This document shows, one piece after another, positions 1-64,000 of a stretch of DNA of 64,000 nt. Source of the stretch: Bacillota bacterium (GTDB taxonomy: Bacteria > Bacillota > SHA-98 > UBA4971). Within the stretch, counting starts at the first letter, position 1, and each line of letters begins with the position of its first letter. The translations under genes were made by a program, and so were the position numbers. The DNA is taken from the NCBI GenBank assembly GCA_024653485.1, contig JANLFY010000001.1, positions 292,160 to 356,159 on the forward strand. Direction: 5' to 3'. The notes beneath the pieces were generated by a model. It saw only the letters and a list, made by a program, of their open reading frames with translations. It was not told where the DNA came from and made no database searches.

Positions 1-1401
1 CCGGCAAGACCCCTCGAGGGAATCCCGATTGCCCTCAAGGACAACATGTGCACGAAGGGGATCGAAACCACGTGTTCCTCGAAGATCCTCAGAGGCTTCG
101 TGCCGCCGTACGATGCGACGGTGGTAGGTCTCCTCGAGAGCGCCGGAGCCGTGATAATTGGAAAGACCAACATGGATGAGTTCGCCATGGGATCGTCCAC
201 TGAGAACTCTGGGTTCTTTCCGACCAGGAACCCCTGGGATCTAGGACGAGTGCCCGGCGGGTCGAGCGGCGGCAGTGCGGCCGCGGTCGCGGCGGATGAG
301 GCCGTCGCTGCGCTGGGGTCGGATACAGGGGGTTCCGTGCGCCAGCCCGCGTCGTTTTGCGGCGTGGTTGGCCTCAAGCCCACTTACGGTTTGGTTTCGA
401 GGTACGGTCTCATCGCGTTCGCCTCGTCACTCGACCAGATAGGGCCTTTGACGAAAGACGTGCGCGACTGCGCTCTCGTGCTGAGTGTCATAGCGGGCCA
501 CGATCCGAGGGACTCGACATCCGTTCCCCGTGAGCCTTGCGACTATCTGAAGGCTCTTGTGCCGGATGTCCGCGGGTTGAGGATAGGTGTCCCTAGGGAA
601 TACTTTGGGGACGGTATGTCGCCGGCGGTTAGGGCGGCCGTCGGAGCGGCGCTCAAGACCTTCCAGGACATGGGGGCGATCTTGGCGGACGTGTCTCTCC
701 CGCACTCAGAGTACGCCCTCGCCACGTACTACATAGTGGCTCCTGCCGAGGCCAGCTCGAACCTTGCACGCTACGACGGCGTGAGATACGGCTACCGGTC
801 CCGAGAGTCCTCCGATTGCGTGTCCATGATGGTCAGGACGAGGAGCGAGGGATTCGGAGCTGAGGTGAAGCGCAGGATCATGCTGGGCACCTACACGCTG
901 AGCGCGGGGTACTATGAGGCATACTACCTCAAGGCGCTAAAGGTGAGGACCCTGATCACCCGCGACTTCGATCGCGCTTTCGAGGAGTGCGACTGCCTGG
1001 TTTCGCCCACCTCGCCGACGGTGGCGTTCAGGTTCGGGGAAAGGACCGAGGACCCGCTCGCCATGTATCTATCGGACGTGTACACCGTCACCGCGAACCT
1101 AGTGGGCATACCTGCGGTGTCGATCCCGTGTGGGTTCGGCGAGGACGGGATGCCTGTCGGTCTTCAGATCCTCGGGAAGCACTATGGAGAGGGCACTGTG
1201 CTGCGTGTGGCGTACGCCTTCGAGCAGGCCGCGGGGTTTCACAAGCCAAAGCCCACCTTTCGGGAGTCCCGAGGAGGGTGCGCATGTGCGGATGAAGCGG
1301 GCGCACGGGGCGGGTCTCATGGAGAGGCTGGCTCCGGAGGTTCCAGGGAAGGCCGTCCCCGGAGATCGTCCGGACGTGAGGAGGATGCCCAAGGTGCCTG
1401 A
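1..1401 (+). CDS. gatA: Glu-tRNA(Gln) amidotransferase subunit A (5'-truncated by window edge)
   Basis: Amidase-signature subunit of GatCAB, which releases ammonia from glutamine to convert Glu-tRNA(Gln) to Gln-tRNA(Gln). The reading frame is open from base 1, so about 60-70 N-terminal residues lie upstream of the window. The visible part has the catalytic Lys in GIPIALKDN, the Gly/Ser-rich [10 protein letters not shown] stretch and the Ser-cisSer segment [13 protein letters not shown], so all three catalytic residues are present. Family similarity ends near [12 protein letters not shown] (about base 1255). The last ~45 residues are a Gly/Arg/Ser-rich tail with no resemblance to GatA, and they run over the start of gatB. 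The stop may have been lost, or there is an indel near 1260. gatC is not in the window. Identity is certain; the true C-terminus is not. Confidence 0.95.
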
Positions 1402-2869
1402 GAAGACTGGAGCTGACGCTCCCCAATTCGAGCCTGTGATCGGCCTTGAGGTCCACGTGGAGCTCTCCACCAAGTCCAAGCTGTTCTGCGGGTGCTCGAC
1501 GGCGTTCAACGCTCCCCCAAACAGCCAAACATGCCCTGTATGCCTGGGGCTGCCGGGCGTGTTGCCCGTCCTCAACCGAACAGCCGTGGAGTTCGGCATT
1601 AGGACGGCGCTCGCGTTGAATTGCCAAGTGGCGGGCTTCTCGAAGTTCGACAGGAAGAACTACTTCTATCCGGACTTGCCGAAGAACTACCAGATATCCC
1701 AGTACGACCTGCCCCTTGCCACCTGTGGGCACGTAGAAGTCTGCGCGGACGGCCTGAGACGCAGAGTGCGAATCAAGCGCGTCCATGTCGAGGAGGACGC
1801 GGGCAAGTCCGTGCATGAGAGCGGAACGATAACCGGGTCCAGGTTCTCGCTGGAGGACTACAACCGTACGGGAGTGCCGCTCCTCGAGATCGTGAGCGAG
1901 CCGGACATCACTTCACCCTCCGAGGCGTACGCGTACCTCTCCACGCTGAAGAGCATCCTCCGCTACTTGGACGTATCCGACTGCAAGATGGAGGAAGGCT
2001 CTCTCCGGTGCGACGCCAACATCTCGGTGAGGCCGAAAGGGTCTTGCGTCCTTGGGACCCCCGTAGAGCTCAAGAACCTCAACTCCTTCAGAGCGGTTGA
2101 GAAGGCCCTGGCGTACGAGTACAGGCGACAGGCGGAAGCCCTAGCGCGCGGAGAGCGCATCGAGCGCGAGACCAGGCACTGGGACGAGTCCCGTCAGGTG
2201 ACGGTGGTTATGAGGCGAAAGGAGGAGGCGGACGACTATAGGTACTTCCCGGACCCGGACCTCGTTCCTCTCCAGATCGACGAGGAGTGGGTGGAGGCGG
2301 TGAGAGGCACCCTTCCCGAGCTTCCTGGCGATCGGCGCGAGAGGTTCGCGAGGGAATACGGGATACCGGAGTACGACGCGGCCATCCTCACGGAGTCGAA
2401 GGACCTCGCGGACTATTTCGAGGCCGCCGTCGAGGCGTACGGCAAAGACGCGAAAACCGTGAGCAATTGGGTGATGGGGGAGCTCGCCAGGCTCATGAAC
2501 GCGACCGATACCGAAATACGGCGGGTGCGTGTGGCGCCTTGCGCGCTTGCGGCCATGTTGAGGATGATGGATGACGGAACGATCAGCGGCAAGATAGCGA
2601 AGACTGTCTTCGAGGAGATGTTCTGCACAGGCAAGGAGCCGGAGCGGATCGTCACGGAGAGAGGGCTTGTGCAAATTGCCGACGAAGACGAGCTCGCGAG
2701 GATAGTCGACGAGGTAGTGGCCGAGAACCGGGACGCTGCCGACGGAGTGAGGGCAGGCAATGACCGGGCGATCGGCTTTCTGGTCGGCCAGGTGATGAAG
2801 AAGACGCACGGCCGGGCCAATCCCCAGGCCGTGAACAGGCTGCTCCGAGAGAGGCTCCTTCCGGGCTGA
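1286..2869 (+). CDS. gatB: Aspartyl/glutamyl-tRNA amidotransferase subunit B
   Basis: tRNA-binding and kinase-like subunit of GatCAB; it activates the Glu-tRNA(Gln) gamma-carboxylate for amidation. The conserved core begins [13 protein letters not shown] and continues through the zinc-type Cys motif CGCSTAF...CPVCLG, with a C-terminal YqeY-like helical domain ending in [14 protein letters not shown]. Start choice is open. GTG 1286 has a full GAGGAGG at 1271-1277 with 8 nt spacing but adds ~45 non-conserved residues. ATG 1385 gives a family-like N-terminus, but its purine-rich GAGGAGG directly abuts the codon. With the 1286 start it overlaps the extended gatA frame by 116 nt, which is unusual. 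Length from 1286 is 527 aa, against about 475-480 typical. Confidence 0.95.
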
Positions 2870-2947
2870 GCCGAGACCACAAGGCTTCGCAACAACGAGA
2901 CGGGCGGCGTGGAGCGACAGAGTGAACAGGAACCAGGAGGACGCGAC

Positions 2948-3958
2948 GTGCGGGAAGAATCTCGTGACCATCCCACTCTCAGGCGGTTTTGGGCCAACCC
3001 GGTCCATCGGCAGTGGGTCGCCGATGGATCTCTCATTGTGACGACGCTCATCTGGGGCGCCACTTTCGTGGTGGTGAAGGACATTGTCGCCAGGGTCGAC
3101 GCGGACGCTCTGGTGGCTGTGAGGTTTCTCATGGCGACCGCGCTCATGGCGGCGGCGGTCGCACCCAGGCTCAAGCGTATCACACTGAGGCTCGTGAGAG
3201 CCGGCGTCCTCGTGGGCCTCGCGCTGTTCGTAGGATACGCTTTTCAAACGCTCGGCCTCGAGCATACGAGCGCTTCGAAGGCAGGGTTCATCACCGGGCT
3301 CTCCGTGGTGCTCGTGCCGGTCCTGTCCACGGTCATCCTGAGGAGGCCGCCCGAGCGCTCAGCGGTCGTAGGTGTGGCATGTGCCACGGTTGGCCTCGCG
3401 CTTCTCACTCTCCGGCCGGGCGGCGGCCCTCTCTTTGAGATCGGGGATCTCCTCGTTCTCGTGGGAGCCGTGGCGTTCGGCCTTCACATCGTGGCGGTGG
3501 GAAAGTTCGCCCCGATGTTCGACGTGCCGCTTCTGGTCATGGTGCAACTCGCGACGGTGGCAGCCTCCGCCTTCGCTGTCGTAGGCCTGCGGTCGCTCGC
3601 GCTCGGCCAGCACGTGGAGATGCCGGTGTCTGCGCGAGACCTGGGAGGCACCGTGTTTCTTGCGTTGTTCGGAACGACGGCGGCGTTCTTCGTCCAGAAC
3701 GTCGCCCAGCGCTTCACCAGTCCGACACACGTGGCCATCGTGTTCGCGACGGAGCCCGTGTTCGCGGGGCTGTTCGGGTGGCTGCTCCTGGGGGAGCGGC
3801 TAGCGCCGGCCCAGCAGACAGGCGCCGCTCTCATCCTAGCGGGCATGCTCGTGTCCGAAGTGGAGTTCCCACGCAAGCACCCAAGCGCCGCGCAAGCCAC
3901 GCAGGACTCAGACCTAAGGGTGGAGCGGGAGGATCAGAACTGCGCCTCCGACCGGTAG
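2948..3958 (+). CDS. EamA/DMT-family inner-membrane transporter
   Basis: Ten-helix drug/metabolite transporter with two EamA repeats. Repeat one starts at LIVTTLIWGATFVVVKD and repeat two at GDLLVLVGAVAFGLHIVAVG. The second repeat ends with the typical FATEPVFAGLFGWLLLGE segment, and the C-terminus is a short polar cytoplasmic tail. GTG 2948 was chosen because AGGAGG lies 7 nt upstream at 2935-2940; an in-frame GTG at 2909 has no such site. It follows gatB by about 80 nt on the same strand. The substrate cannot be deduced; members export amino acids, nucleosides or other metabolites. Confidence 0.88.
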   Translation: MREESRDHPTLRRFWANPVHRQWVADGSLIVTTLIWGATFVVVKDIVARVDADALVAVRFLMATALMAAAVAPRLKRITLRLVRAGVLVGLALFVGYAFQTLGLEHTSASKAGFITGLSVVLVPVLSTVILRRPPERSAVVGVACATVGLALLTLRPGGGPLFEIGDLLVLVGAVAFGLHIVAVGKFAPMFDVPLLVMVQLATVAASAFAVVGLRSLALGQHVEMPVSARDLGGTVFLALFGTTAAFFVQNVAQRFTSPTHVAIVFATEPVFAGLFGWLLLGERLAPAQQTGAALILAGMLVSEVEFPRKHPSAAQATQDSDLRVEREDQNCASDR

Positions 3959-4033
3959 ATAGGGAGTCGGAGCTCGTTGCCAGACGTGCATGAGACGTCA
4001 ACGATCCGGATCTTGAGGACACACTGAGTCTCC

Positions 4034-4774
4034 TCAGTGCCGCTTGTACTCCACGAGCTCGCTCACGGTCCCCGCTTGCTTGTTTTCGTACCTGACCAGC
4101 TCGTGCGGGGCTGACGTTGAGATCCACGCGAACTGGGACGTGCCCTTGAGCTCGACGACCCACGCCTCGTACGTGCCTGCGGGCACCGTCACGTTCTCCT
4201 TTCTGACCACCTGCACAGTGACGGCGGCCTTCGATGCTGTCCGGGTTACGACATCGTTGAGAGTGGCCTTGAAGCCCGCTGCGAGCGGCAGAGCGCGCAG
4301 CACCATGATGAACTCCTCGTTATCGTAGTAAGGTCGCGCGGGCAGCTTCACCTTCACTTCCTGCGGACCACTGGGCGCCTCGGCGCTTATGACCACGTCC
4401 TTGTCCGCGTACACGGCTGTGTAAGTGACCCTCCCCTGAGCCGTGTCCAGCTCGAACCGCGTCCTGGTCGGAACTAGCGACCTTGGATCGGCCGAGACCG
4501 AGCAGCGCTCGCGATACCCCTCGGTTTTCTGCTCCGACACGAGCACGACCTGGGAGTCCTCGGCTTCCACGCGAAGCTCCCATTGGACCACGAGATTCCC
4601 CCCTCTGCGAACCTCCAGCCGGCTGACCTCTCCGATCTCCCATGGGGGAACGAGCTCGAGACCCTGCCCCGCTTTGCATCCGACGGAGACGGCAGCCAGA
4701 AGCGCAACAGCCACTGTCAGTCCAAGACCCACAGCCATCGCCGGCTTCGTCCGTCGCTCAGACCTTCCGTTCAT
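4034..4774 (-). CDS. Putative lipoprotein, DUF3108-like
   Basis: 246-residue predicted exported protein. The N-terminus has a basic stretch, a hydrophobic core (MAVGLGLTVAVALLAAV) and VSVGC, an imperfect lipobox, so lipidation at that Cys is likely but not certain. The rest is predicted beta-rich. The end contains VPAGTYEAWVVELKG followed by AWISTSAPHELVRYENK, a pattern seen in DUF3108-type periplasmic proteins, where a modified side chain or surface property is read out. The start overlaps the upstream membrane-protein gene by 17 nt, so the two are translationally coupled and probably work together. No enzymatic motif seen; function unknown. Confidence 0.75.
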   Translation of the reverse strand: MNGRSERRTKPAMAVGLGLTVAVALLAAVSVGCKAGQGLELVPPWEIGEVSRLEVRRGGNLVVQWELRVEAEDSQVVLVSEQKTEGYRERCSVSADPRSLVPTRTRFELDTAQGRVTYTAVYADKDVVISAEAPSGPQEVKVKLPARPYYDNEEFIMVLRALPLAAGFKATLNDVVTRTASKAAVTVQVVRKENVTVPAGTYEAWVVELKGTSQFAWISTSAPHELVRYENKQAGTVSELVEYKRH

Positions 4775-5522
4775 CGTGTCCAGCCCCCCTCACCAAACAT
4801 ACCAGGTACGCCAAGAGCGCCAGCGAGATCATCCCTACCACGGTTTCGACAAACGCCAATCCGACCATGCCCGCCGCGAACAGCACGGGCAGAAAATCGA
4901 GAGCGATGTGCGCGAGCACCGCTCCGAGCAGGCTGACAAGCCCGCGTGCTGCGCCTCGCGTCCACCAGAACATGACTATGCCGGGCAGGCTCAAGTGGAA
5001 CACCACCGCGCTGGCCCGTTCCACCGCGGCCAGCCACGGGAACGATCCGGACGGCGCGACCGCCAGAGCATACGACAGGATGACCGCGGCCTCCATTCCA
5101 CCGTACCCGGCGCCCGCGATAGCGCCCAACATGGGAGCGGCTGCACGCTTTCCGCTCCTGACCGCCCACACCCCGAGACCGGCGGCAAGGAGTTTGGCCG
5201 GCTCCTGGACGATTCCAGTGAGGAGGATGGCGGGGGTGTATAGGACCACGGTGTTGGCGGTGGCCAGGTTGGCCATGGCCCAGCGTGTCGCGAGAGACTG
5301 CAACGGCACTTGAACCTCAGCTATGGACGGCGCGAACAACGCCGCACCGAGCGCGAACCCGAGAGCGCCTCCGGCGACCTGCTGTTTGGAGAGTTTGTGC
5401 TTCCTCATACTAAGGAAGAACGCCAGGGCTATCGCGGCAAGACCCGCTCCGACAGCGGAGCCGGGAACAGTCAGCGTTCTGAGAACGGTAAGGGCGCTGT
5501 CCCAAATGGATCCGCTCGGCAT
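4758..5522 (-). CDS. YhfC/PrsW-like polytopic membrane protein (putative intramembrane protease)
   Basis: 254-residue protein with about seven hydrophobic segments. It carries the motif set of YhfC/PrsW-type putative glutamic intramembrane proteases: GIVQEPAKLLAAG (E and K in a helix), GYGGMEA with a conserved Glu, HLSLPG and AHIALDFLP with His and Asp. Family knowledge suggests cleavage or modification of membrane-anchored substrates, but no substrate is known. Start at 5522 was selected because a GGGGGTGATC site, matching the 16S tail, lies 7 nt upstream; a TTG at 5549 lacks one. The downstream lipoprotein overlaps by 17 nt and is a candidate partner. Confidence 0.78.
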   Translation of the reverse strand: MPSGSIWDSALTVLRTLTVPGSAVGAGLAAIALAFFLSMRKHKLSKQQVAGGALGFALGAALFAPSIAEVQVPLQSLATRWAMANLATANTVVLYTPAILLTGIVQEPAKLLAAGLGVWAVRSGKRAAAPMLGAIAGAGYGGMEAAVILSYALAVAPSGSFPWLAAVERASAVVFHLSLPGIVMFWWTRGAARGLVSLLGAVLAHIALDFLPVLFAAGMVGLAFVETVVGMISLALLAYLVCLVRGAGHDERKV

Positions 5523-5919
5523 ATGATCACCCCCGGAGGAAGCCTGCAAGTCATCTTCTCCAGACTTTCAGACATCCCTCCTTGGCGCGGCGTTTTTCGT
5601 ACGGCCGCGGACACCCGGGCAGTGCCACCCTGCGCACCGTTCGGTCGTCCGGGCCTTTTCGTCATCGCTCGCCCGTCCTTTTCGTAGACTATTCATGAAA
5701 AAGCTGGACGGTGAGGTCAAACAATGGTAAGCTGACCTTCGGAGCCGGGCCGATCCCGCGACGGCTGCAGCGGTCTGGCGAAGTTGCTTGGAACCAGCCG
5801 TGAAGGGGTGAAGCGCTCGCGAAAGGGCGGGCGGCGAGGCGTGTCGTGAGACAAGCGAGAAGCACGAGAGTCGCGCGGGAATCTGGAGAACACTATTGAG
5901 TGGATGAGGGGTGTGGAAG
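5523..5919. other. Divergent intergenic region between the YhfC-like gene and the bactofilin-like gene
   Basis: About 400 bases with no convincing ORF, tRNA or riboswitch. The middle (about 5690-5730) is locally AT-richer, with a TAGACTATTCATG element that may hold a rightward -10 box, but no good -35 pairs with it. The right half is GC-rich and has short G/A repeats only. Confidence 0.5.
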
Positions 5920-7065
5920 ATGGACGTAAGGACCCAGCGCAACACGTCGGGGCCGAGGGCGGCGAGCCGCTTTGGGGCAATCGCGGCCGCCGTTGTCTTG
6001 GCCGTGGCGCAAGCCCTCTTGAGTATGGCCGGACCAGCGCTTGCGCAGGAAAGGCGAGACGGAACACAGGTCGTGTTCGGCGGCCCCATTCACGTGGCCG
6101 CAGACGAGGTCGTCGAGGGGGACGTTGTGTCCCTCGGCAATAGGGTCACGGTGGACGGACGCGTGACCGGAGACGCCGTTTCCGTCGGGTCTGTGGTCGA
6201 GGTCAACGGGGTAGTGGAAGGAGATGCGGTGTCGATAGGCTCGTCCGTGATCCTCGGGGAGAATGCGAGAGTGGGCGGGGACGTGAGCAGCGTCGGAGGG
6301 TCGGTGCGGAGATCGCCCGGCGCAGTCGTCGGTGGTAGCACCACGAGCGGAGCGGCTCCGTTCAGATTCAACTTCCGGGGCATGAATTGGCCGAGGTTGT
6401 TGAGGCCTTGGCGAATGTCAGGCGCGTACCTTGCGTTCGGGTGGCTCGCGCGTCTTGTCGGCGCGCTGGTGCTAGCGCTAGTGGTGGTCGCTCTGTGGCC
6501 CGACCATACGGCGGCCGTCGGAGCTGCCGTCGAGACGAGGCTGGGGCGCGCTGTGCTCGTGGGGCTCGTGGCTTGGCTGCTGTTCGTGCCCGGCATGATA
6601 CTCCTTGCCATCACTATCGTGGGGATACCGCTGATACCGATTTGGGTATTGTTCTATGTGGCCGCTGCGACATTGGGCCACGCAGCCGTGGCAGTGGTCG
6701 TCGGAGACAGGGTCGGACGGCTTGCGAGGGCGAACATGACGATACTGGTCAGAGTGATCATAGGGGTGCTCGTCCTCGCGGCGCTGGGCCTGGTGCCCGG
6801 TATCAACGCCGTCGTGTTCGTGCTGGTGGCCGTCATCGGTCTGGGTGCAGTGCTCGACACGAGATTCGGAACCAACAGACCGTGGTTCGGGCCTCGGCAG
6901 GCGCAACAGCATGGGAGCTCGCCTTCACCGCAGAGCGGGGGCCCGATGCCGCCTGTCGGGGGAGCGCCGGCACCGACCCAGCCGGCTCAGCCCGCCGAAT
7001 ACGTCGCTCCGCCGCATCCCGCGGAGGAACGAACCGAGCCTTCGGATCCCAGGCAAGGAAGCTGA
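5920..7065 (+). CDS. Exported bactofilin-like (polymer-forming) repeat protein with C-terminal membrane domain
   Basis: 381-residue envelope protein. Residues ~15-45 form a signal peptide ending in PALAQE. Residues ~50-130 are short valine/glycine repeats (VEGDVVSLG, VTGDAVSVG, VEGDAVSIG, VGGDVSSVG), which fold as a right-handed beta-helix in bactofilin/polymer-forming proteins. Then come four to five hydrophobic helices (about residues 165-310) and a Pro/Gln-rich tail. By family knowledge such proteins build envelope scaffolds; the repeat part should lie outside the membrane here. ATG 5920 has GAGGGG 8 nt upstream. An in-frame GTG at 5911 would place the start inside that site. Confidence 0.82.
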   Translation: MDVRTQRNTSGPRAASRFGAIAAAVVLAVAQALLSMAGPALAQERRDGTQVVFGGPIHVAADEVVEGDVVSLGNRVTVDGRVTGDAVSVGSVVEVNGVVEGDAVSIGSSVILGENARVGGDVSSVGGSVRRSPGAVVGGSTTSGAAPFRFNFRGMNWPRLLRPWRMSGAYLAFGWLARLVGALVLALVVVALWPDHTAAVGAAVETRLGRAVLVGLVAWLLFVPGMILLAITIVGIPLIPIWVLFYVAAATLGHAAVAVVVGDRVGRLARANMTILVRVIIGVLVLAALGLVPGINAVVFVLVAVIGLGAVLDTRFGTNRPWFGPRQAQQHGSSPSPQSGGPMPPVGGAPAPTQPAQPAEYVAPPHPAEERTEPSDPRQGS

Positions 7066-7166
7066 AGAGGTGGGCTGGAGGCGGAGGACCGCGCCAAGGG
7101 TCGCGCGCCGCCGGCACCGACGAGAGGCAGGCTGCGCTTACGGTACGTTCGGCAGCGGAAGACACG

Positions 7167-7219
7167 CCCGGTCAAGGCGCTACCGGAGGGGCGAAAGTGA
7201 GGGTCGCGCCTTGACCGGG
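7167..7219. repeat. Perfect 14-bp inverted repeat
   Basis: Arms 7167-7180 (CCCGGTCAAGGCGC) and 7206-7219 (GCGCCTTGACCGGG) are exact reverse complements, with a 25-nt loop. No T tract follows on either strand. It sits about 100 nt past the bactofilin-like stop and overlaps the 3' end of the histidine-kinase remnant. It may act as a transcript end or stabilising hairpin. Confidence 0.7.
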
Positions 7220-7525
7220 CTCGCTTTCCACCCATATGTGGCCCCCGTGTGCCTCCACGATGCCTTTGATGATGGCAAGACCGACCCTCTTCTCTTGCAA
7301 CATCGGCGAAGGACTTGCCTGTCCGCCTTGCAGCTGCGAGCTCTTTTGCGCTCATGACGAGCCTGTCTGCGACTCGCGCCGCAAGCAGAACGGCGAGCGC
7401 GGGCCTCACGGCGGCAGGGGAGCGCTGGCCTGTTGGGCGAGGACCCCGCCAGCGACACTCGCAAGCGCTGGCGTGACGACGAGTGTACCTCCAACGATCA
7501 TGATGCGTATGCTTGACTGGGACAC
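7172..7525 (-). pseudogene. Remnant of a sensor histidine kinase (internally deleted and frameshifted)
   Basis: Read on the minus strand, three kinase pieces appear in different frames within 354 bases. First, a GTG start at 7525 preceded by a near-perfect AAAGGAGGTGA site opens SQSSIRIMIVGGTLVVTPALAS, an N-terminal membrane helix, and stops after 39 codons. Second, a shifted frame reads [19 protein letters not shown], resembling a HAMP linker. Third, another shift reads [20 protein letters not shown] and then [11 protein letters not shown], the G2-box end of the HATPase domain, ending with a stop at 7172-7174. The dimerisation/phosphoacceptor helix, the N box and most of the ATPase are missing. 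No partner response regulator is adjacent. A recent deletion derivative is the simplest reading. Confidence 0.82.
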
Positions 7526-7879
7526 ATTCTGTCACCTCCTTTCGAGAAGATCGCAGCTTCGTGGTGCGCGGAAGCTGTGGGACGCGTCTTGAGCCGCGTG
7601 TCAAGATCCTCTCAAGGCTGCACGCTGGGTCCGGTCTCAAGGCTGCACGCTAGGTTCGATGCAGGCTAGCAGGGCATGCGACGCGCTTCCTGTCGGCATA
7701 GAAGGACAACTGGCACTTGCGTCAAAGGACAATACGGCATGCGCAGTCCGCACGGACTATCGGTCGTGTGTCCCGGTCAACGTGTCTTGTTCGTCTGCGC
7801 TGAAGAGGGTCTTTCGAGGAGGCGCTCTCCCACCGGAGGGCGTCCCAGGTGGGCTGGCCCTGATGTCGTGCGGGAAAGG
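7526..7879. other. Intergenic region with direct repeat, upstream of the phosphohexomutase gene
   Basis: About 350 bases between the kinase remnant and the mutase. It contains a 17-bp direct repeat (7610-7626 and 7635-7651) and no ORF with protein-like composition. No clear promoter pair was found for the mutase, which must lie downstream of a start in this stretch. Confidence 0.5.
7610..7651. repeat. 17-bp direct repeat, offset 25
   Basis: TCTCAAGGCTGCACGCT occurs at 7610-7626 and again at 7635-7651. One of several short intergenic duplications in this window. Confidence 0.85.
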
Positions 7880-9334
7880 ATGTGGTGGTTTACGGTGGCA
7901 CAAGGAACATATCAGAAGCGTGAAGGGCCTGGGTCACGGTCGCCCGCAGTAGAAGTACCGGACCACGTGTTCCGAGAGTACGACGTCCGTGGCGTGGTAG
8001 GGCGCGACCTTTCAGATGCCTTCGTCTATTCCCTAGGACGGGCGATCGGCACGCTGTACAGACGAGAGGGCGTCACGGTGGCCGCGCTTGGGTGCGACGC
8101 CCGCTTGAGCTCCCCAGCATTCAAGGAAGCAATGGCAGCGGGGCTCACCGACTGCGGTGTGCACGTCATTGACATCGGGCTCGTGCCCACGCCGGTTCTA
8201 TACTTCTCCCTCTTCCACCTCGATGTCGCCGGGGGGGTCATGATCACGGGGAGCCACAACCCGCCTGACGAGAACGGGTTCAAAGTATGTCTCGGAAAGA
8301 CGACCATATACGGCGAGGCCATCCAGGAAGTCAAGGCGATCATGGTTCGCCACGACTTCGCCGCGGGCACAGGGACCCGTCGGTCTCTGTCGGTCAACGA
8401 AGGGTACGTGAGAACCATCGCGAACAGCCTCGGGTGTGGCGGCGGCGCGAGAAGACGGGTGAAAGCGGTGGTGGATGCGGGAAACGGCACGGGAAACACG
8501 GTCGCGCTGGATCTATACAGGTCCTTGGGCCACGATGTCACGGGGATCTACTCAGAGCCCGACGGGAGGTTTCCGAACCATCATCCCGATCCCACCGTTC
8601 CCGATAATCTCAAGGCGCTCGTCGAGGAGGTCAAGAGGACAGGTGCGGAGCTCGGGATAGCTTTCGACGGCGATGCCGACCGGATAGGCGTGGTCGCGGC
8701 GGACGGGACCATTCTGTGGGGGGACCAGCTTCTGATCTTGTTTGCGAGGGACATCCTCTCGACGCGCCCGGGGGAGAAAATCATAGGCGAAGTGAAGTGC
8801 TCGGAGGCGCTGTTCGATGAGGTAAGGAAGGCTGGAGGCGTGCCGATCATGTGGAAGGTGGGACACTCGCTGATAAAGGCGAAGCTCAAAGAGGAGGGAG
8901 CGCTCCTCGCGGGGGAGATGAGCGGCCACCTATTCTTCGCTGACACGTACTACGGCTTCGACGACGCCGTGTACGCGGGGGCGCGGCTCCTGGACCTCCT
9001 GTCACGATCGTCACGAACCCTTGCAGATCTGGTGGGAACCTTACCGAAGAGGTACAATACGCCGGAGGTCCGAATGGACTGCCCCGAGAACGTCAAGCGG
9101 GTGGTCGTGGACTGCGTGGCGAAGGCGTTCGAGAGGATGTACGAGGTCGACCGCATCGATGGGGCGAGGATCCGATTTCCGCAGGGATGGGGTCTAGTGC
9201 GTGCTTCCAACACCCAGCCCGCCGTGGTACTGAGGTTCGAAGCTGAAAGTCCTGAGGCGCTCGAGGAGATCAAGACCGCGGTGTCCCGGGAAGTGCGAGC
9301 AGCCCTTGAACTCGGGCTTGTGCAGGGCAATTAG
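7880..9334 (+). CDS. Phosphomannomutase/phosphoglucomutase (alpha-D-phosphohexomutase)
   Basis: Interconverts hexose 1- and 6-phosphates, feeding glycogen and sugar-nucleotide synthesis. All four family signatures are present in order: the phosphoserine loop TGSHNPPDENGFK, the Mg2+ loop DGDADRIGVV, the sugar-specificity loop GEMSGHLFF, and the phosphate-binding loop RASNTQPAVVLRFEA. The conserved start of the fold is HVFREYDVRGVVGRDL. ATG 7880 gives 484 aa; it lies about 90 nt before the first conserved codon, and its purine stretch (GGGAAAGG) touches the start, so the exact start is uncertain. It is monocistronic here and fits with the glgA, glgP and galT genes elsewhere in the window. Confidence 0.92.
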   Translation: MWWFTVAQGTYQKREGPGSRSPAVEVPDHVFREYDVRGVVGRDLSDAFVYSLGRAIGTLYRREGVTVAALGCDARLSSPAFKEAMAAGLTDCGVHVIDIGLVPTPVLYFSLFHLDVAGGVMITGSHNPPDENGFKVCLGKTTIYGEAIQEVKAIMVRHDFAAGTGTRRSLSVNEGYVRTIANSLGCGGGARRRVKAVVDAGNGTGNTVALDLYRSLGHDVTGIYSEPDGRFPNHHPDPTVPDNLKALVEEVKRTGAELGIAFDGDADRIGVVAADGTILWGDQLLILFARDILSTRPGEKIIGEVKCSEALFDEVRKAGGVPIMWKVGHSLIKAKLKEEGALLAGEMSGHLFFADTYYGFDDAVYAGARLLDLLSRSSRTLADLVGTLPKRYNTPEVRMDCPENVKRVVVDCVAKAFERMYEVDRIDGARIRFPQGWGLVRASNTQPAVVLRFEAESPEALEEIKTAVSREVRAALELGLVQGN

Positions 9335-9433
9335 GCCGATGGGCGGCGTGACGGGAGAGCTGACGCAGCACGAGGCGAAGCTCGGCAGGAGCGCGGCGGT
9401 GGCGGGACCGGGACGCGGCGCGGCCGAGCCATC

Positions 9434-10690
9434 TCAGCGCACTATCTTGAAGATCCAGAAGACGGTGTCCTTGTCCCATCCGAGGTCCCAGGGCACGCGG
9501 TAGCGGTCCGCGGTGTGAGTGTTCACCAGTAGGTAGCCGGATGGGTCCTTCGCCGTAACCACGGCGAAGTGTTGTATCTCTCCTTCTTCCTCATACCCGA
9601 TGACGTCACCCGGCTCGAGCTCGCCCAAGGCGCCCTTGGGGAAGCGCGGACTCGGCTCCTGGACCTCACGGAATGAGCCCCGGGCCAGGAGTCGCGCCGT
9701 GCCGCTCTCCGTGAGGTGGGCGGCGAGGGCGTCCGTCTGCACCCACGCCTCGCTCCCACGTCCGGAAGCGTAGTCGTAATGCCAAGTCGAGTCATGCGGG
9801 ATGCCACCCGCTTCGCTGTCACCGAGGACCTGAGACACGAAGTTGGTGCAGTCTCCCCCGGTCTCTGTGTGATCACGGTACCGAGGATTGTACCCGAACT
9901 CCATCCGCGGCGAGATCATGACCCCACAGTACCTGTCCGCGTAGGCTACGGCCTTTTCGCGGTCGTACAGGCCGCGTTTTGTCCCAGGAGAGGCAGCGGA
10001 CTGTGCGGACGACCCGATGTGCCCGCCGCCGATCGATGTTGGAATGGAGTGAACGAAGTCGACGGGATCAGCAGGCTCGACGGATGTCGCCGGCGCAACC
10101 TCGGGCGAGAGCGTGTCCTCCCCGAGGGGATCCGTGTACTCGTCCGAGCGGACGAGCCACTTCTCGCCTCGACGAACCAGGGTGATCTCATGGCGAGTGC
10201 GAATGCTGAAGACGTGGTCCGCTGCGCTAGGTCGTGAAGAAGGCCTGTATCGGACGGCAAGACTTTGCCACACAGCGGCGCTCGCCGTTTGCCGACCGAG
10301 CGCGATGGATTTCACCTGGAGATGAGCCCGCGCAGCAGTGATCAAGACGCCCCGCTTCGCAGCCCAAGCCTGCACGTACCGCAGCTTTCGGGCCTCGTGC
10401 TCAAGATACCTGCGCGCGTCCGTTGGACCGGCAACGTCATAGTACGGCTCGATCACCGCGAGGTCGCCCCGCACCAGCGCGGCCGCGCGCGCGTCGAATA
10501 GTTCTCTTAGGGCAGATACGACCGCTCGCGCCGCGGGTCGGCGCTGCGGGTCGATCAGCCACGACCACGGGCCCCGGGACGAGAGCCTTGCCCCTAGCGC
10601 GGCCGCCAAGGCGAGCGCTGAGGCGATCAGGACCCACGTGCGCACGCTTCGGCGCATCGGAGGCCGGCGGGGATTCGCAGGACCTCTCAT
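9434..10690 (-). CDS. Membrane-anchored amidase-domain protein (Amidase_6 type)
   Basis: 418-residue protein with one N-terminal transmembrane helix (WVLIASALALAAALGA), so the bulk lies outside the cell. The middle (~residues 70-220) is a predicted NTF2-like/cystatin-like domain. The C-terminal ~170 residues form an NlpC/P60-related amidase_6 domain: GGDCTNFVSQVLGDS with the candidate catalytic Cys, GDVIGYEEEGEIQHFAVVT with the His, and NTHTADRYRVPW. In Bacillota such proteins are linked to cell-wall or spore-coat peptidoglycan, but the substrate is not known. Start 10690 precedes MRGPANPRRP; extension to 10765 adds an unlikely N-terminus. Confidence 0.82.
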   Translation of the reverse strand: MRGPANPRRPPMRRSVRTWVLIASALALAAALGARLSSRGPWSWLIDPQRRPAARAVVSALRELFDARAAALVRGDLAVIEPYYDVAGPTDARRYLEHEARKLRYVQAWAAKRGVLITAARAHLQVKSIALGRQTASAAVWQSLAVRYRPSSRPSAADHVFSIRTRHEITLVRRGEKWLVRSDEYTDPLGEDTLSPEVAPATSVEPADPVDFVHSIPTSIGGGHIGSSAQSAASPGTKRGLYDREKAVAYADRYCGVMISPRMEFGYNPRYRDHTETGGDCTNFVSQVLGDSEAGGIPHDSTWHYDYASGRGSEAWVQTDALAAHLTESGTARLLARGSFREVQEPSPRFPKGALGELEPGDVIGYEEEGEIQHFAVVTAKDPSGYLLVNTHTADRYRVPWDLGWDKDTVFWIFKIVR

Positions 10691-10874
10691 TTGCCACTTC
10701 CCGTCCTCTCGCGATGCTGTTCGAACAAAGCATAGTGTCACCCGTAGCGCGGAGAACGATGACATGGCGAACGGGAATGGTGCACCCGCTCGTGCCGCTC
10801 TTCGTGACGAAGCGGCTTTGGACGCTGCCAGCCCCCGCCGTCGCCGCCCATCGCATTTCGCCGGACTTTCGGTG

Positions 10875-10903
10875 TTGACAACGCTGCGCTCGCTCTGTAG
10901 ACT
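10875..10903 (+). promoter_or_regulatory. Vegetative promoter of the TrmB-ATPase operon
   Basis: TTGACA at 10875-10880, a 17-nt spacer and TAGACT at 10898-10903. The -35 is perfect and the -10 matches 4 of 6. Predicted transcription start is near 10910, about 65 nt before the GTG of the regulator. Confidence 0.72.
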
Positions 10904-10924
10904 GAGGATAGTGTTTCACATACG

Positions 10925-10937
10925 AACAACGTAGTTG
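10925..10937. promoter_or_regulatory. Inverted repeat, candidate operator for TrmB regulator
   Basis: ACAAC-GTA-GTTGT forms a perfect 5-bp inverted repeat around the central GTA, just downstream of the predicted transcription start. Its place between promoter and gene suits autorepression by the encoded TrmB protein. Inferred from position only. Confidence 0.45.
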
Positions 10938-10975
10938 TAAGTAGAAATACTATGCGGGCAAGGAGGTGGAATGCG

Positions 10976-11752
10976 GTGGATGCCCTCGCGGCTCTGGCAT
11001 CCCTGGGGTTCACCGAATACGAGGCGAAGACGTATGTAGCGCTATTGAGGGCCAGTCCCGCTACCGGGTACCAAATCAGCAAAGAAGCGGGAATCCCCCG
11101 CTCAATGGTGTACGAGGCTTTGGGCAGACTCGTGAACAAAGGAGCCGTGCTCACGCTGCAGCACGGTGACGTCACGAGATATGCGCCCATTCCTGTGAAC
11201 GCACTGCTGGACAACATGCGTCACAGGTACGAGGAGGCCATAGACGCTGCTCATGAAAGCCTGGCACGATACGAGACACTCATCCCGCTCGATCAGGCCT
11301 GGAACATAGAGGGACGGGATGCAATCCTGGGCAAGGCGCGGGACATGATAGGTGGTGCGAAAGGCGAGCTACTGCTCGCGGTGGGTGACAGAAACCTCGT
11401 GGACCTCATGCCCTCGCTCCGTGAGGCACACGAAAGGGGTGTGCGAGTGAGGGTGCTGCTCTCCGGCGACGCGGAATGCGACTTCGGCACGATCGTGCAC
11501 CACCCCCAAGCAGAGAGCGCCTTCCAGCAGTTGGGCAAGAGCATAGTCGTGGTGGCCGATGGCTCACAGGCATTGGTCGGCGGCACGGACGCCGATGACA
11601 CGGCTGTGTGGACCGGCAATCCGCACCTCGTGTTCATAGCCAGGCAGTACATCTGGCAGGAGATGTTCACCCAGCGCGCGTCGGAGAGGCTAGGAAAGGA
11701 CTTTTGGGCGGCGCTGAGTCCCGAAGAACGCGAGGCGATCTTCGGAGAATGA
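10976..11752 (+). CDS. TrmB-family transcriptional regulator
   Basis: 258-residue DNA-binding protein. Residues ~1-70 form the TrmB winged helix (LGFTEYEAKTYVALLRASPATGYQISKEAGIPRSM..., with the recognition helix around RSMVYEALGRLVNKG). A coiled linker follows, and then a phospholipase-D-like TrmB C-domain (GRDAILGKARDMIGGAKGELLLAV; RVRVLLSGD; TAVWTGNPHLVFIARQYIWQEMF), which senses a small ligand in family members. GTG 10976 has AGGAGG 9 nt upstream (10961-10966); ATG 10952 would put the site inside the gene. The P-type ATPase starts 31 nt downstream, so the regulator probably controls ion transport in response to an unknown ligand. Confidence 0.88.
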   Translation: MDALAALASLGFTEYEAKTYVALLRASPATGYQISKEAGIPRSMVYEALGRLVNKGAVLTLQHGDVTRYAPIPVNALLDNMRHRYEEAIDAAHESLARYETLIPLDQAWNIEGRDAILGKARDMIGGAKGELLLAVGDRNLVDLMPSLREAHERGVRVRVLLSGDAECDFGTIVHHPQAESAFQQLGKSIVVVADGSQALVGGTDADDTAVWTGNPHLVFIARQYIWQEMFTQRASERLGKDFWAALSPEEREAIFGE

Positions 11753-11783
11753 GGCGCTGCTCAGCGGGTAAGGAGAGAAGACC

Positions 11784-14282
11784 ATGGCGGTGCAGAACAT
11801 CGAGGCGTACTTCGGCCATTTCCAAGGACTGTCCGATGAAGAGGTGCAAGAACGCCAGAGAGAGTACGGGCTGAACGTCCTTCCGTCGCGGAAAGAGCCA
11901 TCCCGGCTTGCCATCTTCTTGTCTCAGTTCGCAAGCCCGCTTGTATACGTGATCCTCGGGGCGGGCATCGTGTCCCTCATTCTGAAGGAGTACGGCGATT
12001 TCTTCATCATAATGGCCGTAGTGGTCTTCGACGCCATGCTGGGGTTCATCCAAGAGCAGCAGGCGAAGCAGACATACGAAGGCCTTCGCAAGCTGGTCAA
12101 GCCTACCGCGACCGTCGTAAGGGCGGGAGTGAGGAGGGACGTCGAGGTTCGCGAGATCGTGCCCGGGGACGTGGTCATCCTCGCAGCGGGCGACAGGGTG
12201 CCCGCCGACGGCACGGTCCTTGAAAGCGTGAAGATGTCTGTGAACGAGGCCATACTGACGGGCGAGAGCGAGCCGGTTTTCAAAGGGGAGGATCCGGGAA
12301 GGAATCAGCTGTATATGGGCACGTCGGTCCTGTCGGGTCGGGGAATCATGAAGGTGACCCGGACCGGAAAGGACACCGAGCTCGGCAAGATCGCAGCAAG
12401 CCTCTCCGAGAGCGAGGAGAGGGTGACGCCGCTCCAGGCAAGGCTGGCCGCGTTCAGCCGCACTCTCACGCGGATCGTCATCGGAGTCACCGCGGCGCTC
12501 TTCCTCATCGGCGTGGCTGCCGGAAAGCCCGCCCTGGAAATGGTGCGCGTGGCGATCATTCTGGCCATTGCGGCCATTCCGGAAGGCCTGTTGATCGCGG
12601 TGACGGTCATCCTGGTCATAGGCATGCGCCGTATCCTCAAGAGAGAAGGCCTGGTGAAAAGGCTTCTCGCCGTGGAGACCCTCGGATCGGTCACGACGAT
12701 CTGCACGGACAAGACAGGCACCCTCACGAAGGGCCTAATGGCTGTGACGCGCACCGACTTCCGCCTGCCGGAGCGCGCCATCCAGACCCTCGTCTTGTGT
12801 AACAACCTTGAGGACTCGCTCGAGGTCGCGCTCTGGGAGTTTGCTCGCGCAAACGGCGCCTCCGATATGGAGACGATCGTCCGGCTGGCGCCCCGCGTCG
12901 ACGAGGAGCCCTTCTCGAGCGAGACGAAGTACATGCGCACCGTGAACCTGGTGGAGGGCAGGCGTGTCGCGTTCGTCAAGGGCGCCCCAGAGGTCGTGGC
13001 CGCCATGTGCGGCCTTCCAGCTGCACATAGGGACGAGATATCCCAGGTAGTGGAATCGTGGGCGGACGAAGGACTGAAGGTGCTGGGCCTCGCTGTCAAG
13101 GAAGGAGACGACGACGCGCTCGAAACGTCCGGCGGAGGCTATTCGTGGGCGGGTCTGGTGGGGATCGAGGATCCGATCCGCGAGGAGGTGGCGGATGCGG
13201 TCAGAACATGCCGCGACGCGGGAATCCAGATCAAGATCGTCACAGGCGATTACGAGCGCACGGCGATCCACGTGGCGAGGAGGTTGGGCCTCGAGGTTCC
13301 GCCCGGCGGTGCCGTGGATGGCCAGGAACTCGAGGCCATGAGCGACGCGGAGCTTGCGTCGCGGGTCCGCGAAATCGCGGTGTTCGCTCGGATATCTCCG
13401 CGTCAGAAACTCAGGATAGTGGCGGCGCTTCAGGGGACCGGAGAGGTAGTCGCGATGGTGGGGGACGGTGTGAACGATGCGCCCGCTCTCAAGAGGTCAG
13501 ACATTGGCGTGGTCGTCGGTGGTGCTACGGACGTCGCAAAGGAGATCGCGGATCTCATACTCCTGGACAGCAACTTCAAGACCATAGTAGCTGCGGTCGA
13601 AGAGGGGCGCGTGGTATTCGAGAACATAAAGAAGGTCGTCTCGTACACGCTGTCCAATTCGTTCGCCGAGATACTCCTGATCTTCGGCGCCATGATCATG
13701 GGGTGGGCCGCGCCTCTCGTGGTCGCGCAGATCCTGTGGATACATCTCATTTGCGACGGCCCGGTCGATATCGTGCTCGGTTTCGAGCCCGCCGAGGAAG
13801 GCATAATGCGCGAGAAACCGAAGCCTCGTTCGGAGCCGATCCTGGGGAGGCTCGGCATCGGACTAATAGCCGCCATCAGCATCACCGCCGCGGCGGGATG
13901 CCTCGCGATGTTCGGCCACTATTGGCTCGTCCATCACGACTTGAGGCTCGCACGCACCCTATCGTTCGCTACGCTTGCAGTCATCTCGTTGGTGTACGTC
14001 TTCGCCTACCGTAGCATGAGAAGGAGCATCTTCCATACCGGCCACCTCCTGGCGAATAGGCCGCTACTCGCGTCGGTAGCCGGCGGCTTCTTGCTGGCTG
14101 TGGGCGCGGTAGCCGTTCCAGCCATTCGCAACGTCCTCGGGATCGTGCCGCTCTCAGCCGGTGAATGGCTCATGGTTTTCGGTCTTGCCGTGGCGCTGCT
14201 CATCATCGTGGAAGTAGGGAAATTCCTGGGGCTTGCTCGGGGACGGAGGGCCAAACCTGCCGCGCCTGGAACCGCCGACTAG
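11784..14282 (+). CDS. Cation-transporting P-type ATPase (P2-like, Ca2+-ATPase related)
   Basis: 832-residue inner-membrane pump. In order: cation ATPase N-terminal domain (residues ~1-60), M1-M2, actuator domain with LTGES, M3-M4 with AIPEGLL, phosphorylation motif CTDKTGTLT, nucleotide domain with SSETKYMR and FVKGAPEVV, hinge GDGVNDAPAL, and M5-M10. M5 (SNSFAEILLIFG) and M6 (WIHLICDGPVDIVLGFEP) place Asn/Glu and Asp where P2A pumps bind cation. Ca2+ or Mn2+ export is a fair guess, but H+ or Mg2+ cannot be excluded. SD AAGGAGA precedes ATG 11784. It is slightly shorter than SERCA-like bacterial pumps (about 880-900 aa). Co-transcribed with the TrmB regulator. Confidence 0.92.
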   Translation: MAVQNIEAYFGHFQGLSDEEVQERQREYGLNVLPSRKEPSRLAIFLSQFASPLVYVILGAGIVSLILKEYGDFFIIMAVVVFDAMLGFIQEQQAKQTYEGLRKLVKPTATVVRAGVRRDVEVREIVPGDVVILAAGDRVPADGTVLESVKMSVNEAILTGESEPVFKGEDPGRNQLYMGTSVLSGRGIMKVTRTGKDTELGKIAASLSESEERVTPLQARLAAFSRTLTRIVIGVTAALFLIGVAAGKPALEMVRVAIILAIAAIPEGLLIAVTVILVIGMRRILKREGLVKRLLAVETLGSVTTICTDKTGTLTKGLMAVTRTDFRLPERAIQTLVLCNNLEDSLEVALWEFARANGASDMETIVRLAPRVDEEPFSSETKYMRTVNLVEGRRVAFVKGAPEVVAAMCGLPAAHRDEISQVVESWADEGLKVLGLAVKEGDDDALETSGGGYSWAGLVGIEDPIREEVADAVRTCRDAGIQIKIVTGDYERTAIHVARRLGLEVPPGGAVDGQELEAMSDAELASRVREIAVFARISPRQKLRIVAALQGTGEVVAMVGDGVNDAPALKRSDIGVVVGGATDVAKEIADLILLDSNFKTIVAAVEEGRVVFENIKKVVSYTLSNSFAEILLIFGAMIMGWAAPLVVAQILWIHLICDGPVDIVLGFEPAEEGIMREKPKPRSEPILGRLGIGLIAAISITAAAGCLAMFGHYWLVHHDLRLARTLSFATLAVISLVYVFAYRSMRRSIFHTGHLLANRPLLASVAGGFLLAVGAVAVPAIRNVLGIVPLSAGEWLMVFGLAVALLIIVEVGKFLGLARGRRAKPAAPGTAD

Positions 14283-14287
14283 AATGA

Positions 14288-14304
14288 CCGACCATCCGAT
14301 GGTC
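14288..14304 (+). terminator. Short hairpin after the P-type ATPase
   Basis: CGACCAT-CCG-ATGGTCG, a perfect 7-bp stem with a 3-nt loop six bases after the stop, between convergent genes. No T tract follows, so terminator activity is uncertain. Confidence 0.4.
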
Positions 14305-14413
14305 GCCAGCTCCCAGACGCGGCCTTCACCTTCGTCCCTTCAAAGTCTGAACGCCGGACGCGTGGCGGGCCGGGCCCTCCGCCGGGCTCAAGGCCAGGCC
14401 CAAGCGCGCAGCG

Positions 14414-16069
14414 CTAGCATCCCGCCGAGGCGGCAGCCACTTGTTTGGACGCCGCGACCGGGATGTAGAGGCGGCTGTAATACTCCTCGATCATCCGGTG
14501 GGATGAGAACCTCCGGACCGTCGAGGATATGCTCTCGCGCATTATCTCGATCCATCTCGCGCGGTTCTCATAGTAAGTTGGGAGTACCTCGCCCAGCAAG
14601 ACCCTGTAAAGCCCCTCAAGGTCGTGGTCGTCCTGCCCGGGTCCCTCGTATCCATCGCCGAACTGCCAGCCGTTCTGTCCGTGGCGGCACGCTTCAGGCC
14701 ACCATCCATCGAGCACGCTCAGGTTGGGCACGCCGTTCATGGCCGCCTTCATTCCCGATGTCCCGCTGGCCTCGAGGGGCCGGATGGGGTTGTTGAGCCA
14801 CACGTCGCACCCGCGCGTCAAGAGACGCCCCACCTTCATGTCGTAGTCCGGCACGAACACGACGCTCTCCGGGTAGCGCTTTGCCATCCTCACGAGGTTC
14901 GCGACGATGTCCTTTCCCGTGTCATCGAGGGGATGGCCCTTTCCCGAGAACACCAGTTGAAGCCCTCCGCTTCTCAGATACGGCTCGATCACATCGGGCC
15001 GTCTGAATATGAGGTCGCTGCGCTTGTACGGCGCAGCGCGCCTCGCGAAGCCCACGAGGATGTTGTCTCGCCTGAGGGCGATGCCGCATCTCGCTTCGAT
15101 CTCGGCGAGCAGCGCCTCCTTGGCTCTCATGTGAGCGGCCCAAAGGTCTTCGCCCGACTCGTACGCCGCCCGCACGCCCTCGTCTTGCCAGGTTCCGGGA
15201 TGCACGCCGTTCGTCACGGCGATGATGGGCGACCTCTCATCTACATCCTGCCACATCTTATTGGCGGTGGCGCAGTGAAGTTCGGCTACAGCGTTGGAGA
15301 TCCGCGCGAGGCGCAGGCCTGCCACGGTCATGTTGAACGGGTCGCCGCCTATCCTGACCATCTGCTCCCGCGAGAGGCCGTCGTACGCGCCCATGTAGCG
15401 CAGGAGCTCGTGCCTGTGGGACTCGTTGCCCTCCCTTACCGGCGTGTGGGTTGTGAAAACGACCTCCCGGCGCGTTGAAGCGAGTGCCTGGTCGAAGCTC
15501 ATCCCCGCGGCCATCTTCTCCCTGATTAGCTCGATGCCCGCCAGCACGGGGTGCCCATCGTTGAAGTGGTACACGTCGACATCGATGCCGAGAGCCCTAA
15601 GTGCCCTGACTCCGCCGATCCCGAGGACCATCTCCTGTGCTATACGCTCCTCGCCGAACCACCCGTACAGCTGCCCTGTAATCCACTTGTCCTCGTTTTC
15701 CGGGACGTTCGTGTCGAGCAGGTAAAGAGGAGCGTTTCCGTACCTGTCGACCATCCATACCTTGCAGACGACTTCGCGTCCGCGAATTCTCACGGTCACC
15801 GTCTTGCGCGTGTCCTTGAGAAAGTCGTACGAATAGCAAGGATAAGCGTCAAACGGCCTCCCGTCCTCGCCTATCACTTGTTTTGTGTAGCCCTGCCTCC
15901 AAAGTATGCCAACGCCCACCACAGGCAGGCTGAGGTCGCAGGCTGATTTCAGATAGTCTCCCGCGAGTATCCCGAGCCCTCCTGCATAGATGCGGAGCTC
16001 CTCGTGGAGGCCGAACTCCATGCAGAAATAGGCCACCCTTGGCGGCCGCGTCGCGCTATCCGCGTACAT
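14414..16069 (-). CDS. glgP: Alpha-glucan (glycogen/maltodextrin) phosphorylase, short GT35 form
   Basis: Phosphorolysis of alpha-1,4-glucan to glucose-1-phosphate with pyridoxal phosphate. 551 residues, the compact bacterial/archaeal form lacking the N-terminal regulatory domain of the ~800-aa enzymes. Visible signatures are VAYFCMEFGLHEELRIYAGGLGILAGDYLKSA at the start, YHFNDGHPV, TTHTPVREGNE, TNGVHPGTW, GFARRAAPYKRSDLI, VFSGKGHPLD and the PLP-site segment EASGTSGMKAAMNG with its Lys. ATG 16069 is preceded by GGGGGAGAGGT; an upstream in-frame start at 16156 only adds a non-conserved leader. It has its own promoter at 16265-16293. Works with glgA and the phosphohexomutase in this window. Confidence 0.95.
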   Translation of the reverse strand: MYADSATRPPRVAYFCMEFGLHEELRIYAGGLGILAGDYLKSACDLSLPVVGVGILWRQGYTKQVIGEDGRPFDAYPCYSYDFLKDTRKTVTVRIRGREVVCKVWMVDRYGNAPLYLLDTNVPENEDKWITGQLYGWFGEERIAQEMVLGIGGVRALRALGIDVDVYHFNDGHPVLAGIELIREKMAAGMSFDQALASTRREVVFTTHTPVREGNESHRHELLRYMGAYDGLSREQMVRIGGDPFNMTVAGLRLARISNAVAELHCATANKMWQDVDERSPIIAVTNGVHPGTWQDEGVRAAYESGEDLWAAHMRAKEALLAEIEARCGIALRRDNILVGFARRAAPYKRSDLIFRRPDVIEPYLRSGGLQLVFSGKGHPLDDTGKDIVANLVRMAKRYPESVVFVPDYDMKVGRLLTRGCDVWLNNPIRPLEASGTSGMKAAMNGVPNLSVLDGWWPEACRHGQNGWQFGDGYEGPGQDDHDLEGLYRVLLGEVLPTYYENRARWIEIMRESISSTVRRFSSHRMIEEYYSRLYIPVAASKQVAAASAGC

Positions 16070-16565
16070 ACCTCTCCCCCCAGCGCGTCTGGTGCCATCC
16101 GCTTCCGGCGGTCTTAGCGAGCCCGACGGGAGCCCGACCCCGACGAGGCTCCCCATCCTATCCTATGAGCGAGCCGGGAGCCGTGAAGCCGACGGCTGCC
16201 TTCGCGTTCTTGCCGAACCTCTGAAAGACGCGGCTCTTGCGCCGGTCTCCTTCCCACGTGCCCGATTATAGCGCAAGACATCCTGCAGGGCAACAAGCTG
16301 ACATAGCTACGCAATCCATGTTTTGACATCTCCGCGCCATCCAACAACACACGACCGGCCCTCGCTCCTTTCGGCAAGGCGGAGGTCTCGGCGCTTGCTC
16401 GACGCGCCGCAGGCTGAAAACGGTGGCAGGGACGAGGACCGCATGGTAGAATGATATGGGCCAAGAAGCCTTGCGTGCCTGAGTGCCCCCGCCGCGACCT
16501 TTGCGAGCCATGGGCTGGGGGCTCGAAGGCGACCAACGCACGAATACGAGGACGAGTGAGAACCG
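16070..16565. other. Divergent region between glgP and the TGS GTPase gene
   Basis: About 500 bases. It holds the glgP leader and promoter on the minus strand. On the plus strand there is a possible -10 (TAGAAT, about 16445-16450) without a good -35. No protein-like ORF or structured RNA was recognised. Confidence 0.5.
16265..16293 (-). promoter_or_regulatory. Vegetative promoter of glgP
   Basis: On the minus strand: TTGCCC (16293-16288), a 17-nt spacer and a perfect TATAAT (16270-16265). This leaves a leader of about 190 nt before the glgP start at 16069. The leader has no recognised riboswitch. Confidence 0.72.
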
Positions 16566-17549
16566 ATGCCTGCGAACCTCACACCGCAGTACCTCGAGGC
16601 CGAACAGGCCTTCAAGGAAGCAAAGACCACAGCCGAGAAGATCGCTGCGCTCGAGGAGATGCTCGCGGTCATCCCAAAGCATAAGGGCACCGAGAAGTTG
16701 CAGGCAGACATAAAGAGGCGCCTGTCGAAGCTGAGGGAGGAAGGCGAGAGAAGAGCGAAGGCCGGCCGTCAGGACCCTTTCCTCGTGGAGAAGCACGGTG
16801 CCGGTCAGGTTGCCCTGGTCGGGTTCCCGAACTCGGGGAAGTCGGCCCTTGTCGGCGCCCTGACCAGGGCGAAGGTCGTCGTGGCAGACTACCCGTTTTC
16901 CACGGTGCTACCCATAGCGGGGATGATGCCGTTCGAAGACATCTGGATTCAACTAGTTGACATGCCGCCCGTCACCGCTGAAGAGATGCCAGCGGGCATG
17001 GGTGGCGCGCTACGCAATGCCGACGCTGTGCTGATAGTCGTGGACGCCTCATCCGATGACTGCCTGGACCAACTGGAAGGGGCACTGACCCTCCTGAGAG
17101 AGAAGCGTATCCTTCGTGACGCGACCGATCTCGAGGCGGGTGCGCTGGGACATGCTCTCGCGGACTGCATGGTGGTTGCGACGAAACTGGACGCGCCCCG
17201 AGCTCGCGGGAACCTCGAGATCCTCCAAGAGTGCTTGCCCCCCGGGCTCGACATCGTTCCCGTCTCGGTGACCGAGGGAGAGAACCTCGAGGTCCTTCGG
17301 CGTCGGATATTCGATCTCCTTGGGATAATCCGCATCTACACCAAGGTGCCCGGCGGGCCGCCCGACATGGGTCAGCCATTCGTGCTGAAGAAGGGAAGCA
17401 CCGTCGTGGACATGGCCGCAGCGGTCCACCGTGACTTCCCCTCCCGCCTGAAAAACGCGAGGATATGGGGTTCCGCACGATTCGAAGGCCAGTCGGTTCC
17501 CCGTGACTATGTCCTTCGAGACAAGGACATAGTGGAGCTCCACGTGTGA
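16566..17549 (+). CDS. DRG/Obg-related GTPase with C-terminal TGS domain
   Basis: 327-residue cytoplasmic GTPase. Residues ~1-75 form a charged helical region. The G domain has the P-loop GFPNSGKSALV, switch-I ADYPFSTVLP, G3-like QLVDMPPV and G4 TKLD. The last ~75 residues are a TGS domain (IRIYTKVPGGPPDMGQPFVLKKGSTVVDMAA...YVLRDKDIVELHV) that usually contacts ribosome or RNA. Unlike classical DRG/Obg proteins, the G3 Gly is replaced by Pro (DxPP), which may slow or change hydrolysis. Family members act in ribosome-associated stress or assembly. It lies at the head of the 16.5-27 kb block, with 34 nt to the next gene. Confidence 0.88.
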   Translation: MPANLTPQYLEAEQAFKEAKTTAEKIAALEEMLAVIPKHKGTEKLQADIKRRLSKLREEGERRAKAGRQDPFLVEKHGAGQVALVGFPNSGKSALVGALTRAKVVVADYPFSTVLPIAGMMPFEDIWIQLVDMPPVTAEEMPAGMGGALRNADAVLIVVDASSDDCLDQLEGALTLLREKRILRDATDLEAGALGHALADCMVVATKLDAPRARGNLEILQECLPPGLDIVPVSVTEGENLEVLRRRIFDLLGIIRIYTKVPGGPPDMGQPFVLKKGSTVVDMAAAVHRDFPSRLKNARIWGSARFEGQSVPRDYVLRDKDIVELHV

Positions 17550-17583
17550 GCTGAGGGGTGAGCGCGAGAGTGGGGGATGAGCG

Positions 17584-18411
17584 ATGACGTCGATGGCGGA
17601 CGTGCGGGCTATCGTCTCTGAGATCGCCGCGGGGGCCGGAGGCGTCTTCGGCGTCGCAGCGAGGAGCCTCCACGCGGGCGATGAGGTGCTCATCAATGAG
17701 GATGAGCCTTTCAACGCAGCTAGCATAATTAAGGTGGCCATCATGGTCGAGGTGTTCAAGCAAGCCGAGGAAGGCCTGCTCGACCTTGACATGACTGTCA
17801 GACTGTCGGACACCGACAAAGTTGGCGGGTCGGGGATCCTCCAGCTCCTGTCCTCGGGCGTGGAGCTTCCGATCATAGACCTCGTTCGCCTCATGATAGT
17901 GGTGAGCGACAACACTGCGTCAAACCTCCTGTTAGATGTCGTGGGAATGGATCGTGTGAACGACACCATGCGCGGACTGGGTCTTTCGGGGATAGTCCTC
18001 AGACGAAGGTTCATGACCGTGCCTGTGGCCAAACCCGTTCCGAACTCCGTGACGGCGCGGGACGTGACGAGCCTTCTCGAGATGATAGCCAGGTGCGAGG
18101 TGGTATCAGCCTGGGCCTGCTGCGAGATGGTTCGCATCATGAAGCAACAGCAGTACAACGACCTCATTCCCGCGCTGCTGCCTGTACCCGGGGAAGAAGA
18201 CGAACTCCTCGCTGGGGAGATGCCCCGCGTCGAAGTGGCGCACAAGACGGGGTCTGTCTCGGGGGTGCGCCACGATGCCGGGATAGTGTACGTTCCCGGA
18301 CGCGACTATGTAGTCACAATTCTCACGAAGGGCCTTCCACGACCCCGGGATGGAGAGGAGGCCATCAGGAGGATCTCGCTCGAGTTGTTCAGGCACTTCA
18401 CGGGCGACTAG
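17584..18411 (+). CDS. Class A beta-lactamase-fold serine hydrolase, cytoplasmic
   Basis: 275-residue protein with the penicilloyl-serine-transferase triad: SIIK (SxxK) near residue 43, SDN near residue 110 and KTG near residue 221. No signal peptide or membrane segment is visible, so it should be intracellular, unlike true secreted beta-lactamases. The omega-loop ExxLN motif holding the deacylating Glu is absent; that position reads VPNSVTARDV. It is thus more likely a peptidase, amidase or esterase of the Beta-lactamase2 group than a resistance enzyme. Start ATG 17584 follows GGGGGATGAGCG. Placed before a PIG-L deacetylase and a GH4 enzyme, it may act on sugar-peptide material taken up by the importer downstream. 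Confidence 0.85.
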   Translation: MTSMADVRAIVSEIAAGAGGVFGVAARSLHAGDEVLINEDEPFNAASIIKVAIMVEVFKQAEEGLLDLDMTVRLSDTDKVGGSGILQLLSSGVELPIIDLVRLMIVVSDNTASNLLLDVVGMDRVNDTMRGLGLSGIVLRRRFMTVPVAKPVPNSVTARDVTSLLEMIARCEVVSAWACCEMVRIMKQQQYNDLIPALLPVPGEEDELLAGEMPRVEVAHKTGSVSGVRHDAGIVYVPGRDYVVTILTKGLPRPRDGEEAIRRISLELFRHFTGD

Positions 18412-18486
18412 GCGGACACTCTGACGCCATTGGAGCTTGCGGCGTCGGGCGGGAACGGAGTTCTCAGCGTCAGTGGGGGTGATTCG

Positions 18487-19230
18487 ATGGATCTCAAGGA
18501 TTTCGTGCGCGTCCCCAGACTGGACAGCGCGAAACGAGTGTTGTGCGTCCAGCCGCATCCTGACGACAACGAGATCGGAGCGGGGGGCACCATAGCTTGG
18601 CTGACCGACCTCGGGGTCGAGGTCGTGTACCTCACGGTCACCGATGGGTGCATTGGCACGCAAGACCCGGGCGTCGACCCGGAGGCGCTGGCTGAGAGAC
18701 GTCGGGCTGAAGCCGAGCGGTCCGCGCGTCATCTGGGCGTATCCAGGCTAGTCTGGCTTGGATATCACGACGCGGACGTGCCGGAGGAGCGGGAGCTGAC
18801 AACGGCGATACTCGGCGTCATTCGGTCAGTGAGGCCGGACGTCGTCCTCGCGCCGGATCCATGGCTCGCGTACGAGGCCCACAGAGACCACCGCTTGACG
18901 GGGATGGCCACCGCGTCAGCCTGCATGTTTTCAGGCCTTCCCCACGCGACGTCAGAGCCACCCGCACCCCCTCATGAAGTGCCGGCGGTCGGGTTCTACT
19001 GCACGCCAAAGCCCAATACCTGGATAAACGTGGACAGGACGTGGGTCAAGAAGATGGAAGCCATGAACATGCACGAAAGCCAGTTCTCCGATGGGTGGAT
19101 GACCTTCTGTATGTACCTGGATATGAAAGCGCGAGAACTGGCTCGAGGGCGTGGGTTCGCCAGGGCCGAGGCCTTCAAGGTGGTCCCAACGCTCCTCTTG
19201 CACTTCAACGTGGACACGGAGGGATACTGA
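18487..19230 (+). CDS. PIG-L/LmbE-family N-acetylglucosaminyl deacetylase
   Basis: 247-residue zinc hydrolase of the PIG-L family, which removes acetyl from GlcNAc-containing substrates. Zinc and catalytic motif HPDDNEIGAGG is near residue 21, and the third ligand motif AHRDHRLTG is near residue 130. No signal peptide, so the enzyme is cytoplasmic. ATG 18487 lies just after a GGGGGTGATTCG site. The stop overlaps the next start (TGATG at 19228-19232), so it is translationally coupled to the GH4 gene. Relatives make bacillithiol or mycothiol precursors or deacetylate chitobiose in archaeal chitin pathways. Coupling to a glycosidase and importer favours a catabolic role here. Confidence 0.88.
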   Translation: MDLKDFVRVPRLDSAKRVLCVQPHPDDNEIGAGGTIAWLTDLGVEVVYLTVTDGCIGTQDPGVDPEALAERRRAEAERSARHLGVSRLVWLGYHDADVPEERELTTAILGVIRSVRPDVVLAPDPWLAYEAHRDHRLTGMATASACMFSGLPHATSEPPAPPHEVPAVGFYCTPKPNTWINVDRTWVKKMEAMNMHESQFSDGWMTFCMYLDMKARELARGRGFARAEAFKVVPTLLLHFNVDTEGY

Positions 19231-20681
19231 TGCCTGAGGGGCCCGCCCGCTCGGACGTCCTCAAGATAGCGGTCATCGGCGGAGGTTCCAGCTACACGCC
19301 TGAACTCGTGGACGGGCTGATTGGGAGGGCTGCTGAGCTTCCCGTAAGACACCTCGCGCTCGTGGACATCCCTGAGGGCGGAGAGAAGCTCGAGGTCGTC
19401 GCTGGCCTCGCGAGGAGGATGATCAAGCGGGCAGGGCTCGACATCGAGGTGACGGCGGGCTTCGATATCGAGAGCGCCATATCCGGGGCCAGCTTCGTCA
19501 TTACACAGTTCCGCGTCGGCGGCCTTGCGGCGCGTGCGCAGGATGAACGCATTCCGCTGAAGTACGGGATAGTCGGCCAAGAAACCACGGGCCCGGGAGG
19601 GTTCGCCAAAGCCCTTCGCACAATCCCGGTGGCCCTGAACGTTGCGCGTGCAATGGAGCGTCTCGCTCCTGACGCGTGGCTCATCAATTTCACCAATCCT
19701 TCCGGCATCGTGACGGAGGCTCTGACCCGCCACTGCAACATCCGGTGCATCGGGTTGTGCAACGTCCCCATCAACATGCAGAAGACGATCGCGGCGTGTC
19801 TCGGAGTGGATCCTCGTAGCGTCAAAGTGGAATTCGTGGGCCTGAACCATCTCAGTTGGGCGCGGAGGGTGGTCGTCAACGGTAGGGACGTAACGCGGGC
19901 GGTGCTCTCACACGATCTCGTGAGGAAGACGTTCGATCTGGAACGCATGCCGGGTCTGGCCAGGCCGGGGGGAGACATAACCCAAGCCCCCTTGGCAAGT
20001 GGGGGATGGGAAGACCGGAGGGACCGTGACCGGACGGTTTCTGAGGAGGCGGGGCATGCTCCCGGGCTGATCGATTCGCTCGGGATGATCCCTTCGTATT
20101 ACCTGCGCTACTACTATTTCCACGACGTAATCGTCGAAGACGAGATGGAGCAACTGAGGAAGGGATGCGGCACGCGAGCCGACCAAGTCATGGCCATCGA
20201 GAGGGAGCTCTTCAAGAGATTCGCGGATCCCAATCTCCATGAGAAGCCGGCTGAGCTCTCACAGCGTGGGGGCGCCTGGTATTCGGAGGCGGCTCTCGCG
20301 TGCGTCTCCGCCATCTACAATGACAAGGACGAAGTGCACGTGCTGAACGTGCCGTCCCAGGGGGCGATCCCCGACTTGCCCGAGGACGCAGTGGTCGAAG
20401 TCAACTGCCTCGTGAACGGGATGGGAGCTCGGCCCCTTGCCCAGGGTCCCTTGCCCTACGCGGTTCGGGGACTAGTCCAGCACGTCAAGGCTTACGAGAG
20501 GCTGACTGTGGAGGCAGCTGTGAAAGGCGATGTGGGGATGGCTTTCCTAGCTCTCCTCGCGCATCCCTTGGTGCCGAGCGCTTCGACTGCACGGGCGTTG
20601 CTTGCAGAGATCTTGTCGGCCAACGCGGGTTACCTGACGCAATTCGAGAAAAACCGTGCAGCGCAAGAAGGATTCTGCTAG
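19230..20681 (+). CDS. Glycoside hydrolase family 4 (6-phospho-beta-glucosidase/alpha-glucosidase type)
   Basis: 483-residue NAD+- and Mn2+-dependent glycosidase that works by oxidation-elimination. The Rossmann start is KIAVIGGGSSYTPELVDGL; the metal ligands are Cys in GLCNVPINMQ and His in EFVGLNHLSW. Conserved QFRVGG and INFTNPSGIVTEA are also present. The sequence is closest in pattern to the LicH/CelF 6-phospho-beta-glucosidase branch. No PTS genes are nearby, and the adjacent uptake system is an ABC importer, so the natural substrate may be unphosphorylated. It starts within the stop of the PIG-L gene, with GGAGGG upstream. Substrate and anomer cannot be read from sequence. Confidence 0.9.
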   Translation: MPEGPARSDVLKIAVIGGGSSYTPELVDGLIGRAAELPVRHLALVDIPEGGEKLEVVAGLARRMIKRAGLDIEVTAGFDIESAISGASFVITQFRVGGLAARAQDERIPLKYGIVGQETTGPGGFAKALRTIPVALNVARAMERLAPDAWLINFTNPSGIVTEALTRHCNIRCIGLCNVPINMQKTIAACLGVDPRSVKVEFVGLNHLSWARRVVVNGRDVTRAVLSHDLVRKTFDLERMPGLARPGGDITQAPLASGGWEDRRDRDRTVSEEAGHAPGLIDSLGMIPSYYLRYYYFHDVIVEDEMEQLRKGCGTRADQVMAIERELFKRFADPNLHEKPAELSQRGGAWYSEAALACVSAIYNDKDEVHVLNVPSQGAIPDLPEDAVVEVNCLVNGMGARPLAQGPLPYAVRGLVQHVKAYERLTVEAAVKGDVGMAFLALLAHPLVPSASTARALLAEILSANAGYLTQFEKNRAAQEGFC

Positions 20682-21016
20682 TTTGTGACGAAGCAATCAG
20701 TTGCGTCTCTATGACCAACTCGCTTCCAGGACGTCGCGCTGCGCCGTAGCCGGTGCCGACCGAGGAGATTCGTCCCGGCGCGCGGAGCGAAAGGAGGGGG
20801 TTGGCGGGGTCGGTCGGTTTTCGGAGCTGGTCGGTTTTCGCTGCCTTGCGACAACGGTTGAGTAGTGAGTAGGCAGTCACGATCATGAGCCACGTGCGTA
20901 CCGCCCCAGGCGGCGCTGGCGGAAACGTATGCCCACTCACTTTTGTTTTGCCGTGATTCGGCTGTGCCCGCGAAGCGAGGGACGCGAGGTTCAAGTCCGG
21001 CGAAGGAGGGATCCGG
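20682..21016. other. Gap between GH4 gene and the importer genes, with a direct repeat
   Basis: 335 bases without a protein-like ORF. It carries a 12-bp direct repeat (GGTCGGTTTTCG at 20812-20823 and 20829-20840). A T-arm-like GGTTCAAGTCC near 20990 does not belong to a foldable tRNA. AAGGAGGG close to the right end is the ribosome site of the next gene. A promoter here could uncouple importer expression from the enzymes, but I see no strong -35/-10 pair. Confidence 0.5.
20812..20840. repeat. 12-bp direct repeat, offset 17
   Basis: GGTCGGTTTTCG at 20812-20823 and 20829-20840, inside the gap upstream of the oligopeptide-type importer. Confidence 0.8.
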
Positions 21017-22009
21017 GTGTCCCCCGATGTCCTCTTGAAAGTAGACAACCTTCGTACTTACTTCACGTTCGATGAGGGAGTCGTGCGTGCGGTAGACGGG
21101 GTGTCTTTTGAGGTCAAGCGCAAGAAGGTGCTGGGCCTCGTGGGCGAAAGCGGCTGCGGAAAGAGCATCACGGCTCTGTCCATAATGCAGCTCGTCCCAC
21201 CTCCCAAGGGCAGGATTCATTCCGGAAGCATCCTTTACAACCGGTGCTCGGGTGGCGAGACGTTGGACATCGCCCGTCAGGATCCGCGGGGGCCGGTGAT
21301 GAGGTCCATACGTGGAAACGAGATAGCCATGATATTCCAGGAACCCATGACATCTCTCAACCCGGTATACACGATCGGGTTTCAGATCGTGGAGGCCATC
21401 ACCCTTCACAAGCGTGTCCCCAGAAAACAAGCGTGGAGCATGGCAGAGGACCTGCTGGCGAAGGTGGGAATTCCGAGCCCTGCCCAGAGGGTGCGCGAGT
21501 ACCCCCACCAGATGAGCGGCGGGATGAGGCAGAGGGCCATGATCGCCGTGGCTCTCTCATGCAACCCGACTCTGCTCATCGCAGACGAGCCTACCACCGC
21601 TCTCGACGTGACCATTCAGGCCCAGATCCTCGACTTGATGACGAGGCTTCAGGAGCAATTCGAGATGGCGATCATAATGATCACGCACAACCTCGGCGTT
21701 GTGAGCAAGATCTGCGATGAGGTCGCTGTCATGTATATGGGCAGGATCGTGGAGCGAGCCAAGACGCGTACGCTTTTCCACGAGCCAGCGCACCCATACA
21801 CGGTCGGGCTCTTGAACTCCATACCCAAGATGGGCCAACGCGGTCAGAGACTGGTGCCGATCGAGGGCGCTGTGCCGGACCCGTTCGCTTTGCCGGAGGG
21901 GTGTAGCTTTGGGCCTCGATGCCCGAGGTTCCGAGGGGTGTGTAAGGGAGATCCGCCCATCGTCGAGGTCGCCGAGGGGCATGAGGTGAGGTGCTGGCTC
22001 TATGCTTGA
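21017..22009 (+). CDS. Opp/Dpp-type ABC importer ATPase (OppD/DppD-like)
   Basis: 330-residue ATPase of an oligopeptide-family importer. Walker A is GESGCGKS, the signature is [12 protein letters not shown], Walker B is [12 protein letters not shown] and the switch is MITHN. The C-terminal oligopeptide domain has the four-Cys pattern GCSFGPRCP...GVC...RCW, which binds an Fe-S cluster in related DppD proteins. GTG 21017 has AAGGAGGG upstream. It pairs with the second ATPase (22047), the binding protein and two permeases, all in one direction. In this family the substrate can be peptides or oligosaccharides. Confidence 0.93.
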
Positions 22010-22046
22010 CGCGTGCCAGAATGCGTCGGAGAACGCGGGGAGAGGA

Positions 22047-23144
22047 ATGGACAAGCCTAATACGGAGGCGGCAGCCGCACCGAGCGATCCCTCCAAGACC
22101 GGCGACGCGGGGCTCCTTCTGGAAGTCAAAGGCCTCAAGAAACACTTCCCCATCCTCGGCGGGGTGGTCCGGAAGCCCGTGGGCTGGGTAAAGGCCGTGG
22201 ACGGCGTCGACTTCTTCATAAGGAGAGGCGAGACGCTGGGCCTAGTGGGCGAATCGGGATGCGGAAAGACAACCACGGGAAAGTGCGTTCTCCACTTGGA
22301 AGAGCCCACCGCCGGGGAGATAAGGTTCAAGAGGGGCGACGCGTGGGTGCCCGTCAACCGCAAGACCATTCGCAGCCTCAGAAGGGAAATGCAGGTGATA
22401 TTCCAGGACCCATACTCGTCTTTGAGTCCAAAGATGAGGATAGCGGACATAATAGCCGAACCCCTGGAAGCCCAGGGGGTACGGAGCAGGTCCGAGAGGT
22501 ACGACCGCGTCGAGACTCTTCTGGCCGCGGTGGGGTTGGGGTCCCATCACATGAAGAGGTTTCCTCACGAGTTCAGCGGCGGACAGAGACAGAGGATAGG
22601 CATAGCCCGAGCCCTGGCTCTCAATCCGTCCCTCGTCATATGCGACGAACCGGTCTCAGCCCTGGATGTGTCGATCCAGGCCCAGGTGTTGAACCTCCTG
22701 GAAGAGCTGCAGGAGAGATTCGGGCTGACGTACCTGTTCATAGCGCACGATCTTTCGGTGGTCCAGCACATAAGCGACAGGGTGGCGGTGATGTACCTCG
22801 GAAAGATCGTGGAAACCGCCGACGTCTGCGAGCTATTCCAAAACCCGAAGCACCCGTACACAGAGGCTCTTTTCTCGGCGATACCCGTGCCCGATCCCGA
22901 TTTCCGGTACGAGCAGGTGATTCTCGAGGGGGACGTGCCAAGCCCCGCGAATCCGCCGTCAGGGTGTCGCTTTCACCCAAGGTGCCGTTTCAGAAGGGAC
23001 GTATGCTCCAGGGAGGAGCCGTCCCTCGAATCGGTGTCCGGCGACCATCTGGTCGCCTGCCATTTCGCTAGCGAGCTCGACCTGGCGGGCATTCCGCTTG
23101 GTGAAGGGGCGGCCTTGCGGTGCCGCGCCGGGTTTGGCGAGTAG
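22047..23144 (+). CDS. Opp/Dpp-type ABC importer ATPase (OppF/DppF-like)
   Basis: 365-residue second ATPase. Walker [11 protein letters not shown]-loop [10 protein letters not shown], signature [12 protein letters not shown], Walker [13 protein letters not shown], switch IAHD, and a C-terminal GCRFHPRC...VC...CHF cysteine pattern. ATG 22047 follows GGGGAGAGGA. An alternative ATG at 22002 overlaps the upstream gene by 8 nt but lacks a ribosome site and adds a non-conserved leader. It forms the ATPase heterodimer with the product of 21017-22009. Confidence 0.93.
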
Positions 23145-23180
23145 GTCCTAAAGGACGAAGAAGGAGGCAAAAAGAGGAGT

Positions 23181-25013
23181 ATGAAAGGCAGGCATCTCGT
23201 TGCGATCATTGCGGCGGTGATGGTGCTCGCGCTCGGGCCCGCCGGGTTCGCGCAGACGACGAACCCCGATACTTTCGTGTTCGTCGCGTTCGGCGAGCCG
23301 GACTCGCTCGATCCGGCGTACGCGTACGACACGGCGAGCGGCGAGGTCATTCACCAGTGCTACGACAACTTGGTGGCGTACGAGAAGGGCAGCGTCGAGA
23401 GGATGGTGCCCGCGCTCGCGACCAAGGTCCCGACCGTGGCAAACGGACTCATCTCAAAGGACGGGCGGACGGTCAAGTTCCCCATCCGGACTGGCGTGAA
23501 ATTCCACGACGGCTCCGTGTTGACCCCGGAGGACGTGGAGTACACCTTCGAGCGGGCGATGCTTTCCGATCCCGCCGGTGGCCCCGTATGGATGTTCTTT
23601 GAGCCCCTTTTCGGCGTGCAGACGCTGAAAGACCTCGCGTGCAAGGTGGCCGGACTGGACAAGATCGACGACATGACCAAGCTCGACCCGGCTGTCCTCC
23701 GCAAGGTGTACGACGCGGTCGACAAGTCCGTCGAAGTCGAGGGAGGCAACGTGGTCTTCCACCTCGCCTCCTCGTACCCGCCATTCCTGCAGATACTCGC
23801 CAAGGGCGCGAGCTGGGGAGCGATCCTGAGCAAGAAGTGGATGACCACCCATGGTGCGTGGGACGGAAAGCCCGACACCTGGATCAAGTGGTATGATCCC
23901 CCCAAGGAAGAAATGGCCCTGTACGACGTGGCCATGGGCACCGGCCCGTTCAAGCTGACGAAGTGGGACAAGAGCGGCGGTCAGATCATCTTCGAGCGGT
24001 TCGATGGCTACTGGCGCGGTCCCGCCAAGCTGAAAACGGCGTTCATCAAGTACATCGACGAGTACAACACGAGGAAGCTGATGCTTCAGACGGGTGAAGC
24101 GGACGCCATCATGATATCGCCTATGTACCTGGACCAGGTGAAGGCCATCCCTGGCGCTGTGGTTCAGGAGCATCTTCCCGCCATCACCAACACGGCGCTC
24201 CTCTTCAACTACACGATACCCGTGAAGGGGAACGAGGACATCGTGGGCAGCGGCAAGCTGGACGGCAAGGGCGTTCCGTCCAATTTCTTCAACGACGTCC
24301 ACGTAAGGCGCGCCTTCAACTACGCGTTCGACTATGACGCGTACATCAATGAAGTGGCGTTGGGTCAGGGCTCCAAGCCTCACGGGCCCATCCCCGCGAT
24401 CCTTCCCTATTGCGACAAGTCCCAGGAGTGGTACGGTCACGACCTGAAGAAGGCTGCCGACGAGTTCAAGGCAGCTTTCGGAGGCGAGCTCTGGAAGAAA
24501 GGCTTCCAGCTCTCCATCCTTTACAACACGGGCAACGACAACCGTAAGACCGCAGCGGAGATACTCGAGGCCAATATCGAGAGGATAAACCCGAAGTTCA
24601 AGATAGAGGTACAGGGCGTGCAGTGGGCCACCTACCTCGACAAGCTGCGCGCATCTGCCCTGCCTGTGTTCTTCATGGGCTGGCACATGGACTTCCCTGA
24701 CGCCCACAACTTCGTGTTCCCTTACATGCATTCTGCTGGGGCGTTTGCCGGGTACTGCGGTGCGGACATGATCAAGCTGGCGAAGCAGGAGTTCGACGAC
24801 CTCATCGCCAAGGGCATAAGCACCACGGATCCCGCCGCGCGGGCCAAGGTGTACGAGGCGCTGCAGAAGAAGGCGTACGCCCAGGCGATCGCGCTGTTCT
24901 ACGTCGACGCCCAGGACCAAAGGGTATACAGAGACTGGGTGAAAGGCTACGTGTTCAACCCGGCGTACAGCGCGAACTACGACTTCTACGAAGTCTGGAA
25001 GGAAGTCAAGTAG
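23181..25013 (+). CDS. Family 5 extracellular solute-binding protein of the Opp/Dpp-type importer
   Basis: 610-residue exported binding protein (SBP_bac_5 fold). Signal peptide at residues 1-25 (MKGRHLVAIIAAVMVLALGPAGFAQ), with probable SPase I cleavage and no lipobox. Family signature region is TVKFPIRTGVKFHDGSVLTPEDVEYTFERAM. Start ATG 23181 follows GAGGAGT. Most of this family bind peptides, but members in thermophilic Bacillota and Thermotogae bind oligosaccharides. The neighbouring GH4 and PIG-L genes make a glycan ligand plausible. A strong hairpin follows the gene. Confidence 0.92.
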   Translation: MKGRHLVAIIAAVMVLALGPAGFAQTTNPDTFVFVAFGEPDSLDPAYAYDTASGEVIHQCYDNLVAYEKGSVERMVPALATKVPTVANGLISKDGRTVKFPIRTGVKFHDGSVLTPEDVEYTFERAMLSDPAGGPVWMFFEPLFGVQTLKDLACKVAGLDKIDDMTKLDPAVLRKVYDAVDKSVEVEGGNVVFHLASSYPPFLQILAKGASWGAILSKKWMTTHGAWDGKPDTWIKWYDPPKEEMALYDVAMGTGPFKLTKWDKSGGQIIFERFDGYWRGPAKLKTAFIKYIDEYNTRKLMLQTGEADAIMISPMYLDQVKAIPGAVVQEHLPAITNTALLFNYTIPVKGNEDIVGSGKLDGKGVPSNFFNDVHVRRAFNYAFDYDAYINEVALGQGSKPHGPIPAILPYCDKSQEWYGHDLKKAADEFKAAFGGELWKKGFQLSILYNTGNDNRKTAAEILEANIERINPKFKIEVQGVQWATYLDKLRASALPVFFMGWHMDFPDAHNFVFPYMHSAGAFAGYCGADMIKLAKQEFDDLIAKGISTTDPAARAKVYEALQKKAYAQAIALFYVDAQDQRVYRDWVKGYVFNPAYSANYDFYEVWKEVK

Positions 25014-25081
25014 GGGTCGCCTGAGGTCCGCCAAACGTCGGCGGCGCTCAGCGGGCGTCACGAAGAGAGGACGAAAGCTGG

Positions 25082-25122
25082 GCCCGGGAGCGGGAGACCC
25101 TGGAGGCTTCCCGCTCCCGGGC
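25082..25122 (+). terminator. Perfect 14-bp GC hairpin after the binding-protein gene
   Basis: Arms 25082-25095 (GCCCGGGAGCGGGA) and 25109-25122 (its exact complement), with a 13-nt loop. It lies about 70 nt after the binding-protein stop and about 165 nt before the permease. No T tract follows, so partial termination or protection of the upstream mRNA 3' end is more likely than full termination. Confidence 0.65.
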
Positions 25123-25286
25123 GCGTGCCCAGGGCAGACGCGCGCCTGGGAGCGGGGCGGAGCCGGTCTCGTGATCCAAAGGCCGCAGGCAGGTGCGCGG
25201 GGAGAGGTCTTCTCTCAGGCGCCGAGCGGCGTGGGACGTGCTGACGCCCGCGAATCGGGCAATTTCGGGTTAAGGGGCATACGCTC

Positions 25287-26318
25287 ATGCTGACGTACAT
25301 AGCCAGAAGGCTCTTGTTCCTTCCGCTGGTTCTCTTGGGGGTCACGGTTTTCATATTCGTCGCGATGTCGTTCCTGTCCCCGTACCAGCTGGTGAGCTCG
25401 TACATCAAGTCTCCGGAGGAACTCAAGAACCAAAGCCTTGACGACCTCGTCAAGAAGTACAGGCTGGACGATCCCGCCTACGTGAAGTACTTTCGGTGGC
25501 TTGGCAACGTCCTGCGAGGCAACCTGGGTTACTCGCGCTCCGCGAACATGTACGTTGCGGAAGCCATAAAAGCCAGGTTCCCGGCGACCCTTGAGCTCAC
25601 GCTTTTCGCCATCATTCCGGTGGTGCTTGGGGGAATCTGGCTGGGTTCTCTTGCGGCGATGCACCACAACAAACCCATCGATCACGTGACGCGCGTTTTC
25701 GCCATCATTGGTTGGTCCTTGCCGTCTTTCGTGTTCGGCATCGTGTTGTTAATGTACTTCTATGGAGTGCTCGGATGGTTCCCGCCAGGCCGGCTCTCCA
25801 CATGGGCCGACCAGATAGTCCTCAGCAGCTCTTTTGTAAGGTACACGGGTATGAACACCGTGGACGCGATCCTCAACGGTGAGTGGCGTGTATTCTGGGA
25901 CGCGGTAAGGCACCTCGTGGCTCCCACCATCAGCCTGTCGTATCTGTGGTGGGCGTTCATCCTGAGGATCACCAGATCGAGCATGCTCGACGTGTTCAAC
26001 AAGGACTATGTGCGGACGGCGCGGGCGAAGGGTCTCGCGGAGAACCTCGTCATCAGGCGGCACGTTCGGCGGAACGCTCTGATTCCCGTGGCGACGGTCG
26101 CGGGCCTCATGGTCCTCGGAATGCTCGGCGGACTCACCATAACTGAGACGGTTTTCGACTACAAGGGCCTCGGGCTCCTCACCGCTACCGCTGCGCAGCA
26201 GCTGGATTACACCTGCGTGGTGGGAACGACCCTCTTTTACGGGCTCATACTCGTGGTGATCAACCTTGTAGTGGACATCATGTACGCCATCATAGACCCG
26301 AGAGTGAGATTGGAGTGA
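25287..26318 (+). CDS. ABC importer permease (DppB/OppB-like)
   Basis: 343-residue inner-membrane permease with six predicted helices. The N-terminal helix is ARRLLFLPLVLLGVTVFIFVAMSF. The ABC-facing EAA loop is RTARAKGLAENLVIRRHVRRNALIPV. C-terminal GLLTATAAQQLDYTCVVGTTLFYGL is typical of the family. It forms a heterodimeric channel with the next gene product, which starts 10 nt after the stop. The gap to the binding-protein gene is the longest in the block and carries the hairpin at 25082-25122. Confidence 0.92.
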   Translation: MLTYIARRLLFLPLVLLGVTVFIFVAMSFLSPYQLVSSYIKSPEELKNQSLDDLVKKYRLDDPAYVKYFRWLGNVLRGNLGYSRSANMYVAEAIKARFPATLELTLFAIIPVVLGGIWLGSLAAMHHNKPIDHVTRVFAIIGWSLPSFVFGIVLLMYFYGVLGWFPPGRLSTWADQIVLSSSFVRYTGMNTVDAILNGEWRVFWDAVRHLVAPTISLSYLWWAFILRITRSSMLDVFNKDYVRTARAKGLAENLVIRRHVRRNALIPVATVAGLMVLGMLGGLTITETVFDYKGLGLLTATAAQQLDYTCVVGTTLFYGLILVVINLVVDIMYAIIDPRVRLE

Positions 26319-26328
26319 CCTCGTCGTC

Positions 26329-27198
26329 ATGGTCAAGAAGCTCGTGCGAAACCCCCTGTCAATGCTGGGGCTTATGCTGCTGACCGGTTTCGTCGTCGTC
26401 GCGGTGGCGGCGCCGTGGATCGCGCCTACGCCGGAGCGATATAGAGACGAGCCGTACCGGATTCCGAGGTACGGCTGGGGGTCCACACCCACGCCTCCAT
26501 CAAAGGAACATCCCATGGGGCTGACCCAAGGTCAGTACGACATCTTCTACGGGGTGGTCTGGGGTACTAGGACCGCGTTCCGCGTCGGCATCATCGTGGT
26601 GGGTGCGAGCTGCGCCGTAGGCATCGTGGTGGGCGCTGTGTCGGCGTACATAGGAGGGCGGACGGACGAGATCATCATGAGGGTTGTGGACATATTCCTC
26701 AGCTTCCCGTTCCTCATCGCTGCGGTGGTCATCACGTGCGTGTTGGGCAAGGGGCTCGATAAAGTGATGATCGCCATGATATGCTTCTGGTGGATGGGGT
26801 ACGCAAGGCTCCTGAGAGGCAGCATTCTCCAGGTGAAGGAGGAGGAATACGTACTGGCCGCGAGAGCCGCGGGCGTGAGCCACGCGAAGATCATCATGAG
26901 GCACCTACTGCCCAATACCATCTTTCCGGTGCTGATCAGCGCATCGATGGACCTCGGGTCGGTGGTCGTGACCGCGGCCGGCTTGAGTTTCCTCGGTCTT
27001 GGTGCCCCGGAGGGGTACGCTGACTGGGGCCAGATGATAAGTTTCTCGCGAAACTGGCTCCTCGGCGCACCTGGGGAACCGCTGAAGTACTGGTATACCG
27101 TGCTCTATCCCGGAATGGCCATCGTTCTGTTCGTGCTGGCGTGGAACCTCATTGGCGACGCGTTCAGGGACATACTGGACCCCAAGATACAAGCCTGA
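26329..27198 (+). CDS. ABC importer permease (DppC/OppC-like)
   Basis: 289-residue permease with a single N-terminal helix, an extracytoplasmic segment (residues ~30-75), then five helices (binding-protein-dependent transport domain). The EAA loop is LAARAAGVSHAKIIMRHLLPNTIFPV, and the following GLSFLGLGAPEGYADWGQMIS is characteristic of OppC/DppC. It ends the co-directional importer block. A tandem 11-nt duplication follows at 27207-27228, and the next gene is on the opposite strand. Confidence 0.92.
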   Translation: MVKKLVRNPLSMLGLMLLTGFVVVAVAAPWIAPTPERYRDEPYRIPRYGWGSTPTPPSKEHPMGLTQGQYDIFYGVVWGTRTAFRVGIIVVGASCAVGIVVGAVSAYIGGRTDEIIMRVVDIFLSFPFLIAAVVITCVLGKGLDKVMIAMICFWWMGYARLLRGSILQVKEEEYVLAARAAGVSHAKIIMRHLLPNTIFPVLISASMDLGSVVVTAAGLSFLGLGAPEGYADWGQMISFSRNWLLGAPGEPLKYWYTVLYPGMAIVLFVLAWNLIGDAFRDILDPKIQA

Positions 27199-27206
27199 GG
27201 GCCTCA

Positions 27207-27228
27207 GAGCCGTCAAGGAGCCGTCAAG
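27207..27228. repeat. 11-nt tandem duplication
   Basis: GAGCCGTCAAG is repeated twice without a gap (27207-27217, 27218-27228), between the convergent permease and lectin-like genes. Confidence 0.8.
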
Positions 27229-27817
27229 GAAACGGGTCGGGTGGGGCATCTTGACTCTGGCCTCGGAGATGGCCTGCAGTGCTGCCTTGTGCTGCGGCCG
27301 ATGGGGCCGGCGGACGCTCGAGCGCTATGGCGAGCCACCTGACGGAGAAGGTCCTGCGACTTCCCGCGAAATGCTTGAGACGTATGGTGAACGTGCCGTT
27401 GTATGGCTTTCGCACCATGGCCGACAGATGGACCGGCACTTCCGTGGGAGGGCCCCCCGACTCGGCGCGACTGTCAATGGACTCGTAGTACTCGAACTCC
27501 TGCAGATCGATTCCCAGCACGATCGCCACGGGAACTTGGCCTAGGCCGTGGTTCACCACCGTGTGGACGGCCTCACGGGAGGGCGCGGTGACAGTCACCG
27601 TTCCGGCTGCCATGAGCGCTCCGTCGTTGTGCCACACGGCGACTCCATACGCGTGATCCGGCTCTGTGGTGGAGGGGCGGCTTACCAAGCGAATGAGCGA
27701 GATCATGGCCAGGCCGAAGCAAAGAGCGACGCATCCGACCCCCAGATAGCCCCTTATGACCGTTCGCAGGAGCTGTGCCCGGACGGCCACCTTCGTGTCC
27801 CTCTCGCACGCCTTCAC
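27224..27817 (-). CDS. Membrane-anchored protein with H-type-lectin-like domain (putative)
   Basis: 197-residue protein with one N-terminal helix (GYLGVGCVALCFGLAMISLIRLV) and an outside domain. Residues ~85-165 read HTVVNHGLGQVPVAIVLGID...GTFTIRLKHF...FSVRWLAIALE. That order of elements resembles the H-type lectin/phage-tail-fibre domain (P-x-V-x-V strand, F-T-I-x-L strand, V-x-W-x-A end). A Pro/Gln-rich C-terminus follows. The resemblance is by eye only. It could equally be a family-specific protein of unknown fold. Monocistronic and convergent with the importer block. Confidence 0.6.
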   Translation of the reverse strand: MKACERDTKVAVRAQLLRTVIRGYLGVGCVALCFGLAMISLIRLVSRPSTTEPDHAYGVAVWHNDGALMAAGTVTVTAPSREAVHTVVNHGLGQVPVAIVLGIDLQEFEYYESIDSRAESGGPPTEVPVHLSAMVRKPYNGTFTIRLKHFAGSRRTFSVRWLAIALERPPAPSAAAQGSTAGHLRGQSQDAPPDPFP

Positions 27818-28107
27818 CAGGCGCTGCCGTGACGTTGGTGACGACTCGACCCTGTCTGCCGACTATATCTAACTATTCGCCCAGACAGCGGCGTATGAGC
27901 ATTATCGTCACTATCTGGAGTTCCAATGACGGCGACGGATTGGCCCGTGCAGGATGCTGTATGCCAATGACTGCCGGGCGCTCACGGGCAGCGACAGCGC
28001 CGACGCAGGCGACAACCGGAGCGTCTCGCCAGATGCGGGCCGCCGACGGTCGCGCCGCCGGCGGCCGGTGGCCAGCGCGTGGGCGAGTCTGGGCCTCGAC
28101 GCCTGGT
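27818..28107. other. Gap between the lectin-like gene and DUF1657 gene
   Basis: 290 bases on the minus-strand side of two genes. A TATAGT (gATATAGTc read on the minus strand, near 27875) could be the -10 of the lectin-like gene. The rest is GC-rich with no supported ORF. Confidence 0.4.
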
Positions 28108-28374
28108 TCAGTGTTGTTGCTCGGGCTGCTTCGGCTCAGGCTGCTGACCTTGTTGCATGGCTTGCTGATAGACCTTGTACTGAGGCTCCTGTGCTTCGAT
28201 GTAATTCACCCGCGCCTTGAGCGGGTTTATCACTTGGTTCTGCAGCGTCTCGGAAAGCTGCGCGTATAGCTTTTGCGCGTTCTGATCCTGTGTGTCCAGG
28301 GCAAAGCTTCGAAAGTCCGCTGCCACGCTTTCGAGCTGCGCAAGACACTGATGGACCTTCTGGCCAACGGTCAC
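28108..28374 (-). CDS. DUF1657 small helical protein
   Basis: 88-residue protein matching DUF1657: MTVGQKVHQCLAQLESVAADF, then helix-forming ALDTQDQNAQKLYAQLSETLQ and VINPLKARVNYIEAQEPQYK, with a Gln/Pro-rich tail. The family is almost restricted to spore-forming Bacillota and often lies near spoVA-type or DUF421 genes; its function is unknown. GTG 28374 has GGAGGTGATAGC directly upstream, so the long reading frame to 28605 is not the gene. Divergent from the DUF2148 gene. Confidence 0.85.
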   Translation of the reverse strand: MTVGQKVHQCLAQLESVAADFRSFALDTQDQNAQKLYAQLSETLQNQVINPLKARVNYIEAQEPQYKVYQQAMQQGQQPEPKQPEQQH

Positions 28375-28596
28375 CGCTATCACCTCCACCTGTACCTGGG
28401 CCACCCGCCCGCAGCTGGAGGCCTCAGACCTCGGTGTCTCCGGTCTACGCTTCCGAAACTGCCCCGGGCAGCCTGCTGTCTCATGACATAGGATGGCACG
28501 CCCCCCGAAGCGTGATTCCAACCCCGACACAAAGGCACACCTCTCCGCAAGGAATTCCCAGGGAGACGTGGAATACCTTCGGAGGAGGTGGCGAGA

Positions 28597-29118
28597 GTGA
28601 ACCATGCAGTGAGGGTTGTCGCGGACCTGATGTGTCTATCGGCCACGACCGCTCCGAAAGCGGTTGGAAAGGACTTCATCGTGACCGCCGTCGTGGAGGG
28701 CGAGGCGCTAACGCGACTCGCGCAGGCGATGGTGGACTATGGCAGGGAGTCGGGGAGGAAGAACTTCGATCGCGACGGAGCGAACGTCGCAGCTAGCGAT
28801 GCGTGCGTGCTGATCGGGTTGAAGGGAGCTCAGGTGGTGGGGCTGAACTGCGGAGCCTGCGGGAACGACAAGTGCTCAGGTCTTGCCCAGCTATCCGAGG
28901 GCCCCGAGTTCGCCGGTCCTTTTTGCGCCTGGAGGCTCATGGATCTTGGGATCGCCCTGGGATCCGCGGCAAAGACCGCTTCCATTCACAACGTCGACAA
29001 CAGGATCATGTATCGGGTCGGGGCGGTCGCGAGGCGAACTGGTCTCATAGACGCGGATGTCGCGGCGGGCATTCCGCTCTCGGCGACGGGCAAGAGCATC
29101 TACTTCGATCGCGGCTGA
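28597..29118 (+). CDS. DUF2148 ferredoxin-domain protein
   Basis: 173-residue cytoplasmic protein of the DUF2148 family, found in anaerobes. The Cys-rich segment GLNCGACGNDKC is followed by FAGPFCAWRLMDLGIALGSAAKTAS, and Cys16 is in ADLMCLSATTAPKAVG. These cysteines suggest an Fe-S cluster, but no reaction is established for the family. GTG 28597 was chosen because GGAGGAGG (28581-28588) lies 8 nt upstream. Confidence 0.85.
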   Translation: MNHAVRVVADLMCLSATTAPKAVGKDFIVTAVVEGEALTRLAQAMVDYGRESGRKNFDRDGANVAASDACVLIGLKGAQVVGLNCGACGNDKCSGLAQLSEGPEFAGPFCAWRLMDLGIALGSAAKTASIHNVDNRIMYRVGAVARRTGLIDADVAAGIPLSATGKSIYFDRG

Positions 29119-29259
29119 TGAAGTGTCGCGGGCGATCACATGAAGCGGGACCTCGAAACTCGCTCGAGACTCGCATGTATCTTCCTCGCGGGGTCAAGGA
29201 ACGCTAAGACGTAGCGACGCGGCCGCCTGGGCGCCGCTGTTGCCAGGAGGGGACATGCG

Positions 29260-30399
29260 ATGCCAGAGCTGAGACGGGATCCCGCTTCGCGTACGTGGGT
29301 GGTGATTGCCACAGAGAGAAGTCGCCGCCCTTCGGATTTCCGGGTGCCCCGGGACGAGAGGAAGGGCGGGGCGTGCCCGTTCTGCTACGGTAATGAGCAC
29401 ATGACCCCGCCGGAAGTGCTGGCGCTCGGCCGGCGCAACGGCGCCCCCAACACAGAGGGCTGGTCCGTGCGGGTCGTGCCAAACAAATTTCCCGCCCTCA
29501 CGTTTGAGGCTGGTGCCCCGGGGGGCGAGACGCTGGCCGACGACGGCTCGCCGGATGGCCCCAGCGGGTTGTACCAGGGTATCCCCGCGGTAGGAGTCCA
29601 CGAAGTGCTCGTGGAGTCGCCGGACCACGACTCGACCTTCGGCACTCACTCTCAAAGCCAGATGGAAGACGTGCTCGAGGCGATGGTGGCGAGAGCCAGG
29701 GCGCTTTCCCGCGACAATAGGCTGAGTTATCTCCAGATCTTCAAGAACTGGGGCCGTGTTGGGGGCGCCTCGCTCGAGCATACCCACTGCCAGCTCATCG
29801 CCACACCTATTGTGCCCAACGTGATCGAAGAGGAACTCGAGGTCGCGCGCGAGCACTATGATAAGACCGGGGAATGCGTGTACTGTGACATCATCAAGGC
29901 GGAGGCCGCCACTCAGACGCGGGTAGTCGAGAGGTCCTCTCACTTCATGGCGTTCTGTCCCTACGCTGCGAGGCTTCCCTTCGAGACTTGGATTGCGCCC
30001 ACCGCGCACAGCGCCAGGTTCGAGGAGATGAGCGGGGAAGAGCTTTCCGACCTCGCCGGGGTCCTGCGTCGCACTCTTAGACGGTTCGAGCTTGCGTTTG
30101 AGGCCCTTCCGTACAATCTCCTCTGGCATACGAGTCCGTGGACGGGCGATTTTGGAGCATACTATCATTGGCACCTCGAGCTCGTTCCGCGCCTCGCCAT
30201 CATAGCAGGCTTCGAGCTTGGCACGGGGTACTACATCAATCCCACGGCTCCTGAGGCCGCAGCGGCATCCCTGCGTGAACACGAGCCCGGTACAGTGGAG
30301 AGGGCCGGGGACCAGGTGAATGTCGAAAGCCCATCCGGAGAGGATCGGGCGTTGGGGCCGGCCCCAACGAGCGTGGAGGAAGGGGCACTGCAGAAGTGA
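29260..30399 (+). CDS. galT: Galactose-1-phosphate uridylyltransferase family (HIT-like nucleotidyltransferase)
   Basis: 379-residue hexose-1-phosphate nucleotidyltransferase. Zinc ligands are seen in ACPFCYGNE and ECVYCDII; the active-site motif is EHTHCQL, where classical GalT has HPHxQ. The C-terminal domain has PYNLLWHTSPWTG...YHWHLELVPRLAI. The HTHxQ variant is seen in thermophile-type GalT proteins, so the natural nucleotide or sugar partner could differ (UDP or ADP). It is translationally coupled to glgA (TGATG at 30397-30401), which hints that the product feeds glycogen synthesis. AGGAGGGG lies upstream of ATG 29260. Confidence 0.88.
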   Translation: MPELRRDPASRTWVVIATERSRRPSDFRVPRDERKGGACPFCYGNEHMTPPEVLALGRRNGAPNTEGWSVRVVPNKFPALTFEAGAPGGETLADDGSPDGPSGLYQGIPAVGVHEVLVESPDHDSTFGTHSQSQMEDVLEAMVARARALSRDNRLSYLQIFKNWGRVGGASLEHTHCQLIATPIVPNVIEEELEVAREHYDKTGECVYCDIIKAEAATQTRVVERSSHFMAFCPYAARLPFETWIAPTAHSARFEEMSGEELSDLAGVLRRTLRRFELAFEALPYNLLWHTSPWTGDFGAYYHWHLELVPRLAIIAGFELGTGYYINPTAPEAAAASLREHEPGTVERAGDQVNVESPSGEDRALGPAPTSVEEGALQK

Positions 30400-31883
30400 T
30401 GTTACAGGAACTGGACGAAACCTACAGGATTCTCGTGGCCTCCCCTGAGGTCGCGCCATTTGCGAAGACCGGAGGGCTTGCGGACGTGGCGGGGTCGCTC
30501 CCGAAAGCCCTAGCGGTCATGGGAAACGACGTGAGAGTCGTCATGCCCCGTTACAGGGGAATCACTGATGTCAGAACCATCTGCGATTTCCCGGTCTGGG
30601 TAGGCTGGCGCAAGGCTACCGCAATCTTGCGCGAAGGAGTGATCAGAGCACGGCTCAACGGCGCCGAGAGGCTGGTCCCTGTGTACTTCATCGACAACTA
30701 TCACTACTTCGACAGGGACAACATGTACATGTACTTCGACGAGGCCGAGAGGTTCTCGTTCTTCTCCAGGGCGATACTGGAGATGATCCGCTATCTAGGT
30801 TGGGCGCCACATATCATTCACTGCAACGACTGGCAGACGGGGCCGGTGCCGCTCCTCCTCCGAGAGCAGTATTCCCGTGACCCGTTCTATCAGGGGATCG
30901 CGACCGTCTTCACCATACACAACCTGCAGTACCAGGGGAACTATCCCAAGGACACGCTGCACCTCCTGGGCCTCGGCGATGAGTACTTCACCCCTGAGCG
31001 GATCGAGTTCTACGGAGACGTAAGCTTCATGAAAGCAGGGATCCTGTACGCGGACGTGATCAACACTGTGAGCAAGACGTATGCCAAGGAGATCCAGACC
31101 CCTGAGTTCGGGCAGAGGATGGACGGGGTCCTTCGAACGCGCGCAAGAGACCTGCACGGTATACTGAACGGCCTCAACTACCACGAGTTCAATCCCGAGA
31201 CCGACGCGCGAATCTACAGAAACTACGGTGTGGGGAACATCGAGGACAAGAAGGAGAACAAGTACGCGCTGCAGCGCGACATGAACCTCCCAGCGTCAAC
31301 CTCTCCGCTTCTGGGGGTGGTGTCTCGCCTCGTCGACCAGAAGGGGCTCGACCTGATCGCCGATGCCATGGATGAGATGATGAGGATGGATCTCCAGTTC
31401 GTGTTGCTCGGCACCGGGGATCCGTACTACGAGAATCTCTTCCGCTCCCTGAGGCAGAGGCACCCTGACAACATGGCGGTGGAGATAGGGTTCAACGTCG
31501 TGCTCGCCCAACGGATCTACGCTGGGTGCGACATGTTCCTCATGCCGTCCAGGTTCGAGCCAGGCGGACTCGGTCAACTCATAGCGATGCGTTACGGGAC
31601 TGTCCCGATAGTGAGGGGCACGGGTGGACTCGCGGACACCGTCACGAACTACGAGCCGGAGAGGCAGGCCGGCAACGGATTCACGTTCGCCGAGTACTCG
31701 CCCGGGGCTCTGTTGGACGCAGTGGGGCGCGCCATAGAAGTGTACAACGACAAGCGCAGGTGGGCCGCGCTCGTCGAGAATGTGATGCGTCACGACTTCT
31801 CGTGGAACAGGTCGGCAGCGGAGTACATGGGGCTCTATGGGATAGCCAGGAACAAGCTGGAGGCGGTTCCCGTGCCTGCGTGA
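30399..31883 (+). CDS. glgA: Glycogen synthase (ADP-glucose type, GT5)
   Basis: 494-residue glucosyltransferase that elongates alpha-1,4-glucan. The ADP-glucose-binding motif KTGGLADV is at residue ~23, NDWQTGPVPLLL in the N-lobe, and the C-lobe has GVVSRLVDQKGLDLI, SRFEPGGLGQLIAMRYGTVPIVR (usually FEPCGL) and GTGGLADTV. ATG 30399 overlaps the galT stop; GTG one codon earlier is also possible. No glgB, glgC or glgD lies in the window. Confidence 0.94.
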   Translation: MLQELDETYRILVASPEVAPFAKTGGLADVAGSLPKALAVMGNDVRVVMPRYRGITDVRTICDFPVWVGWRKATAILREGVIRARLNGAERLVPVYFIDNYHYFDRDNMYMYFDEAERFSFFSRAILEMIRYLGWAPHIIHCNDWQTGPVPLLLREQYSRDPFYQGIATVFTIHNLQYQGNYPKDTLHLLGLGDEYFTPERIEFYGDVSFMKAGILYADVINTVSKTYAKEIQTPEFGQRMDGVLRTRARDLHGILNGLNYHEFNPETDARIYRNYGVGNIEDKKENKYALQRDMNLPASTSPLLGVVSRLVDQKGLDLIADAMDEMMRMDLQFVLLGTGDPYYENLFRSLRQRHPDNMAVEIGFNVVLAQRIYAGCDMFLMPSRFEPGGLGQLIAMRYGTVPIVRGTGGLADTVTNYEPERQAGNGFTFAEYSPGALLDAVGRAIEVYNDKRRWAALVENVMRHDFSWNRSAAEYMGLYGIARNKLEAVPVPA

Positions 31884-31965
31884 CCAAGCAAGATCGGCGC
31901 GCCGCCGCCGTCGCCGTCACGCCGCGGCCTGAACGCAAGTCGTCACCCCTGTAACGATAGCGGAG

Positions 31966-34230
31966 GTGGGCCGCGATCAGCGTCTTGGGAGGCGAGGAAG
32001 GCTGGAGGACTGTTACTCGGGCTTTGTCGGTACACGTTGGCGTCAGCACATCGACGTGCGGGACTTCATCATTTGCAACTACGAGCCTTACGAGGGAGAC
32101 GGCACGTTCCTCGTGGGTCCGACGCGCCGTACGAGGGCGCTTTGGGAGCGGTGTCTCTCCCTTCTCGAGGAGGAAAGGCGCCGCGGCGGGGTGTACTCGG
32201 TGGACGCCAGGACCGTCGCTGGAATAACGAGCCATCCGCCCGGCTACATTCACCGCGACCTCGAGATAATCGTGGGGCTTCAGACCGACGAGCCTCTCAA
32301 GAGAGCCATCAATCCGTGGGGCGGCATCCGCATGGTGGAAATGGCCTGCAACGAGTACGGGGCCGACCTCGAACCCAGGGTATGTGAGACGTTCCACAAG
32401 TACCGGAGGACCCACAACGAAGGCGTGTTCGCAGTGTACACCGATGAAATGCGCGCTCTCAGGCGGTGTGGCGTCATAACGGGCTTGCCTGACGCGTACG
32501 GTCGCGGACGAATCATCGGCGACTATCGAAGGGTCGCGCTGTACGGAGTTGATCGCCTCATCCAAGAGAAGGTCGGCGACCTACGAAGCCCGCAGCTGAC
32601 GACTATCACCGTAGACACCATCAGGCTGCGCGAGGAGGTTCACGACCAGATCCTCGCCCTCGAAGAGCTGAAGGAGATGGCGCGCTCCTACGGTTACGAC
32701 GTCTCGAGACCCGCCAACTCCGCCCGCGAGGCGTTCCAGTGGCTTTACTTCGCCTACCTTGGCGCAATCAAGCAGCAAAACGGCGCCGCGATGTCCCTCG
32801 GGAGAGTCAGCACTTTCCTGGACATCTACCTCGAGCGCGATCTGCGTCGGGGTGCGCTCACGGAGGATGAGGCTCAAGAGCTGGTTGACGACTTCGTGAT
32901 CAAGCTCCGCATGGCTAGGCAGCTTCGCACGCGATCGTACGACGAGCTCTTCGCGGGAGACCCCCTGTGGGTTACGGAATCCATAGGTGGAATGACGCTG
33001 GACGGCCGGCCTCTCGTCACGAAGACCAGCTTTCGGATGTTGCAGACCCTGTATAACCTCGGGCCTGCTCCAGAGCCCAACCTCACGATCCTCTGGTCAA
33101 AGGACCTTCCCAGGCCTTTCAAGGAGTTCGTCTGTAGGGCATCGTACGACACGAGTTCCATTCAGTACGAGAACGACGATCTCATGCGGCCTCTCTTCGG
33201 AGACGACTACGCCATCGCTTGCTGCGTCTCAGCGATGAGGGTCGGGAAGGAGATGCAGTTCTTCGGGGCGAGGTCCAATCTCCCGAAGGCGCTTCTCCTC
33301 ACCCTGAACGGCGGCCTGGACGAGATCTCCGGAGAGAGAGTCGCTCCCGAGCTCTACCGGGCGCGAGAGGAGCCTCTCGAGTTCGGACCCGTGTGGGATG
33401 CCTTCACGAGGATGCTGGGGTGGCTCGCCGGAAAGTACGTTGACACGATGAACGTCATTCACTACATGCACGATAAGTACGCATACGAGAGCCTTGAGAT
33501 GGCGCTTCATGACACGCACGTGGGGAGGTTCATGGCCTTTGGAGTCGCGGGCCTGTCTGTGCTCGCGGACTCGCTCTCCGCGATCCGGTACGCGCGGGTG
33601 ACGCCTCGGCTCGACTCCCGGGGGATCGCTACGGAGTTCGACGTAGAAGGCGACTTCCCTAAGTTCGGCAACAACGACGACCGGGTCGATTCCCTCGCCC
33701 GGGACTCGGTCGTGCTCTTCCATGAGAAGCTCAGGGAGCGTCCCGCGTACAGGGACGCCAAGCATACCCTCTCCGTCCTCACGATCACCAGCAACGTGGT
33801 GTACGGGAAGATGACAGGATCCACGCCAGACGGAAGGAAGCGAGGAGAGCCCTTCGCACCTGGCGCCAACCCCATGCACGGGCGAGACACTCACGGCGCC
33901 GTCGCCTCCCTGGCGTCGGTCGCCAAGATCCCTTACGAACATGCCATGGACGGCATCTCGTACACGTTTTCGATCACGCCCAAAGCCCTCGGGAAGACAC
34001 CCCGGGAAGCCATCTCGAACCTAGCTGGCCTCATAGACGGGTATTTCGCCAAGGGTGGGCATCACATGAACGTGAACGTGTTCCGACGAGAGACCCTCGT
34101 GGACGCCATGGAGCACCCTGAGAAATACCCGCAGCTGACCATAAGGGTGTCGGGGTACGCCGTGAACTTCGTCAAGCTTACTCGCGAGCAGCAGGAGGAA
34201 GTCCTGGCAAGGACCATTTTCGAGAGATGA
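31966..34230 (+). CDS. pflB: Pyruvate formate-lyase (glycyl radical enzyme)
   Basis: 754-residue glycyl radical enzyme converting pyruvate and CoA to acetyl-CoA and formate. It has the adjacent active-site cysteines at residues 419-420 ([12 protein letters not shown]) and the radical loop RVSGYAVNF with Gly730. N-terminal [17 protein letters not shown] matches true PFL rather than glycerol or choline lyases. The CC pair confirms PFL activity. GTG 31966 is the only in-frame start candidate near the conserved N-terminus. The GGAGGTG at 31960-31966 overlaps it, so initiation is unclear. Its stop overlaps the activase start (ATGA at 34227-34230). Confidence 0.94.
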
Positions 34231-35009
34231 CCGAGCGCGAGGAGCGGGGACGAGAGGACGCACGAGCCGTTACCGGGTACGTCCACTCCGTCGAGACCAT
34301 GGGCACCGTGGACGATGGCGGGATACGGTTCGTCCTGTTCATGCAGGGCTGTGCCATGAGGTGCGTGTTCTGCCACAATCCCGACACCTGGCTGCGTCTC
34401 GGCCGCGAAGTGACGGTGGACGACGTCATGAGGGAGATCCTCGATTACAAGCCTTTCTTCGAGGCGTCGGGCGGCGGGGTCACTGTCTCCGGGGGCGAGC
34501 CGCTTCTGCAGCACAGGTTCGTGAGGGCTTTGTTCGAGCAGTGCGGCGCCCACGGTCTTCACCGCGCCCTCGACACGGCGGGCTACTGCAAACATGGATG
34601 CTTCGAGTCAGTGCTCGACTGCACAGATCTCCTGCTCTTTTCGGTCAAGGTGGTGGATCAAGAGAAGCACGTGAGGCTCACGGGGGTTAAAAACGACGTG
34701 ATCCTCGCGAACCTCCGCCTTGCAGCGGAGCGTGGGACGAACATCGTGGTGAGGTACGTCCTGATCCCGACCGTCAACGACTCGGAACGCGACCTTTGCG
34801 ACGTAGCGAAGCTCGTGGCGTCGCTGGGCGACAGGGTGGAGGCGGACATCCTTCCCTACGACCGCATGGGCGTATCCAAGTGGAAACAGCTCGGCCTCGA
34901 TTGCGCCCTTGATGGAGTGCCTGAACCCACCGAGCGCGATCTCGCCAGGGCGTGCCGCGTTTTCCGGGAGCACTCAGTGAGGCTCCGAACGGACTTCGCC
35001 CAAGAGTAG
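34227..35009 (+). CDS. pflA: Pyruvate formate-lyase activating enzyme (radical SAM)
   Basis: 260-residue radical-SAM activase that installs the glycyl radical on PflB. The cluster motif [11 protein letters not shown] has Cys42, Cys46 and Cys49. The following [15 protein letters not shown] binds SAM, and ALDTAGYC matches the family. Length is normal (about 245-260). No extra ferredoxin insert is present, in line with PFL-type rather than other glycyl-radical activases. ATG overlap with pflB by 4 nt gives coupled translation. Confidence 0.94.
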
Positions 35010-35149
35010 ACCCACGAAGAATTTCCCCGGCACGAGAAGGACAATTGCATAATTCGTCGAATAGGCTATGGCATAACCATGATGTGCGCGTGAATGCAGG
35101 GAGAAGTTCACGATTATCGTAGTAATTATGGCCGATTGGGGTGGTTTTC
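35010..35149. promoter_or_regulatory. AT-rich regulatory region upstream of the Lrp/AsnC gene
   Basis: 140 bases clearly richer in A/T than the surroundings. TTGCAT at 35045-35050 could be a -35. An ATGG-CATAA-CCAT inverted repeat is at 35068-35080, and ATTA-TCGTAG-TAAT is near 35113-35126. Lrp-type proteins bind such AT-rich dyads, so autoregulation is plausible. Confidence 0.45.
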
Positions 35150-35677
35150 GTGAACGATGTTGTCGTGCTGGATAAGCTCGACAAGGAGATCCTGTCGTGC
35201 ATCCAGCGGGACGGTCGCATGCCTTTCACGGCCATAGCCGAGAAGCTGAATGTGGCGGAGGGCACGGTGAGGAAACGCGTCGCGCGCCTTCTCGAGGAGG
35301 GGGTGGCCCGGATCACGGGTGTGGTAGACCCGTTCCGCCTGGGAATGAACTTCGTTGCCATGGTCGGAATAAGCGTGGAGGGCGACTCCCCGGAACGCGT
35401 GGTCGCTGAGCTCGTGAAGTTGCCTGAGGTGAGGTACGTTGCGATCTGCACTGGCGCGTACGACATCATGGTGGAGGTCGTGCTCAAGTCCAATAACGAA
35501 CTTTACGCTTTCCTCACGCACAAGCTGCGAAGAGTGCCGGGCATATCGGGGTCACAGACCTCGCTGGTTCTCAAAGTGTGCAAGGAAAGCTCGGCGTGGA
35601 ACGGGTGGACCGGCATCGAGGAGGAGGGTGGAAGCCATGGACGAGACGGACTATCCGACGTGGCGGCCTCGGGATGA
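35150..35677 (+). CDS. Lrp/AsnC-family transcriptional regulator
   Basis: 175-residue feast/famine regulator. The N-terminal HTH is LDKLDKEILSCIQRDGRMPFTAIAEKLNVAEGTVRKRVARLLEEG. The C-terminal RAM ligand domain includes GISVEGDSPERVVAEL, VRYVAICTGAYDIMVEV and HKLRRVPGISGSQTSLVLKV. Members sense amino acids as octamers. GTG 35150 follows GGGGTGG; an in-frame codon at 35141 is inside that site. The amino-acid-type ABC importer genes start 59 nt downstream and are the likely targets, together with its own promoter. Confidence 0.9.
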   Translation: MNDVVVLDKLDKEILSCIQRDGRMPFTAIAEKLNVAEGTVRKRVARLLEEGVARITGVVDPFRLGMNFVAMVGISVEGDSPERVVAELVKLPEVRYVAICTGAYDIMVEVVLKSNNELYAFLTHKLRRVPGISGSQTSLVLKVCKESSAWNGWTGIEEEGGSHGRDGLSDVAASG

Positions 35678-35736
35678 CGTTCCTTCGCACTAGCATTGAC
35701 TAGATACTGACGAGAAGATTGACAGGAGGGATAGAC

Positions 35737-36738
35737 ATGGCTTCCAGGAGATCGAACACATCGCGAGTGGTCCTGCTCGTTGGGGTCATCGTGGTACTTG
35801 CAGCCGTGCTATTGGTCGTGAACATCATTCAGAAGAGGTCCAGTGTGACGACTATCGGAATCATGCAGATCATAGAGCATCCCGCCCTCGACGCGGCCAA
35901 GAAAGGGTTCATTGACGGCCTTGCGGAGGAGGGTCTCGTGGAGGGCGACGATCTCAAGTTCGAATCCCAGAGCGCCCAGGGCGACATGGCAACCGCACAA
36001 TCCATAGCGCAGAAATTCGTGAGCGAGAAAGTGGACATGATCTTGGCGATCGCTACGCCGACTGCCCAGGCCGCGGCCAAGGCGACGACGGAGATTCCCA
36101 TACTCATCACCGCAGTGACGGATCCTGTCGCTGCCGAGCTCGTGGAGGCCATCGACCGTCCGGGCACGAACGTCACGGGCACCTCGGACCTCACGCCGGT
36201 TGCGAAGCAACTGGAGTTGCTGAAGCAGCTGGTGCCGGCCGCCCAGAGGGTGGGCATCGTCTACAACGCCGGCGAGACGAACTCAGTGGTTCAGGTGGAC
36301 TTGGCGAAACAAGCTGCGTCGAGTCTGGGGATCGAGATCGTGGAGGCGACTGCGAGCTCAACGAGCGGAGTATATGAGGCGGCTCAGTCTCTTGTTGGCA
36401 GGGTTGACGCCATCTACGTGCCGACCGACAACACGGTCGTATCGGCGCTGGAGTCCGTGATCAAAGTTGCGGAGGAGCGAGCGATACCGCTCATCGTGGG
36501 AGAGGAAGACGGCGTGAGGCGGGGCGCCCTTGCGACGGTCGGCATAGACTACTACGCGCTAGGGAAGCAGACCGCGAAGATGGCGGTGAAAGTTCTCAAA
36601 GAGGGGGCCAAACCCTCTGAGATGCCCATCGAGTACCAGGAAGACGTGCGGCTGGTCGTGAACCTCAAGGCCGCCGAGAAGATGGGCGTCACGGTTCCCG
36701 AGACTCTGATACAACAGGCTTATGAGGTGATACGGTAG
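35737..36738 (+). CDS. ABC-type substrate-binding protein (PF04392/TrpX-like)
   Basis: 333-residue exported or membrane-tethered binding protein. N-terminal helix VVLLVGVIVVLAAVLLVVNII is uncleaved-looking (no AxA before RSSVTT). The periplasmic-binding fold has IGIMQIIEHPALDAAKKGF, AIATPTAQAAA, ITAVTDPVAAELV, the hinge VTGTSDLTPV and IYVPTDNTV. Such proteins with the adjacent permease and ATPase form TrpXYZ-type importers, several of which take up tryptophan or other aromatic compounds. ATG 35737 has AGGAGGG 6-7 nt upstream. No T-box leader is seen, so regulation is more likely by the adjacent Lrp-type protein. Confidence 0.9.
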   Translation: MASRRSNTSRVVLLVGVIVVLAAVLLVVNIIQKRSSVTTIGIMQIIEHPALDAAKKGFIDGLAEEGLVEGDDLKFESQSAQGDMATAQSIAQKFVSEKVDMILAIATPTAQAAAKATTEIPILITAVTDPVAAELVEAIDRPGTNVTGTSDLTPVAKQLELLKQLVPAAQRVGIVYNAGETNSVVQVDLAKQAASSLGIEIVEATASSTSGVYEAAQSLVGRVDAIYVPTDNTVVSALESVIKVAEERAIPLIVGEEDGVRRGALATVGIDYYALGKQTAKMAVKVLKEGAKPSEMPIEYQEDVRLVVNLKAAEKMGVTVPETLIQQAYEVIR

Positions 36739-37679
36739 TGTTGTCCCTTGGCGCACTCAGTGGAGCCCTGGAACAGGGATTGGTATACGCGGTGATGGCT
36801 CTTGGGGTATACATAACGTTTCGGGTCCTCAACTTCCCAGACCTCACCGTTGACGGGAGTTTCCCGCTGGGTGCGGCTGTTGCTGCGAAGTTGATATCCA
36901 CCGGGGTCGACCCGGTCCTCGCGACCGCGGTGGCCCCGGTCCTCGGCTTCGTTGCGGGAACGACGACAGGGGTTCTCAACACGAAGCTGAGGATCTCTGG
37001 GCTTCTTGCCGGAATACTCACCATGACCGCTCTTTACTCGGTGAATCTGCGCATAATGGGGAGAGCGAACATCCCGCTCTTGCGCAGTGCCACCGTGCTG
37101 ACGACCTTGCACGGCCTCGGAGTTCCCGGCTCCGTCGCAGCGCTGCTCCTCTTCCTGGTAGCGGCGGTAGTGGTCAAGGTGGTGCTGGATGTCTTTCTTC
37201 GTACCGAATTCGGCCTCGCTCTGCGTGCGACCGGGGACAACGAGGTCATGATTCGTAGCCTCGGAGTGAACACCGACTCCATGAAGATCATAGGCCTGGG
37301 CCTGTCCAACGCGCTAGTTGCACTTTCAGGGGCTATGGTCGCTCAGTACCAGGGCTTCGCTGATATCGGCATGGGAATCGGAATGGTGGTCGCGGGGCTT
37401 GCGTCCGTAATCGTCGGTGGGGCTGTCATTGCCCCCGCGACCATCGGCCTCGCCACGTTCAGCGTGGTGGCAGGGTCGGTGGTGTACAGGTTCGCCGTGT
37501 TCGTGGCCCTCCGGATGGGTTTCGCCCCGACCGACCTGAAGATCGTGACAGCCGTCCTCGTCGTGATAGCTCTGTCCGCGCCCGCTATCAGGTCGAGCCT
37601 AGGTATGGAAAGGAGGCGGGCTCTGACTCATGGTAAAGTTGACGCACCTTCGCAAAACGTTCCTGCCAGGAACGACTAA
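36738..37679 (+). CDS. ABC importer permease (TrpY-like, BPD_transp_2)
   Basis: 313-residue permease with about nine hydrophobic segments and family motifs ALGVYITFRVLNFPDLTVDGSFPLGAA near the N-terminus and FGLALRATGDNEVMIRSLGVNTDSMKI in the cytoplasmic coupling loop. GTG 36738 shares its first base with the upstream stop (TAGTG). The final ~25 residues are polar, and the stop lies 50 nt inside the ATPase gene, a long but family-typical overlap. Confidence 0.9.
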   Translation: MLSLGALSGALEQGLVYAVMALGVYITFRVLNFPDLTVDGSFPLGAAVAAKLISTGVDPVLATAVAPVLGFVAGTTTGVLNTKLRISGLLAGILTMTALYSVNLRIMGRANIPLLRSATVLTTLHGLGVPGSVAALLLFLVAAVVVKVVLDVFLRTEFGLALRATGDNEVMIRSLGVNTDSMKIIGLGLSNALVALSGAMVAQYQGFADIGMGIGMVVAGLASVIVGGAVIAPATIGLATFSVVAGSVVYRFAVFVALRMGFAPTDLKIVTAVLVVIALSAPAIRSSLGMERRRALTHGKVDAPSQNVPARND

Positions 37680-38427
37680 CGGCAGGATGGCGCTTCGCGA
37701 CGTATCTCTGGAGCTTGCCCCCGGAGACTTCGTTACCATAATAGGCAGCAACGGAGCGGGGAAGTCCACGCTGCTGAACGCGGTGGCGGGAGTCTTCCCA
37801 GTGGACGAGGGCACCATCGTCATAGACGGCCAGGATGTCACGGTTCTTCCGGAACACGAACGTGCTCCCATCATAGGGCGAGTCTTCCAGGATCCGATGC
37901 AGGGGACGGCAGGCTCAATGTCCATCGAGGAGAACCTCTCGATGGCCGCGAAAAGGGGCGAGCGGAGGCGCCTTCGGAGGGGGGTCACGCAGAAGGATCG
38001 CGAATCCTTCAAGGAGTATCTCTCCCTCCTTGGCCTGGGATTGGAGAACAGGCTTTCCGATCCTGTGAGGTTGCTCTCAGGCGGCCAGCGCCAAGCCCTT
38101 GCCCTCTTGATGGCCACGATAAGGGAGCCGAAGCTCTTGCTCCTCGATGAGCATGCCGCAGCCCTGGATCCGAGAACGGCCCAGGACATCCTTGCCCTCA
38201 CAGACCGGCTCGTGAGGCGCCACGGGCTCACGGTGATGATGGTCACGCACAACCTCCGCCACGCGCTGGCGTATGGGAATCGCACCATCATGATGCACGA
38301 AGGCGAGATAGTGCTCGACGTAGGCGGGCCGGAGAGGTCGGTCATGACCGTGGCCGACCTTCTGGAGCGGTTCCACGCCACCCGTGGCGAGAGACTGCTT
38401 GACGACAGGATACTCCTCGAGGTGTAG
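37630..38427 (+). CDS. ABC importer ATPase (TrpZ-like)
   Basis: 265-residue ATPase. Walker A is GSNGAGKS, the signature LSGGQRQALALL, Walker B LLLLDEHAAALD (Glu-His in place of Glu-Pro/Pro variants), and the switch His in MVTHN. Overlaps the permease by 50 nt; AAGGAGG lies 12 nt upstream of ATG 37630 inside the permease. Its stop codon lies in the first unit of a 14-nt tandem duplication, so the gene end was apparently duplicated. Confidence 0.92.
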   Translation: MVKLTHLRKTFLPGTTNGRMALRDVSLELAPGDFVTIIGSNGAGKSTLLNAVAGVFPVDEGTIVIDGQDVTVLPEHERAPIIGRVFQDPMQGTAGSMSIEENLSMAAKRGERRRLRRGVTQKDRESFKEYLSLLGLGLENRLSDPVRLLSGGQRQALALLMATIREPKLLLLDEHAAALDPRTAQDILALTDRLVRRHGLTVMMVTHNLRHALAYGNRTIMMHEGEIVLDVGGPERSVMTVADLLERFHATRGERLLDDRILLEV

Positions 38428-38441
38428 TCCTCGAGGTGTAG
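38414..38441. repeat. 14-nt tandem duplication across a stop codon
   Basis: TCCTCGAGGTGTAG at 38414-38427 and again at 38428-38441. The first copy ends with the TAG of the ABC ATPase gene. Confidence 0.9.
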
Positions 38442-38480
38442 TCAGGTAGTCCGGGCTCGAAGCGCAGGCGCACGGAAACC

Positions 38481-38506
38481 GCACCAGGGCTTTGCACCAG
38501 GGCTTT
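38481..38506. repeat. 13-nt tandem duplication
   Basis: GCACCAGGGCTTT twice without a gap (38481-38493, 38494-38506), in the convergent gap. Confidence 0.9.
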
Positions 38507-38559
38507 GCTGGAGTCGGGGTGCATTCGTGGCCATGCACTATGACGACCCGAGACAGGAA

Positions 38560-38595
38560 CTGAGGTCCGGCGCGGTGGATGGCGCCGGACCTCAG
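38560..38595. terminator. Perfect 14-bp hairpin between convergent genes
   Basis: Arms 38560-38573 (CTGAGGTCCGGCGC) and 38582-38595 (its exact complement), with an 8-nt loop. It lies between the importer ATPase (ends 38427) and the ATP-grasp gene (ends 38650 on the other strand), as expected for a bidirectional terminator. Neither side has a clear T tract. Confidence 0.65.
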
Positions 38596-38649
38596 ACAGT
38601 CCTCGTCCGATGTGCCGCCATTGCTTTGGCGACCCTCGAGCCGGCCTTC

Positions 38650-39702
38650 TCAGGACCGGGCCAGAGCGGAGCGGGAACGCCGCGTGACGGCCTCCTGCGC
38701 CGCCTTGCGCGCCCGGAGATTCACCCTCGTCGCCGCGGTCTCGAGGATCCTTCTCACCAGGTCCTCAAAGGATACCCCGCCCGCCATCGCGACTATCGGG
38801 AAGAGGCTCACCGTCGAAAGGCCTGGCAGCGGATTGATCTCCAGGAAGTGCGGGTTGCCTGCGCCATCCAGTCGCACGTCGACGCGTGCGAGATCTCTGC
38901 ATTCCAGCACCCGGAAAGACCTTATGGCCACATCGAGGATCCTGCCCGCCAATTCGTCGGAGATGGGCGCGGGACACAGGAACTTCTCGAGGTTGTTGTG
39001 CTTCGTGTCATAGCAGTACACGAACGACTCGGGTTCGATCTCCAAAGAAGGTCTCACTTCCATGATGGGGAACGTCTCGAGTTGACGATTGCCCAGTATG
39101 CCCACGGTGAACTCGCGCCCTGGAAGGAACTCTTCCACGAGAGCTGGTTGCCGGTAGGTTCCGGTTATCCAGTTCACCATGTCCACAAGCTCTTCTCTGG
39201 TGTTGACCTTGGACGAGTGCCTCACGCCTTTGCTGGAACCTTCGTAGGCCGGTTTCACGAAGAGAGGGAATTCCTCGTCGACGTATTCGGGCAGATCCGC
39301 GGCTGATTCGATCTTGACCGCCTTGGGCGTCGGAACTCCGTAAGATGAAACGATGGCCTTTGTCACGGCCTTGTCGAGGCACACCGCGAGCGTGAGCGGG
39401 TCTGATCCGGTATACGGAATTCCGAGCGATTCCAGTATCGCCGGGACGATGGCTTCACGACACCTGCCATCCCATCCTTCGGCGATGTTGAAGACGATGT
39501 CGACATGGTCACGCTGCAACTTGGAAAGAAGCCCCGGACCGTACGGCATCATCACGACGCGGTGCCCCGCGGCCCGAAGGGCCTTTGCTATTCGGTCTAC
39601 CGTTGCCTGTTCCTCAAACTCGGCGTCAGCGTCTTCGACCAATATCTCGGACCTGGGACAATCCTTCTTGAGGTTGTAGGCAAGACCTACCACAAATCCC
39701 AT
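38650..39702 (-). CDS. D-alanine-D-alanine-ligase-like ATP-grasp ligase
   Basis: 350-residue ATP-grasp enzyme. The central ATP-binding lobe shows FPLFVKPAYEGSSKGV and LVEEFLPGREFTVGILG; the C-terminal metal site is LARVDVRLDGAGNPHFLEINPLPGLS (Asp, Glu, Asn). The N-terminal FVVGLAYNLKKD...DAEFEEQATVDRIAKAL lacks the HGxxGEDG motif usual in Ddl; it has NIAEGWDGRCREAIVPAILE instead. It is therefore a Ddl-like carboxylate-amine ligase whose substrates are open. Start 39702 has GTGGGGG at good spacing. Gene stands alone. Confidence 0.88.
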   Translation of the reverse strand: MGFVVGLAYNLKKDCPRSEILVEDADAEFEEQATVDRIAKALRAAGHRVVMMPYGPGLLSKLQRDHVDIVFNIAEGWDGRCREAIVPAILESLGIPYTGSDPLTLAVCLDKAVTKAIVSSYGVPTPKAVKIESAADLPEYVDEEFPLFVKPAYEGSSKGVRHSSKVNTREELVDMVNWITGTYRQPALVEEFLPGREFTVGILGNRQLETFPIMEVRPSLEIEPESFVYCYDTKHNNLEKFLCPAPISDELAGRILDVAIRSFRVLECRDLARVDVRLDGAGNPHFLEINPLPGLSTVSLFPIVAMAGGVSFEDLVRRILETAATRVNLRARKAAQEAVTRRSRSALARS

Positions 39703-40016
39703 GGTCATCCCCCACTACTTGACGGCATTTCTTAAGTCGGCAATATCAGGCTTTTTCGCGCAAGCGGGTCACAACCCGCCTCCGGTAGACCAGGGCTTTC
39801 TACCACCCTGTTTGGCTCCTTGCGTCGCCTCCCAGGCCCCATGACCACCTCCGCGGCGCGCGTCCCCAGGGCGCCTGTGTTTTCAGTAGTTGAGTCTATA
39901 CCCGGCCGAAAACGTTGTCTAGCGCCCAATAGTGCCAGTTTTGGAGCCTTTGGACTGGAAACAGCTCTGGCAGCGATTGGGGATTCCTGAGCTTTGCATG
40001 AGGCTTTAGTTTCCCC
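39703..40016 (-). other. Leader and promoter region of the ATP-grasp gene
   Basis: About 310 bases. On the minus strand a possible promoter TAGACA-17 nt-TAGACT (about 39922-39894) precedes a ~190-nt leader. The leader holds two consecutive hairpins: GGTAGA...TCTACC (39785-39805 region) and GCGGGT-TGTG-ACCCGC (39764-39779). No T run follows. No known riboswitch class was recognised. Confidence 0.45.
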
Positions 40017-41249
40017 TCAGAACCCCTCGGGCTTGTGCAGGGAAGGACCAGCGAATTCACCCCTTAGGATGACTTCGAGGACAACATCCCTCACGATTCG
40101 CAGGCTATGGGGACTGCACTTGTCTGCCGTATCGAGGGTCGTATGCCAGTACGGGTAGTCGAAGTCGATGATGTCGATGGAGGGGATTCCTCTCTCAATG
40201 AAAGGGATGTGGTCGTCGAGGATGTAGAGGCCAAGCTCCCTGTGGAAGGTCTGCCCGTGTCCCAAGCGTTCCGCCGCCGACCACACCGTGTCCACCAGAT
40301 CTGGTGAGCTCAAGAGCGAATACCTCTCGACATAGATGTCGAGGTCCTCGTCTCCGATCATGTCAAGGAGCAACACGCACATCACGTCAGACGGGTTTGT
40401 TGTTTCGGCATACCGCCTCGACCCCAGAAACATCCAATCCGTCGATGCGCCGAAGTCCTCGCCGTCGAAGAACGCCAACATGACCGGAACGGGTGGCCTT
40501 CTATATGCGAGCATACGGGCGATCTCGAGAAGCACGGCCACTCCGGAGGCTCCGTCGTTCGCCCCCAGTATCGGGCTTGATCTTAGTTCTGGCACCGGGT
40601 CGCATTCCGCGCGAGGTCGAGTATCGAAGTGCGCCCCGAGGAGGATGAAGGGTCTCTCCCTGCCGTCCGACGCCTTGAAGAGCGCGGAGACGTTCGTCAT
40701 GGAATACTTCGCGCCTTCGTGCGCTACTTCGAAGGGCTGGACCTGGACATCGTCTGCGGACTTGACGAGTTCGGACACGAGGAAGTCTACGAGCTCTCGG
40801 TGGCCCGTCGACCCGGGGTTCCTCGGACCCAGGCGTGTCTGGAACTCTAGGTAGTGCCATGCATCCTCGACCATGTCGCCCGCATGGTCGCCCGCGGAGC
40901 CGTCGAACGTGCCTGGGGAGGCCATCTTGACACTGCTCTCAGCCGTTGGGCTGGCCAGGCGGTCCTCTATGGAAGCGTAAAGGATGCTGTCAATGGAAGT
41001 GCCTAGAACGCTGCCGCCGCGCGCGAGTTCCTGCGCGACGCAACGCTCTTGTGTTCCGACGCACGTGGCGGCTGTGATTGTGCGGCCGCACGCCGTGCTT
41101 AATAGCAGTACACCCACTCCCGCACCCAACTTGTGGAGAACGTTCTGCGCCAGACCGTTGCGTCGAGATGGAGTGCTTTCCGCGAGACTCACCCCTCTTC
41201 TGATGCGCCACGAAATGACCGAGTGCCTCCCCCACTCATGATAGCGCAT
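40017..41249 (-). CDS. M28-family zinc peptidase / glutaminyl-cyclase-like lipoprotein
   Basis: Around 410-residue exported metallopeptidase. N-terminal hydrophobic stretch GAGVGVLLLSTAC ends in a good lipobox (STAC). The catalytic domain has all five M28 zinc/acid positions: GAHFDTRP (His, Asp), GANDGASGV (bridging Asp), FFDGEDFG (Glu pair), LDMIGDEDL (Asp) and YPYWHTTLDTADKCSP (His). The last segment and the Trp-rich loop resemble glutaminyl-peptide cyclotransferases as well as aminopeptidases. Start uncertain: ATG 41249 and GTG 41192 both lack an ideal site; the latter leaves a more usual signal length. Confidence 0.85.
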   Translation of the reverse strand: MRYHEWGRHSVISWRIRRGVSLAESTPSRRNGLAQNVLHKLGAGVGVLLLSTACGRTITAATCVGTQERCVAQELARGGSVLGTSIDSILYASIEDRLASPTAESSVKMASPGTFDGSAGDHAGDMVEDAWHYLEFQTRLGPRNPGSTGHRELVDFLVSELVKSADDVQVQPFEVAHEGAKYSMTNVSALFKASDGRERPFILLGAHFDTRPRAECDPVPELRSSPILGANDGASGVAVLLEIARMLAYRRPPVPVMLAFFDGEDFGASTDWMFLGSRRYAETTNPSDVMCVLLLDMIGDEDLDIYVERYSLLSSPDLVDTVWSAAERLGHGQTFHRELGLYILDDHIPFIERGIPSIDIIDFDYPYWHTTLDTADKCSPHSLRIVRDVVLEVILRGEFAGPSLHKPEGF

Positions 41250-41452
41250 TCCATGAGGGTCGTTCAACGATTCCGGGTTCCCAGGGTGTCGGGACTTTCG
41301 TGGCTCGCGTTTCCCCCGTTACTAGGGTTTTTCGACACGGGCAGAGGACTTTGGCTTCTTGGGGGAGAATAATACCACCATCGCGCGACGGGACGCGCGC
41401 CCGACGGGGCACGCTTGTGTGCCTGGCTGTGGGTTCTGAGGGGCGATGTGAA

Positions 41453-41944
41453 GTGAGACAGCACGTCCAGCAGGGGCGATCGCGGGTGATCAGAGGGATC
41501 GTGCGCGGCGCCTTGGTTGCCGCAGCATATGTAGCGGTTTCGTATGCGCTGGCGCCCATCAGCTTCGGACCGCTCCAGTTCAGGCTGGCAGAGGCGCTCG
41601 CGCTCCTGCCGATCGCCTTTCCCGAGGCTGTTGCCGGGCTGTTCGTGGGATGCCTCGTCACCAACCTCATCGGGCCTTATGGTCTACCCGACATAGTGTT
41701 CGGGAGCCTCATCACCCTTGTAGCAGCGGCAATCACACGGGCGTTCCGTCATAGTCCCATCGCGTACCTCGCTCCCGTGGTGTTGAACGCGGTTCTCGTA
41801 AGCGCCTATCTCACCGTTCTGACGAAAGTCCCATATTGGATGCTCGTCCTCAGTATCGGGGCTTCTGAGGCGATCTCGGTGCTGGCCGTGGGCGTGCCGA
41901 TTCTGAGGTTCGTGAACCGCAGACTGCAAAGTGATGAGCGCTGA
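41453..41944 (+). CDS. queT: QueT-family transporter (queuosine-precursor uptake)
   Basis: 163-residue membrane protein with about five helices. The family motif is SFGPLQFRLAEALALLPIAFPEAVAGLFVGCLVTNL, followed by GLPDIVFGSLITLVAA. QueT proteins are believed to import preQ0/preQ1 or queuine for tRNA queuosine. GTG 41453 has GAGGGG 9 nt upstream; the long upstream frame to 41300 is not conserved. I looked for a preQ1 riboswitch in the 180-nt leader and did not find one. Confidence 0.88.
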   Translation: MRQHVQQGRSRVIRGIVRGALVAAAYVAVSYALAPISFGPLQFRLAEALALLPIAFPEAVAGLFVGCLVTNLIGPYGLPDIVFGSLITLVAAAITRAFRHSPIAYLAPVVLNAVLVSAYLTVLTKVPYWMLVLSIGASEAISVLAVGVPILRFVNRRLQSDER

Positions 41945-41978
41945 TTGGAGCGCGATGAATAGGAAGGGGGTTTCACAC

Positions 41979-42164
41979 ATGCCTATCGTTCAGATCGAGC
42001 TGATTGAGGGGAGAACCGTCGAACAGAAAAGGGCGTTGGCAGAGAAGGTTACAAAGGCGATAGTGGAGGCTGTGGGCTGTCCTGAGAGTGCTGTGAGCAT
42101 CATCCTTCGGGACATGAAGAAGGAGAACTATGCTCAAGCAGGCAAGCTCTGGTGCGACAAGTGA
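41979..42164 (+). CDS. 4-oxalocrotonate tautomerase-family protein
   Basis: 61-residue tautomerase with the catalytic Pro directly after the initiator (MPIVQIELIEGRTVEQKRALAEKVT) and the usual C-terminal beta-strand (SIILRDMKKENYAQAGKL). Forms hexamers in relatives and acts on enol/keto acids. AGGAAGGGGG sits upstream of ATG 41979. It lies 34 nt after queT and 35 nt before a flavin reductase gene, likely one transcript. Confidence 0.9.
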   Translation: MPIVQIELIEGRTVEQKRALAEKVTKAIVEAVGCPESAVSIILRDMKKENYAQAGKLWCDK

Positions 42165-42199
42165 GATCGGCATGAGTCGAAAGAGGTGAATGCCAAGCC

Positions 42200-42790
42200 A
42201 TGCGCAAGACGCGGGCCAAGTTGAGGAATTACCTGTACCCTATACCAGCAGTCATGGTGAGCTGCACGAGTCGGTCCGGGCGGCCGAACATAATCACCTT
42301 GGCCTGGACGGGCGTCGCTTGCGGGACTCCTCCCATGGTGTCCATAGCGGTGAACCTCTCCAGGTACTCTCATGGGATAATCAAGGAGACCGGTGCCTTC
42401 TGCGTGAACGTCCCGGGCGAAGACTTGCTTCGTGCCACGGACTATTGTGGGAACGTGTCCGGGCGTGACGTTGACAAGTTCGCCGCGCTTGGTCTTACGG
42501 CGGTGGCGGGCGAGGAGGTGGCGTGCCACTACATCGCGGAGTGCCCGATAAGCATGGAGTGTGCCGTGCGTCACCAAGTCGTGCTCGGATCACACGAGCT
42601 GTTCGTGGGCGAGGTCGTAGCTGTCCATGCCATCGAAGGGGTGCTCACGCCCGAGGGACGCATCGACGTGTCGGCGATGAAGCCTTTCGCGTACGTTAGC
42701 CCTGACTACTACCGCCTGGGGGATTGGGTAGGGCGGTATGGGTACGCTGTGGAGGGCGGCAGGGAAGAAGGCTCTTCGAGGAAGGTGTAA
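42200..42790 (+). CDS. Flavin reductase-like (FMN-binding split-barrel) protein
   Basis: 196-residue protein of the flavoredoxin/flavin reductase family. The start NYLYPIPAVMVSCTSRSGRPNIITLAWTGVACGTPPMVSIAV is diagnostic, with SRYSHGIIKETGAFCVNVP and DKFAALGLTAV as expected for FMN-binding split barrels of anaerobes. Likely an electron carrier or flavin reductase in the cytoplasm. The short downstream gap to the aminotransferase holds an unusual hairpin. Confidence 0.88.
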   Translation: MRKTRAKLRNYLYPIPAVMVSCTSRSGRPNIITLAWTGVACGTPPMVSIAVNLSRYSHGIIKETGAFCVNVPGEDLLRATDYCGNVSGRDVDKFAALGLTAVAGEEVACHYIAECPISMECAVRHQVVLGSHELFVGEVVAVHAIEGVLTPEGRIDVSAMKPFAYVSPDYYRLGDWVGRYGYAVEGGREEGSSRKV

Positions 42791-42813
42791 AGACGGGAAT
42801 TCGGAAGCGAGAG

Positions 42814-42875
42814 AGGAGGGGCGTCACCACGGGGCGCCGCGCAGGCGGCGTGGGTGCGTGGTGGCATCATGGGTG
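42814..42875 (+). promoter_or_regulatory. Ribosome site separated from start codon by a hairpin
   Basis: AGGAGGGG at 42814-42821 is strong, but no ATG, GTG or TTG follows at normal distance. A GC-rich hairpin runs from 42823 to 42865: outer stem CACCACG (42825-42831) with CGTGGTG (42857-42863), inner stem GCCGC-GCAG-GCGGC. The family-like start GTG 42873 comes just after it. Folding would bring the site to about 12 nt from that GTG. Confidence 0.5.
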
Positions 42876-44066
42876 AAGCTGGCCCGTAGAACGACCAGAG
42901 TGAGCCCTTCGAAGACATTCGGCGTGGATGCCCTCGTCCGTGAGATGCGCAGCCAAGGGGCGGACATCGTCAACTTCAGCCTTGGAGAGCCTGACTTCGA
43001 CACGCCCGGCCACATCAAGGACGCAGCCGTGGAAGCGATCAAGGCCGGATTCACCAAGTACACGCCGACCGCCGGCATCCTTGAGCTGCGCTCGGCCATC
43101 TGCGAAAAGCTGCGGGCCGAGAACGGGCTCGATTACGGTCCCCAAGAAGTGCTCGTTTCGTGCGGGGCGAAGCACTCCATATTCAACGCGGTGTTTGCGC
43201 TGTGCGATGAGGGCGATGAGGTCATAGTCCCGAGCCCGTACTGGGTCTCATATCCTGAGATGGTGTACCTTGCAGGCGGCGACCCGGTCTTCGTCGAGGG
43301 CGACATGGAGCGCGGGTTCAAAGTGAGCGCGTCCGCGATAGAGCGCGCCATAGGGTCAAGGACGCGTGCCATCATCCTGAACAGCCCCTGCAACCCCACG
43401 GGGTCGGTATACTCCCGCGAGGAGCTTGGCGAGATCGCCGACGTGGCGGTGGCACACGGTGTGGCCGTTATATCCGATGAGATATATGAGAGGCTCACGT
43501 ACGGCGAGGCAGAGCATGTCAGCATAGCCTCGCTTGGCTCCCAGATCAAGGACCTCACAATAGTCGTGAACGGAGTGTCGAAGACTCATGCGATGACGGG
43601 CTGGCGGATCGGGTACGCGGCCGGACCGAGAGAGCTGATACGCGCCATGGAGACGATTCAGGGACACGTGACCTCCAACCCCACATCGATCTCGCAAAAG
43701 GCGGCCATTGCAGGGCTTACGGGCGACAAGGGCCCGGTGGAGAACATGCGCGACGAGTTCGCGAAGAGGCGGGACTACATGGTGCGAAGGCTGAACGGGA
43801 TGCAGGGTGTAGTGTGCCCGGTCCCTGAAGGAGCGTTCTATGCGTTCCCCGATGTGTCCCACTACTTCGGGAGCAAGCTCGGCGGTGTGGAGATTACGGA
43901 CTCCACTTCGTTTGCCGAAGCGCTCCTTCGCCACGCCCACGTGGCGGTCGTGCCCGGCGTAGCGTTCGGAAACGATGGCTGCGTACGCCTGTCTTACGCA
44001 ACTTCAATGGAGCGGATCGCGGAAGGCCTTGATAGGATGGAGGAAGCTCTCGCCCGAGCGCGCTGA
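42873..44066 (+). CDS. Class I aminotransferase (aspartate/aromatic type)
   Basis: 397-residue PLP enzyme of fold type I. Motifs: FSLGEPDFDTPGHIKDAAVEAIKAG, KYTPTAGILELRSAI, NSPCNPTGSVYS, the PLP Lys in NGVSKTHAMTGWRIGYAAGP and the C-terminal Arg in CVRLSYATS. Most like AspC/PatA subgroup Ib. GTG 42873 yields an N-terminus (KLARRTTRVSPSKTF) matching the family exactly; starts at 42858/42861 add only four or five residues. Ribosome-site layout upstream is unusual. Confidence 0.93.
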   Translation: MKLARRTTRVSPSKTFGVDALVREMRSQGADIVNFSLGEPDFDTPGHIKDAAVEAIKAGFTKYTPTAGILELRSAICEKLRAENGLDYGPQEVLVSCGAKHSIFNAVFALCDEGDEVIVPSPYWVSYPEMVYLAGGDPVFVEGDMERGFKVSASAIERAIGSRTRAIILNSPCNPTGSVYSREELGEIADVAVAHGVAVISDEIYERLTYGEAEHVSIASLGSQIKDLTIVVNGVSKTHAMTGWRIGYAAGPRELIRAMETIQGHVTSNPTSISQKAAIAGLTGDKGPVENMRDEFAKRRDYMVRRLNGMQGVVCPVPEGAFYAFPDVSHYFGSKLGGVEITDSTSFAEALLRHAHVAVVPGVAFGNDGCVRLSYATSMERIAEGLDRMEEALARAR

Positions 44067-44076
44067 GCGACCAGGC

Positions 44077-44799
44077 ATGGGGGATTCGCGAGCCGAGCGT
44101 ATGGGGACCAGGGGACGAGACCGAAATGGGATGGGCCGCAGCCGATCCCCTGTGTCGAGGGCGGCCTTGACGCTGCTGCGTCTAGCGCTGCTGGCGATGA
44201 TCGCATGTCCGGGAGGCGCAGCGGAGGGCGTAGGGGCAGCGTCCTCGTCGTCGAGGGGCGAATCCGTCGTCGATTGGAACGCGATTGTGGAAGCCAACGT
44301 GAAGCGTCCTCCGGACGATCTCGAGGCTCGGCTGTACCGCGCCGTCGCGTACGCGAACCAGGGGATGATCAAGGAAGCGGCGCGCGAGTTCCGAGCGATT
44401 GAGACCGCCGGATATGAGACGTTCGGCAAAGAAGTCATAGCCAAGGCGGAGCAGGCACTGGAAAGGGATCCCGAAGACGTGGTCAATTTGAACCTCGTTG
44501 GCTTCGCGTATTATGCCTTCTCCGACTTCGAGAGATCCGCCGCGTGCCTGGAGAAGATTGTTCGGCTCGACCCGCGTAACGTGTGGACTCGTCACTATTT
44601 CGCGGTGAGCCTGTCCAAGACAGGAGAGCTAGACAGGGCCATCGAGGTTCTGAGGGCTGCGCTTTCGTTGGATCCGGCGAATGAGTACACGCATCTGCTG
44701 CTCGGTCTGGCATACAAGGAGAAAGGCTGGTACCTCTTGTCGGTCTTGGAACTTGCGCAAGCTGGGCGCGCGGTGCGAGAGCTGTCGACGCTCAAGTGA
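44077..44799 (+). CDS. Exported TPR-repeat protein
   Basis: 240-residue protein with an Arg-rich N-terminus, a hydrophobic signal stretch (ALTLLRLALLAMIACPGG, possible lipidation at Cys) and at least three tetratricopeptide repeats: LYRAVAYANQGMIKEAAREF, NLVGFAYYAFSDFERSAACLEKIV and HYFAVSLSKTGELDRAIEVLRAAL...LLLGLAYKEKGW. TPRs mediate protein contacts; partner unknown. ATG 44077 is the first start after the aminotransferase stop; ATG 44131 is an alternative. Confidence 0.78.
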   Translation: MGDSRAERMGTRGRDRNGMGRSRSPVSRAALTLLRLALLAMIACPGGAAEGVGAASSSSRGESVVDWNAIVEANVKRPPDDLEARLYRAVAYANQGMIKEAAREFRAIETAGYETFGKEVIAKAEQALERDPEDVVNLNLVGFAYYAFSDFERSAACLEKIVRLDPRNVWTRHYFAVSLSKTGELDRAIEVLRAALSLDPANEYTHLLLGLAYKEKGWYLLSVLELAQAGRAVRELSTLK

Positions 44800-44963
44800 G
44801 GGCGCCGGATGACATGCGAGGCCGGATGACAGGCGAGGAGGACGGCGCCGCCGGGTTTGGTCGAAGTGGCGGCGCACGGACGGTCGCGGAATTGGGGGTA
44901 TGCTCTGTGCCTAGGGTGTGGCGTGAGGAAAGTGCAGACGGAGGAAGTGCTGACGGAGCGAAC

Positions 44964-46274
44964 GTGGGCATCGACATCCTCGTGCGCGGAGTGCAGATAG
45001 TCTCGCCAGGTGATGGCCGCCCGCTGGTGGTGCCCAAAGGCGATGTCGCAGTGGTGGGGTCGGAGATCGCATACGCCGGTCCGTCTCCCGCTCCCGAGGG
45101 ATTCGGTCGGGCGAGGAGAGTCATCGACGGCTCAGGACTTGTCGCCCTGCCCGGGCTCGTAAACGCGCACACGCACGCCGCAATGACGGTGTTTCGCGGG
45201 TTCGCCGACGACATGCCGCTCATGGAGTGGCTCACCCGGAAGATATGGCCGGCGGAGGCGAGATTGGAAGCAAAGGACGTGTACTGGGGGACCATGCTTG
45301 CGTGCGTCGAGATGATCCGCGCCGGCGTGACGACCTTCGCGGACATGTACTTCTTCATGGATGAGACGGCGAAGGCCGTGGAGAAGACGGGGATGAGGGC
45401 GTCTCTTTCTCGAGGCCTCATCGGAAGCGCTCCAGGCGCCGACAAGGCCCTCGCCGAGGGTAGAGAACTGTGCGAACGATGGAACGGAGCCTGCGGCGGC
45501 AGGATCACCACCATGCTCGGACCCCACGCTCCGTACACGTGTCCAAAGGATTTCCTGGAGAGAGTCATGGAGGCCTCTTCTGAACTCAGGGTGGGCATGC
45601 ATATCCATCTGTCTGAGACCGAGGGCGAGGTGCGGGAGTGCAAGGCCCTGCACGGGGGGTTGTCCCCAGTAGAGCTCATGGACAGCTACGGTCTGTTCGA
45701 ATTTCCGGTGCTTGCAGCGCACTGCGTACACGTGTCCGAGCGGGACATCGAGATTCTGAGCGAGAAAGGCGTTGGCGTTGCACACAACCCAGGCTGCAAT
45801 ATGAAAATAGCGTCGGGCATCGCTCCCGTGCCTAGGATGCTCCAGGCCGGTGTCAAGGTAGGTCTTGGCACGGACGGGGCGGCGAGCAACAACAACCTGG
45901 ACCTCCTCGAAGAGACGAGGATCGCGGCGTTCCTCCACAAGCTCGCTTCGAACGACCCCACGGTCCTCGCCGCACCCGAGGCGTTGTGCCTGGCGACGCT
46001 CGGAAGCGCTCGGGCGATTGGGCTCGAGGCGCGCATCGGAACTCTGGAGGCAGGCAAGAAGGCTGATATAGTCTTGATGGATGCGACCGGGCCCCACATG
46101 CATCCTCATCACGACATTGTCTCGCATATCGTGTACTCCGCGCGGTCCTCAGACGTTCGTACGGTGATCATTGACGGGAACGTGGTGATGGAGGACGGGG
46201 TGCTCACCCACGTGGATGAGAAGGAAGTCTTGGCACGAGCTGAGGAGAGGGCGCGGGCCCTGGTGTGCGTATGA
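44964..46274 (+). CDS. mtaD: 5-methylthioadenosine/S-adenosylhomocysteine deaminase-type amidohydrolase
   Basis: 436-residue metal-dependent deaminase of the ATZ/TRZ amidohydrolase group. Metal motif is NAHTHAAMTVFRG. HIHLSETEGEVREC and HCVHVSERDI carry further ligands; the catalytic Asp is in GTDGAASNNNLDL. These match MTA/SAH deaminases that salvage adenine nucleosides from SAM metabolism. GTG 44964 gives a family-like N-terminus (GIDILVRGVQIV) with GGAG 5 nt upstream; the frame is open back to GTG 44796, which overlaps the TPR stop, but that leader looks non-conserved. Confidence 0.9.
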   Translation: MGIDILVRGVQIVSPGDGRPLVVPKGDVAVVGSEIAYAGPSPAPEGFGRARRVIDGSGLVALPGLVNAHTHAAMTVFRGFADDMPLMEWLTRKIWPAEARLEAKDVYWGTMLACVEMIRAGVTTFADMYFFMDETAKAVEKTGMRASLSRGLIGSAPGADKALAEGRELCERWNGACGGRITTMLGPHAPYTCPKDFLERVMEASSELRVGMHIHLSETEGEVRECKALHGGLSPVELMDSYGLFEFPVLAAHCVHVSERDIEILSEKGVGVAHNPGCNMKIASGIAPVPRMLQAGVKVGLGTDGAASNNNLDLLEETRIAAFLHKLASNDPTVLAAPEALCLATLGSARAIGLEARIGTLEAGKKADIVLMDATGPHMHPHHDIVSHIVYSARSSDVRTVIIDGNVVMEDGVLTHVDEKEVLARAEERARALVCV

Positions 46275-46425
46275 TGGAGTCCAGAGATATGCAACCGAGT
46301 GTCGGAGGCCTGACGTGGAACGGTGTGCGACCCGATGGGACGACCGAAAGGATGTCGGCGGCGGCACTCGTTCACGTCGACGGAATCAAGGAGTCGCGCA
46401 ACAAGAAGACACATGGGGGTGAGAC

Positions 46426-46977
46426 GTGGTGTTCGCGCTTGTGGCACTCGTGATTCTCGGCGTCGTCGTTCTCTTCTTCATAACCTCGTACAACAGGCTC
46501 GTCGTGCTTCGGAACAGGATCCGGAACGCTTGGTCTCAGATAGACGTGCAACTTCGCAGGCGTTACGACCTCATTCCTAACTTGGTGGAGACGGTCAAGG
46601 GGTACGCCGCCCACGAGAAAGAGACTTTCGAGATGGTTACGAAAGCTCGCGCCCAAATGGCAAGCGCCAAGACCGTGGGCGAGCAGGCCGAAGCCCAGAA
46701 CGCGATCACGGGAGCTCTGAGGTCGCTCTTCGCTGTCGCGGAGGCGTATCCCGAGCTCAAGGCGAACCAGAACTTCCTGATGCTTCAGGAGGAGCTATCA
46801 GGCACGGAGAGCAAGATCGCGTACGCACGGCAGTTCTATAACGATACCGTGATGAGGTACAACAACAGTCTTCAAGTGTTTCCAACAAACCTCATAGCTG
46901 GCTTGTTCGGTTTCTCTCCAGAGGACTTCTTCGAGATCGAGGAGGCTGCCCGGGAGCCTGTCAGGGTGAAGTTCTAA
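46426..46977 (+). CDS. LemA-family membrane protein
   Basis: 183-residue LemA protein: one N-terminal helix ([20 protein letters not shown]) then a long helical domain with [39 protein letters not shown], the family hallmark, and [16 protein letters not shown] 46426 follows GGGGGTGAGAC. It precedes htpX by 29 nt; the LemA-HtpX pair is widespread, though its joint role in envelope quality control is only partly understood. Confidence 0.93.
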
Positions 46978-47006
46978 TCAGGCGAGAGGTGAAGCCCTAA
47001 GGTGCC

Positions 47007-47900
47007 ATGTACGAGCAGATAGCAAGCAATATCAACAAGACCCGGCTCTTGATGGGTCTCTTCGTCGCTCTCGTCGCGGTCCTGGGGTACGCGTTCGGCG
47101 AAGCGTCAGGCGCGGGTTGGAGCGGACTTGTCTTCGCGCTCATCGTCTCGACGGTCATGAGCTTCACGAGCTACTACTACAGCGACCGGATCGTGCTCGC
47201 AATGAGCGGGGCTAGACCTGTGACGAAGGAGGAATACCCGTACCTTTGGAACACTGTGGAAGGGCTCGCCATAGCCGCAGGCATACCTGCGCCGAAGACG
47301 TATGTCATCGACGACACGGCTATGAACGCGTTCGCGACGGGGCGCGACCCGGAGCATGCCGCCATTGCGGTCACCACCGGACTGCTCTCGAAGCTCAACC
47401 GTCAGGAACTGGAAGGCGTCGTCGCGCATGAGATGTCCCACATTAGGAACCGCGATATACTCCTCGCCAGCGTGACCGTGGTTCTCGTGGGAGTCGCCGC
47501 ATTGCTATCAGATTGGATGATGAGATCGTTTTTGTGGGGAGGATCCCGGAGGCGCCGCGAGCGCAGCGGACGCGGCCAGGCCGGTGCGGTGATCGTCGTC
47601 ATCGCCTTGGTGCTCGCAATTCTCGCGCCCTTGGCCGCGCAGCTCATCAGATTCGCCATTTCACGAAAGCGTGAGTTTCTCGCAGACGCCGACGGGGCGC
47701 TGCTCACGAGGTATCCGCCCGGGCTCGCCGACGCGCTCGAGAAGATAGCCGCGGACACCGAGCCTCTCGAGGCAGCCAACCGCGCGACGGCGCACCTGTA
47801 CATAGTGAACCCTCTGAAGGACTCCCGGGGGAGGGCGAGCTATCTCTACAGCACTCACCCTCCCATCCAGGAACGGATAGCCAGGCTTAGGTCCATGTAA
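47007..47900 (+). CDS. htpX: Membrane zinc metalloprotease HtpX (M48)
   Basis: 297-residue integral membrane protease that degrades damaged membrane proteins. Two N-terminal helices, the AMNAFATGRDPEHAAIAVTTGLL strand, the zinc motif HEMSHIRNRD, two further helices and the third zinc ligand Glu in REFLADADGALLTRYP. C-terminal STHPPIQERIARLR is typical. ATG 47007 has AGGTG upstream. Co-transcribed with lemA. Confidence 0.94.
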   Translation: MYEQIASNINKTRLLMGLFVALVAVLGYAFGEASGAGWSGLVFALIVSTVMSFTSYYYSDRIVLAMSGARPVTKEEYPYLWNTVEGLAIAAGIPAPKTYVIDDTAMNAFATGRDPEHAAIAVTTGLLSKLNRQELEGVVAHEMSHIRNRDILLASVTVVLVGVAALLSDWMMRSFLWGGSRRRRERSGRGQAGAVIVVIALVLAILAPLAAQLIRFAISRKREFLADADGALLTRYPPGLADALEKIAADTEPLEAANRATAHLYIVNPLKDSRGRASYLYSTHPPIQERIARLRSM

Positions 47901-47971
47901 ACCGGGGGTCACGATCGAACAAAGGCACCCCACGCTCATCAGACGGTACCGCCTGCAACGCCCTGCGGCCT

Positions 47972-48006
47972 GCGGCGACGTATGGACGCCGCGGGCTCAT
48001 CTTTTT
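47972..48006 (+). terminator. Probable terminator after htpX
   Basis: GCGGCG (47972-47977) pairs with CGCCGC (47987-47992) around a 9-nt loop; TTTTT follows at 48002-48006 after a GGGCTCAT spacer. Plausible but loose. Confidence 0.5.
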
Positions 48007-48112
48007 GGTCTCGTTCTTCCATACTAACCATGGTGTAGCCTGAGCAGCATCGTTCGATGTGGTCTACGTATCTCAACATGTTGTCAATCACGATCTCAAG
48101 GGGTGCTTGCCA

Positions 48113-49399
48113 ATGGTGCCGAGGCGGCTTTGTGCTGCGCTCCTGGCGTTCGCGTGCGTTCTTTGTGCGGCATCGGTCGCGCGGGCGCAGGGGTGCGAAG
48201 AGGACACGGAGCACTGGTATACGGTGATCGACGAAGATACAGGGAAGGTTGTGCTTCAAACCTGCCATGTGGTGGTGGTGGGCGACGAGTTCGTCGACCC
48301 CCAGAACCGCCGGTACAGGGTCGTGAGCGTGGAAGACCACATCGCTCGGGCAAGACTCGTGGAGCGGGTCGACTTGGACGCGGCTGCGGCCGCGTTTCGG
48401 GCGGCCTGGATTCGCGAGCTCTCCATGACGTCGCTTGCGACCCCGCGCTTGCTTGCTCAAGCTCCGGCAGGGCGCGTGGTGGCCATATACCACACGCACA
48501 GCGATGAATCGTACATCCCGACGAGCGGGACCGCTTCGGTGGCTCCTCACGGGGACGTCTACAACGTGGGTGCGGTGATCAGAGACCGTCTGCGACGCAC
48601 TGTCGGTCTCCGAGCGGTTCAATCTTGGGCGTCTCACCTGCCCCACGACGGCTCTGCCTACGCACGGTCCAGGCGAACGGCTGCGACGCTTCTTCGCAGC
48701 AACCCCGACGCCCTCTTCGACCTCCACAGGGACGCCGCTCCACTCGAGGCGTATGCTACCACTGTCGCGGGCAAGCCGGGAGCCAAGGTCATGATCGTGC
48801 TCGGCAGGCAGAACCCGAACCTCAAGGCGAACGAGCAGTTCGCGTTCGCAGTGAAGAGTTTCGCCGACAAGAACTTCCCGGGATTCGTCAGGGGGATCTT
48901 CTACGGGGAAGGCACCTTCAATCAAGATCTCTCTCCTCGTGCCCTGCTCTTTGAGATGGGGTCGCACGAGAACAGTCAGCAAGCAGCCGAACGCGTCATG
49001 GTGAACTTCATCCTGTCCATCCCGGCTGTTTTGTACGGAATAACGCCCGAGGGAGCGACTGCGGGTACCGAGGCGGAGCGCAGGGCGGCCGGGGAGCACA
49101 GCCGCGCAATATCGACCCTTGCGTGGGCCGGAATCATAGTGCTGGTCGGCGGGGCCGCGTTCTTGCTCCTCAACGAGGGAAGCCTAGACGGGGTGCGCCG
49201 AAGGCTTCGCAGGTTGGCCAACGTCGAGTTCGCCAGCGTCCTTGGCATGCGAAGGAGGCCCAGACCTCGTGAGAGAGAGGGTGGACGCGAAGACGACGAC
49301 CCTGACCGGGATCACGGCGTCCACGGGAGGGGCGGGACGGGTGCTTGCGAGAGGGCCGATGACGTCGGACTGGGCGCGGAGAATCGGGAGCGGAGCTAG
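48113..49399 (+). CDS. spoIIP: Stage II sporulation protein P (SpoIIP)-like hydrolase
   Basis: 428-residue envelope protein. Cleavable-looking signal MVPRRLCAALLAFACVLCAASVARAQ. The SpoIIP amidase/endopeptidase domain has AIYHTHSDESYIP, YNVGAVIRDRL, HDGSAYARSRRTAATLL, DLHRDAAP, GRQNPNLKANEQFA and the FNQDLSPRALLFEMGSHENS ending. SpoIIP degrades septal peptidoglycan during engulfment with SpoIID and SpoIIM. Odd: instead of an N-terminal anchor, the transmembrane helix is C-terminal (LAWAGIIVLVGGAAFLLL), followed by a basic then acidic tail. ATG 48113 follows AAGGGG. The last ~40 residues may be read over by another gene (49269). Confidence 0.9.
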   Translation: MVPRRLCAALLAFACVLCAASVARAQGCEEDTEHWYTVIDEDTGKVVLQTCHVVVVGDEFVDPQNRRYRVVSVEDHIARARLVERVDLDAAAAAFRAAWIRELSMTSLATPRLLAQAPAGRVVAIYHTHSDESYIPTSGTASVAPHGDVYNVGAVIRDRLRRTVGLRAVQSWASHLPHDGSAYARSRRTAATLLRSNPDALFDLHRDAAPLEAYATTVAGKPGAKVMIVLGRQNPNLKANEQFAFAVKSFADKNFPGFVRGIFYGEGTFNQDLSPRALLFEMGSHENSQQAAERVMVNFILSIPAVLYGITPEGATAGTEAERRAAGEHSRAISTLAWAGIIVLVGGAAFLLLNEGSLDGVRRRLRRLANVEFASVLGMRRRPRPREREGGREDDDPDRDHGVHGRGGTGACERADDVGLGAENRERS

Positions 49400-49544
49400 G
49401 CGGGCGATCGGTCCGTGGATCGAGGACGCAGCGGCAGCGCGCGGGTGCGCGCGCGAAGACGTCGCGCCAAGCGCCTATCTGGCTTTCCTCGCGACGCCTT
49501 CGCAGGGGGGATTTGCATCTATAGCTGCGCCTCGGCCCAGGTAG
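49269..49544 (+). CDS. Possible small gene overlapping the end of spoIIP
   Basis: 91-codon frame starting with GTG 49269, 10 nt after AAGGAGG (49252-49258). The product (VRERVDAKTTTLTGITASTGG..., SDWARRIGSGARRAIGPWIEDAAAARG) has ordinary composition, whereas the overlapped SpoIIP tail is Arg/Gly/Asp-rich. No family recognised. Could be a real coupled gene, or chance. Confidence 0.3.
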   Translation: MRERVDAKTTTLTGITASTGGAGRVLARGPMTSDWARRIGSGARRAIGPWIEDAAAARGCAREDVAPSAYLAFLATPSQGGFASIAAPRPR

Positions 49545-49596
49545 ACTATGAATGCGGAAGTCCCGCATTCACCGCTTGGAGGAGGTTTGCAGGCTC

Positions 49597-50100
49597 ATGG
49601 CGGGCATCATCGACTGGGTTACGAAGAGACTGAACAGGACGGACGTCGAAGTCGCGTCTGAAATAGCCCAGGCAGGTCGACGTTCGTCCGGGCGGGCACG
49701 ACCGGGGACCCCACGTCAGGGAGACCAGGGAGTTGGGAGCGGCCGGGGTGTCCACTCCGCGGCAGGCACGGCTCCAGCGCACGTCGACGACGGAGTGTAC
49801 GTAAGTCCCACCCCGATCACCGCTGGGGAATCCGTGTCCGTCAAGTATAGCGGTCTGCTCGCGAAGGCAGGGGCTGAGCAGGTGTACTTGCACATGGGTT
49901 ACGGCGTTGGCACGTGGAACTCCGTGGTGGACGTCCCCATGACGAAGGTGGAACCCGGAACATTCGAAGCCCGGGTGGATCTGCCTCTCGAGGAGACTTC
50001 GAGGTTCCACTTTTGTTTTAGGGACAACGCGGGCAACTGGGACAACAACAACGGACGCGACTGGAGCTACGAGATACACAACGGCGAACTCGTCACGTAG
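49597..50100 (+). CDS. Stand-alone intracellular starch-binding module protein (CBM25-like), copy 1
   Basis: 167-residue protein without signal peptide. Residues ~1-25 form a short helix (MAGIIDWVTKRLNRTDVEVA), followed by a Gly/Arg/Ser-rich linker (~25-60) and a CBM25-type beta-sandwich from YVSPTPITAGESVSVKYSGLL to the end. Hallmarks: VYLHMGYGVGTWN, PMTKVEPGTFEARV, FHFCFRDNAGNWDNNNGRDWSYEI. WDNNNGxxW is the carbohydrate-binding end motif. No enzyme domain is attached. Intracellular glycogen is the likely ligand. ATG 49597 has GGAGGAGG 11 nt upstream; ATG 49552 is less likely. Confidence 0.82.
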   Translation: MAGIIDWVTKRLNRTDVEVASEIAQAGRRSSGRARPGTPRQGDQGVGSGRGVHSAAGTAPAHVDDGVYVSPTPITAGESVSVKYSGLLAKAGAEQVYLHMGYGVGTWNSVVDVPMTKVEPGTFEARVDLPLEETSRFHFCFRDNAGNWDNNNGRDWSYEIHNGELVT

Positions 50101-50196
50101 CCACGGGCACAGCGGAAGCTCTCCTCCTGCCCCCGCCACTTCGGTTCGACCCTCGCGCGGTTCGGTCCTCGCGACCGCTCGTCTCTCGGGCGAGTC

Positions 50197-50219
50197 AGAC
50201 GCGGGTTTCGCCCGCGTCT
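50197..50219 (+). terminator. Hairpin terminator before gltX
   Basis: AGACGCGGG (50197-50205), loop TTTCG, CCCGCGTCT (50211-50219): a perfect 9-bp stem with a weak T-rich tail. It separates the starch-binding-module gene from the gltX promoter. Confidence 0.62.
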
Positions 50220-50297
50220 TCGCCTGCCAGCCCATCAACCGAACACGCGCGTTTGCCCCGCCCCGCCCGGTCCGTGCACAACCGCCTCCTCCGTGCC

Positions 50298-50326
50298 TTG
50301 AAGACCCTGGCCTCGTGGGGTATAAT
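50298..50326 (+). promoter_or_regulatory. Vegetative promoter of gltX
   Basis: TTGAAG at 50298-50303, a 17-nt spacer and a perfect TATAAT at 50321-50326, about 45 nt before the ATG. No T-box-like leader fits in the short 5' UTR. Confidence 0.8.
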
Positions 50327-50370
50327 GCAAGGCATGAAGGCTTGTAAAGGCTGCTGAGAGGGGTCGTGTC

Positions 50371-51837
50371 ATGGCGCGGGTCAGGGTGAGGTTTGCTCCA
50401 TCTCCCACAGGGCACCTGCACGTCGGAGGAGCGCGCACGGTGCTGTTCAATTGGCTTTTCGCACGTCACCACGGGGGCACCTTTGTGCTGAGAATCGAGG
50501 ATACTGATGTTGAAAGGTCCACGGAGGCGTCGGTGGAAGCGATCATAGACAGCATAAAGTGGCTTGGCCTGGACTGGGACGAAGGGCCGATCGTCGGCGG
50601 CAGGTACGGGCCTTACTTTCAGTCGGAAAGGCTGGAGACGTACCGCGAGCACGCGGCGAAGCTGCTCTCCAAGGGACTTGCATATCCTTGCTATTGCACT
50701 GCCGAGGAACTCGAGGAAGCTCGCAAGGCAATGCTGGACAGAGGCGAGTCCGTGGGGTACTCCGGACGATGCAGAAACCTGTCGCCGGAGGAGCGCCGCG
50801 CGTTGGAGGCCAAGGGCCGCAAACCAGCTCTCAGGTTCAGGGTGGACGAGGGCGACACCGTGGTGAGGGACCTCATCAGGGGGGAGGTCCGGTTCGAGAA
50901 CAAGTTCATCGATGACTTCGTCATCATGAAGTCCGACGGCTACCCGACGTACAACTTCGCTGCGGTCGTGGACGACACTCTCATGGAGATATCCCACGTC
51001 ATCCGGGGTGACGAGCACCTTCCGAACACTCCGAAACAGCTGATGATGTACAGGGCGCTTGGGTTCGATCCTCCGGAGTTCGCGCACGTTTCGATGATTC
51101 TCGGACCTGACAGGACCAAGCTCAGCAAGAGGCACGGCGCCACGTCCATCGAGCAGTACCGCGAGGACGGTTACCTGCCTGACGCGCTCGTGAACTATCT
51201 GGTCCTGCTCGGCTGGGCCTACGATGCCACCCAGCAGATCTTCAGCAGGGAAGAGCTAGTGGAGAAGTTCTCCCTTGATAAGGTCTCAAAGAACCCCGCG
51301 GTTTTCGACCCTGACAAGCTGCTGTGGATGAACGGCTACTACTTGAGGGCGACCGACGTGGGGACCCTTGCGAAACTCGCCGTGGAGTACCTAGCTAGGG
51401 CGGGGCTCATTCCCGCGGACCCCGACGAGCGCGAAATGGCGCGCGTCGAGCGGATAGTTGGTCTCCTAAGGGAGAGAATGCACACGTTGAGGGATGTCGT
51501 CGCTCTTGGATCCTTCTTTTTCACTGAGGGAGTCTCTTATGAGGCCGAAGCTTTCGAGAAGTTTCTCGCAAAGGACTACGTTCCCGAGACTCTGAGCGAG
51601 GTGCGACAAAGGTTGGGATCGCTCGGGGAGTTCACGGCTGCTGAGGTCGAGAGGGTGCTGAGAGGTTACGCGGCGGAGGTGGGCCGGAAAGCCGGCGACG
51701 TGATCCATCCTGTGCGCGTCGCGGTGACGGGGCGCGCGGCGAGTCCGGGGTTGTTTGAGGTTCTCGAGCTGCTCGGCAAGGACGTGACGTGCTCCCGCCT
51801 GGAGTCGGCCATTGCCAGGCTGTCAGCCGGAGCTTAA
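50371..51837 (+). CDS. gltX: Glutamyl-tRNA synthetase (probably non-discriminating)
   Basis: 488-residue class I synthetase. HIGH-type HLHVG is at residues 15-19, within FAPSPTGHLHVGGARTVLFNWLFA. The KMSKS-type loop is DRTKLSKRHG near residue 250. The GoA/CYCTAEELE segment and C-terminal helical anticodon domain are bacterial type. With gatAB in the same genome and tRNA-Gln beside it, it should also charge tRNA-Gln with Glu; that cannot be proven from sequence alone. Own promoter at 50298-50326. Confidence 0.95.
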   Translation: MARVRVRFAPSPTGHLHVGGARTVLFNWLFARHHGGTFVLRIEDTDVERSTEASVEAIIDSIKWLGLDWDEGPIVGGRYGPYFQSERLETYREHAAKLLSKGLAYPCYCTAEELEEARKAMLDRGESVGYSGRCRNLSPEERRALEAKGRKPALRFRVDEGDTVVRDLIRGEVRFENKFIDDFVIMKSDGYPTYNFAAVVDDTLMEISHVIRGDEHLPNTPKQLMMYRALGFDPPEFAHVSMILGPDRTKLSKRHGATSIEQYREDGYLPDALVNYLVLLGWAYDATQQIFSREELVEKFSLDKVSKNPAVFDPDKLLWMNGYYLRATDVGTLAKLAVEYLARAGLIPADPDEREMARVERIVGLLRERMHTLRDVVALGSFFFTEGVSYEAEAFEKFLAKDYVPETLSEVRQRLGSLGEFTAAEVERVLRGYAAEVGRKAGDVIHPVRVAVTGRAASPGLFEVLELLGKDVTCSRLESAIARLSAGA

Positions 51838-51941
51838 GGGCCCAGGCGCGAAGCATCTATCTAGACGCTCAGGCGGTCGGCGGGCGATGGCGGTTAGAGG
51901 CAGGGGAGCGGCACTGACATTGGGGGTAACACGGAACTCGT

Positions 51942-51971
51942 GTATGGCTGACAACAGTATGGCTGACAACA
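51942..51971. repeat. 15-nt tandem duplication
   Basis: GTATGGCTGACAACA at 51942-51956 and 51957-51971, just upstream of the tRNA promoter. Confidence 0.9.
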
Positions 51972-51975
51972 GGGG

Positions 51976-52005
51976 TTGACGCGCCACCCTGAGCTGTGCT
52001 AGAAT
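51976..52005 (+). promoter_or_regulatory. Promoter of the tRNA-Gln/tRNA-Glu pair
   Basis: TTGACG at 51976-51981, an 18-nt spacer and TAGAAT at 52000-52005; about 75 nt upstream of the first tRNA. The leader contains a near-perfect 15-nt tandem duplication. Confidence 0.7.
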
Positions 52006-52031
52006 TCACGTGTGGGGATGACCGGCGACAG

Positions 52032-52061
52032 CTTCGTGCGGTTTATCTTCGTGCGGTTCAT
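52032..52061. repeat. 15-nt near-tandem duplication in tRNA leader
   Basis: CTTCGTGCGGTTTAT at 52032-52046 followed by CTTCGTGCGGTTCAT at 52047-52061, one mismatch. Confidence 0.85.
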
Positions 52062-52079
52062 CCAAGAAAGAACTCAAGC

Positions 52080-52153
52080 TGGGGAGTCGTCTAGTGGTAG
52101 GACGACAGACTCTGGATCTGTTTGCGGGGGTTCGAATCCTCCCTCCCCAGCCA
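52080..52153 (+). tRNA. tRNA-Gln (CTG anticodon)
   Basis: Cloverleaf with acceptor TGGGGAG/CTCCCCA, D arm with TAGTGGTAG, anticodon stem ACAGA/TCTGT around loop CTCTGGA (anticodon CTG), T arm with GGTTCGAATCC, and an encoded CCA at 52151-52153. Only 19 nt separates it from tRNA-Glu. Confidence 0.93.
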
Positions 52154-52172
52154 AATAGGTTTTCGGTTGTGT

Positions 52173-52248
52173 GGCCCCGTCGTCTAGCGGCCCAGGACAC
52201 CGCCCTCTCAAGGCGGTGACACGGATTCGAATTCCGTCGGGGCCACCA
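52173..52248 (+). tRNA. tRNA-Glu (CTC anticodon)
   Basis: Acceptor GGCCCCG/CGGGGCC, anticodon stem CCGCC/GGCGG around CTCTCAA (anticodon CTC), T loop TTCGAAT, encoded CCA at 52246-52248. A TTTTT run follows and may end the transcript. Confidence 0.93.
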
Positions 52249-52465
52249 CTTTTTGTACTTTCCCCGCTCCATGGTTTTCGGATGTCCCCGTACGGCGTCG
52301 CATAGCGTCCGCATCGACTCGCGCCGTGCCTTACGCTGAGACCGAAACCGAGCTCTTGACTGTTCCACCTGGAGCCAGAAGCCGAGAAGGGAGAACGCAC
52401 AGGCTGGGCCATGGGCGACGCGACTTTTGGGCCGCGCGGTTCGCCTTCGCCCAGGACCAGTCCTC

Positions 52466-52508
52466 ATTCGCTCACGCGATCACGCGTTCACGCAAGACCT
52501 TCACGCAA
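52466..52508. repeat. Clustered TCACGC hexamer repeats
   Basis: TCACGC recurs at least four times in about 45 bases (CTCACGC, ATCACGC, TTCACGC, TTCACGC), including two TTCACGCAAG copies, at the 3' edge of the DUF1614 gene. Too short and irregular for a CRISPR. Confidence 0.6.
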
Positions 52509-53145
52509 GAAACGCGGCCACCACTCCGACAAGAAAGATTCCGTCGTACACGCCTGCCCCGCCGATGCTGACCAGTTGCGGTCCGAGGCTGCGGATCTTC
52601 CGCAAGTTGAGCAGGTCCGCACCGACCAGAGTGCCTATGGAGCCAGCTATGTACGCCACCGGCGCGGCATACTCCCCCGCCAACAGCAACGCTGCTCCCG
52701 CTGCGACGAGCGGCGGGATGAACGCTGGCAGGGCGATCCCCACACCGGGCACCACTCGTGCAATGGACTTGGCTGCCCAGGCCACCACCGCCGAGGCGAC
52801 GACCGCTGGGAAAAGGGGCGTCCGCTGCAGTAGATAGAGGGCGAACACAGTGGGCACCACCGCCCCCCCGAAGTTGACGGCTATGACCTGCTGGCGTACG
52901 CGCGGAGGGTAATAGAAGAAGAACGAGGAGAAAGGCCAGAGTGGATCCTCCACCACAGTGCGCTGTCTTGCCAGGGGGATGTTGACGACGCTTCCGAGCA
53001 GCGAAAGCCCGAAGAGCAGGATGGCGCCCTCGGGCGATAGACCCAGTTTGGTGAATGATATGGCCGCGACGTTGAAGTAGAACAAGAACACGAGAGCCGG
53101 TAGAAATAGGATGAAGAGCAACAACAAGGGAAGCAAACCGAACAC
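52501..53145 (-). CDS. DUF1614 integral membrane protein
   Basis: 214-residue protein with about seven helices: FGLLPLLLLFILFLPALVFLFYF, AAISFTKLGLSPEGAILLFGLSLLGSVVNIPL (family signature), then FYYPPRVRQQVIAVNFGGAVVPTVFALYLL and GAGVYDGIFLVGVVAAFLA. DUF1614 is found mostly in Clostridia and Archaea; function unknown. GTG 53145 follows GGGGGATGAGCCT; the frame upstream to 53250 does not look like protein of this family. Its 3' end abuts a run of TCACGC repeats. Confidence 0.86.
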   Translation of the reverse strand: MFGLLPLLLLFILFLPALVFLFYFNVAAISFTKLGLSPEGAILLFGLSLLGSVVNIPLARQRTVVEDPLWPFSSFFFYYPPRVRQQVIAVNFGGAVVPTVFALYLLQRTPLFPAVVASAVVAWAAKSIARVVPGVGIALPAFIPPLVAAGAALLLAGEYAAPVAYIAGSIGTLVGADLLNLRKIRSLGPQLVSIGGAGVYDGIFLVGVVAAFLA

Positions 53146-53499
53146 AGGCTCATCCCCCGATCTATCGTCTTGGCGCTCGCCACCGGTGCCGGGCGCCGTT
53201 CCTGCCGCCGGCCAACTCGCCGCGGCACACGTGAGGAAAGCGCCGACCAATGGCTGAGGCGATCATATCCATTATACTATACCTGATATGCGCTCGCTTG
53301 GGGCGGTCGTCATGCGCCTCTTCGGGGGTCACCGCTGCGGGAGCGAACCGGCTGCGTTCGCAGAGGTTCGGCGCGGTTCGCGGCGGTCCTGCGGGGTCTG
53401 GCGGGGATCAGTGAGAATGCACGGCGGGCCCTTCCGCGCCGGATAGGGCCCACTTCCAAGCCTGAGTCTGGCAGACCGAGACTATCACGCGCCGCGGGA
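53146..53499. other. Gap holding the DUF1614 promoter region
   Basis: About 350 bases on the minus strand between two genes. A perfect TATAAT (53276-53271 on minus) is flanked by the inverted repeat CATATC (53264-53269) and GATATG (53285-53290); no good -35 at 17 nt. The remainder (53300-53490) is GC-rich with short GGTTCG-type repeats and no supported ORF. Confidence 0.45.
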
Positions 53500-53820
53500 T
53501 CACACGATCTCAACACCCCAGTTGAGGCCGGAATTATTGTCCCAGTGGTCGGCGCCGTCCTTGAAACAGAAATTGAAGGTCTTGTCTCCGTCAATCGTCA
53601 CATCCGCTGACCATGTCAAGTCGTCGAGTCTGGTCATCGGAGTGAAGCGCGCGTTCTCCCAGTTGTCGCCGTACCCACAGTACAAGTAGACGGAATCGGC
53701 ACCTGACGATGAGAGCAGACCCCTGTACATTATCGTCCCTTTCTTCTTGCTGGCGAGAGGGACGGGGTCTACCGCTACCCTCCTATCGATGAATAGGTCT
53801 CGCATGGTTTTTCTGGGCAT
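53500..53820 (-). CDS. Stand-alone intracellular starch-binding module protein (CBM25-like), copy 2
   Basis: 106-residue protein, one CBM25-type domain with a 25-residue N-terminal leader and no signal peptide. It shares with copy 1 the pattern GLLSSSGADSVYLYCGYGDNWENARFTPMT, FNFCFKDGADHWDNNSGLNWGVEIV. WDNNxGxxW and the aromatic residues suggest alpha-glucan binding. ATG 53820 follows GAAGGTGGCAC. It is probably glycogen-associated. The two copies are only distantly similar outside the core. Confidence 0.82.
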   Translation of the reverse strand: MPRKTMRDLFIDRRVAVDPVPLASKKKGTIMYRGLLSSSGADSVYLYCGYGDNWENARFTPMTRLDDLTWSADVTIDGDKTFNFCFKDGADHWDNNSGLNWGVEIV

Positions 53821-54084
53821 GTGCCACCTTCACCCCTTCACGGCTGTTGATGTCAGTATTATTATCTTGTCTTTGTTCAGGTTTATGTGTCGCGCTCTCC
53901 GCCTTCACTGGAGGAGGGCCGTGAGATGGAGGCGCCTTGCCTGTCTCGCTCACCGAGGTGCCGTCGAAAGAGCCGCTTTGGGTGGAGGAGAAACGTGCAT
54001 GGAGGAGAAATCACTACCCATACTACACCGGGAACCTCGATAACGGTTTGAAGCCGGGAGGCGTCCGGCTGGGAGGGATCGCAA

Positions 54085-55050
54085 GTGGTTGTATCAGGCG
54101 GGGACCTTCGTCGAGCTGCGCACACAGCCGTCGCGCAGTGCATGGGGGTGGCTTCGGGGGAGACCGTGCTTGTCATCACAGATGATAAGCTGCGGGAGAT
54201 CGGTTTCGCCCTGTGGGAAGCTGCATGCTCTCTCGGGGCGGAGGCGATGCTCTTGGAGATGATCCCGAGGTCGAGAAACGGTGAAGAGCCGCCCGCTCCA
54301 GTGGCGGCCATCATGAAGACCGTGGATGTCGTGCTCGCCCCGACGAGCAAGTCCCTCTCGCATACCGCGGCGAGGCGCGAGGCATGTCAGGCGGGCGCGA
54401 GGATTGCGACGCTGCCTGGAATCACACGAGAGGCGATGGTGCGCACGCTTTGCGCGGACTACTCGTCTATCTCGGAGGTCAGCAGGAGAGTCGCCGATGT
54501 CCTGACCTCGGGGAAATCCGCGAGGGTGCTGAGCCCTTCGGGTACCGACCTCGTCCTGTCCCTCGAGGGAAGGGTGGGCCACCCCGACACCGGCATGTAC
54601 CGTCTTCCGGGCGACTTCGGGAACTTGCCTGCGGGAGAGGCGTACATCGCTCCCGTTGAGGGCTCCGCGGAGGGAGTCATCGTGGTGAATGGCGCAATGG
54701 CAGGAGTGGGCGTGCTCGAGGACCACATCACCATGAGAGTGGAGCATGGGTACGTCACCGAGATCTCGGGCGGACAGGGGGCCAAGGCGCTGGAGGAGGC
54801 CATAGCTCATCTTGGGAAGCCGGCCAGAAACATAGCCGAGCTTGGGGTCGGAACGAACGACCGGGCAGTCGTCACCGGCAAAGTGCTGGAGGACGAGAAG
54901 GTGCTGGGGACCGTCCACATCGCCATCGGAAACAACGTGAGCTTCGGAGGGACCGTCGACGTTCCCAGCCATCTCGATGGCATAATCCTTCAACCGACGC
55001 TGCTCGTGGACGGAGTTGCTGTAATAGAGGACGGTGTCCTGAAGGTGTGA
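54085..55050 (+). CDS. M29-like aminopeptidase (leucyl/AmpS type)
   Basis: 321-residue cytoplasmic metallopeptidase candidate. Metal-site elements typical of the M29 fold are LPAGEAYIAPVEGSAEGVIVVNGAM (Glu), AELGVGTND (Glu), GTVHIAIGNNVSFGGTV (His) and PSHLDGIILQPTLLVDG (His, Asp). It is shorter than AmpS/AmpT (about 370-410) because the N-terminal domain is reduced. GTG 54085 has GGGAGGG 7 nt upstream. The M3-type peptidase starts 17 nt after its stop, making a two-gene peptide-degrading unit. Confidence 0.85.
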   Translation: MVVSGGDLRRAAHTAVAQCMGVASGETVLVITDDKLREIGFALWEAACSLGAEAMLLEMIPRSRNGEEPPAPVAAIMKTVDVVLAPTSKSLSHTAARREACQAGARIATLPGITREAMVRTLCADYSSISEVSRRVADVLTSGKSARVLSPSGTDLVLSLEGRVGHPDTGMYRLPGDFGNLPAGEAYIAPVEGSAEGVIVVNGAMAGVGVLEDHITMRVEHGYVTEISGGQGAKALEEAIAHLGKPARNIAELGVGTNDRAVVTGKVLEDEKVLGTVHIAIGNNVSFGGTVDVPSHLDGIILQPTLLVDGVAVIEDGVLKV

Positions 55051-55067
55051 TTAAAGGGGGGGCCACG

Positions 55068-56612
55068 ATGGAGCTCGAGGAGTATCGGCTTCGCGCGGAG
55101 GCCTTCCTCCGCGATCTGAACGAGGAGCTTTATCTGAACGGTGCCGGCCTAAAGGCGTCGCTGGACACGTCGAGCATATATGAGCGGAATGCCGACCTGT
55201 TCGAAAAGTGTGAGGTGCTGGCAATCCTCGAGATGTTCAGGGGGGCGACGAAACCCTCGGTGCTTGGGCATATGTGTGCCTCTGGGACGCTCAGCGGCAC
55301 GGGAGCCGACGGCGAAGCTGGTTCAGAGTCATCCGCGCGATGCCTCGCGGGGTTTGCGTGCGACGGGTTCCTTGCAGCAGCCACCAGAGATATCACGGAT
55401 GCCATCGTCTCAGCCGAGACACTGGCCGTGGTGGAGTTCGAAGGAAGGGAGATCCCCTTTCGAAACTCCAAAGTCGTCCTGGCCAACGAGCCGAACGAAC
55501 GGGCAAGGGCGGCGCTCGAGGCGGAGCGACAGAGGGTCACGATAGCGAACAACCCCCGACGCGAGGAGCGCATGGAGACCTTCCACTCCCTCGTGCGCGA
55601 CCTCGGGTACACCGACTACAAGTCGTTCTGCGCCGACGTGGGCGGCATAGACCTCGACAGCCTAGGCCAGGCCATGCAGGACCTGCTGGACGAAACTGAG
55701 GCCGCGTACACGCGTGCCATGGAGAGGGCGGCCGGCTCAGTGCTTGGGATGCGCCTTAGAGACGTACGTCGCCACGACCTAGCTTTCCTGTTTCGGGGAG
55801 CGAGGTTCGACGAGATGTTCCGAGAAGAGAAGGTGGTCCCCACGCTCGAGGCCACCGTTGCCGGCATGGGGCTGTCAATCCGGAACCATCCGAACATTCA
55901 CATCGATTCCCAGGCGCGGGATAACAAGTCACCGCGAGCGTTCTGCGCGCCGCTGGACGTTCCCGGCAAGGTCATGCTCGTCATAATGCCCCACGGCGGC
56001 CACGACGACTACCACAGCATACTCCACGAGGCTGGCCATGCCTGGCACTACGGAAACGTGAGGCCCGATCTGCCGTTCGAGCACAGATGGCTGGGGGACG
56101 ACTCCGTCACCGAGGCGTACGCTTTCCTGTTCGAATACCTGGCGACCTGCGAGCGGTGGCTCGCCGAGAACACGGCGGGAACGCTCCTGGAGGAATACCG
56201 CGCGTTTGCGTTGCTTCACAAACTCTACATGGTGCGGAGGTATGCGGCCAAGCTTTTGTATGAGCTTCGCTTGCACGGTGGGAGCGATCTAGCCGAGATG
56301 CCACGGGAGTACGCGAGTATCCTTACGGATGCCTTGAAAGTGAGGTACCCTGAAAGCGATTACCTGACGGATGTGGATGACGGCTTCTACTCAGCCCGGT
56401 ACTTGAGGGCATGGGTGTTCGAGGCGCACTTGCGACACTTCCTGATGAAGCGTTTCGGAGAACGCTGGTACGCTTACGCCGAGACAGGCGCCGCCTTACG
56501 CGAGCTGTTTTCCGAAGGGCAGAGGCTTCCCGTCGATGCCCTTGCAGCAAGGCTCGGCATTGGAGCGGCCGATCCCGCGCCGCTCGTTGAGGAGATCCTT
56601 GATAGTTTGTAG
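55068..56612 (+). CDS. M3-like oligopeptidase (gluzincin metallopeptidase)
   Basis: 514-residue intracellular zinc peptidase with HEAGHAWHYG (HExxH, near residue 322) and the downstream Glu in DSVTEAYAFLFEYL. Helical throughout, as in M3/M32 peptidases that trim peptides in a closed channel. N-terminal LRAEAFLRDLNEELYLNGAGLKASLDTSSIYERNADLF. Also present: HGGHDDYHSILHEAGH. ATG 55068 follows a run of seven Gs; GTG 55047 is at the gene junction but less well placed. Subfamily is uncertain. Confidence 0.85.
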   Translation: MELEEYRLRAEAFLRDLNEELYLNGAGLKASLDTSSIYERNADLFEKCEVLAILEMFRGATKPSVLGHMCASGTLSGTGADGEAGSESSARCLAGFACDGFLAAATRDITDAIVSAETLAVVEFEGREIPFRNSKVVLANEPNERARAALEAERQRVTIANNPRREERMETFHSLVRDLGYTDYKSFCADVGGIDLDSLGQAMQDLLDETEAAYTRAMERAAGSVLGMRLRDVRRHDLAFLFRGARFDEMFREEKVVPTLEATVAGMGLSIRNHPNIHIDSQARDNKSPRAFCAPLDVPGKVMLVIMPHGGHDDYHSILHEAGHAWHYGNVRPDLPFEHRWLGDDSVTEAYAFLFEYLATCERWLAENTAGTLLEEYRAFALLHKLYMVRRYAAKLLYELRLHGGSDLAEMPREYASILTDALKVRYPESDYLTDVDDGFYSARYLRAWVFEAHLRHFLMKRFGERWYAYAETGAALRELFSEGQRLPVDALAARLGIGAADPAPLVEEILDSL

Positions 56613-56650
56613 GCGCGATGCGCAGACTTTGGGGTAGGACGGTGATACTC

Positions 56651-56866
56651 ATGGCATCGAAGTCGCCTTCAAGAGACCCGCGCGTCCCGAAGAAGAGCGT
56701 AAAGAAAGTCACCAAACGGGCTTTGGAGGTCGACGAGAAGGACTTCCTAGACATGCTCATGACTGAGGTCAACGAGGACGAGGCGGCGGAGGTGCTGGGC
56801 AAGACCCCAGAGGAGGCTCTGTGGGTGGGTCCGGAGGACGAGCCGGAGGGAAACGGGCACGAGTGA
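56651..56866 (+). CDS. Small charged protein of unknown function
   Basis: 71-residue protein: a basic N-terminal half (MASKSPSRDPRVPKKSVKKVTKRA) and an acidic C-terminal half (VDEKDFLDMLMTEVNEDEAAEVL...EEALWVGPEDEPEG). No family recognised. ATG 56651 is preceded by GGTGAT; the frame is open to 56618. It lies 38 nt after the M3 gene and likely shares its mRNA. Confidence 0.55.
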   Translation: MASKSPSRDPRVPKKSVKKVTKRALEVDEKDFLDMLMTEVNEDEAAEVLGKTPEEALWVGPEDEPEGNGHE

Positions 56867-56980
56867 GATGGCCGCTCATGCTTCGCGTTCCGTCGACATA
56901 ACCGTGTCTGCCGGGGAATATCCATACAGCGGGCGGCTGCGAGTTCTTGGCTACCTGCTGCCGCTCGGGGGCTGGAAGCA

Positions 56981-57436
56981 ATGGGCGACATCTCCCCTGG
57001 CCCTCTCGACGAGAGGGTAATGGACCTCCTCGGCAGGCGAGTCGCGACCGTGGTGGTCGCCACGGTGGATGAGTGCGGCGATCCTTGGACGACCCCGGTG
57101 AACGCCATCACGTCCGTGTCCAGGAACACCATCCGGATGGCGCTCGAGCGACGCAGCGCAGCTCTTGTACACCTAGAGCGCCGAAAGAGCGTCATGATAG
57201 CCGTGCTCGACGAGGGGGACATCGCCGTCGGGATCAAGGGTCAAGCTGTCGTAGTGAAGCCTTCCATGGAAGCGAATCCTCTCATGGCCATGGTCGAGGT
57301 CGAAGTGTGCGGCGTCAAGGATGACTCCTGGCCGGATCTGGTGGTGTGCCAAGGTGTCCGAACGCGGCCCAGGCACGAAAGCATCGCGTTTGCCTTCAAG
57401 AGGGTGCTGGCTGAGCTCAGGTCCCAGCCTATGTAG
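56981..57436 (+). CDS. Pyridoxamine 5'-phosphate oxidase-like FMN-binding protein
   Basis: 151-residue split-barrel protein of the PNPOx-like group: RVATVVVATVDECGDPWTTPVNAITSVSRNTIRMAL, then ALVHLERRKSVMIAVLDEGDIAVGIKGQAVVV and a C-terminal RTRPRHESIAFAFKRVLAEL. These small members bind FMN or F420 and are usually oxidoreductases of unknown substrate, not vitamin B6 enzymes. ATG 56981 follows GGAAGCA. A T-rich stretch is absent before the dnaE promoter. Confidence 0.82.
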   Translation: MGDISPGPLDERVMDLLGRRVATVVVATVDECGDPWTTPVNAITSVSRNTIRMALERRSAALVHLERRKSVMIAVLDEGDIAVGIKGQAVVVKPSMEANPLMAMVEVEVCGVKDDSWPDLVVCQGVRTRPRHESIAFAFKRVLAELRSQPM

Positions 57437-57531
57437 GAGTGAGGTCGCGGGCCCGACGCTCCAAGCGCCCCGTCACGCTGTGGATTTCCACGCGCTGCTC
57501 TCGAGTGTGTGCCACTCTCAAGAAGAGGAAC

Positions 57532-57559
57532 TTGCCCACGGGTCAAGAACTGATATAAT
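57532..57559 (+). promoter_or_regulatory. Vegetative promoter of the dnaE operon
   Basis: TTGCCC at 57532-57537, a 16-nt spacer and a perfect TATAAT at 57554-57559. Predicted start near 57566, so a ~125-nt leader precedes the dnaE GTG. Confidence 0.78.
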
Positions 57560-57571
57560 CTGTAGTACCTG

Positions 57572-57595
57572 AATGGCGGGTATATGCCCGCCATT
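57572..57595. promoter_or_regulatory. 24-bp palindrome just downstream of the dnaE promoter
   Basis: AATGGCGGG (57572-57580), centre TATATG, CCCGCCATT (57587-57595): a perfect 9-bp dyad, also nearly symmetric at its centre. It lies about +6 to +29 relative to the predicted start. It could be a repressor operator or a 5' RNA hairpin. Confidence 0.7.
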
Positions 57596-57691
57596 GGCGT
57601 CTACTATCATCCGCGGTCCTCCCCGTCGCAAGGCGAGGAGGCGGCGACAGCGGACGCATGGGCCGACGTATGGGCGAAAGGGGAGGGGCAC

Positions 57692-60600
57692 GTGGGGAGC
57701 TTCGCTCATCTGCACTTGCATACCCAGTACTCGCTCCTCGACGGGGCGTGCAAGCTGCCTGATCTCATGGCGAGGGCTCGTGAACTCGGACTTGGCGCTT
57801 TGGCCATGACCGATCACGGGGTCCTCTATGGGGCCATCGATTTCTACAAGACAGCAGAAAAGCATGGCATAAAGCCGATCATCGGGTGCGAGCTCTACGT
57901 AGCGAAGAGAACCCGGCACGATCGCACCCCTCACGTGGACGACGACCAGCACCACCTGGTGGTCTTGGCGAAGGACGAAACAGGCTATGGGAACATAGTG
58001 AAGCTCTCGAGCATCGGGTTCGTGGATGGGTTCTACTACAAGCCCAGGGTTGACATGGAAGCGCTGGACCGACACAGAGAGGGCATCATCGCGCTCTCGG
58101 CTTGCCTGGCTGGGGAGGTGCCCTCCCTGATCCTTCAGGGAAACTACGAGGCAGCCAAGCGCAAAGCCGCGGAATACCGGGAGATTTACGGACCCGACGG
58201 GTTCTACCTCGAACTCCAGAGCAACGGCATCCGTGAGCAAGACCTGGTGAACGCCGCGCTCATGGACATGGCTCGGGAGCTGCGAATCCCTCTCGTGGCG
58301 ACCAATGACGTCCACTACGTGCGGCGCGAGGACGCCCGGGTGCACGACGTGCTCCTGTGCATACAGACAGGAAAGACCGTCGACGACAAAGACCGCCTTC
58401 GGTTTCCTACGGATGAGTTCTATCTCAAGTCCGCACACGAGATGCAGGCGGCTTTCAGGCACGTGCCGGAGGCGCTCGAGAACGCGCTCATCATCGCGGA
58501 GCGCTGCAACTTCAAATTCGAATTCGGGAGGTCCGCGGTCCCGGTCTTCGAGGTCCCGGAGGGTCACACCCAGGAGAGTTTCCTGCGACATCTCTGCGCG
58601 GAAGGGTTGAAGAAGAGGTACGACGAGGTAACCGGCGACCTGACCGCCAGGCTCAACTACGAGCTGGATGTCATAGTGAAGATGGGGTACGCTGGGTACT
58701 TCCTCATCGTATGGGACTTCATAAGGTTCGCTCGGGAGAAGGGCATCTACGTCGGTCCGGGTCGCGGATCAGCGCCTGGGAGCCTGGTGTCCTACGCCCT
58801 CGGCATCACTGATATCGACCCCATCAAGTACGGTCTCATATTCGAGAGGTTCCTCAATCCTGAACGAGTCACCATGCCCGACATCGACGTGGACTTCTGC
58901 TTCGAGCGGCGCGGCGAGGTCATCGATTACGTCACCAGGAAGTACGGTGCCGACAGGGTTGCGCAGATCATAACTTTCGGCACCATGGCTGCCCGGGCGG
59001 CCATACGAGACGTTGGTCGCGTGCTCAATTTCCCGTACAATGAAGTGGACAGGATAGCCAAGATGGTCCCCATGGAGCCGGGCACGACCATAGACAAGGC
59101 TCTCGCGTCGTCACCGGAGCTGAAAGCGGCCTACGATCAGGACGAGAAGACGAAAAACCTCATCGACACCGCGAGGGCAGTCGAGGGCATGCCCAGGCAC
59201 GCTTCGGTCCATGCTGCGGGAGTTGTCATCTCCAAGGACCCGCTTGTGGAACACGTGCCACTGTATCGGACGAGCGACGACGCCATAACTACCCAGTTCG
59301 CCATGGAGGATCTCGAGCAGATCGGCGTCCTGAAGATGGATTTCCTCGGCCTGCGCACCCTCACTGTGATCGGAAAGGCTGTGGAGATCATAAGGCACAC
59401 GCGGGGAGAGGAAGTCGACATAGGCAAGATCCCGCTGGACGACCGGGAAGTGTATGAGGCCCTCAGGCAGGGTGACTCCTTAGGTGTGTTCCAGCTGGAG
59501 AGCAGCCTCTTCCAAGGACTGCTGAGAGAAGTCAGGCCCACGTGCTTTGAAGACATCATCGCCATACTCGCGCTCGGCCGACCCGGGCCGATGGGGCGCA
59601 TACAGGATTTCGCCCAGCAGAAGCACGGGGAGAAGCCCGTGGAGTATCCACACCCCGACCTGGAGCCTGTCTTGAAGGAAACCTACGGTAACATGCTCTA
59701 CCAGGAGCAGGTCATGATGGTCGCAAGCACGCTGGCGGGCTTCACCCTAGGGGAGGCCGACATACTTCGGCGCGCGATGGGCAAGAAGAAGCCTGAGGTC
59801 CTCGCAGCCCAACGCGAGAAGTTCATGGAGGGCGCGAGGAGGCGCGGTGTGGACGAGGAGACAGCCGCCCAGATCTTCGATCTCATGGAATTCTTCTCGG
59901 GATACGGGTTCAACAAGAGCCACAGCGCGGCCTACGCCATGATATCGTACAGGACGGCCTGGCTCAAAGTGCACTACCCCGTGGAGTTCATGACCGCTCT
60001 CCTCACGAGTGTGACCGGCGCGTCCGACAAGGTCGCTTTCTACGTGGACGCGTGCCGTCAGAAGGGGATCGAGGTATTACCACCCGACATCAACGAGAGC
60101 TTCGAGGACTTTACGGCGGTCGGGGGGAGGGTTCGCTTTGGTCTGGCGGCCGTCAAGAACGTGGGGAGGGGGGCCGTTCAGGCGATCATCGACGCCCGCA
60201 AGAGCGGCGGCAAGTTCAGGTCCCTGTCGGATTTCTGTGAGAGGGTCGATCTCAGAGAGGTCAACAAGAAGGCCATAGAGAGCTTGATACGCTGCGGCGC
60301 ATTTGACTCTACGGGCGCGAGTCGCGCGGCGCTCCTCCTGGTGCTCGACTCCACACACGATGCGGCTTCGGCTGGAAGAAGGGAACGGGAGAAGGGGCAG
60401 GCATCATTCTTCGATCTCTTCGATGAGAAGGGGGAATTCGCCTCTAGCGAGGTTCCTCTGCCCTCTGTTCCCGAATTCGGCGAGCGGGAAAGGCTTGCCA
60501 TGGAGAAGGAGCTTTTGGGGCTTTACGTGTCGGGCCATCCCTTGCAGGGCGTTGCCGCGAAGCTGCGGGAGCACGTGAGTGCCCAGGTAGCTACGCTCGC

Positions 60601-61087
60601 GGATCACCCGGACGGAGATGAGGTGTCCGTCGGTGGGATCATAACGGCATTCCGGAAAACAGTCACGAAAAGCACCGGGCAGCCTATGGCCTTCTTTACC
60701 CTGGAGGACTTGACTGGCTCGGTGGAGGTAGTGGTGTTCCCGCGGGTGTACGAAGAGTGCTTCAGGTTCATAGCGGAGGATGCCATCGTCTTAGTGCATG
60801 GCAGACTCGACATGAAGGAAGAAGGGGCGAAAATCCTGGCCAACGTGGTGTTGCCATTCTCCCAGGAAATCGTGGTAATCCCCCTCGACGGCGAGACGAC
60901 CACGAGGGGTGCCATGGAGAAGCTCAAGAGGAAGCTCACGAGCGGTGGCCGAGGCGGTGACATCCCCGTCTTCCTCCGTGTGTCGACTTCCGTAGGAACG
61001 GCCGTGGTCTCGACTTCCCCTCAGGTATGGGTGTCCGAGGGAACAAAGGTTGACCTGCACTTGGATGTCCCCGGCGCCAAGCAGTAA
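57692..61087 (+). CDS. dnaE: DNA polymerase III alpha subunit (DnaE1 type)
   Basis: 1131-residue replicative polymerase. N-terminal PHP domain begins FAHLHLHTQYSLLDGACKL and keeps the His/Asp metal residues (VALSACLAGE-type region; TNDVHYV). The palm has GPGRGSAPGSLVSYALGITDIDP and the catalytic Asp pair in MPDIDVDFCF. The C-terminal OB fold is VGGIITAFRKTVTKSTGQPMAFFTLEDLTGSVEVVVFP. GTG 57692 has GGGGAGGGG just upstream and begins at the family start. The frame is open to ATG 57584, but that codon lies inside the palindrome. It leads an operon with accD, accA and pfkA. Confidence 0.95.
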   Translation: MGSFAHLHLHTQYSLLDGACKLPDLMARARELGLGALAMTDHGVLYGAIDFYKTAEKHGIKPIIGCELYVAKRTRHDRTPHVDDDQHHLVVLAKDETGYGNIVKLSSIGFVDGFYYKPRVDMEALDRHREGIIALSACLAGEVPSLILQGNYEAAKRKAAEYREIYGPDGFYLELQSNGIREQDLVNAALMDMARELRIPLVATNDVHYVRREDARVHDVLLCIQTGKTVDDKDRLRFPTDEFYLKSAHEMQAAFRHVPEALENALIIAERCNFKFEFGRSAVPVFEVPEGHTQESFLRHLCAEGLKKRYDEVTGDLTARLNYELDVIVKMGYAGYFLIVWDFIRFAREKGIYVGPGRGSAPGSLVSYALGITDIDPIKYGLIFERFLNPERVTMPDIDVDFCFERRGEVIDYVTRKYGADRVAQIITFGTMAARAAIRDVGRVLNFPYNEVDRIAKMVPMEPGTTIDKALASSPELKAAYDQDEKTKNLIDTARAVEGMPRHASVHAAGVVISKDPLVEHVPLYRTSDDAITTQFAMEDLEQIGVLKMDFLGLRTLTVIGKAVEIIRHTRGEEVDIGKIPLDDREVYEALRQGDSLGVFQLESSLFQGLLREVRPTCFEDIIAILALGRPGPMGRIQDFAQQKHGEKPVEYPHPDLEPVLKETYGNMLYQEQVMMVASTLAGFTLGEADILRRAMGKKKPEVLAAQREKFMEGARRRGVDEETAAQIFDLMEFFSGYGFNKSHSAAYAMISYRTAWLKVHYPVEFMTALLTSVTGASDKVAFYVDACRQKGIEVLPPDINESFEDFTAVGGRVRFGLAAVKNVGRGAVQAIIDARKSGGKFRSLSDFCERVDLREVNKKAIESLIRCGAFDSTGASRAALLLVLDSTHDAASAGRREREKGQASFFDLFDEKGEFASSEVPLPSVPEFGERERLAMEKELLGLYVSGHPLQGVAAKLREHVSAQVATLADHPDGDEVSVGGIITAFRKTVTKSTGQPMAFFTLEDLTGSVEVVVFPRVYEECFRFIAEDAIVLVHGRLDMKEEGAKILANVVLPFSQEIVVIPLDGETTTRGAMEKLKRKLTSGGRGGDIPVFLRVSTSVGTAVVSTSPQVWVSEGTKVDLHLDVPGAKQ

Positions 61088-61225
61088 CCGGTGATGGGTC
61101 CGGGAGTCAGGAAGGAGCCAAACCGGAGTGCAGAAGGATATTCGGGCGCGAGCTAGAAAACAGCATAAACATGAGTGGACATACTACATCCAGCGTCTTC
61201 CTGCTTGCAGAGGAGGAAACAGCGA

Positions 61226-61426
61226 ATGTGGACGGTCGTGTACATCGCGCCAAACAGGCCAGTGGCCGAAATGATGAAGGAGATGCTCGAAAAAGAGGGG
61301 ATGCTGGTGATGCTGCGCCCGGCCGGCGTGCCCCACATGGGCAACTCCGCCAATGTGGAGGTGCTCGTGCCGGAGTCTGAGGCCGAGGACGCACAGGAGC
61401 TTCTTACCGCTGCATTTGGAAGGTAG
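61226..61426 (+). CDS. DUF2007-like small protein
   Basis: 66-residue protein MWTVVYIAPNRPVAEMMKEMLEKEGMLVMLRP...GNSANVEVLVPESEAEDAQELLTAAF, matching the ferredoxin-like fold of DUF2007 (putative signal-transducing) proteins: hydrophobic strand, helix, strand, and a Val-rich strand. ATG 61226 has AGGAGG 9 nt upstream. It is followed 6 nt later by accD. Its role is unknown; position suggests a link to fatty-acid synthesis. Confidence 0.8.
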   Translation: MWTVVYIAPNRPVAEMMKEMLEKEGMLVMLRPAGVPHMGNSANVEVLVPESEAEDAQELLTAAFGR

Positions 61427-61432
61427 AGAGAT

Positions 61433-62299
61433 ATGCCTGCGATCAAGGATCTGTTCAAAGGGAAACAGAAGTACGTGACAGTCAAGCCCACGAGCGTCCA
61501 GACCGAGCAACCCGAAGGCCTGTGGACCAAGTGTTCGCAGTGTGGACAGCTCACATACACCAGGGAGCTTGCACGAAACCTGCTCGTGTGCCACAAGTGT
61601 GGGTTCCATTTCAAGCTGACGGCTGCACAGAGGCTTGCCATCACGCTCGATGAGGGCAGTTTCACGGAGCTCGACTCGAATCTCGCGTCCGTGGACCCGA
61701 TAGAGTTTCCCGGTTACGCTTCCAAGCTCGAAAGGACCAGGCAGACCACAGGCCTCGAGGAGGCAGCCGTGACGGGCCAGGGGACGATAGGCGGCTACCC
61801 GGTCATGATAGGCGTGATGGACTTTTCGTTCATAGGGGCGAGCATGGGATCGGTCGTGGGGGAGAAAGTGGCGCGGCTCTTCGAAAGGGCAACGAGGCAA
61901 CGCATCCCCGTGGTGATGTTCAGCGCCTCCGGCGGCGCGAGAATGCAGGAAGGTGTGCTGTCGCTGATGCAGATGGCCAAGACTAGCGCTGCTTGCGCTC
62001 GCATGTCTGAGGCAGGCGTCCTCTACATCTCGGTGCTTACGAATCCCACGACCGCGGGGGTGCTCGCCAGCTTCGCGTCTCTCGGTGACATCGTGATCGC
62101 CGAGCCGGGTTCGCTCATAGGGTTCACGGGCCAGAGAGTGATCGAGGAGACCATAAGGCAGAAACTGCCGCCCGGTTTCCAGAGCGCTGAGTTCGTCCTC
62201 GAGCACGGCATGATAGACATGATCGTCCAACGGCGAGACATGAAGAAGACCCTCACTTCGCTGCTTGCGCTCCATGAGAGGAGGCATGAAGCGGGATGA
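61433..62299 (+). CDS. accD: Acetyl-CoA carboxylase carboxyltransferase subunit beta
   Basis: 288-residue carboxyltransferase beta subunit making malonyl-CoA. Zinc ribbon WTKCSQCGQLTYTRELARNLLVCHKCGFHF at residues ~24-54, then crotonase-fold core with GMDF-type strand, SASGGARMQEGVLSLMQMAK and GFTGQRVIEETIRQ. Ends in a start overlap (ATGA) with accA. ATG 61433 follows a GGAAGGTAGAGAG stretch. Confidence 0.95.
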   Translation: MPAIKDLFKGKQKYVTVKPTSVQTEQPEGLWTKCSQCGQLTYTRELARNLLVCHKCGFHFKLTAAQRLAITLDEGSFTELDSNLASVDPIEFPGYASKLERTRQTTGLEEAAVTGQGTIGGYPVMIGVMDFSFIGASMGSVVGEKVARLFERATRQRIPVVMFSASGGARMQEGVLSLMQMAKTSAACARMSEAGVLYISVLTNPTTAGVLASFASLGDIVIAEPGSLIGFTGQRVIEETIRQKLPPGFQSAEFVLEHGMIDMIVQRRDMKKTLTSLLALHERRHEAG

Positions 62300-63351
62300 T
62301 AAACCTCACGCTGGAATTCGAGAAGCCCCTTGTGGAGTTGGAGAAGAGGATCGAGGAGCTCCGGAACTTCAGCCAAGAAAGGGGCATCGATCTTTCCGAC
62401 GAGATCGCCACTCTCGAGAAGAAGGCTGAAGCGCTGCGTCGCGAGATCTTTGACAACCTCACCCCCTGGCAGCGCGTGCAGATCGCGCGCCACCCGAGAA
62501 GGCCAACGACCCTCGACTACATCGGCCTCATCTTCGACGAGTTCATCGAGCTCCATGGCGACCGGGCTTTTCGAGACGACGGCGCCATAGTCGGTGGCCT
62601 GGCGAGCATCGACGGCAGGCCCGTCACTGTGGTCGGGACGCAGAAAGGTCGCGACACCAAGGAGAACCTCGCAAGGAACTTCGGGATGCCTCACCCCGAG
62701 GGGTACCGCAAGGCCTTGCGGCTCATGAAACAGGCCGAGAAGTTCCACCGCCCGGTCGTGTCGTTTGTGGACGTCGTGGGGGCGTATCCCGGGGTTGAGG
62801 CGGAGGAGCGCGGCCAAGGCCAGATCATCGCGCGCAACATAGAGGAGCTTTCCAGGCTGGCCACGTGCATCGTGGTGGTCATAACCGGCGAGGGAGGCAG
62901 CGGAGGCGCGCTGGCGATAGGTGTTGGCGACAGGCTCCTCATGCTTGAGAACGCATACTTCTCCGTCATCTCCCCGGAGGGGTGTGCCGCGATCCTGTGG
63001 AAGGACGGATCCAGGGCTCAGGAGGCTGCTGAAGTGCTAAAGCTTACGGCGCCTGACATGAAGAGACTTGGGATAGTGGATGAAGTGCTGCCGGAGCCGA
63101 AGGGGGCCGCTCACAAGGACCGGGAAGGAACGGCTCGCGTCATCAAAGAGGCTCTCATAAGGAGCATAGACGAGCTTTCGGGGATACCACCCCGCAGGCT
63201 CGTCGAGAGGCGGTATGCGAGGCTCCGGAGGATAGGGGAGTTCGTGACGCGCGAGGCCGCGCAGCAGGAATTCGCGGAGGCCGCCTCGGCCGGAGGGGAC
63301 GTGTTGCGGGTGGCGGGACCCGCCGGGAACAGGGGGGAATCCGGACGTTGA
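62296..63351 (+). CDS. accA: Acetyl-CoA carboxylase carboxyltransferase subunit alpha
   Basis: 351-residue alpha subunit. N-terminal helices [18 protein letters not shown], then [52 protein letters not shown], and [40 protein letters not shown], all conserved. The C-terminus is about 30 residues longer than usual, with a Gly/Ala-rich tail. ATG 62296 overlaps accD by 4 nt. Its stop overlaps the start of pfkA (TTGA). Confidence 0.95.
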
Positions 63352-64000
63352 AGCGGATAGCGGTTCTCACAAGCGGGGGCGACGCTCCGGGCATGAACGC
63401 GGCGATAAGGGCGGTCACCAGGTGCGCCATTTGTCATGGGATGTCCGTGGTGGGGGTGAATCGAGGGTACCAGGGTCTTGTCGAGGGAGACATGTTCGAC
63501 ATGTCATCTCGCAGCGTGGGTGACATCATCCAGCGTGCCGGCACGATCCTGAGGTCCGCGAGGTCGGAGGAGTTCATGACAGAGGCCGGGCGCAGAAAGG
63601 CCTTGGACCAGATGTCGAGGCGCGGGGTAGAGGCTCTGGTGGTCATTGGAGGCGACGGCACGTTCCGTGGGGCTTGCGCGCTTGCGGGCATGGGTGTTCC
63701 TGCTGTGGGGATTCCCGCAACCATTGACAATGACATCGCGTTCACCGACTACTCGCTCGGCTTCGATACCGCGGTGAACACCGCTGTCGACGCGATCACG
63801 AAGATTCGCGACACCGCAAGCTCCCACGGGCGGAGCAACGTAATAGAGGTCATGGGCCGCGACACCGGTCACCTGGCACTGGCGGCCGGCGTGGCGGGAG
63901 GGGCTGAGTACATCCTCATCCCGGAGGTGCCCTTCGACCTGGACTCCATGTGCGAGGGAATCACGGCGGGCTACAGACGAGGAAAGACTCATAGCATAAT
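63348..64000 (+). CDS. pfkA: 6-phosphofructokinase (3'-truncated by window edge)
   Basis: First 217 codons of an ATP-type PfkA. TTG 63348 starts [25 protein letters not shown], the phosphate-binding loop; [10 protein letters not shown] binds nucleotide and PATIDNDI holds the catalytic Asp. [26 protein letters not shown] follows. The TTG overlaps the accA stop by 4 nt and has AGGGGGG about 10 nt upstream. It links glycolysis to the accDA/dnaE transcription unit, a common order in Bacillota. The end lies outside the window. Confidence 0.93.

Follow-up and report, generated by a model that had tools for sequence, protein, structure and literature searches.

Operators of the CRP type are bound by dimers and consist of two half-sites around a 6-bp spacer. 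In the Bacillota, FapR is the known sensor of malonyl-CoA, and stem-loops at the very 5′ end of bacterial messages – those of the ompA and aprE type – protect the mRNA that carries them. The element described here, a block with dyad symmetry at the dnaE promoter of a Bacillota bacterium, has traits in common with each of these systems. It lies in a stretch of 64,000 nucleotides to which we refer as the window. Taken alone the finding is of moderate weight, operators and 5′ hairpins being common kinds of element.

The dnaE promoter and its dyad

The features of the locus are collected in Table 1. Beyond the window the same contig continues with genes for pyruvate kinase, a class II aldolase and a second phosphofructokinase (Pfam PK, F_bP_aldolase and PFK), and from gene order and spacing we infer a single transcript from dnaE through the glycolytic genes. 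A Pfam scan of the operon genes and of four upstream genes revealed no regulator, and a literature search on the dnaE-acc-pfk operon found nothing on point. Upstream of dnaE, at 56618-56866 of the window, is the gene for a small charged protein of 82 amino acids without a Pfam match, a relative of which stands directly before dnaE at another locus (L020).

Table 1. Features of the dnaE promoter region and operon (window positions)
Feature	Position	Strand	Basis or remark
dnaE operon promoter	57527..57559	+	10/12 sigma-70 match, 16-nt spacer, TG ahead of -10
Predicted transcription start	57565..57567	+	placed from the -10 position only
Conserved block, 18-pair imperfect dyad/hairpin, GTAG...CTAC around the 24-bp core	57562..57604	+	6/6 genus genomes
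24-bp core palindrome	57572..57595	no strand	sequence; RNA fold -16.5 kcal/mol, z -3.9
Unconserved remainder of 5′ leader	57605..57679	+	mean ungapped identity 46% just past the block
Shine-Dalgarno-like GGGGAGGGG of dnaE	57680..57688	+	read from sequence; region conserved in the family
dnaE, DNA polymerase III alpha with PHP domain, likely GTG start	57692..61087	+	Pfam PHP, DNA_pol3_alpha, finger, HHH_6, OB
DUF2007 protein, start uncertain	61175..61426	+	Pfam PF09413
accD	61433..62299	+	Pfam Carboxyl_trans, Zn_ribbon_ACC
accA	62296..63351	+	Pfam ACCA
pfkA, extends beyond the window	63348..64000	+	Pfam PFK

The region 56800-57800 holds a sole sigma-70-like promoter, TTGCCC-16-TATAAT with a TG extension, which has the form of an extended -10 sigma-A promoter: in such promoters TGnTATAAT is preceded at 16-18 nt by a -35-like hexamer, and the -10 here reads TGATATAAT. 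The -35-like TTGCCC (57532-57537) overlaps a GGAACTT (57527-57533); AACTGATA occupies 57548-57555 and TATAAT 57554-57559. The combination GGAACTT-N14-AACTGATA occurs exactly, once per genome and always upstream of dnaE, in all 13 genomes of the family sample (six of the window's genus and seven of a sister genus), and this core may hide a second recognition site. TATAAT itself is retained in 12 of the 13; the remaining genome (G006) has TACATC and still keeps the core. The pair GGAACTT and CTGATA resembles an ECF-type promoter; an alternative-sigma regulon was rejected, as each genome has the pair at dnaE alone and, at two mismatches, about as many matches as there are for controls. Transcription is predicted to begin near 57566-57567, the usual 7-8 nt past the -10, which would place the dyad at about +6. 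In several genomes of the sister genus (L012-L019) a terminator-like hairpin, GGCGGGTG...GCCCGCC and then TTTTT, lies ahead of the dnaE promoter.

The initial annotation drew attention to a 24-bp palindrome with perfect 9-bp arms, 12 nt after a perfect TATAAT, and the sequence confirms it: GGAACTTGCCCACGGGTCAAGAACTGATATAAT is followed by 12 nt and then by AATGGCGGG-TATATG-CCCGCCATT, the centre of which also pairs save for one T.G. The dyad extends further than was noted at that time. GTAG (57562-57565), which begins 3 nt past the TATAAT, pairs with CTAC (57601-57604), where conservation stops, and the result is a block of 43 bp with the palindrome at its core. A 9-bp dyad by itself is not rare in the window, which has eight with loops of 3-8 nt (two of them overlapping), where 20 dinucleotide shuffles averaged 2.55 and the richest of them also had 8; the exact dyad pattern, with up to three mismatches, is expected 0.05 times per window. 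Positions 3003, 9548, 17507, 38565, 49549 and 50197 also hold perfect dyads of 9 bp, their loops 4-8 nt long.

What marks this dyad as more than chance is its conservation in all six genomes of the genus. From the -10 through CTAC the mean pairwise identity is 90% (lowest pair 84%), and that of the promoter is 85%, the two forming a single unbroken conserved stretch. Identity is 40% over the 60 nt upstream and 46% over some 60 nt downstream (ungapped comparisons and so lower bounds), and 57% on average at fourfold sites of dnaE in the same genomes (43-63% when the close pair L006/L007, at 90%, is set aside). Within the block the unpaired flanks TACCTG and GGCGT are likewise conserved, the 6-bp centre varies in its letters (TATATG, TATAAG, CATTTG, TATTGG) at constant length, and GTAG and CTAC each stand 6 nt from the core arms in five of the six species; the window is the odd one among the six, with one additional A before ATGGC. 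That the palindrome arose by chance, or was inherited without function, is very improbable: the commonness of 9-bp dyads in the window and the absence of the site outside the genus would be in keeping with such an origin, but six species have retained the dyad through a divergence that changed fourfold sites and flanks. As judged from its conservation, the block is probably under selection and a real control switch.

The initial annotation had named loss of the dyad where the promoter is kept as grounds for abandoning its proposal. Such loss separates the two genera, in that 0 of 7 genomes of the sister genus have the site and all seven retain the promoter core; within the window's genus (6 of 6) it does not occur. 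The same comparison bears on a reading that assigns the block to the promoter proper: as an initially transcribed sequence it would have been selected, together with the core, for its effect on pausing or promoter escape, and would call for no dedicated regulator. The continuity of promoter and block, and the exactness of the core throughout the family, would suit such a role. Nevertheless, because the sister genus has the core without the block, the promoter does not require it, and we consider this explanation unlikely.

The site is also unique. Pattern and structure-aware searches of each genus genome found no second copy upstream of other operons, and the suggestion that operons such as fab might share the dyad gained no support. 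A model combining structure and sequence recovered the dnaE site in all six genus genomes (E <=3.9e-15; 61 genomes searched), and the next match in them, the opposite strand of the dnaE site aside, had an E value of 0.07. At E values up to 10 the model returned weak matches in other genomes, the best of which (G023) reached 0.0015, a value that applies per genome with 61 searched; those outside the genus we judge to be chance. Scanned for the arm pattern, the window's own genome yields a single perfect match and, at up to three mismatches, 354 matches against 421 for the reversed control; GTAGTACCTGATGG, with up to two mismatches, is not commoner than its reversed control in most genomes. A scan of genome contigs gave one member of the genus (L048, taken to be the same genome as G001), the remainder being distant Bacillota. 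Occurrence once per genus genome, at dnaE only, rules out both a regulon-wide operator and a dispersed repeat.

A possible operator or RNA hairpin

As RNA the block is predicted to fold well. Positions 57561-57610 give -24.1 kcal/mol (z -4.1), a value matched by none of 200 shuffles, and the 18-pair consensus fold gives -26.7 kcal/mol, with GUAG/CUAC at its base, the 24-nt core at its top and small internal loops between; the hairpin and the conserved block share the same end. The entire 124-nt leader is unremarkable (z -1.2). An intrinsic terminator or attenuator was rejected, there being no terminator-like site – no GC-rich hairpin with a T run – in 56800-57800. So was a known riboswitch or RNA leader: within 57400-57760 no Rfam match attained its gathering score, and the sole sub-threshold one, rpfG, scored 13.8 against 75.9 bits on the opposite strand.

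Among the 18 pairs thirteen are invariant, three carry one-sided changes that still pair in RNA (AU/GU, GC/GU and UG/CG) and two are broken in one species each; compensatory, two-sided changes were found in none of the 18, which with few species is a weak test. A stem maintained by pairing alone would be expected to have gained compensatory changes at such divergence. Because so many pairs are invariant, and none has changed on both sides, it seems that the sequence, rather than pairing alone, is recognised, be it as DNA or as RNA.

A stem-loop at the extreme 5′ terminus of the dnaE message, either a target for an RNA-binding protein or a shield of the long operon mRNA against 5′-end-dependent decay, is a serious possibility, though on balance we doubt it. 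The low folding energy of the hairpin and of its core (-16.5 kcal/mol), the common end of hairpin and conservation, and the survival of pairing at three of the five variable pairs all speak for such a structure. They are offset by the lack of compensatory changes, by the two broken pairs, by the ordinary fold of the full leader and by the Rfam result; moreover, the outer GUAG would fall outside the RNA if transcription starts at 57565-57567.

On the strength of the sequence we favour a dedicated DNA operator over the transcription start of the dnaE operon, a tentative choice to which we give a shade under even weight. The preference stems from the symmetry of the outer arms, which are equidistant in five of the six species, a regularity for which an RNA with internal loops has no use, and from the place of GTAG just behind the TATAAT, where it is expected to be untranscribed; the transcript thus probably starts within the dyad and leaves part of it upstream. 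The two ATGGCGGG half-sites that flank the 6-bp spacer of free sequence would be recognised by a DNA-binding protein in dimeric (or tetrameric) form, perhaps with additional contacts at GTAG/CTAC. At the dnaE-acc-pfk operon its binding would prevent the open complex from forming or the polymerase from escaping the promoter. We know of no motif that matches this half-site. Several observations count against an operator: the single copy per genome, the lack of a candidate regulator in the genes scanned, the sister genus that keeps the promoter without the block, the conservation of TACCTG and GGCGT, which plain dyad recognition would leave unexplained, and two variable pairs whose changes are G.U-compatible and so favour RNA. 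The original proposal of an operator or hairpin over the start of dnaE-DUF2007-accD-accA-pfkA stands in so far as the dyad is selected and can fold; between the two forms the sequence does not decide.

A bolder version of the operator reading, somewhat unlikely in our estimation, is that a genus-specific regulator that binds nowhere else in the genome controls the dnaE, fatty-acid and glycolysis operon via the 43-bp dyad, thereby coupling the capacity for replication to carbon flux. If this were true, one switch would govern the replicative polymerase, entry into fatty-acid synthesis at its committed step, and glycolysis in both its upper and lower parts. How bacteria match replication to metabolism is an open question, and a conserved single-copy site on an operon of such content provides a bait of known sequence for isolating the factor.

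The block was also considered as coding sequence. An ATG in the left arm, present in all six species, might open a leader peptide (MAGI-PP--ST), and five of the eight variable block positions are third codon positions. This we regard as scarcely credible: there is no Shine-Dalgarno sequence ahead, most third positions are invariant, and the reading frame is a 61-78 aa ORF out of the dnaE frame in three species and open into dnaE in the other three, so that the leader peptide was rejected on the disagreement of ends and frames. Among the window's ORFs in the dnaE frame, the longest does begin at the ATG of the centre, as first described. The longer DnaE drawn from this ATG had to be given up, given that three of the six species have AAG, TTG or TGG in its place and that only in the window's genome (1 of 6) is the ATG in frame and stop-free to dnaE.

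An in-frame stop in dnaE of related families

A separate observation, made outside the window, concerns the replicative polymerase gene itself and is possibly a more surprising and weightier lead than the promoter block. In families f2, f3, f63 and f73 the 17th codon of dnaE is an in-frame stop, situated in the metal-binding motif HLHTQYSLL-stop-x-DGA. Of the 398 phylum genomes sampled, 13 have it (loci L128-L140, in G186, G092, G324, G280, G257, G210, G160, G234, G127, G016, G014, G013 and G015): all 4 of the class members that do not belong to family f1, and 9 of 12 genomes of another class, with 0 of 3 in f38. The window's family is without it, the homologous place being 57737-57739.

The stop is TGA at nine sites and TAG at four, with no TAA, and the preceding codon is CTG in nine and CTT in four. 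Behind CTG the codon after the stop is CTG (2), ATG (3), GTG (2), TTG (1) or CCG (1), and behind CTT it is CTA (2) or CTT (2); GAC or GAT then follows. In most of the 13 the codons that flank the stop are alike at positions 2-3, being similar codons of the Leu type. Synonymous choice is constrained just before the stop (TAC 13/13, TCC 12/13, CTC 10/13) and not so further upstream. In all 13 the frame stays open past the stop for 500 codons or more, a span limited by the ends of the loci.

Presence in thirteen genomes makes an assembly error unlikely, and the stop is a candidate for a natural stop-hop or readthrough site. A ribosome hop of 6 nt would yield the normal YSLLDGA, and readthrough a product longer by two residues. 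Where the next codon is CTT, CTA or CCG, translation is unlikely to restart there. In many of the 13 the predicted fold of the roughly 60 nt at the start of dnaE pairs a G-rich Shine-Dalgarno stretch, or GAGGGAG, with the CTCCCTC just before the stop; such pairing may mask initiation or stimulate recoding. According to the part of a review available to us (PMC5009743), no natural in-frame stop-hop was known, and our literature search on dnaE recoding found nothing on point.

Likeness to known systems

FapR is encoded in all 13 family genomes (NF003359 above cut-off). For comparison we used the boxes upstream of the family's fapR genes together with fapO as given in the available part of PMC12281612, where the B. 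subtilis site is TTAGTACCTAGTCTTAA. The dnaE operon holds accDA, which makes malonyl-CoA, and GTAGTACCTGAT in the block resembles the left half of that B. subtilis fapO; the right half is missing and reads GGCGG instead. Set against the 17-bp inverted repeat TTAGTA-N7-TACTAA, the block has the left half alone (TAGTACCTGAT). FapR-type boxes stand before fapR in those of the loci L171-L183 that reach far enough, for example TTTAGTATCTGCTACTAAG (G012), and the fapR promoter of the window's own genome (G000, L176) has the complete box ATTAGTAGCAGATACTAAT. Since that promoter carries the complete box and the block one half, the block is not a fapO site: a complete FapR box at dnaE is ruled out by the absent right half, even though the fapR gene is present.

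The likeness to stem-loops of the ompA and aprE type lies in a stable hairpin on a long mRNA, a few nucleotides from where its 5′ end is predicted. The dnaE block differs from these in that its sequence is itself conserved, free of compensatory changes, and in that part of its dyad is perhaps untranscribed. From CRP-type operators it departs in having one site per genome and a half-site that matches no motif known to us; it resembles them in its architecture, two inverted half-sites around a fixed 6-nt spacer of free sequence, set over the transcription start.
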